In this document: piece after piece, positions 1 to 21,931 of the stretch
Layout: each line of letters opens with the position of its first letter
Position numbering within the stretch: the first letter of the stretch is position 1
Origin: a virus
Direction: 5' to 3' (one strand)
Virus record (IMG/VR): IMGVR_UViG_3300025879_000125
Coordinates: 1-21,931 of that record
DNA length: 21,931 bases
Translations under genes and position numbers: made by a program
The notes under the pieces: model-generated
Seen by the model: the letters and a program-made list of their open reading frames with translations, nothing else
Database searches by the model: none
What the model was told of the DNA's origin: nothing

Positions 1-350
1 CTCCTTGAACACAAAATCCTTCTGCGTTATCACTAAGCGTAGATTCAAGAATACCTAGAGCTGGCATTTTGCTTTCATCTGATGCATCTGCTGGAGCAAT
101 TTCAATTTTACCTGAATTACCAGTTTCTCCCGTAACATATACAGGGGTACCTTTGGTAATTTGAGCTCCAGATGTATTTTTTACAGTAATATGTATAGAT
201 TCGCTTGATTCAGCTGATGAAGCCACTGCGCTGCCGAAACTTAGATTACCAGAACCATCTGTTACTATTGCCTGACCAGCACTACCATCATTTTCAGGCA
301 AAGTGTACTCGTCGTTTATTCTTATATTATTAAGGAATCTATTCGCCATT
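1..350 (-). CDS. tail fibre-like structural protein, N-terminal part (runs off left edge)
   Basis: The frame is open from the window edge to an ATG read on the minus strand at 350-348, giving about 116 N-terminal residues beginning MANRFLNNIRINDEYTL. The text is rich in Gly, Ser, Ala and Thr, with short beta-like segments (GSAGQAIVTDGSGNLSFGS), which is the usual look of virion fibre proteins that display data-poor repeats. A stretch around residues 55-75 (GAQITKGTPVYVTGETG) resembles a beta-rich segment common in marine phage fibre proteins. The gene follows 362-1933 by 11 nt in the same operon. The function is inferred from composition and neighbours; the C-terminal receptor-binding part is not in the window. 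Confidence 0.7.
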
Positions 351-361
351 TAATTTAATTA

Positions 362-1933
362 TTATGAATAAGTTACAGTCTTATCTGCAAGTCCATTTTT
401 AGCATCAATTACAACCACTCTAATATCATTAGGAGGAGTAGATGCAAATATAATAGAAATATTATCAGTATCATCGTGATCGATATCTGCAAAAACAACC
501 TCACCTGTTGTCACATCATATAACTGTACAATTAAATTTTTAGAACCTAAGTCATGCAAAAAGGAGGCAGTTTTATTACTGCCCATTGCGCTTACGTCAA
601 TCAATGCTGCCGCTGTGGATAGTTGAGTGTTTGTATCTACTACTGTTTCTGTTGCAGAAACTAATCCAGTAACGTGACCATATTCGTCTAATGTAACATC
701 TTGTATATAGGTTCTACCTGAATTGTTTACAGAAGCTTGGTTTGATGTGTCCGCGTGAGAGTATGTAATCGAATCATCTCCGCTAATTGCTACAGTTAAT
801 CCTCCTCCTTGGTTGAAAGAAACAAAGCCTCCGTCTGATACTTCTTGAAAATTACCTAAAACACCTATACTAAAATTAAAATTATCATACTCAGAAGAGA
901 TAGGAATGTTATAGAACGTAGATCCATCATTTGTGAATGTCCATCTATCTGCAGATTCATCCCAAACTAAACTAACATTAGTCTCATCACCTCTTTCTAC
1001 TTCAATACCAGCATCTTCTATGGGAGTACCTGTTGCGTCACTGTTTAAAGTGATAATGTTGTCAGAAATGAGAACATTTAGGGTGTCTACATAGGTAGTA
1101 GTTCCTGATACTGTTAAGTTACCCTCTACTAGTAAGTTTCCACCAACCTCTAGATTACTGCTAATATTAGCGTCACCATTTACATCTAATGTATGAGTTG
1201 GAATCGTTGTCGCAGATGCTGGATTTACAATCACTTTTCCACCTTCATCCTCATCTCCGTGAATAGCGAAAAGAGCTGCTCTATTTGTATTAGGAGTTGC
1301 TGCGTCAAATACAACTGAAGCTGATTCAGTGTTGGTCATTACAACACTCATGGTAGCGTAATCTACACTATACCCACCTGCAGACTCTTCTCCTCTAAAT
1401 TTTAAGCTACCTAAATAATCTCCAGCAGCGTGAGGAGCCGTGTTCCTGTACATTACTAAATCCGGTCCATCATCAGCAGAGTTAGCAAAACTTTCTAAAT
1501 ACAAGTTAGCACCAGAGCCTCCTGATTTAGCATGTATAACAGGCGCTTGAGTACCATAGGTTGTACCTACAACCAACTGGCTAGAAATAGTTACGTCATC
1601 TGGAAGACCAATTTTTAATTCGGTTCCACTTTGTCTAGTTACTTCTACTTCTGAACTTGTACCTGATATTGTAATTGAATCTGTTGTCGAGTCACTACCA
1701 GTTAATGTAATTGCGGTACCTGTATCAGCAGTTGCCAAATCATAAGTTACAGTACTGTCTATATTGGACCAGCCTCCGTTTTTCCATATTTTTAGTACGT
1801 TATCGTCTGTATTAAAATAAAGTTGACCGTCTGCCCCAGTTCCTGCTAACGCATCACTCCCTTGGTTTTCTATAACTGCATGCTGCAGCTCGTTTTTGTT
1901 TAAGTCAATACTGTTTAAATAATGTATAGCCAT
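362..1933 (-). CDS. phage tail fibre-like structural protein (523 aa)
   Basis: The protein begins MAIHYLNSIDLNKNELQHAV and then has a segment near residues 30-58 (LYFNTDDNVLKIWKNGGW) of a type I know from the N-termini of marine phage and cyanophage fibre/structural proteins. The middle (about 255-345) holds repeated beta units such as GGNLLVEGNLTVSGTTTYV followed by DNIITLNSDATGTP and a Trp-containing segment (SLVWDESADRWTF), also a recurrent fibre module. No enzyme motif is visible. It starts 8 nt after 1942-2655 and is followed by another fibre-like gene, so it belongs to a distal tail module placed downstream of the lysis genes. The exact virion position is inferred. Confidence 0.75.
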   Translation of the reverse strand: MAIHYLNSIDLNKNELQHAVIENQGSDALAGTGADGQLYFNTDDNVLKIWKNGGWSNIDSTVTYDLATADTGTAITLTGSDSTTDSITISGTSSEVEVTRQSGTELKIGLPDDVTISSQLVVGTTYGTQAPVIHAKSGGSGANLYLESFANSADDGPDLVMYRNTAPHAAGDYLGSLKFRGEESAGGYSVDYATMSVVMTNTESASVVFDAATPNTNRAALFAIHGDEDEGGKVIVNPASATTIPTHTLDVNGDANISSNLEVGGNLLVEGNLTVSGTTTYVDTLNVLISDNIITLNSDATGTPIEDAGIEVERGDETNVSLVWDESADRWTFTNDGSTFYNIPISSEYDNFNFSIGVLGNFQEVSDGGFVSFNQGGGLTVAISGDDSITYSHADTSNQASVNNSGRTYIQDVTLDEYGHVTGLVSATETVVDTNTQLSTAAALIDVSAMGSNKTASFLHDLGSKNLIVQLYDVTTGEVVFADIDHDDTDNISIIFASTPPNDIRVVVIDAKNGLADKTVTYS

Positions 1934-1941
1934 TTTTTTTG

Positions 1942-2655
1942 TTAGTTTAAATACGCTTTGCCTGAATAGCCAGCGGAAAAAGTTATTGTTAAGTTATTTT
2001 CATCTATATATTCTATTTCTCCTTTTATTTCTATGTTATTGATGTTTACAGAAGTAACCGAAGGGAACTTATTTAAGTTATGTTTTATTTTCCAAACAGC
2101 AGACGCAGTACCTTGTGGATGTATGTGCTCCTTGTCACTTTCACTGTCAAATTGTATCAAAGATACAAAATAATATTCATCTTCCTCGATAGCTCCATTA
2201 CCTTGAATGTAACTTAGAACTGTGTTATAGAACTGTGTTTCAGTTTCATTCTGAATGTAAGAAGTAATCTTGTAAAAAGCAAACTTATTTGGATCATCGA
2301 CCTTACTGATCATAACAATATTACCAGTTAAAGCATTCATCAACTCTACAACATACTTTCCGTTTGATGTGCTTTGATGTAATAAAAGGTTAGATATTTC
2401 AGAAAAGTTTACAGTTGGGCCTATTTCACTTGAGAAAGAAAAACTACCGCTAGCTCTAGGATCTCCAACCTCAACAGTATCGTACTTAAATTTTAAAGAG
2501 TTAGATAGATTTATTTGACTAGTATTATTAAAATAGTCAGCTAAAGCAGAGACTGTAAAGTTTTTTGTCCTGTTGCTAGTTTCAGAATCAGTACCAATCC
2601 ATTTGTCACTGCCACTAATATTAGTGTCTATAGGATATATTTTAATCTTTGTCAT
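1942..2655 (-). CDS. tail fibre-like structural protein (237 aa)
   Basis: The N-terminus (MTKIKIYPIDTNISGSDKWIG) is of a type common in marine phage virion proteins, with a conserved-looking DKWIGTDS segment. The C-terminal 55 residues (WKIKHNLNKFPSVTSVNI, then IEYIDENNLTITFSAGYSGK and the end AYLN) match a small beta domain that I recognise at the C-termini of many phage fibre proteins, where it caps the fibre or carries receptor contacts. The gene ends directly before the ATG of nothing else: its own ATG abuts the stop codon of 2656-3102, so the two are probably translated together. The virion role is inferred from this C-terminal module and from the two neighbouring fibre genes. Confidence 0.7.
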   Translation of the reverse strand: MTKIKIYPIDTNISGSDKWIGTDSETSNRTKNFTVSALADYFNNTSQINLSNSLKFKYDTVEVGDPRASGSFSFSSEIGPTVNFSEISNLLLHQSTSNGKYVVELMNALTGNIVMISKVDDPNKFAFYKITSYIQNETETQFYNTVLSYIQGNGAIEEDEYYFVSLIQFDSESDKEHIHPQGTASAVWKIKHNLNKFPSVTSVNINNIEIKGEIEYIDENNLTITFSAGYSGKAYLN

Positions 2656-3102
2656 CTACTGTTTGTTTTTTCTAACTGCACTTCCATAAAAGTATCCGAA
2701 AATACTAAGAACAATTCCTTCGCATATACCAATAAGATGTATCCAAACCTCTTTGTTGTTCTCTGGGACCTCCAGGTATACAATTGCATATATTATAAAC
2801 GCAAAAGCAGACAATCCAATAATTCCAGTAAGGTTGAACATCAAATCAAACCCCCCAATTTTAGCCTTCTCTACCTCACGCTTTCTAGCTGAGTCTCTGT
2901 CAGCAACCTCAAGCTCATACAACTGAACAAGCTCTTCGTGCATCCTAGTCTTTTCTTCTGGACTTATATCTTTATCGTTGTCGATAAGGTTTTTTACAAT
3001 TCCCAATACACCCTTTTCTGGTAAAACATCACCAACAAATCCAGGGAGTTTCTTTAATATAAACTTTCCGACTTTAGTATCTTTAAATGGTTTTTTGCTC
3101 AT
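2656..3102 (-). CDS. holin-like membrane protein (148 aa)
   Basis: A basic N-terminal half (residues 1-87), with an acidic/basic amphipathic stretch at about 48-82 (SPEEKTRMHEELVQLYELEV), is followed by two hydrophobic helices at about 88-110 and 119-140 and a short basic tail (RKNKQ). This layout matches the two-helix, lysis-cassette holin-like proteins found in many marine phages, which have a soluble, often helical N-terminal region. It overlaps the endolysin gene by 4 nt (ATGA type), so both are made from one transcript. Assignment as the holin rests on the membrane topology and the neighbouring M15 endolysin, not on a signature motif. Confidence 0.6.
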   Translation of the reverse strand: MSKKPFKDTKVGKFILKKLPGFVGDVLPEKGVLGIVKNLIDNDKDISPEEKTRMHEELVQLYELEVADRDSARKREVEKAKIGGFDLMFNLTGIIGLSAFAFIIYAIVYLEVPENNKEVWIHLIGICEGIVLSIFGYFYGSAVRKNKQ

Positions 3103-3569
3103 ATTAACTCATATTTTGTTTTGCCATCTTCTTTATAGGCTTTCAAGCATCTTCCTCTATTTTCATGTTCAGAAACATAACTAACATGTATCCAATCTGG
3201 ATTTTTGTTATTTCCAAACTCCCATATCAACTGATCAAAGTCTAAGTTTTCCTTAATGTAATCATACATTTCAGCATTAGTCTTATAACCATACGTATCA
3301 TCGATATCCATAGCTCTACCCTGCATATGCTGTGAAGATCTACTTCCTCCAATAGCAACATTTAAGTCTTCAGACCTGAACATAGAGTTAATTTTTATTG
3401 GACCTCCAACCCACTCTCTAAGTGGTTCAAATATTTGCTCAGCCAATACCTCCATATTAGAAATATGATAGGCATCAGGAGTATTATCTATCCCCCTTCT
3501 TTTTGCTGTATAAGAAGTCGTAGCTTCATTAAAATTTATATGTTTACTTATTTTATCTATATGTTTCAC
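3099..3569 (-). CDS. M15-family peptidase endolysin
   Basis: The 156-residue protein carries the zinc-peptidase pattern of the M15 family (Peptidase_M15_3 type, D-Ala-D-Ala carboxypeptidase fold). The SxHxxGxAxD motif is at residues 79-88 (SQHMQGRAMD, giving H81 and D88 as zinc ligands), and a second histidine sits in WIHVS at residue 128. An arginine-containing SMFRSEDLN segment just before the first motif is also typical. These enzymes cut the peptide cross-links of peptidoglycan, here presumably for host lysis. There is no signal peptide, so release would depend on the holin encoded just downstream. The stop/start overlap with 3566-3880 is 4 nt. Confidence 0.9.
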   Translation of the reverse strand: MKHIDKISKHINFNEATTSYTAKRRGIDNTPDAYHISNMEVLAEQIFEPLREWVGGPIKINSMFRSEDLNVAIGGSRSSQHMQGRAMDIDDTYGYKTNAEMYDYIKENLDFDQLIWEFGNNKNPDWIHVSYVSEHENRGRCLKAYKEDGKTKYELI

Positions 3570-3880
3570 TTTAAATTCTTTAGTCTTTCATTCTCTTTCT
3601 CAAGATAATCAACCTTTACCCTCAAAGCATTAACCTCAGCTACTAAATCTAACACCTGTTGCCTAAGTTCGTCTTTCTCTTTTGAACTGTTAGCTAACAT
3701 AGACTCTAAGTTTCTAACTCTGTTTTTCAAGTCATCTCTATATTGCACGGTATCGTTATTTTCAAATTCAACTTTTTTATTATGACTATTAGCTTTTAAT
3801 CTAGCCTCAAGATACTTCCATAAAGAAGCGGAACCTAAAACACCTGCTATTGTTATTATTATTTGTACGTAATCATCCAT
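3566..3880 (-). CDS. spanin-like membrane-anchored coiled-coil protein
   Basis: The 104-residue protein has one N-terminal hydrophobic helix (about 4-20, DDYVQIIITIAGVLGSASLW), a basic linker, and then a long heptad-like stretch from about residue 50 to the end (RVRNLESMLANSSKEKDELR and following), rich in Leu, Glu and Lys. One membrane anchor plus a periplasmic coiled coil is the topology of the inner-membrane spanin (Rz-like), and its position directly before the endolysin gene fits. No separate outer-membrane lipoprotein spanin is visible nearby. A generic phage structural coiled-coil protein remains possible. Confidence 0.55.
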   Translation of the reverse strand: MDDYVQIIITIAGVLGSASLWKYLEARLKANSHNKKVEFENNDTVQYRDDLKNRVRNLESMLANSSKEKDELRQQVLDLVAEVNALRVKVDYLEKENERLKNLK

Positions 3881-4250
3881 TATCTCTCTCTGTTTTTTCT
3901 TTAAATACCCTTATTGTGTTCCAAAAAGCAAATACAAGTATGATTACCCACCCTGTACGAGAACCTTCCATTAAGCCCTCTAAGCAAAGATTAATAACCG
4001 TCATAATTGCTACTATAGAAGCGAGCTGAACTGCTATTAAACGGTACCTTAAAGATCCATTAAGTATAACTGCCCACAACTGAAACAATCCAGTAAAAAT
4101 ACCTCCCAAAATAAACAAAGGGTTAGGGTTGTGAAACTCCATAATCATAGAGGATGGTAAGGCAATAACGTGGCAAAATGCAATAAGCACCTCGTTCGGT
4201 TCACTGTCCGAATACCAAAACAAATCCTTCACTTTCTCTAACCACTTCAT
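3873..4250 (-). CDS. four-helix membrane protein of the lysis region
   Basis: The 125-residue protein has a short cytoplasm-like N-terminus (MKWLEKVKDLFWYSDSEPNE) and four hydrophobic segments at roughly 21-37, 45-64, 70-90 and 99-113, ending in a charged tail. Proteins of this kind often occur beside the endolysin in marine phages of Bacteroidetes and cyanobacteria, but I know no demonstrated function for them. It overlaps the spanin-like gene by 8 nt. It could be a second holin or antiholin, or a superinfection-exclusion protein; none of these can be chosen from sequence alone. Confidence 0.65.
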   Translation of the reverse strand: MKWLEKVKDLFWYSDSEPNEVLIAFCHVIALPSSMIMEFHNPNPLFILGGIFTGLFQLWAVILNGSLRYRLIAVQLASIVAIMTVINLCLEGLMEGSRTGWVIILVFAFWNTIRVFKEKTERDNG

Positions 4251-4256
4251 AATCAG

Positions 4257-4403
4257 TTATTTAACATAAGGAAAAAGATCATTCAATTTTTTTCTTCGCT
4301 TCTCGCACCCACAACCGCCTTTGGTTACTTTTTTAACTATAGTTTTGATGCCTGTCGCCGTAGTTATTTTATCTACTGTATCTCCTAAACCTCTGCTTCT
4401 CAT
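4257..4403 (-). CDS. small CGC-motif basic protein (48 aa)
   Basis: A compact frame starts at ATG 4403-4401 and ends TAA at 4259-4257. It encodes 48 residues with a basic middle and a striking C-terminal block GGCGCEKRRKKLNDLFPYVK. A CGC[EK]xRRxxLN...FPY tail is one I recognise from many small proteins of Bacteroidetes phages, which supports it being real despite its length. The two cysteines could bind metal but only as a pair, so a dimer or partner would be needed. It lies 3 nt after the 4407-4697 gene in the operon. Function unknown. Confidence 0.7.
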   Translation of the reverse strand: MRSRGLGDTVDKITTATGIKTIVKKVTKGGCGCEKRRKKLNDLFPYVK

Positions 4404-4406
4404 TCT

Positions 4407-4697
4407 TTAATATTTTCCTTTTTTTGATTTTGGAGAAGACTTGGTGCTTCCTCCTTTACCTGCCCATAAATGTTTACAGGACCAATATCTTGCCGTTAAC
4501 TTATCTTTAGCTGTTGAACACTTGTGTCTAGCTTTAAATGATTTTCTAGCAGCAGAAGAGTAGTTATGCCCATATCCAGAAGCTCCAAAGTGAATCAATT
4601 TTTCCTTGCCACCAGAGCAAGCCTTAACCATCTTTTTCTTTCCTGAACGGTCACTTTTAGTGACACGGTTACACTTCATTTTACTTTTTTCTGCCAT
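4407..4697 (-). CDS. small basic protein with KACSGGKEKLIHFG motif (96 aa)
   Basis: The protein is very rich in Lys and Ser and has a conserved-looking core: KKMVKACSGGKEKLIHFG, then AARKSFKARHKCSTAKDKLT and ARYWSCKHLW. This pattern (a GGK-x-KLIxFG segment, a KxFxARH-C segment and a TARYW segment) is familiar from small proteins in cyanophages, other marine phages and algal giant viruses; the cysteines and histidine suggest a possible metal site. The start overlaps the end of 4681-4941 by 17 nt. No activity is known to me. A DNA- or virion-binding role would fit the charge but is only a guess. Confidence 0.7.
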   Translation of the reverse strand: MAEKSKMKCNRVTKSDRSGKKKMVKACSGGKEKLIHFGASGYGHNYSSAARKSFKARHKCSTAKDKLTARYWSCKHLWAGKGGSTKSSPKSKKGKY

Positions 4698-4941
4698 TCT
4701 TAATGCTTTTTGTTCTCTTGCCCATGCCTACTCTCTTTTTCTCATCAACAGCCTTCTTTTTTTGACTTGAACTCATCTGCTTCCAAGTAACTGGAGTTTT
4801 AGATGACACACGTATAGAAGGCCTGCATTTCTTTACCTTTGAACCTTTTTTAGATCCACAAGGATTTCCTTTTTCGTCAGTCCACTTTTCTTTAAACCAA
4901 CGCTTCAGTGATGAGCCCTCCTTTGTTTTACGTACCGCCAT
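4681..4941 (-). CDS. small basic protein, DUF5872-like (86 aa)
   Basis: The N-terminal part LKRWFKEKWTDEKGNPCGSK, followed by KVKKCRPSIRVSSKTPVTW, matches from memory a small family (I believe DUF5872) with a LxxWFKEKWxD opening, a CG...CRPS core and a KTPxTW segment. It occurs in marine phages and algal viruses. The remainder is lysine-rich (KKKRVG). The family has no established function known to me; two conserved cysteines could pair or bind metal. The ATG shares one base with the stop codon of 4941-5063, so translation is probably coupled. The family name should be treated as likely rather than certain. Confidence 0.7.
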   Translation of the reverse strand: MAVRKTKEGSSLKRWFKEKWTDEKGNPCGSKKGSKVKKCRPSIRVSSKTPVTWKQMSSSQKKKAVDEKKRVGMGKRTKSIKNGRKK

Positions 4942-5063
4942 TACTTCTTACCCTTTGCTTTTCGACACTTAGCTATAGCTCCACTAGCGTATGCGCTAGG
5001 AAAAACCTTGTAGGTTCTCTTAACCTTGTAGTAACAGCTATCTTTTACTCTTTTTTTCTTCAC
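4941..5063 (-). CDS. small SAYASGAIAKCR-motif protein (40 aa), GTG start
   Basis: From GTG 5063-5061 to TAA 4943-4941 the frame encodes 40 residues: a basic start (KKKRVKDSCYYKVKRTYKV) and the motif FPSAYASGAIAKCRK. The SAYASGA...CR motif is common in small phage and giant-virus proteins that travel with the DUF5872-like family, which is exactly the neighbour here, so I consider it genuine. No ATG is available in frame upstream before a stop, so GTG is the best start. Its stop codon overlaps the next ATG by one base. Function unknown. Confidence 0.6.
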   Translation of the reverse strand: MKKKRVKDSCYYKVKRTYKVFPSAYASGAIAKCRKAKGKK

Positions 5064-5079
5064 AATTAATTAAAAACTC

Positions 5080-5361
5080 TTATTTCTTCTTTTTACCTCT
5101 GGACCTTCTGTCTCCAGATGTGTTTGTTTTACTTCCCCTATTTTTAGACTGGTGTTCAAGTCTTGTTTTTTTGCCAGTACGATGAGAAACATCTAACTTA
5201 TCTCCATTACCATACGTTCCGAAGACTCTGTTCAGACGGTTCAGGTTAGCCCTGTTCTTACTTTGACCCTTTTTCTTATTAAATTGCTTTTGATAAGCGT
5301 TTTTCTTCGCTCTGGCCTCGGGATTATCCCGATAATATTTTGCTGATCTACTTAGACCCAT
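5080..5361 (-). CDS. small basic HNH-like phage protein (93 aa)
   Basis: The protein opens with MGLSRSAKYYRDNPEARAKK and later has YGNGDKLDVSHRTGKKTRLE followed by HQSKNRGSKTNTSGD. The D-x-S-H ... L-x-x-Q-S-K-N-R-G arrangement looks like a reduced HNH fold (DVSH in the place of the DHI/DHK motif, and an N-R-G segment in place of the last HNH residues). Such proteins are frequent in marine phages with no proven nuclease activity. It is strongly basic (RRSRGKKKK tail), so nucleic acid binding is plausible. It overlaps the 27-residue frame upstream by 14 nt. Confidence 0.65.
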   Translation of the reverse strand: MGLSRSAKYYRDNPEARAKKNAYQKQFNKKKGQSKNRANLNRLNRVFGTYGNGDKLDVSHRTGKKTRLEHQSKNRGSKTNTSGDRRSRGKKKK

Positions 5362-5431
5362 ATTTTTTCTTTGTCTTTGGTTTAGAACCCTTTTTTACCT
5401 TAGCAGTACACGGTTTACTTTTCTTATACAT
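5348..5431 (-). CDS. tiny lysine-rich protein (27 aa), first gene of the minus-strand operon
   Basis: ATG 5431-5429 opens a 27-residue frame with MYKKSKPCTAKVKKGSKPKT and a KKKYGSK end. It lies about 20 nt below a TAnnTTTG promoter box and belongs in composition to the same Lys/Ser/Cys-rich group as the next five genes, which argues for a real gene. Its length makes a chance frame possible. Function unknown. Confidence 0.45.
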   Translation of the reverse strand: MYKKSKPCTAKVKKGSKPKTKKKYGSK

Positions 5432-5451
5432 AATATTTTTTTTGTGTTATG

Positions 5452-5459
5452 CAAAGATA
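5452..5459 (-). promoter_or_regulatory. Bacteroidetes-type -7 box, leftward promoter of the small-protein/lysis/tail operon
   Basis: On the minus strand the bases read TATCTTTG, an exact match to the Bacteroidetes primary sigma -7 box TAnnTTTG. It ends 20 nt before the ATG at 5431. No clear TTTG -33 box lies 17-23 nt upstream, so it may be weak or need an activator. Confidence 0.55.
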
Positions 5460-5470
5460 GATAAAATTAT

Positions 5471-5478
5471 TATATTTG
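5471..5478 (+). promoter_or_regulatory. Bacteroidetes-type -7 box, rightward promoter of the winged-helix gene
   Basis: The bases TATATTTG match TAnnTTTG exactly and lie 5 nt before the ATG at 5484, which would give a leaderless or nearly leaderless message. The closest upstream TTTG (5441-5444) is 26 nt away, slightly too far. The leftward box at 5459-5452 lies back to back with it, so the 53-nt gap between genes holds a divergent promoter pair. Confidence 0.5.
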
Positions 5479-5483
5479 TTATA

Positions 5484-6014
5484 ATGAGAAAACGAAAAAT
5501 GAGGCGAAAGTACGAGCGTAAAAATCCTACAAAGGGTTACAACGACAAAGTTAGAATCAATTATGATCGCCGCCAACCGACATTCGACTACTTAAAATAC
5601 TTTCGCATAATCCGTTATTGGGCTAAGAGGACCCACGAAGTGGGTCTCGCCGACTTAGAAATGCTACTATTTCTTTACAGTGAAAGATTATTCAAGAGAT
5701 CATACTTCAATGACTATGAAGAAATCTTTTCATGGGACAAATCAAGGTTTAATGACTTACTTCGTGATGGATGGATATCTGTATGGAGAAAAGCAAAGGG
5801 ATCAGAGCCTGCTCTATATGAAGTTTCATATAAAGGTAAAAGACTAATCGTTAGTATATATAAGAAGCTTTCAGGGGAAGAGACAATATCAGAGTCACCT
5901 CAACGCAACCCTATATTTAAAAAAAGCTCGCCTTACACCGATAAGGTATATAAGCGAGCTATAAAAAGAATGAACAAAGCTACAGAACAACAACGACGTC
6001 CCTCTCGAGAATAA
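5484..6014 (+). CDS. winged-helix-like small phage protein (176 aa)
   Basis: I place the start at ATG 5484 rather than further upstream, because the upstream part of the frame is antisense to the 5348-5431 gene and crosses the promoter region. The N-terminus is very basic (MRKRKMRRKYERKN). Residues about 35-130 look like a winged helix: helices at DYLKYFRIIRYWAKRTH and LADLEMLLFLYSERLF, a DNA-recognition-type helix near SWDKSRFNDLLRDGW, and a wing ending in YKGKRLIVSIYKKL. Similar proteins with a YKGKR...YKKL segment are common in marine phages and resemble MarR-type folds. It is the only plus-strand gene in the left third, and its last 35 nt overlap the end of groES on the other strand. A regulatory role is inferred. 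Confidence 0.75.
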   Translation: MRKRKMRRKYERKNPTKGYNDKVRINYDRRQPTFDYLKYFRIIRYWAKRTHEVGLADLEMLLFLYSERLFKRSYFNDYEEIFSWDKSRFNDLLRDGWISVWRKAKGSEPALYEVSYKGKRLIVSIYKKLSGEETISESPQRNPIFKKSSPYTDKVYKRAIKRMNKATEQQRRPSRE

Positions 6015-6237
6015 TCGTGTACTTTTTATTCTGTATTACCATTGTGTGGCCAGAAGACTTGTCATAGTATATAACATCGCCCTCTTTAACCGTATCCACG
6101 TTAGTTCCTGGGTTAACCACACGACCTTTATTGTATCTAAATTCGCTGGCATCCTCTCCAGAAAGAAGAAGGCCTGATTCGGTCTTCATCTCCTCTAATA
6201 TTTTTTCTATTATTATGTATTTATTTATAGCTTTCAT
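5980..6237 (-). CDS. groES: GroES-like co-chaperonin (85 aa)
   Basis: The protein is about ten residues shorter than cellular GroES (about 97). It keeps the fold signatures: an N-terminal strand (INKYIIIEKI), a mobile-loop region (residues about 17-32, MKTESGLLLSGEDASEF) with the hydrophobic LLL tripeptide in place of the IVL that docks onto GroEL, a GRVVNPGTN turn, and a KEGDVIYYDK then MVIQNKKYTIILERDVVVVL end. The partner is encoded two genes upstream. The ATG overlaps the stop codon of the GldL-like gene by one base (TAATG), so translation is coupled. Phage co-chaperonins usually assist capsid or tail protein folding, or replace host GroES. Confidence 0.9.
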   Translation of the reverse strand: MKAINKYIIIEKILEEMKTESGLLLSGEDASEFRYNKGRVVNPGTNVDTVKEGDVIYYDKSSGHTMVIQNKKYTIILERDVVVVL

Positions 6238-6632
6238 TATGATTTCATAGTCTTAAGAATTGAACGGTAAACAGAACTCAATGACTCAAGGTGCATATTT
6301 ACTTCTTTAAGTTTGTCTGACATACCTGTGGTTTCAGAAAAACCTTCTATTTGCTGCTCATACATCTTGTTGAGTTCTTCAATATTGTTGATTGCCACAG
6401 CAACTTGTTCATTATACCTCTTTACAGATGGTGTGTAAACACCAAATTTGTCTATTTCCTTCGGATCAGCCCCCATAGGGGTAAAAGAAGAGTATATAAA
6501 TATGCCAGCCTCTACAATCATACCGAAAGTTAGGATTTGACTCCCGTAATCCCAGTTTTGAATTTTAAATAGAACCCCTACGATAACGATAGCAGCTCCT
6601 AATCCATAAATTAAATTTTCGTACTTTCTCAT
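6237..6632 (-). CDS. GldL-like membrane protein (truncated homologue of gliding/T9SS motor subunit)
   Basis: Residues 6-52 align by eye with the N-terminal two-helix domain of GldL: YGLGAAIVIVGVLFKIQNW for helix 1 and GMIVEAGIFIYSSFTPM for helix 2. From memory, F. johnsoniae GldL has Y13, K27, E49 and E59 here; the phage protein keeps Y9, K23 and E41 (the E49 equivalent thought to couple proton flow) but has T51 where E59 would be. The C-terminal part (about 72-131: YNEQVAVAINNIEELNKMYE, LKEVNMHLESLSSVYRSILK) repeats the GldL pattern of LxxLNxxY...L..LN.VY..M. At 131 residues it is far shorter than cellular GldL (about 215). GldL and GldM form the rotary motor for type 9 secretion and gliding. 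Its overlaps with groEL (4 nt) and groES (1 nt) fix it inside the chaperonin operon. What it does in infection is unknown; blocking the host motor is one idea. Confidence 0.8.
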   Translation of the reverse strand: MRKYENLIYGLGAAIVIVGVLFKIQNWDYGSQILTFGMIVEAGIFIYSSFTPMGADPKEIDKFGVYTPSVKRYNEQVAVAINNIEELNKMYEQQIEGFSETTGMSDKLKEVNMHLESLSSVYRSILKTMKS

Positions 6633-8173
6633 CTTTTCAAAGTTACAATTGCATTAGTGGTTAATATAGTTGTCGCAACCGACACTGCATTTTTAAGTGC
6701 ATTTTTTGTTACCTTAGCCGGGTCAATTACTCCCATCTTATACATATTTCCGTATTTATCGTTTTTGACATCCCATCCTTCGCCGAAAGCCCCAGCGGTA
6801 GATGGGTACATTTTTCCAGCGTTATCAACAATCTGCTTAAATGGAGCCCTCATTGCATTTCCAACAATTGAACTTGCATTAGAATTCATCTCCAAAACAT
6901 CTTTAGAGAAGTGTAGTAACGCCGAACCACCTCCAGGAAGTATTCCCTCCTCTAAAGCTGAGCGTACAGCACACACCGCATCCTCAACTCTGTCGTATAA
7001 CTCCTTCTGTTCGATATCAGAATCCCCACCTACATATACCACACCAACACCACCTGATAAACTAGCGATCCTGTCGTTGATGAAATCTCTGTCTGATTTG
7101 TTTTGAGCTCGTTCACGAGCTTCTTTTAGCTCAGAAATTCTTTCACTGACCTCTTGAGAACGATCTTCGTCACGAACTATGACGGTCTGTGTCGGAGAAA
7201 CGACAACTTTCTGTGCATGACCAAGATCGGACATGGTAATTAAGCTTAAATCATCTCCAGTATCTTCAGAAAAATACTTAGCACCGACAGAAAGTGCAAT
7301 GTCAGACATCAATTCCTTAGTCTTGTACCCAAATTGAGGCGGTGTTATGTTACAGATTTTTAATCCGTTCTTCACAACGTTCATCCCTAGGGTGTTGATT
7401 ACGTTTTGTGAACACTTACCTATAATAAGTATCTTCTTATTGCCCTGAATTATAGGCTTAAGTACGTTTTCTATGTTTAGAATGCTATTGACTTCAAGAT
7501 CCGTAGCCAAAATATACACATCATCTAAGATACACTCGTCATTTTTCTGATTATTGATGAATAATCGGCTAGTATGACCCCTATCAATCTTGATTCCGTT
7601 GGTAACCTCGTAGTAAGTATCGCTAGTCTGGCTATTCTCAACAGTAACAACACCGTCTTGACCTACCATCTTGTATATATTACTAACAAGTTTACCTAAT
7701 TCCTTGTCATTATTGGAAGATATCGTCGCAACATCTCTCAATGTACGCCCCGTTACCTTCTTAGACTTTTTAGATAGACTATTTATAACCCAATCCGATA
7801 CACGATTAATCTCACGAACAAGTTCTGATACATTTATAGTAGGGTTTTGCTGAATAATACGCATACCTTCAACAACAATAGCCTCTGTGAGCACGATTGC
7901 TGTGGTTGTTCCGTCTCCTGCTGAGGTTGCTGTTCTATCAGCTGCCTCTTTCACCATGCGTACTGCTAAGTTTTCTACAGGATCCTGTAAGTTAATTGCT
8001 TTTGCTACAGTTACACCATCTTTTGTTACTGTTAATCCACGAGTGTGGACCTGTGATTCTAATATTACTGTATTTCCTAAAGGACCTAGTGTACTTTTTA
8101 CTGCCTTAGATATCTTCTCGATACCGCTAATCAGCTTGTCACGACCTTCTTGATCAAAAAATAGTTCATTCAT
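6629..8173 (-). CDS. groEL: GroEL chaperonin (514 aa)
   Basis: Signature segments are all in place: TLGPLGNTVIL near residue 28, KDGVTVAKAINL near 52, the ATP-binding GDGTTTA near 86-92 with the catalytic-type aspartate at about D87, and late in the protein RVEDAVCAVRSALEEGILPG followed by GGSALL. The sequence stops at TTNAIVTLKR and lacks the flexible Gly-Gly-Met tail of E. coli GroEL. I chose ATG 8173-8171; an in-frame TTG at 8182 would add three residues but is a poor start. Phage chaperonins of this size form folding rings for virion proteins and can work with or without GroES. A strong promoter lies 21-52 nt upstream, and the stop codon overlaps the start of the GldL-like gene. Confidence 0.95.
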   Translation of the reverse strand: MNELFFDQEGRDKLISGIEKISKAVKSTLGPLGNTVILESQVHTRGLTVTKDGVTVAKAINLQDPVENLAVRMVKEAADRTATSAGDGTTTAIVLTEAIVVEGMRIIQQNPTINVSELVREINRVSDWVINSLSKKSKKVTGRTLRDVATISSNNDKELGKLVSNIYKMVGQDGVVTVENSQTSDTYYEVTNGIKIDRGHTSRLFINNQKNDECILDDVYILATDLEVNSILNIENVLKPIIQGNKKILIIGKCSQNVINTLGMNVVKNGLKICNITPPQFGYKTKELMSDIALSVGAKYFSEDTGDDLSLITMSDLGHAQKVVVSPTQTVIVRDEDRSQEVSERISELKEARERAQNKSDRDFINDRIASLSGGVGVVYVGGDSDIEQKELYDRVEDAVCAVRSALEEGILPGGGSALLHFSKDVLEMNSNASSIVGNAMRAPFKQIVDNAGKMYPSTAGAFGEGWDVKNDKYGNMYKMGVIDPAKVTKNALKNAVSVATTILTTNAIVTLKR

Positions 8174-8193
8174 TCTATTCAATTTTTATACAT

Positions 8194-8225
8194 CAAACAT
8201 ACAAAATAGATATTAACTAAACAAA
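8194..8225 (-). promoter_or_regulatory. Bacteroidetes-type promoter of groEL operon (-33 TTTG, -7 TATGTTTG)
   Basis: Read on the minus strand, TTTG at 8225-8222 and TATGTTTG at 8201-8194 are separated by 20 nt. Both boxes and the spacing fit the Bacteroidetes consensus TTTG-N17-23-TAnnTTTG. The expected start of transcription is near 8188, leaving a leader of about 15 nt before ATG 8173. This is the best-formed promoter in the window and is a main reason to assign the host to Bacteroidetes. Confidence 0.75.
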
Positions 8226-8254
8226 TAAAAGTTATTGACATGTGTCGTAGTTAG

Positions 8255-8315
8255 TAAACCTCTATACTATATATATATTATTATAGTATTATCTATATAA
8301 TTTTTTTTTCTAAAA
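8255..8315. other. AT-rich segment with 8-bp inverted repeat (possible DNA-unwinding element)
   Basis: The stretch is almost pure A/T with an inverted repeat ATACTATA (8264-8271) and TATAGTAT (8282-8289), followed by nine or more T residues at 8301-8309. It lies between the groEL promoter and the GTGTCGRTT repeats. It could be an unwinding element of an origin or part of a divergent regulatory region. Confidence 0.35.
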
Positions 8316-8419
8316 TAGTAAAAAAATCGACACAATCGACACACCTATAGATAAGGTGCTAAAAACCAATAATTTAAGCCGTGTCAATTCCGTGTCGGTT
8401 TAAAACATTCGTGTCGGTT
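8315..8419 (-). repeat. GTGTCGRTT repeat element B (inverted copy of element at 12997-13080)
   Basis: Read on the minus strand the order is AACCGACAC, GG, AATTGACAC, a 38-nt spacer, then GTGTCGATT twice in tandem (8342-8334, 8333-8325), a T run and ACTA. The element at 12997-13080 has the same order, the same 2-nt gap and the same 38-nt spacer length, although the spacers differ in sequence. Two further plus-strand copies of GTGTCGGTT lie at 8392-8400 and 8411-8419 (these form the left arm here), with outliers at 8242 and 8800. The arms can pair into a long hairpin, but conservation of the repeats with a diverged spacer also suits protein-binding sites. Confidence 0.6.
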
Positions 8420-8840
8420 TTACCAAACAAATCTCAAGTCTATAAGTAACAAGTGAAAGGTTATCTCTTCGTAGTTGTGATTTTCGTCTGGAGAGTAATA
8501 ACTCCACCCAATTGCGACACCCGCAGGGATGCGGTTTATAATCTGTATTTCCATACATCAAAGGTAAGGTATATATTGTTTAGTTATATAGAGGTAAAAG
8601 GTTATATATATATTTCACGTAGACGAGCCAAAATGGAAACCGCTTTTTTTTCGATAGGGGGGGTTTGCTTTTAGTCGGTTACCTCAGATTTTTTGGCGTT
8701 TTTCTGTGGCATATACTGTACCCGCGTGCGTATGTGTGTGCGTGTACGTGTGTGCGTGCGGTTGCGCGTGATCCAGAAACAGATCAATATCTGGTAAACG
8801 TGTCGGTTGCTAAGACAATTTCAAAAGAAAACTAGTTAGA
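8420..8840. other. non-coding stretch with alternating Y-R tract and hairpins
   Basis: The only long open frame here (8453-8674) has no ribosome-binding context and no recognisable protein text, so I do not call a gene. Visible structure: a hairpin CCGCA-GGGA-TGCGG at 8521-8534, a run of seven G at about 8657, the perfectly alternating pyrimidine-purine tract at 8723-8760, a hairpin CCAGA...TCTGG at 8773-8794, and one GTGTCGGTT at 8800-8808. Base composition is richer in G and T than in the flanking genes. Confidence 0.5.
8723..8760. repeat. 38-nt perfectly alternating pyrimidine-purine tract
   Basis: Every base alternates pyrimidine then purine for 19 dinucleotides (mostly CG, TG and two TA steps). 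Such tracts favour Z-DNA under negative supercoiling. It is embedded in the non-coding region and cannot be explained by codons. Confidence 0.7.
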
Positions 8841-8984
8841 TGCATCGAGACAAGGAATAGCCCCTGCCCATGTGATCTGTAGAATAAACTTTTGCAACAC
8901 CATGTCCACACGTATAACTTAGTGAGAATCAACAATTTACAAATACAACTTGTGTGTTGTGTATGTATCTTTACAGATTAGAAT

Positions 8985-9050
8985 GTAAAAAAAGTAAAAA
9001 AAAATTTGGTAGATTGAAAAATTCGTTGTAGTTTTGACCCAGATTTCAGA
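8985..9050 (+). repeat. direct repeat copy 1 (about 65 nt)
   Basis: Starts GTAAAAAAAGT and contains AATTTGGTAG, AAAATTCGT and GTAGTTTTGACCCAGA, then TTCAGA. It matches copy 2 at 9210-9274 at most positions, 225 nt apart. Confidence 0.8.
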
Positions 9051-9209
9051 AGCAAATCTACGTTCTTTCAAATACTGCCAACACATACACGACAAGAGTA
9101 GACGTGTGCCACAAGGCAAATCTACACGAGTCAGCACCCAAGTGCCGTAAATTATAGGGAAGGAAGTTACGCTAAGCAGTATGCCAAACCTGATGACAAG
9201 GCAGCAAGT

Positions 9210-9274
9210 GTAAAAAAAGTGTTAAAAATTTGGTAGTTTCGAAAATTCGTCGTAGTTTTGACCCAGAATTCAGA
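9210..9274 (+). repeat. direct repeat copy 2 (about 65 nt)
   Basis: Same block order as copy 1: GTAAAAAAAGT, AATTTGGTAG, AAAATTCGTCGTAG, TTTTGACCCAGA, TTCAGA. Differences are concentrated in the A-run and near the centre. The repeats may be equivalent domains of one RNA or duplicated binding sites. Confidence 0.8.
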
Positions 9275-9602
9275 CATAGTGCAGAGGACATGAGAGGAGT
9301 ATAAGTCAGCTCCGTCCGATGAGACCAAAAAAGTGTAGTACTAAGATACTATGATAAACAAATGAGGTCATAAAGCGTAAAACCGATGCACGATCAGTTA
9401 AGATACCACAAATGATTTTTTAGACCTTGCAAGGTATCAGCAAGTGGCTCTGTAAGAGGTAAGTATGAAGACTCCTTAAGAAGCAGAGGGATACGTCGGA
9501 AATCCTGCGACGATTCAACACCACCGATAAGGTAGGTATATGAGGTTAAAGCTATGCGTAAATTTAGAGTGACTGAGAATGCTTGAAAGTCAAAAAATTA
9601 AA

Positions 9603-9647
9603 ACGATGCAATGGTTAAATGAGAGGTTCGATTCCTCCAGCATCGTC
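9603..9647 (+). other. tRNA-like hairpin (acceptor stem and T-arm without anticodon arm)
   Basis: ACGATGC (9603-9609) pairs perfectly over 7 bp with GCATCGT (9640-9646). Inside lie a D-loop-like AATGGTTAAAT and a T-arm: GAGG (9623-9626), loop TTCGATT, CCTC (9634-9637), with the invariant GTTCGATTC core. There is no room for D-stem, anticodon arm or variable loop, so it cannot be a normal tRNA. It could be the 3' tRNA-like domain of the RNA above, a processing signal, or the scar of a deleted tRNA. Confidence 0.6.
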
Positions 9648-9664
9648 TAATTAAATAAAAAAGG

Positions 9665-9726
9665 AAACTATACCCAAAAAGGTACAAACTATACCAAAAA
9701 GGTACAAACTATACCCGAAAAGATAT
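9665..9726 (+). repeat. three tandem 20-21 nt repeats (AAACTATACCCAAAAAGGTAC type)
   Basis: Units at 9665-9685, 9686-9705 and 9706-9726 begin AAACTATACC. The first two end AAAAAGGTAC and the third ends GAAAAGATAT. Units 1 and 2 each contain a small dyad TACC...GGTA. They lie just upstream of the first early gene (9749) and could be operators, iterons or promoter elements. Confidence 0.75.
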
Positions 9727-9748
9727 AAACAATTAAAATAGAAACATT

Positions 9749-9943
9749 ATGAATTTAGTACAGAGATTAAAAGAACCTTATTTAAAAAGTTTAAAAGACG
9801 CAAACGAAAATTATCCAACTATTATGGCAGAAGTTTTTAATGAGTTAGAAACAAAATTATTTTACACAGAGCTAACTTACGGAGCGTGGTTACATATACA
9901 CGCAGTTACAAAAGCCAACCATCCTTCTGATATATTTAATTAA
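9749..9943 (+). CDS. small phage protein, FYTELT family copy 1 (64 aa)
   Basis: A 64-residue acidic, mostly helical protein. The segment LETKLFYTELTYGAWLHI is matched by LKTNHFYTELTIGEADYI in the 69-residue protein at 15397-15606, so the two are paralogues. No known domain is recognised. It is the first gene to the right of the non-coding region and follows the tandem repeats, so it is probably transcribed early. Function unknown. Confidence 0.7.
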   Translation: MNLVQRLKEPYLKSLKDANENYPTIMAEVFNELETKLFYTELTYGAWLHIHAVTKANHPSDIFN

Positions 9944-9948
9944 ACATT

Positions 9949-10131
9949 ATGAGAGGTGTAAATTGGAACTCAAGTAAAAACGAGTATAGCAAAATAGTAA
10001 AAGAAGATACGCAAATCAAGGCGAACAAAGCAAACTTATTAAGATCAGAGTATAATGTATCTGTTAAAGATATAGCTTACATCCTTGATTTAAGTGAATC
10101 GAGAATTAGAGAATATTTAAGAGAAATTTAA
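9949..10131 (+). CDS. small helix-turn-helix protein (60 aa)
   Basis: The C-terminal 25 residues (NVSVKDIAYILDLSESRIRE then YLREI) form a clear helix-turn-helix of the resolvase/sigma region 4 type (VKDIAYIL-DLS-ESRIREYL). The N-terminal part is basic and polar. It starts 5 nt after the previous stop codon. A small DNA-binding regulator is likely, but the target is unknown. Confidence 0.7.
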   Translation: MRGVNWNSSKNEYSKIVKEDTQIKANKANLLRSEYNVSVKDIAYILDLSESRIREYLREI

Positions 10132-10140
10132 ATTAAAATT

Positions 10141-10293
10141 ATGAAAGGTTATTCAAAAACAATAAGCATGAAGTCTATTTATGGTAATTATACCAGCTTC
10201 ACAAAGCAATTCAACGACGATTATCACTTTTCAAATTGGTGTGAACTAATGTCTAAGAAGGGCAATAAAATCATAGGAGTATATGACAACTAA
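10141..10293 (+). CDS. small hypothetical phage protein (50 aa)
   Basis: The frame starts MKGYSKTISMKSIYGNYTSF and ends KIIGVYDN. It contains FNDDYHFSNWCELMSKKGN, a text typical of short phage proteins with one strand-helix-strand unit. It fits neatly between its neighbours, and the next ATG lies within its final codons (10283), overlapping by 11 nt. Function unknown. Confidence 0.6.
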   Translation: MKGYSKTISMKSIYGNYTSFTKQFNDDYHFSNWCELMSKKGNKIIGVYDN

Positions 10294-10450
10294 AAAACTA
10301 CAAACTGGAATGTGGGTGGTAGAATCACCAAATCCAACAGGAATAACTTCAATAGAAGTTTTTAATACTTATGAAGAGGCAGAGAAGTTTATGTTTAAAC
10401 AAGTGCCATATTTAAAATTCTTAACACAACTTAAAAATTTATTCAGATGA
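10283..10450 (+). CDS. small hypothetical phage protein (55 aa)
   Basis: The 55-residue frame MTTKKLQTGMWVVESPNPTG... shows a short beta segment followed by FNTYEEAEKFMFKQVPYLKF, an amphipathic helix. It overlaps the previous gene by 11 nt and the next by 4 nt (ATGA), a packing that supports real translation. Function unknown. Confidence 0.6.
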   Translation: MTTKKLQTGMWVVESPNPTGITSIEVFNTYEEAEKFMFKQVPYLKFLTQLKNLFR

Positions 10451-10596
10451 ACAATTCATTAGACAACTACATATTCAGCGAAGAAGACAGAGACAAGATT
10501 GAGTTTGACCAGTACGGTAGACCATACATACAAGAGACTATAGGCAGGTTTATTCTTTCAAGAAAAACAAAGTATAACTACACAATCAATAACTAA
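10447..10596 (+). CDS. small hypothetical phage protein (49 aa)
   Basis: The frame encodes MNNSLDNYIFSEEDRDKIEF, then DQYGRPYIQETIGRFIL and a basic/polar end. The text is acidic at first and basic later, with no recognised domain. It is linked to the preceding gene by an ATGA overlap, and the next ATG follows its stop by 1 nt. Function unknown. Confidence 0.6.
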   Translation: MNNSLDNYIFSEEDRDKIEFDQYGRPYIQETIGRFILSRKTKYNYTINN

Positions 10597-10597
10597 T

Positions 10598-10786
10598 ATG
10601 AATGATGTAGCAAAAAATAAGATTAATGCAAACATAACTACACTTCAATTTAAGTTAAGGAGTCTTGAGGATAACTACAAGAATAGACTCTTCGGAGGTA
10701 TCAGCAAGGATGAGTTTAAATTAATTATCGACGGCACAAAAAAAGAGATAAATATTTGGGAATATATTAAAACAAAACTAATATGA
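10598..10786 (+). CDS. small helical protein, ITTLQ family copy 1 (62 aa)
   Basis: The protein is almost entirely helical and charged. The pattern ITTLQFKLRSLEDNYKNRLF ... GTKKEINIWEYIKTKL is matched position for position by IITLQRDVDDLRDDIVKKRT ... STKVELDTWKYILELI in the protein at 15611-15832, so they are paralogues. A short coiled coil around a central Gly-Gly/Gly-Ile-Val-Gly turn is likely. Function unknown. Confidence 0.7.
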   Translation: MNDVAKNKINANITTLQFKLRSLEDNYKNRLFGGISKDEFKLIIDGTKKEINIWEYIKTKLI

Positions 10787-10938
10787 CAAGATCAGATTTT
10801 ATATGGCTCTGCAATGAGCATACAATCAATCCATCCATAGCTTTGGAGGATGAAGGGGTAAGGAATATATTAAAACAATACAAGGGTAGCGTGACTCAGC
10901 AATTAGCTTTAAACACATATCTAACAAACAATTATTAA
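10783..10938 (+). CDS. small hypothetical phage protein (51 aa)
   Basis: The frame MTRSDFIWLCNEHTINPSIA then LEDEGVRNILKQYKG... has the helical text often seen in short phage proteins that begin TRxDFxWLCNE. It overlaps the preceding gene by 4 nt. Function unknown. Confidence 0.6.
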   Translation: MTRSDFIWLCNEHTINPSIALEDEGVRNILKQYKGSVTQQLALNTYLTNNY

Positions 10939-10941
10939 ATT

Positions 10942-11112
10942 ATGAAAGAACAAGCATACGAGTTAATTAACTTGGGAAACTCAAAAGAAAAAGCAGAGGG
11001 ATTTGGAATGATGAGGGTTATTGAAGCTATCGACCACATTATAGATATTAAAGGCGAGTACGCCACAGATGGCGAGGTAGTAGATTTAATTTATGAACTA
11101 ATAAACAATTAA
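10942..11112 (+). CDS. small hypothetical phage protein (56 aa)
   Basis: The frame MKEQAYELINLGNSKEKAEG ... VVDLIYELINN is helical and acidic. It starts 3 nt after the previous stop and ends 2 nt before the next ATG. No domain is recognised. Function unknown. Confidence 0.6.
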   Translation: MKEQAYELINLGNSKEKAEGFGMMRVIEAIDHIIDIKGEYATDGEVVDLIYELINN

Positions 11113-11114
11113 AA

Positions 11115-11672
11115 ATGCCAAACCACGTATATTGTAACATATCGGTTGAAGAAAAGTATGCCGATAAACTAAAAGAGATAGCTGAGGTAGGACTTGCACA
11201 ATACTACAAGCCAATGCCTAAAGAACTTAAGGACACAAAAACTCGATCACAGGGGAGCATCACAATAGAAGAGTCAGACAGAATCACAGAATTGTATGGA
11301 CATAACAACTGGTACGATTGGTCAAATGCTAACTGGGGGACGAAGTGGGGTTGCTACGATAATGAATATGAAGACGGCAACTATTATTTCACAACGGCTT
11401 GGAATTCACTTGACCCAGATATTTTAGACATGTTAGCCAAAGACATCCCAAATTTCTGGTACACTTGGGAGGAAGAACAAGGATTCGGAGAGGAGATTGA
11501 GTACACAAATGGGAAGCCATTACGTCATTCGGGATGGGACATGCCAGAGTGGGAAAACAGCAAGCCCAACGACAGGATATATTCTCTTAGAACATATTAT
11601 TACAGAATCCAGATGGAAAATTACTTAGCAGATACATATGAAGATGCAGAAAAAATACTTAGTAAAGATTAA
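11115..11672 (+). CDS. Api92/YubB-like protein (DUF1281-type, ferredoxin-like fold)
   Basis: The opening MPNHVYCNISV (usual form MPNW/MPNH plus a beta strand) and the central NNWYDWSNANWGTKWGCYD are the two hallmark segments of the Api92/YubB family, in which NWxxWxxxNWGTKW is highly conserved. These proteins are found in phages, plasmids and integrative elements and have a ferredoxin-like fold; no biochemical activity is firmly known. The C-terminal part (about 125-185) is acidic and helical. The next gene begins inside its last 35 nt. Confidence 0.8.
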   Translation: MPNHVYCNISVEEKYADKLKEIAEVGLAQYYKPMPKELKDTKTRSQGSITIEESDRITELYGHNNWYDWSNANWGTKWGCYDNEYEDGNYYFTTAWNSLDPDILDMLAKDIPNFWYTWEEEQGFGEEIEYTNGKPLRHSGWDMPEWENSKPNDRIYSLRTYYYRIQMENYLADTYEDAEKILSKD

Positions 11673-11835
11673 GACAGGGGGAAACAGAGATAACATATTC
11701 TTTGAGACCGATAATATATCTGTAGCTGAAAAGTTTGCAGGTGTAGAATTACTAACACCATACCAAGAGGTAGAAGTTCTTGGTAATAAAACTAAATTCT
11801 ATAAAAATAATACACAGATAACATGCATACAATGA
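11638..11835 (+). CDS. small hypothetical phage protein (65 aa)
   Basis: The protein begins MKMQKKYLVKIKTGGNRDNI and has an alternating hydrophobic pattern that suggests a small beta sheet (YLVKIKT, NIFFETD, YQEVEVLG, TKFYKNNTQI) with one helix. ATG 11644 is an alternative start two codons in. It overlaps both neighbours by 35 nt and 13 nt. The fold pattern resembles small phage proteins of the type YxVxI...AEKFA but the function is unknown. Confidence 0.6.
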   Translation: MKMQKKYLVKIKTGGNRDNIFFETDNISVAEKFAGVELLTPYQEVEVLGNKTKFYKNNTQITCIQ

Positions 11836-12014
11836 TAGTAAACGGCAACAGATACCTCATCAATACTGAATCTAAAGCTTGCGATGAGGTTTGTGCCAAG
11901 ATATTAGAAACGTATCCAAGCAATTCGATAGTAGATTTTGATAATGTTAAACCAATAGATTATGAGAGAACAGAAATTATTAAACGCATTCTTAAAAGTA
12001 ACAGATCTAATTGA
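11823..12014 (+). CDS. small hypothetical phage protein (63 aa)
   Basis: The frame MHTMIVNGNRYLINTESKAC continues with a helix (EVCAKILETYPSNS) and a basic end. The start at ATG 11832 (MIVNGN) avoids most of the overlap with the previous gene and may be the real one. The last 53 nt are shared with the next gene. Function unknown. Confidence 0.5.
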   Translation: MHTMIVNGNRYLINTESKACDEVCAKILETYPSNSIVDFDNVKPIDYERTEIIKRILKSNRSN

Positions 12015-12135
12015 CATTGATCCGTTAGAGCTGGACAGATTCTTCCACGAGGGATTTTATCAGCCGATAGATAGCGTAGAAAACAACTTGGATGCTCTAC
12101 AAATGTTTATAAACAATGGAGTGAAGACAAACTGA
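11962..12135 (+). CDS. small hypothetical phage protein (57 aa), possibly C-terminally frameshifted
   Basis: The frame runs MREQKLLNAFLKVTDLIDID, PLELDRFFHEGFYQPIDSVE and on to GVKTN. Immediately after its stop, the +1 frame carries 25 more codon-like residues (TEIEALRIKLKWDGLFAEYI, ending EPRYV at 12208) without its own ATG. The join suggests either a programmed or accidental +1 frameshift, or a decayed second gene. Function unknown. Confidence 0.55.
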   Translation: MREQKLLNAFLKVTDLIDIDPLELDRFFHEGFYQPIDSVENNLDALQMFINNGVKTN

Positions 12136-12208
12136 AATAGAGGCATTGCGAATCAAGTTAAAGTGGGACGGCTTGTTCGCAGAGTATATAGAACCACGAT
12201 ATGTATAA
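12131..12208 (+). pseudogene. orphan coding-like fragment in the +1 frame after 11962-12135
   Basis: The open stretch reads as protein (TEIEALRIKLKWDGLFAEYI then EPRYV and TAA) but has only TTG 12146 as a start and no ribosome-binding context. A further 13-codon frame (MYNKAFDYAKKTN, 12201-12242) overlaps its end. It may be the lost C-terminus of the previous gene. Confidence 0.35.
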
Positions 12209-12245
12209 CAAGGCATTTGATTATGCCAAAAAAACCAATTAAATT

Positions 12246-12653
12246 ATGTTAAATAAACTATTAAAAACAAGAAAGTTTCTTAACGACAACCCAAAAACAT
12301 CAGTTAAATTACTAGTTGAATCAAACGGACTGACTCAAGAGGAGTTTGATTTTTTAATCAACAACAAGATAATAGAAAGACGAGGTAAAACTAAAGGCAC
12401 ATGTTTCTACTGGGTAGGTCGTAAGCCAGACTACACTATGGTGCAGGACTTCATTACAAAAGTAGACTTCGTCGAGACTCAATCTATGTTAGACTTGGTG
12501 ATAAACAAGTACGACGTCAGCGTAAAGGTAAACGACAACGTGACTCTTCGCCTTATCAGTGATAGGAGTGCATCCTTGCGTAGAGAAGGAGGCGATGAGG
12601 TTGTATTCAACGATCCAATACAACTTAAAGATATACTATCCTTAATATCATAA
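12246..12653 (+). CDS. hypothetical phage protein with possible winged-helix N-terminus (135 aa)
   Basis: Residues 1-55 (RKFLNDNPKTSVKLLVESN, GLTQEEFDFLINNKIIERRG, then KTKGTCFYWVG) follow a helix-helix-recognition helix-wing order like a small winged helix. The rest (70-135) contains a helical and a beta part without a motif I recognise. It starts 3 nt after a very short frame and ends near the start region of the 3D-domain gene. DNA binding is a guess from the pattern. Confidence 0.65.
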   Translation: MLNKLLKTRKFLNDNPKTSVKLLVESNGLTQEEFDFLINNKIIERRGKTKGTCFYWVGRKPDYTMVQDFITKVDFVETQSMLDLVINKYDVSVKVNDNVTLRLISDRSASLRREGGDEVVFNDPIQLKDILSLIS

Positions 12654-12700
12654 TCGTAGCTCTGCATTATGTTTTTGTTACGGCAACTATATATCATGCC

Positions 12701-12991
12701 GTGCCAGAGCAGACCAATGCAGACTACTTAACAACGGCATCACTTAAGAAGATAAACAAGGAAAATCCTCAAGGACATAGATGGATCGCTGTGTCAAGAG
12801 ATTTGGAAAAGTTAGGGTTTGTTTTCGGTGCATATGTATGCATTGAGGGTGCTGGAGAGATGGATGGAATATGGCGTGTCGAAGATAGAATGAACAAGCG
12901 TTGGAATAAGAGAATTGACTTTCTCGTTAATGAAGATATGACTGGAGGAAAGTGGGAGAACGTTAAAATCTATATAGAATCGACACGATAA
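12701..12991 (+). CDS. 3D-domain (double-psi beta-barrel) protein, start uncertain
   Basis: The frame contains HRWIAVSRDLEKLGFVFGAY, then IEGAGEMDGIWRVEDRMNKR and IDFLV. Spaced aspartates D55, D62 and D73 match the three-Asp (3D) domain of small RlpA/MltA-like barrel proteins, a fold linked to cell-wall work. The GTG at 12701 is only a nominal start: the frame stays open back to 12629 and reads NIIIVALHYVFVTATIYHA just before VPEQTNADYL. That is a signal-peptide-like stretch and VTATIYHAVPEQ is the usual beginning of the mature domain in this family. No ATG exists in that extension, so a rare start (for example CTG 12662) or a sequence error is likely. Confidence 0.7.
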   Translation: MPEQTNADYLTTASLKKINKENPQGHRWIAVSRDLEKLGFVFGAYVCIEGAGEMDGIWRVEDRMNKRWNKRIDFLVNEDMTGGKWENVKIYIESTR

Positions 12992-12996
12992 CTAAA

Positions 12997-13080
12997 AATC
13001 GACACACAATCGACACGGGGTAACTAACTGATAAACAACTAATTAACTATAACTGTGTCGATTGTGTCGATTTTTTTTAC
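12997..13080 (+). repeat. GTGTCGRTT repeat element A, long hairpin with T-run, upstream of the AP2 gene
   Basis: AATCGACAC at 12997-13005 and 13008-13016 can pair with the tandem GTGTCGATT at 13055-13063 and 13064-13072 across a 38-nt loop, followed by eight T residues (13071-13078). A further AATCGACAC lies at 12978-12986, within the end of the 3D-domain gene. It could terminate transcription of the upstream genes. Because an almost identical inverted element lies at 8315-8419 upstream of groEL and a gene starts 18 nt after the T-run, an operator role is also possible. Confidence 0.65.
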
Positions 13081-13097
13081 TAATTATAAAAAATAAA

Positions 13098-13298
13098 ATG
13101 GAAATAAAATATAAGGGAGTACATAGAAAGAGAGTATCTGGTAAAGATTACTTTACTTGCACATTCGGTCATGAAGGAACAACATATAGATTTGGACTTT
13201 ATGGTACACCAAAAGAGGCGGCGAAGGCATACGATCTCTTCGTTATAAAAAATAGAATAAATAGAGAGACAAACTTTTTTAAGAAAAAGCTTGTGTAA
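13098..13298 (+). CDS. stand-alone AP2 DNA-binding domain protein (66 aa)
   Basis: Start taken at ATG 13098; a TTG at 13062 in the same frame lies inside the repeat element and is unlikely. Nearly the whole protein is one AP2 domain: YKGVHRKRVSGKDYFTCTFG (first strands with the YxGV..R opening), TTYRFGLYGTPKEAAKAYDL (FG.Y.T.EEAA.AYD) and an N-F ending (INRETNFF). In phages AP2 domains are usually joined to HNH homing nucleases; here there is no nuclease part, so a pure DNA-binding role is likely. It lies directly behind the AATCGACAC/GTGTCGATT repeats. Confidence 0.85.
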   Translation: MEIKYKGVHRKRVSGKDYFTCTFGHEGTTYRFGLYGTPKEAAKAYDLFVIKNRINRETNFFKKKLV

Positions 13299-13321
13299 TT
13301 GTTAATAATTAAATAGATTTG
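13291..13321 (+). promoter_or_regulatory. Bacteroidetes-type promoter (TTG-N20-TAGATTTG) before 13326
   Basis: TTG at 13291-13293 and TAGATTTG at 13314-13321 fit the Bacteroidetes consensus with a 20-nt spacer. The -7 box ends 4 nt before ATG 13326, so the message would have almost no leader, as at 5484. Confidence 0.6.
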
Positions 13322-13325
13322 TAAT

Positions 13326-13571
13326 ATGAGCAGAACAAAGCAACTACTAGATGATATGTTTGAATCACACTTCGGTGTTCAACTACGATACCAAGAAATG
13401 ATACATGAGTTCAATAAAAACCTTTATAATGGTAATTCTGAAATAGACTTCAGTGATAAGATACGACTTAAAGAAATGATCAGTGAATTCAATAAAGAAA
13501 TGATAAATGCATACAACAAAAACCTTTACAATGGCAACACTGGAACAGATATGGATACAAGCAAGGAATAA
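13326..13571 (+). CDS. small phage protein with internal repeats (81 aa)
   Basis: Residues about 24-40 (EMIHEFNKNLYNGNSEIDFS) recur at about 50-71 (EMISEFNKEMINAYNKNLYN, then GNTGTD). The underlying DNA is also repeated (AAAAACCTTTAYAATGGYAA near 13418 and 13516), so a recent internal duplication is likely. No domain is recognised; the protein is helical and charged. The next gene overlaps its 3' end. Function unknown. Confidence 0.6.
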   Translation: MSRTKQLLDDMFESHFGVQLRYQEMIHEFNKNLYNGNSEIDFSDKIRLKEMISEFNKEMINAYNKNLYNGNTGTDMDTSKE

Positions 13572-13890
13572 GTCTGGCTCTGTGTTTATAGATACAAAGA
13601 AATATGAGTCTGTTATATACAAGGGAATAAAGGTTGTAAGAGGCGATTATGGTATAAAGATATACTCTACAGAGACTGAATTTTATAAAGACATTACAAA
13701 AGAGTTTGTTATGGATAGTTTCACAATAGGTGTTAAGGAGCATCTCAAGAAAAAATATCTAAAGACATTAGATAGGATTGAGAGAGCCATAAAGAAGAAC
13801 TTAAATGGCAGTAAGAATCACAAAAGATTTTCTTACTTAAAAACAATGAGAGAAAACATAATAAACAAATATAATGAAATCAATACTTAA
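13531..13890 (+). CDS. hypothetical phage protein, MATLEQIW type (119 aa)
   Basis: I place the start at ATG 13531 (MATLEQIWIQARNKSGSVF). The frame is open to ATG 13507, but the extra residues come from the DNA repeat of the overlapping gene, and MATLExIW is the usual beginning I associate with these marine phage proteins. The N-terminal half has a small beta part (SVIYKGIKVVRGDYGIKIYS), and the C-terminal half is a helical pair rich in Lys and Arg (LKTLDRIERAIKKNLNGSKN). It overlaps the nuclease gene by 17 nt. Function unknown. Confidence 0.65.
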   Translation: MATLEQIWIQARNKSGSVFIDTKKYESVIYKGIKVVRGDYGIKIYSTETEFYKDITKEFVMDSFTIGVKEHLKKKYLKTLDRIERAIKKNLNGSKNHKRFSYLKTMRENIINKYNEINT

Positions 13891-14596
13891 AAAACTTCAG
13901 GACGACAAACACTACTATGGAGCTTATGGTCGTAAGTATCTGTCTAACAGTAACATAGGTTTATTGTTAACTAATCCAAGAGATTTTGGAAAACCTCAAG
14001 AAGAGAGGCTGCCAATGGTACAAGGGAGGTACTTCCACGTATCTATGTTGGAGCCACACAAGAAGGACGATTTTGAGATTGTTGATGCATCAAGTCGTAA
14101 CACAAAAATTTACAAGGAGAAGTCACAAGGTAGGTTAATGCTACTTAGAAAGGAGAAGGAGGCTTTAGACAGAGCTATACAGTGTATGAAGGATAACGAA
14201 TCACTCTCATCAGAAATATTTTCAGATGGTGTACAGTACGAGGTCCCAATGATCGGTGAGTTCTTTGGTGTAGATTTCAAGGGTAAGGCGGATATCATTA
14301 CGGATGATAAGATTATCGACATAAAAACATCTACAGGTATTGGTAACTTCAAGACGAAGGCGAGGATGTATAACTACGACAGCCAAGCGTTTATATACAG
14401 CTCTATGTTTGATAAGCCTTTTGAGTTCTTTGTGATAGACAAGGACACGCTACAGATGAAGAGGTTCACATGTAGTGACGAGTTCCTTGAGAGAGGGAGA
14501 GATAAGGTAGAGAGGGCTGTTAACGTGTGGAAGAGGTTCTTTGGACCAGAAGCTACGGACGATGTAACGCAGTACGTTATGAACGAGGTGTTATAA
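13874..14596 (+). CDS. PD-(D/E)XK nuclease, RecB/exonuclease VIII-like (copy 1, 240 aa)
   Basis: The conserved nuclease core is visible: G-R-Y-F-H55 in the first helix, E123 in YEVP, D140 in KGKAD, the D149-I-K151 pair in IIDIKT, and YDSQAFIY with Q171. This is the order of residues in PD-(D/E)XK exonucleases of the RecB/YqaJ/DUF3799 group, which degrade one DNA strand for recombination or act on host DNA. A clear paralogue begins at 21265, where it follows an ERF protein; this copy has no annealing protein beside it. Codons are richer in G and C than in the second half of the window. Confidence 0.85.
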   Translation: MKSILKKLQDDKHYYGAYGRKYLSNSNIGLLLTNPRDFGKPQEERLPMVQGRYFHVSMLEPHKKDDFEIVDASSRNTKIYKEKSQGRLMLLRKEKEALDRAIQCMKDNESLSSEIFSDGVQYEVPMIGEFFGVDFKGKADIITDDKIIDIKTSTGIGNFKTKARMYNYDSQAFIYSSMFDKPFEFFVIDKDTLQMKRFTCSDEFLERGRDKVERAVNVWKRFFGPEATDDVTQYVMNEVL

Positions 14597-14608
14597 AAAC
14601 AGAACAAG

Positions 14609-14767
14609 ATGAAAGATTTAGTAGATTTTCAAGAGGCAAGGATTAAGTCCTTACTAAACAAGTTAACCGAGTATGGGAGATTTATAATTGAGTTAACAGA
14701 CGAGGATTGTACCTGTGAATACAGAAGCTTAATCAAGAATAAAGTGCTAGATGAAGACTTTTATTAG
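14609..14767 (+). CDS. small hypothetical phage protein (52 aa)
   Basis: The frame MKDLVDFQEARIKSLLNKLT ... RFIIELTDEDCTCEYRS ends LDEDFY. It is helical and acidic, with a Cys-x-Cys pair, and starts 12 nt after the nuclease stop. It is the last gene of the first early block; a 37-nt gap follows. Function unknown. Confidence 0.6.
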   Translation: MKDLVDFQEARIKSLLNKLTEYGRFIIELTDEDCTCEYRSLIKNKVLDEDFY

Positions 14768-14804
14768 TCATAAAAACACATAGCCCATATAAAAGATAAA
14801 TAAT

Positions 14805-15059
14805 ATGAACAATACTAGCACTAGATATAATGGGTGGTCGAGCTACCCTACTTGGAGAATATTTAATGATATCTTAGCAGATATTACCTTCGATGAATTA
14901 GTTACCGCTAATCAACTAAATGAGATTGTAAGTGATGTAGTACTATCTAACTTTGAAATGAGTAACGGTAGTCACCTTATGGAAGATTACGCTACTACTT
15001 TTATAAACTTAGTGGACTACGAAGAGATCGCAGAGGTAATTAATGAAGACTTAAAATAA
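14805..15059 (+). CDS. small phage protein with YNGWSSYPTW motif (84 aa)
   Basis: The start RYNGWSSYPTWRIFNDILAD belongs to a widespread phage/plasmid family with the pattern [YN]NGWxSYxTW at the N-terminus (DUF7249-like, from memory). The rest is acidic and helical. It opens the second early block. Function unknown. Confidence 0.65.
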   Translation: MNNTSTRYNGWSSYPTWRIFNDILADITFDELVTANQLNEIVSDVVLSNFEMSNGSHLMEDYATTFINLVDYEEIAEVINEDLK

Positions 15060-15064
15060 TATAT

Positions 15065-15328
15065 ATGAAAACAACGGTAAAAACAAAATCAGGTTATGAG
15101 CTGGACGTTACTAAAATAGTACTAGCTAGGCTAGAGAATAAAATAACACTTGATCGGTATAGAGAAATATTAGATAACTTAAAAGATGAAAAGCAAGGTG
15201 ACACATTATATATAAGTAAAGTAGTTGGCGATCAAATTCACAGTGAAAATATCATTCCTGAAATACCGATATCTAATGAAACAAAACTTACCGAACAAGC
15301 AATTAATAAATTCGGTACCTCATCTTAA
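15065..15328 (+). CDS. hypothetical phage protein (87 aa)
   Basis: The protein begins MKTTVKTKSGYELDVTKIVL and has one helical pair (LDRYREILDNLKDEKQGD) followed by an extended, Ile/Pro-containing tail (NIIPEIPISNETKL). It starts 5 nt after the previous stop. No recognised domain. Confidence 0.6.
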   Translation: MKTTVKTKSGYELDVTKIVLARLENKITLDRYREILDNLKDEKQGDTLYISKVVGDQIHSENIIPEIPISNETKLTEQAINKFGTSS

Positions 15329-15345
15329 TAAAGTAGTAAACTTTA

Positions 15346-15376
15346 CAAACTTAATACGAAACAAATAAGATAATAT
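15346..15376 (+). promoter_or_regulatory. candidate phage promoter motif copy 1 (CAAAC-N9-N9-GATAATAT)
   Basis: CAAAC at 15346-15350, TTAATACGA at 15351-15359, nine bases, GATAATAT at 15369-15376. Two more copies with identical spacing lie at 17885-17915 and 18124-18154. The ATG of the next gene is 20 nt downstream. Confidence 0.6.
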
Positions 15377-15396
15377 AAACGTAAAACAAACAACAT

Positions 15397-15606
15397 ATGA
15401 AAACACTATTTGAAAGACTAAGTAACGAACACCGCGAGCAAATACTAGAAAATGCAGCTAAGTGGCCAAACATCACCGAAAGTGCTATGCACGCACTGAA
15501 AACCAATCATTTTTACACCGAACTTACAATAGGTGAAGCGGACTATATACTAGGCCTAACCTCTTGCGACAACTTAGGTGGTATTACTAGACTATTTAAT
15601 GATTAA
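15397..15606 (+). CDS. small phage protein, FYTELT family copy 2 (69 aa)
   Basis: The segment LKTNHFYTELTIGEADYILG parallels LETKLFYTELTYGAWLHIHA of the 9749-9943 protein, and both open with a short R-L repeat (LFERLSNEHREQILENA versus LVQRLKEPYLKSLKDA). It lies directly downstream of a candidate phage promoter and directly before a paralogue of the other duplicated small gene. Function unknown. Confidence 0.7.
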   Translation: MKTLFERLSNEHREQILENAAKWPNITESAMHALKTNHFYTELTIGEADYILGLTSCDNLGGITRLFND

Positions 15607-15610
15607 TACA

Positions 15611-15832
15611 ATGGATAGTACAGATAAAACAGAGAGAGCTCACAACAAAGCATTCAGTAAGATCATAACACTACAACGTGATGTGGACGACTTACGTGAC
15701 GATATAGTGAAAAAAAGAACGGGTATAGTTGGTATGGACACATTGAAATTGTGTTTAGCTTCAACTAAAGTAGAGTTAGATACTTGGAAATATATATTAG
15801 AATTAATAGAAAAGCACGGTTATAAACAATAA
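15611..15832 (+). CDS. small helical protein, ITTLQ family copy 2 (73 aa)
   Basis: Start placed at ATG 15611, 4 nt after the previous stop; ATG 15599 in the same frame would add MINT and overlap the previous gene. The text AFSKIITLQRDVDDLRDDIV ... VELDTWKYILELIEKHGYKQ parallels the 10598-10786 protein. Acidic/basic heptads suggest a coiled coil. Function unknown. Confidence 0.65.
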   Translation: MDSTDKTERAHNKAFSKIITLQRDVDDLRDDIVKKRTGIVGMDTLKLCLASTKVELDTWKYILELIEKHGYKQ

Positions 15833-15843
15833 ATTAATAAAGC

Positions 15844-16200
15844 ATGAACACCGCACAATTAAAAACAAAAGTAGAAGAGTTAGAATTAACATTGAACGCA
15901 GTAGAGTTAAACGCTAAAAACTTAAAAGACGATCTAGATATTGCACTAAGACAATTAGCAAACGCTAATAAACCTAAAATCACTGAAACTACAGTTGATA
16001 AAATAAGAGATGCAGTACAATATGTGTTAGAAAACTATGACTTCAACCGACCTGAAGCGTATGAGTATGACTTTGAAATAGGTTATGGTAATACTATCGA
16101 GTTAAGTAATATAGAGTTTCATAGTCTAGACGATATGGCGGAAAACATATGTGAAGTTGTAGAAGATTTGTTTAACATAGTAAAAGAAGATGATGAGTAG
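15844..16200 (+). CDS. hypothetical coiled-coil phage protein (118 aa)
   Basis: Residues 1-42 form a heptad coiled coil (LKTKVEELELTLNAVELNAK, NLKDDLDIALRQLA). The C-terminal part is acidic with a possible small alpha/beta unit (YEYDFEIGYGNTIELSNIEF). The last 11 nt overlap the next gene. Function unknown. Confidence 0.6.
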   Translation: MNTAQLKTKVEELELTLNAVELNAKNLKDDLDIALRQLANANKPKITETTVDKIRDAVQYVLENYDFNRPEAYEYDFEIGYGNTIELSNIEFHSLDDMAENICEVVEDLFNIVKEDDE

Positions 16201-16462
16201 TAAAACAAAAGAACACGAAATACCCAAGTGGTTTCAAGGTATGATATACAAAGAAGGGTCTATAGCTACTAATCCTTTCAGCAAACAAGAATGTGAATTA
16301 AACAATATTGAGCTTTCTATATATGATTTTATAATCGGTACTCAATACCTTATGGAAGCTGCGCCTAAAGCGGTAACTAGTAAAGAACTAGCTAAATTTA
16401 ATAAAGCACTTAGCTGGTTCCGTAAAAACAACCCTGAAGCGTACATGACACTACTCGACTAA
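16190..16462 (+). CDS. hypothetical marine-phage protein, IPKWFQGMIY type (90 aa)
   Basis: The N-terminal IPKWFQGMIYKEGSIATNPF, the central CELNNIELSIYDFIIG and the end LSWFRKNNPEAYMTLLD follow a pattern I know from many marine phage proteins (PxWFxGxxYxxG..TNPF, ELxxxELSxYDFIxG, WFRxNNPEAYMxLLD), which lack a known function. ATG 16193 is an alternative start one codon in. Confidence 0.65.
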   Translation: MMSSKTKEHEIPKWFQGMIYKEGSIATNPFSKQECELNNIELSIYDFIIGTQYLMEAAPKAVTSKELAKFNKALSWFRKNNPEAYMTLLD

Positions 16463-16477
16463 TTAAAAATTAAAGTA

Positions 16478-16666
16478 ATGATTAAAAAAGACTACCAAGA
16501 TTTAGCTTGTGATTTATACGAACGAACAGTAGATTTTATAAACGAAGAGTTATTCGAAATGCTATACACTAAAAACTCAATTGAAGATACCGGTGACGAT
16601 GCCACTGACCTAGCTAATAAAGTACTATATGAATTTTTTAATAAACAAATAACTAAAGACTGGTAA
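16478..16666 (+). CDS. small hypothetical acidic phage protein (62 aa)
   Basis: The frame MIKKDYQDLACDLYERTVDF ... YEFFNKQITKDW is acidic and helical. It shares one base with the start of the DnaA-like gene (TAATG), so translation is coupled. Function unknown. Confidence 0.6.
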   Translation: MIKKDYQDLACDLYERTVDFINEELFEMLYTKNSIEDTGDDATDLANKVLYEFFNKQITKDW

Positions 16667-17076
16667 TGGAAGAATTAATTTTTATAAAAGATAAAGTCGA
16701 AGAAAAAATAGGTATTAATATTTCATCTACTCTACGCGACTTTAGATCTACAACAGCTAGGTGGTTATATTTTAAACTAGCAAGACAATACACCGACTAT
16801 AACTTAACAAAAATCGGTCAGGTTGTTAAGCGAGATCATTCTACTGTAGTGTACGGTTTAAAGAAGATGGAAGATGAGCTTAAGTGGAATGACGATTTAC
16901 AAGCTGAATACGACGTACTATCGATAATATGTAAGAGACAATTAGTATTTACTTCTATGGAAGATCTTGATAAGAGTATAGAGTTTATACATAATGAATT
17001 AATAAAACTTTACGAATTTAAAAAACAAATTACTGATGAATTTATTGACACAGAACAGCAAATTAAAGAAGACTAG
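16666..17076 (+). CDS. stand-alone DnaA domain IV (DnaA-box binding) protein
   Basis: Residues about 12-72 match the C-terminal DNA-binding domain of DnaA: FRSTTARWLYFKLARQYTDY, then LTKIGQVVKRDHSTVVYGLK and KMEDEL. The RDHSTVVYG segment is the DnaA signature loop/helix that reads the DnaA box. The AAA+ ATPase domain is missing; the remaining 60 residues are a charged helix. Cellular DnaA is about 450 residues, so this protein can bind sites but not form the ATP filament. It could regulate the phage origin or phage genes, or compete with host DnaA. Its 3' end overlaps the GP88-like gene by 41 nt. Confidence 0.85.
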   Translation: MEELIFIKDKVEEKIGINISSTLRDFRSTTARWLYFKLARQYTDYNLTKIGQVVKRDHSTVVYGLKKMEDELKWNDDLQAEYDVLSIICKRQLVFTSMEDLDKSIEFIHNELIKLYEFKKQITDEFIDTEQQIKED

Positions 17077-17641
17077 TAAAGAACTTGGTTTACGAGTATT
17101 CAATTTCGGTATACCAGCATACAAATCAGCATCCGGTAAATTAACTTGTCCTATGGCAGATGAGTGTGTAAAGTTTTGCTACGCTAAGAAAGGAGCTTAT
17201 ATATGGTCTAATGTGCGACCAGCTTTTGAAAAACGTTATGAGTTAAGTAAAACTGATGATTTTATCGATGCAATGAACGATGAAATAAAGCGTAAAAAAC
17301 CTGACTACATTCGAGTACACGATAGCGGTGATTATTATTCTAAAGCTTACTTAGATAAGTGGATTCAAATTGCTATACATAACCCAAATGTTAAGTTCTA
17401 TTCTTACACTAATATGGTTGATATGATGTTAAAAGCTTCATTACCAAATAATTACGATATTATATTCAGTGATTCAGGTAAGCAAAAAAAATTAATTGAC
17501 AAAAGAAAACACAGACACACTAAAATATTTTCTACTGAAAAAGATCTTAATACTGAAGGTTATACTAACGCTAGTAAAATAGATTTGTATGCAACAAAGT
17601 GGTTTAACAAGACAAACAAAGTGGGATTAATATTTCATTAG
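17036..17641 (+). CDS. GP88-like protein (mycobacteriophage gene product 88 family)
   Basis: The start MNLLTQNSKLKKTSKELGLR and the cluster LTCPMADECVKFCYAKKGAY (Cys38, Cys44, Cys48) are the signatures of the GP88 family, often described as 'gene product 88' in phages. After it come RVHDSGDYYSKAYLDKWIQI and YSYTNMVDMM, typical for the family. The three cysteines resemble a metal or iron-sulfur site. No function has been proven to my knowledge. The last 16 codons recur in a short chimaeric frame at 17931-18056. Confidence 0.75.
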   Translation: MNLLTQNSKLKKTSKELGLRVFNFGIPAYKSASGKLTCPMADECVKFCYAKKGAYIWSNVRPAFEKRYELSKTDDFIDAMNDEIKRKKPDYIRVHDSGDYYSKAYLDKWIQIAIHNPNVKFYSYTNMVDMMLKASLPNNYDIIFSDSGKQKKLIDKRKHRHTKIFSTEKDLNTEGYTNASKIDLYATKWFNKTNKVGLIFH

Positions 17642-17661
17642 TTTAAAAATAATCTATTAAG

Positions 17662-17676
17662 GAAACTATTAGTTTC
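17662..17676 (+). terminator. weak hairpin after the GP88-like gene
   Basis: GAAACT-ATT-AGTTTC forms a 6-bp hairpin 21 nt after the stop codon, followed by TATATTT rather than a solid T-run. It may be a weak terminator or an RNA-stability element. Confidence 0.3.
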
Positions 17677-17705
17677 TATATTTAACTTTAAATAAACAAT
17701 AAAAC

Positions 17706-17879
17706 ATGAATGACTTTAAAAAACCTTTTAAAATAACAATAGAACATTACGACGAAGTAGTTAGTGTTCAAAAAAACAGAAGTGATATATCTTTAGAAGA
17801 GTTCGGGGAAATGCTATATAATATATCTATCGCTTCAGGCTGGAACAAAAAACAGTTAGAAGAAATATTTATATCGTAA
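17706..17879 (+). CDS. small hypothetical phage protein (57 aa)
   Basis: The frame MNDFKKPFKITIEHYDEVVS ... GEMLYNISIASGWNKKQLEE ends IFIS. A strand followed by a helical pair is predicted by eye. Its type (KPFKITIEHYD...) is common in marine phages of Bacteroidetes, but has no known role. A promoter motif follows within 6 nt of its stop. Confidence 0.6.
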   Translation: MNDFKKPFKITIEHYDEVVSVQKNRSDISLEEFGEMLYNISIASGWNKKQLEEIFIS

Positions 17880-17884
17880 GTTTA

Positions 17885-17915
17885 CAAACGTAATACGATA
17901 ACTATTTGATAATAT
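17885..17915 (+). promoter_or_regulatory. candidate phage promoter motif copy 2 (CAAAC-N9-N9-GATAATAT)
   Basis: CAAAC 17885-17889, GTAATACGA 17890-17898, nine bases, GATAATAT 17908-17915. ATG 17931 lies 15 nt downstream. The central TAATACGA and a following ACTAT also look somewhat like a T7-type promoter, but no single-subunit RNA polymerase is encoded in this window. Confidence 0.6.
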
Positions 17916-17930
17916 TTTAAACAAAAACAA

Positions 17931-18056
17931 ATGAATATATTTTACCTATCACATTGTCCAAAGCAAGCTGCTGGTTACACTGATGCATCTTCTAACGATC
18001 TTATGGCTACAAAGTGGTTTAACAAAACAAATAAAGTAGGGTTAGTATTTCACTAA
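17931..18056 (+). pseudogene. chimaeric remnant: glycosylase-like N-terminus joined to GP88-like C-terminus (41 aa)
   Basis: The 41-residue frame begins MNIFYLSHCPKQAA, matching the opening MNLFYLDRDPITAA of the protein at 18719. It ends MATKWFNKTNKVGLVFH, nearly identical to the end of the GP88-like protein (YATKWFNKTNKVGLIFH). The 48 nt at 18009-18056 match 17594-17641 at 41 positions. It looks like a deletion fusion of two gene ends from a related phage. It sits behind its own candidate promoter, so the fused peptide may still be made. Confidence 0.65.
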
Positions 18057-18065
18057 AATTATAAA

Positions 18066-18120
18066 AGTGGGTAGCCTACAAAATAGGTGGGCGAATCAGG
18101 TGGGTGAATCCCGTAAAGAT
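18066..18120 (+). promoter_or_regulatory. short structured leader with GGTGGGYGAATC direct repeat
   Basis: GGTGGGCGAATCA (18086-18098) is followed at once by GGTGGGTGAATCC (18099-18111). The segment can form hairpins CCTA-CAAAA-TAGG (about 18075-18087) and GGG-TGAAT-CCC (18103-18113). It lies between the remnant gene and promoter motif 3. Its role is unknown; it is not a riboswitch class I recognise. Confidence 0.35.
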
Positions 18121-18123
18121 GTG

Positions 18124-18154
18124 CAAACTAAACACGATAAATCCAAGATAATAT
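18124..18154 (+). promoter_or_regulatory. candidate phage promoter motif copy 3 (CAAAC-N9-N9-GATAATAT)
   Basis: CAAAC 18124-18128, TAAACACGA 18129-18137, nine bases, GATAATAT 18147-18154, then 21 nt to the ATG of the KTSC gene. Confidence 0.6.
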
Positions 18155-18175
18155 AAATAACTAAAATAAAATAAA

Positions 18176-18400
18176 ATGAAAAACAATTTAACAGAACTTT
18201 TAACAGTACAATCCTCAGCTATAAAAACCGTATGGTATCAATTTAGCTCAGAAACTTTTGTTGTAGATTTCCAAAACGGATCATCTTATAAATACCAACA
18301 CGTACCATATTTTATATTTGAAGGTTTCAAAATGGCGGAATCTAAAGGTAGATTTATCAATGACCATGTAAAACCTAGATTTAACTTTACAAAGTGGTAA
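18176..18400 (+). CDS. KTSC-domain protein (74 aa)
   Basis: The pattern SSAIKTVWYQFSSETFVVDF, then NGSSYKYQHVPYFIFEGFK and SKGRFINDHV matches the KTSC domain (SSxIxxVGYD...L.V.F..G..Y.Y.xVP..VYE.....SKGRYFN..I). The name comes from a Lys-Thr-Ser-Cys pattern in related lysyl-tRNA-synthetase-associated proteins; in phages these are small single-domain proteins with no proven role. It sits directly behind candidate promoter copy 3. Confidence 0.85.
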   Translation: MKNNLTELLTVQSSAIKTVWYQFSSETFVVDFQNGSSYKYQHVPYFIFEGFKMAESKGRFINDHVKPRFNFTKW

Positions 18401-18410
18401 TCGTAACTAT

Positions 18411-18722
18411 ATGACAGACAAAGAAATAGAGAAGTTAGCAGATATATTAGCTATAAAAGTGTTTAATTTAATAGCAGAGAAGCAAGAAGAATTAGATGCA
18501 CAATTTATTAAACAACTGGAAGAGTCTAAAGAAGACTTGCAAATAACTATACAAAACGATATATTTAGTAAAGAAGTAGAAGATGAAGAAACAAAGTTAT
18601 TGCGACGGTTAGACGAGCTCGAGTCTAGTTTAGAATTGTATATAGCTGAAGAAATGTATAAGAAAGCAGCAGAAACTAAATTAAAAATAGACAATATAAA
18701 AACCAAACTAAAAAACTTATGA
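18411..18722 (+). CDS. coiled-coil protein with UvrB/UvrC-motif-like C-terminus (103 aa)
   Basis: The whole protein is helical and strongly charged. The C-terminal part, LRRLDELESSLELYIAEEMY, then KKAAETKLKIDNIKTKLKNL, follows the UVR motif (LEKELEEAIEEEDFEKAAELRDxIxxL), a helical hairpin used by UvrB and UvrC to contact each other. It overlaps the start of a gene resembling a pyrimidine-dimer glycosylase by 4 nt, so a link to DNA repair is tempting but unproven. Confidence 0.6.
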   Translation: MTDKEIEKLADILAIKVFNLIAEKQEELDAQFIKQLEESKEDLQITIQNDIFSKEVEDEETKLLRRLDELESSLELYIAEEMYKKAAETKLKIDNIKTKLKNL

Positions 18723-19207
18723 ATTTATTCTATCTTGACAGAGACCCTATAACAGCCGCACGCTATCATTATGATAAGCATAAGGTTAAAATGATCTTAG
18801 AAGCAGCTCAAATGCTTTGTACAGCGCACCACGTATTGGGAGAACAATTTAATTATGATACTAGTTATGTTCCATACAAGAAAGCGCATGTAAATCATCC
18901 TTCAACAATTTGGGTGAGATCTAATGCAGAACAATATATATGGACTTATAATTATATGATGGCTTTAGGTAAGGAATATACTGCAAGATATGGTAGAACA
19001 CATAAGACAATTGACAAGTGCCGCGACGTGCTATACACATTACCAAAATACATTGCTGTAAAAAACGGTTTTAGCGAACCTCCACAGTGTATGCCAGACG
19101 AATATAAAGTTGAAAATGATAGTGTAAGCGCATATTGGAATTATTATGAAAATGAAAAATGTAATATAAGAAATAAAAATGAGCAGAAAATTGTACGACC
19201 ATTCTAA
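18719..19207 (+). CDS. pyrimidine-dimer DNA glycosylase-like protein (Pyr_excise type, 162 aa)
   Basis: MNLFYLDRDPITAARYHYDK, then HKVKMILEAAQMLCTAHHVL and the segment HPSTIWVRSNAEQYIWTYNY are typical of a large phage family beginning MNIFYLDxDPxxAAxYHCDKHVVKMILE, which I connect with the T4 endonuclease V fold (pyrimidine dimer excision). The conserved H-x-K-V-K-M-I-L-E and HP..xW.R.S segments are present. The C-terminal end QCMPDEYKVENDSVSAYWNY is also family-like. Enzymatic activity is not shown for this family to my knowledge. Confidence 0.75.
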   Translation: MNLFYLDRDPITAARYHYDKHKVKMILEAAQMLCTAHHVLGEQFNYDTSYVPYKKAHVNHPSTIWVRSNAEQYIWTYNYMMALGKEYTARYGRTHKTIDKCRDVLYTLPKYIAVKNGFSEPPQCMPDEYKVENDSVSAYWNYYENEKCNIRNKNEQKIVRPF

Positions 19208-19313
19208 TAATTTTTATAAATTTGCTTTTGCAAATAATAATTATAAAATAAAAGTAAAAATAAAAGAGAATGATAAAGTGTCACAGCATGTCGAAAAGTG
19301 TGACGCTAGCTAA
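19179..19313 (+). CDS. small hypothetical protein (44 aa) overlapping the preceding gene
   Basis: ATG 19179 opens MSRKLYDHSNNFYKFAFANN, followed by a lysine-rich strand-like part (NYKIKVKIKENDKVSQHVEK) and ends CDAS. It overlaps the previous gene by 29 nt. The same DNA holds a TAAATTTG box (19217-19224) and the inverted repeats described separately, so it may be non-coding instead. Confidence 0.4.
   Translation: MSRKLYDHSNNFYKFAFANNNYKIKVKIKENDKVSQHVEKCDAS
19191..19224 (+). promoter_or_regulatory. possible Bacteroidetes promoter (TTG-N23-TAAATTTG) with adjacent inverted repeat
   Basis: TTG 19191-19193 and TAAATTTG 19217-19224 are 23 nt apart, at the outer limit of the consensus. The dyad ATTTGC-TTTT-GCAAAT (about 19220-19235) overlaps the -7 box and could be an operator. 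A second inverted repeat GTCACA...TGTGAC lies at about 19279-19303. The HTH gene starts at 19338. Confidence 0.4.
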
Positions 19314-19337
19314 TTAAGTATTATAAGTAACAGGCTA

Positions 19338-19952
19338 ATGTCACGTAGAATGCAGTATTTACATAATAACAAAATAATATACAGGAAGTATCCTAATTCT
19401 GATAAACCTACTGAGGTATATTCTTGGGGATGGTTTTATAAAGATGGTACTTACCAATGTTACGAGTTATTTAGAAGTAAAGCACAGATAACAACATACA
19501 AGTCTTTAAAGTGGCATTTGCTTGTGTTATGGTACTTAAACCCTCAGCTTAATCCTGAAACTTTTGAAAATTTAGCATATATAATATCGAATAAGTCAAA
19601 TAATTTTACTACATTCGATATACCTGAACAGTTACTGAAGCAAATGATATACGAAATCAGTATGATGGACTTAGACAGCCCACCTAAAAATAAAAGAAGA
19701 AAAGTTATTTTTAAAGATCAAACAGGTTTGTCTAAAAGTGAAAAGTTATCTATAGTAGGTAAATTGATTGGGAGAAGTAGTAAAGCTAGTCCAGAAGATA
19801 TTTATGAGACAATGCTACTATTACATGATGATAGTAAGAAAATAACAATTTCCGCTATCGCTAGAGTATTAGGTGTGTCAACTAGAACTATATATAGGAA
19901 TATGACGCATGAATTAACAAAAGAAAAGGAACTTTTAAATGAAAAAATATAA
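19338..19952 (+). CDS. HTH transcriptional regulator-like protein (204 aa)
   Basis: The N-terminal part is aromatic-rich and beta-like (YSWGWFYKDGTYQCYELFRS). The C-terminal part ends in a clear helix-turn-helix, residues about 168-190 (KITISAIARVLGVSTRTIYR), preceded by two helices (SKSEKLSIVGKLIGRSSKAS). It overlaps the sigma-factor gene by 14 nt, which ties it to transcription control. It could be an activator for phage promoters. Confidence 0.7.
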   Translation: MSRRMQYLHNNKIIYRKYPNSDKPTEVYSWGWFYKDGTYQCYELFRSKAQITTYKSLKWHLLVLWYLNPQLNPETFENLAYIISNKSNNFTTFDIPEQLLKQMIYEISMMDLDSPPKNKRRKVIFKDQTGLSKSEKLSIVGKLIGRSSKASPEDIYETMLLLHDDSKKITISAIARVLGVSTRTIYRNMTHELTKEKELLNEKI

Positions 19953-20700
19953 TATACAAAACTATGTAAGATACAAAGAAGATGTTAAGACTTCTATATG
20001 CAATCTTGAAGGTAAGTTTTGGGATGAGTATACACGAGATGAACTTATCATAAAGTTTTTACCTTTAGTAGAAAATATAGCTAGAAAATTTTCAACCACT
20101 CAACAAGCTTCAGGTGTGTTAACTATAAATGATTTAATACAAGAAGGTAGTTTAGGTTTAATTGCAGCTATAGATAGAATAGATTGGGAATGGCTTAATA
20201 AAAGCGACAATATAGAAGTAACACTTAAATCATTTCTTAGTAAGCGAATAAGAGGAGCTATAAGAAGATCTATAGATATTAATAGAGGAGACATGCGAAT
20301 ACCTGAGCACAAGCTAAATGAAATTAGAAAGAACTCAAGTAAAGATAAGTTAATAGTTGAAACATTTTTTAATCAAATATTTTTAAGTATAGACAATAAG
20401 CCAGATACTGACGACGAAAATTCTATTTTTCAAATCGCTGATAATTCTGAACCGTATAACATACAGCTTTTAAATGCTTATTTGTTAGGCATAATGAAAG
20501 AACACTTAACAGATAAAGAATATGAAGTTATAAGGTTGTCTTATGGATTAGATTGTGATAAAATGCCAGCAAAAGCTATTGCAGATAAACTTAAAATTAA
20601 TGGCACCGCTAGTTATGTAAGAGTTTCTCAAATAAAAAAAGAAGCTATTGATAAATTAGTAGAGAATGTACCAGCTAGTCAAGTTATTGATTACTTATAA
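19939..20700 (+). CDS. sigma-70 family RNA polymerase sigma factor (253 aa)
   Basis: Region 2 lies at about residues 35-112: FLPLVENIARKFS, then LTINDLIQEGSLGLIAAIDR (the core-binding helix, with DLIQEGxxGL conserved) and FLSKRIRGAIRRSIDINRGD, including a region 3-like MRIPEHKLNEI. Region 4 lies at about 185-242 (LTDKEYEVIRLSYGLDCDKM, then IADKLKINGTASYVRVSQIK). It starts 14 nt before the end of the HTH gene. By family it directs the host RNA polymerase to phage promoters; the 31-nt motif upstream in this block is a candidate target. Confidence 0.9.
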   Translation: MKKYNIQNYVRYKEDVKTSICNLEGKFWDEYTRDELIIKFLPLVENIARKFSTTQQASGVLTINDLIQEGSLGLIAAIDRIDWEWLNKSDNIEVTLKSFLSKRIRGAIRRSIDINRGDMRIPEHKLNEIRKNSSKDKLIVETFFNQIFLSIDNKPDTDDENSIFQIADNSEPYNIQLLNAYLLGIMKEHLTDKEYEVIRLSYGLDCDKMPAKAIADKLKINGTASYVRVSQIKKEAIDKLVENVPASQVIDYL

Positions 20701-20729
20701 GTACTAAACCAATAAACCCAATTATAAAT

Positions 20730-21272
20730 ATGAACATTCACGAGAAACTAAGTAAAATTCAAAAAGAATTTAAAGCGAAGAAGAGTCGTTTTAATTCGTT
20801 TGGGAAATATAATTTCCGATCTGCTGAAGATATACTTGAAGCATTAAAACCTTTTAATGAAAAGTATAAAGTTTATTTTACAGTAGACGAAAGTTATTTA
20901 GGAGATGGAGTTATTGAATCTCACGCATCTATTATAGACGCTGAAGGAGGAATGACTATTACTGCTAAAGCAATCGTGGGAGTAGATTTTAATCAAAAAG
21001 GTATGCAAGTACCTCAGCAATTTGGATCAGCTTCCAGTTACGGAAAAAAATATTCCCTCGGTAATCTTTTACTTATTGATGACACTGCAGACGCAGATGC
21101 AACTAATACACACGGCCGTGACCAAAAGAAAAGTAAGCCAGCATTAAATCCTGGTACCGATGCTTTTACTAAAGCTATCGAATATATTAAATCTGGCGGA
21201 ACACTAAGTGCTATAGATGCAAAGTATAATGTTAGTGCCGCTGCTAAAGCAGAACTAAAAAAATATGAATAA
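20730..21272 (+). CDS. erf: ERF-family single-strand annealing protein (180 aa)
   Basis: The ERF pattern is visible: NIHEKLSKIQKEFKAKKSRF, YNFRSAEDILEALKPFNEKY and the key MQVPQQFGSASSYGKKYSLG followed by NLLLIDDTADAD, corresponding to the family's QxxGAxxSYxRRYxLxxLLxIxxxDDD. The C-terminal 50 residues are a small helical domain. ERF proteins anneal complementary strands during phage recombination. The nuclease gene that starts 8 nt before its end would supply the single strands, as in exonuclease/annealase pairs. Confidence 0.9.
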   Translation: MNIHEKLSKIQKEFKAKKSRFNSFGKYNFRSAEDILEALKPFNEKYKVYFTVDESYLGDGVIESHASIIDAEGGMTITAKAIVGVDFNQKGMQVPQQFGSASSYGKKYSLGNLLLIDDTADADATNTHGRDQKKSKPALNPGTDAFTKAIEYIKSGGTLSAIDAKYNVSAAAKAELKKYE

Positions 21273-21931
21273 AAATGAGATAATAGAGAAGTTAAAAGAC
21301 GACGAAAATTACTACGGTGCGTTCGGAAAACAATACCTAAGTAATTCAGATATTGGAACCTTATTAGCAGATCCTTTGCAATACGGTAAACCAACTGCTG
21401 CATCACCAAACTTGATAATGGGTGGGTACTTTCACACAGCTATTCTTGAACCTAATAAATTAGAAAGGTTTAAAATAATTGACGCTAGTACACGTAACAC
21501 TAAGGCATACAAAGAGTTATCAGGAGGAGAAATGTGTATGCTTCAAAAAGAAGCTGACAACATTAATCTAATGCGTGAGAAGTTGATGGAGAACAATGTA
21601 GCTAAAGGATTAATCCAGGGTGACAATGTAGAGTATGAGAAACCTGGAATTATAGAGTTAGCTAATAATATGTGGAAAGGTAAAGCTGATATAATAAATC
21701 ACGAAGAGAAGTTAATTATAGACTTGAAAACAACTAGTAACATAAACAATTTTAGGTCTTCAGCTCGCAAGTGGAATTATGATAGTCAAGCTTATATCTA
21801 TAGTAAATTATTTGGATATGAATTTTTATTCATTGCAATAGACAAAATTTCGCATATTATTGGTATATTCGATTGTTCAACGGATTTTTATGAATCTGGT
21901 AAGAGAAAAGTTGAGGAAGCAAGTGCTGCTT
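21265..21931 (+). CDS. PD-(D/E)XK nuclease, RecB/exonuclease VIII-like (copy 2, runs off right edge)
   Basis: ATG 21265 opens a frame running to the edge (222 residues). The core residues align with copy 1 at 13874: GGYFH57, YE125KP, KGKAD142, IID153LK155 and YDSQAYIY with Q175. The two proteins share long similar stretches (YYGAxGxxYLSNSxIGxLL, IxDASxRNTKxYKE) but have different codon choice. It overlaps the ERF gene by 8 nt, forming a recombination pair. The C-terminus lies outside the window. Confidence 0.85.
   Translation, partial: MNKNEIIEKLKDDENYYGAFGKQYLSNSDIGTLLADPLQYGKPTAASPNLIMGGYFHTAILEPNKLERFKIIDASTRNTKAYKELSGGEMCMLQKEADNINLMREKLMENNVAKGLIQGDNVEYEKPGIIELANNMWKGKADIINHEEKLIIDLKTTSNINNFRSSARKWNYDSQAYIYSKLFGYEFLFIAIDKISHIIGIFDCSTDFYESGKRKVEEASAA

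Follow-up and report, generated by a model that had tools for sequence, protein, structure and literature searches.

GldL is a bacterial protein that assembles into a ring, and this ring drives protein secretion and gliding. In Flavobacterium johnsoniae, the GldL mutation E49A abolishes secretion, while E59A leaves SprB secretion intact and abolishes SprB movement and gliding (PMC8986121). Mutations Y13A and K27A reduce secretion (PMC9127263), and in P. gingivalis the C-terminus of PorL has a hydrophobic patch to which PorX binds (PMC5005315). Gliding and T9SS genes are needed for flavophage adsorption, and mutants in gliding genes resist phages (PMC13288928).

Many flavobacterial phages rely on the host's gliding/T9SS surface, and motor parts encoded by a phage are apparently new: in line with an earlier sequence-only reading of this DNA, which knew of no such system, we found no description of a phage GldL or GldM in the open-licence literature. 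A cryophage, also a Bacteroidota phage engaging the host T9SS, carries genes for secreted cargo bearing sorting tails (PMC7468147). The phages described here, on the other hand, encode a motor subunit, and the PF18962 sorting tail was found in none of 28 virus records (two near relatives and the GldL/GldM carriers). Nothing here indicates that they need secretion for proteins of their own. Phage host-takeover and auxiliary metabolic genes are likewise host-derived and kept by selection in phage operons; here, however, the function is that of a rotary, proton-driven secretion and gliding motor.

The window, that is, the whole stretch of DNA analysed, is the virus contig IMGVR_UViG_3300025879_000125 of IMG/VR (21,931 bases, positions 1-21,931). 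The features of its gldL locus are as follows:

6629..8173 (-), phage groEL, 514 aa (Cpn60, 2.4e-51; phrog_5725, 5e-130)
6237..6632 (-), phage gldL, 131 aa, a compact GldL/PorL homologue (TIGR03513, GldL_N and PDB matches)
6510..6512 (-), codon of E41, equivalent of the essential proton-path glutamate E49, invariant in the alignment
6480..6482 (-), codon of T51, aligned with E59, threonine in the window virus only
6237..6632 (unstranded), inserted segment, 395 bp net, missing from the homologous groEL-groES junction of relative L038
5980..6237 (-), phage groES, 85 aa (Cpn10, 8.4e-13; phrog_3188, 1e-17)

The groEL stop and the gldL start share 4 nt (ATGA), and the gldL stop and the groES start share 1 nt (TAATG); the coordinates thus bear out the 131-residue frame with 4-nt and 1-nt overlaps that had been described between the two chaperonin genes. 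The same virus is represented by another record (29 kb, 99.9% DNA identity over 14.5 kb), which also has groEL-gldL-groES, its gldL differing from the window copy by 1 nt.

The GldL likeness proposed from the sequence is confirmed by profiles and by solved GldL chains. The protein scores 77.1 bits against the NCBIfam equivalog TIGR03513 (cut-off 68.3, in two matched stretches) and 67.9 bits against Pfam GldL_N (E 8.9e-19), while phmmer against the PDB returned the GldL/PorL entries 6ys8, 7sau, 7saz and 7sat at 1e-11 to 4e-10. In the best of these matches a weaker C-terminal stretch was also aligned, around KRYNEQ..LNKMYE. With a match so far beyond chance, the window frame is a true GldL/PorL homologue, and the five other viral copies tested (5/5) also pass TIGR03513, at 86-132 bits. 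The sequence-only reading had named the lack of a GldL profile match, or a holin, as what would speak against it; the GldL profile is matched, and no holin family occurs among the Pfam and PHROGs matches of the 131-aa protein, which speaks against a holin identity.

Compared with GldL/PorL of the Bacteroidota T9SS/gliding motor (TIGR03513, PF22827), the window protein shares the membrane hairpin, Y13/K27/E49 and the C-terminal Y...L motif. Cellular GldL/PorL, however, is encoded in gldKLMN and has 203-351 aa, whereas the window copy has 131 aa, lies in a phage groEL-groES operon and carries T at E59 and N at H30. To follow single residues, we aligned 79 cellular GldL, 18 other distinct viral copies and the window protein (98 sequences, F. 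johnsoniae numbering). The window residues Y9, K23, E41 and T51 pair with Y13, K27, E49 and E59, respectively, so that the residue assignments of the sequence-only reading were right, both for the kept proton-path glutamate (E41) and for threonine in place of the second one (T51). Tyr13, Lys27 and Glu49 are invariant in 79/79 cellular and 19/19 distinct viral proteins, the window included; alignment, structural model and hydropathy all place them in two transmembrane helices of the window protein. The glutamate at the end of helix 2 is missing: the window protein departs from two conserved sites, H30N and E59T. Site 59 is glutamate in 66 cellular proteins, glutamine in 9 and aspartate in 4, and in other viruses 15 copies have glutamate and 2 aspartate. 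Since nine cellular GldL (from Hymenobacter, Pontibacter and Sporocytophaga) carry glutamine there, this site tolerates change.

The second departure of the window protein is its size. The linker from helix 2 to the C-terminal KxY segment measures 19 residues, against 73-98 in cells, which amounts to a loss of about 55-60 residues of cytoplasmic linker, and the C-terminal segment has 61 residues instead of 74. The shortened C-terminus noted from the sequence is therefore real, and the full-length cytoplasmic domain (about 150 residues) is absent. AlphaFold predicts helices at 3-25 and 32-50 (the membrane hairpin) and at 68-98 and 105-130 (cytoplasmic), with a mean pLDDT of 61.6, about 80 in the hairpin and low confidence overall; a fold search with this low-confidence monomer gave a best E of 0.69, with no GldL structure among its matches. 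One might speculate that a shorter cytoplasmic part could alter PorX-type control of the motor. A minimal GldL of hairpin and short tail, and a GldL lacking E59, would be useful tools for asking which part of the protein anchors or regulates the motor.

A cytoplasmic part shortened in every viral copy, together with E59T in the window, would suit a dominant-negative poison, an option also raised by the sequence-only reading: a short GldL that is built into the pentamers of host GldL and blocks or uncouples the motor, leaving receptor adhesins undisplayed or unmoved (superinfection exclusion, gliding arrest). The phage resistance of gliding-gene mutants (PMC13288928) points the same way. A poison, however, does not need Tyr13, Lys27 and Glu49, yet all three are found in the 19 viral proteins, and we regard this explanation as rather unlikely.

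Profile scans of IMG/VR found GldL in 30 contigs, a third scan adding none. The viral genes occupy three genomic positions, all in flavobacterial phages of a single terminase lineage:

Position A, groEL-gldL-groES: the window and L001
Position B, late module ahead of terminase, with a 3TM holin adjacent or close by: L165-L183; L204, in different order
Position C, early module, gldL flanked by DUF3127 and primase genes and preceded by a PDDEXK nuclease: L208-L216

The groEL-gldL-groES synteny that the sequence-only reading proposed to look for is seen in the window and L001. Terminase family phrog_6681 is common to A (via its relative L038), B and C where records reach far enough, and related terminases occur in isolates infecting Flavobacterium, Cellulophaga, Maribacter and Tenacibaculum (Bacteroidota). 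Each of the records checked carries a single gldL (17/17). In clade C the linker is kept and the C-terminal segment is the part cut down (38-39 residues vs 74); these proteins have 175-181 aa (e.g. L211:5184-5729) and lie between DUF3127 and a BT4734-like primase. In clade B (L167:6637-7242 and homologues) a 201-aa protein with a GroES-like match (phrog_13932) follows gldL at a distance of a few genes, and the usual groES stands next to groEL as well.

Among the phage isolates of INPHARED, GldL was not found. The UNVERIFIED phage record MT839621, with GldL and GldM, was discarded, as by its flanking genes (judged by eye) it looks like a bacterial PorP-GldK-GldL-GldM-GldN operon. This entry (MT839621.1, L241) is a GenBank 'Bacteriophage sp.' from human faeces; by eye, an AbiEii-like unit of two genes also seems to be present at 2822-4424.

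The genomic positions bear directly on two of the explanations. The early placement in clade C, where gldL adjoins replication genes, would suit exclusion and hence a poison. The late placement in clade B and L204, near or next to the 3TM holin gene, would instead fit a lysis helper, in which protons leaking through the GldL hairpin reduce the proton-motive force and set the moment of holin triggering; the window also has its lysis genes on the gldL strand, some 2-3.5 kb downstream. But clade C gldL sits in an early primase/nuclease module and the window gldL within groEL-groES, and a plain leak needs neither a GldM partner nor the GldL C-terminal motif, conserved in nearly all copies. A role in lysis is accordingly very unlikely.

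One virus, represented by L181 and L182, goes further than a single subunit. In L181, gldL is followed by a complete gldM of 530 aa upstream of terminase (L181:4974-7010; L182 has the same coordinates). This GldM has all four Pfam domains, scores 357 bits against TIGR03517 (cut-off 180, residues 1-521 in L181), keeps R9 and Y17 and is 47% identical to Salegentibacter GldM; the model of the L181 protein, full-length with its transmembrane helix and four periplasmic domains, matches GldM/PorM structures at 6e-41 (6ey4, 7cmg, 6ys8). It thus shares with cellular GldM/PorM (TIGR03517) the four domains, R9 and Y17, and differs in being phage-encoded, its gene lying ahead of terminase with gldL on one side and small late genes on the other. 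L181/L182 therefore appear, from their gene content, to encode a whole GldLM motor; a complete pair of this kind would mean a virus carrying an entire rotary motor. In the window, by contrast, the neighbours of gldL are groEL and groES. No GldM was found in the longer record of the window virus (a fragment), in other GldL phage records, including those of 54-60 kb, or elsewhere in viral contigs beyond L186, a partial copy and 91% relative.

A full-length GldM looks like part of a working motor and speaks further against a poison. Together with the conserved ion-path residues and the purifying selection described below, it would agree with a role in motor support, in which phage GldL (once GldL plus GldM) sustains secretion and gliding during host shut-off so that the infected cell feeds and spreads. 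Phages supply photosystem proteins, a parallel for such support. But the other GldL phages have no GldM in their records, even the 54-60 kb ones; the truncations and E59T speak against plain replacement, and no T9SS cargo is found in these phages. We consider this reading unlikely.

How the window arrangement arose can be read from L038, the phage with the nearest groEL (88% protein identity): its junction is empty, the same ATGA serving as the overlap of groEL with groES. Aligned with the window, it leaves a single 395-column gap flanked by 79% and 82% identity, and from this empty site we infer the precise insertion of a 395-bp gene between groEL and groES. Of 79 phage groEL loci, about one in five has other small open reading frames in the junction, and these vary (L016, L022-L027, L034, L036, L039, L040, L042, L043 and others). 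With the abutting genes of L038, they make the junction look like an insertion hot spot, and so a place in flavobacterial phages to seek further host-takeover genes.

The position of gldL beside groEL is then probably incidental. The functional tie to GroEL raised by the sequence-only reading was not supported: L038 lacks gldL, the junction is variable in relatives, and other phages carry gldL kilobases away (clade B, far from groEL) or in an early module. Dependence on GroEL is not needed as a reason for the location.

A hot spot with other small frames, and relatives of which most lack gldL (1/50 carries it), could also mean a passenger gene, cellular DNA caught at the junction with no phage function. 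Selection argues otherwise. The dN/dS ratio ranges from 0.05 to 0.42 within clade B and from 0.09 to 0.19 within clade C; the estimates come from these two clades, the two records of the window virus differing at one site only. In both clades viral gldL is under purifying selection. With ratios well below 1, invariant functional residues and repeated acquisition, a mere passenger is highly improbable.

In the phylogeny, the window copy and those of clade B group with Winogradskyella-type Flavobacteriaceae (Lacinutrix, Bizionia, Kordia, Leeuwenhoekiella), L181 with Aquimarina and relatives, and clade C on the Crocinitomicaceae/Hymenobacter side. A single origin of all viral GldL is rejected (AU p 0.017), as is a common origin of A, B and L181 when clade C is left out (AU p 0.024), both with long branches and a short alignment, for which reason we count only at least two, and probably three, origins. 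If L181 is separate from A and B, its loss of the same linker would be convergent.

Taken globally, the residues needed only for proton-driven function are kept and the cytoplasmic parts are lost. On this ground we favour, with a probability of about 0.5, the reading that phage GldL is a host-derived, cut-down stator subunit that retunes a still proton-conducting T9SS/gliding motor for host takeover; we judge this the most likely explanation, ahead of poison and motor support. The presence of Tyr13, Lys27 and Glu49 in every viral copy, with the complete GldM, makes a motor that works or is retuned more likely than an inert poison. Against it stand the low-confidence AlphaFold monomer without a GldL fold match and the window substitutions H30N and E59T.

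Mechanistically, a viral GldL that came from a flavobacterial host and was retained for host takeover would be made during infection and inserted in the inner membrane, where it may join host GldM, alone or mixed with host GldL, to form 5:2 GldLM motors. Such motors would still conduct protons without the cytoplasmic segment and, in the window phage, without E59. By analogy with E59A, they would drive secretion and no longer adhesin movement; infected cells would cease to glide or would alter their surface, with relevance for phage adsorption, superinfection or release. A more tentative extension is that phages repeatedly capture and streamline the stator in order to replace or retune the host motor, with E59T in the window as a possible secretion-on, gliding-off switch. 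The repeated uptake of GldL by this virus, whose hosts are marine gliding bacteria, and by its relatives suggests that these viruses take control of the host rotary motor in infection, and viral GldL may be useful for the question of how secretion and gliding uncouple.

Among the other genes of the window, a likely lysis cassette occupies 2656-4250 (-):

3873-4250 (-), further hydrophobic open reading frame
3566-3880 (-), Rz-like coiled coil
3099-3569 (-), M15 endolysin
2656-3102 (-), possible holin, 29% identical to an open reading frame beside clade B gldL

A 177-aa protein at 5481-6014 (+) is convergent with groES and shares 35 nt with its 3' end; it belongs to phrog_17028, is annotated as a repressor in MW202828, and is conserved beside groES across related phages on either strand. 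The phage also has two diverged copies of a PDDEXK nuclease (DUF3799), at 13874-14596 (+) and 21265-21930 (+), the second after an ERF recombinase (20730-21272). Finally, a phage sigma-70-like factor with regions 2 and 4 is encoded at 19939-20700 (+), with an HTH protein just upstream.
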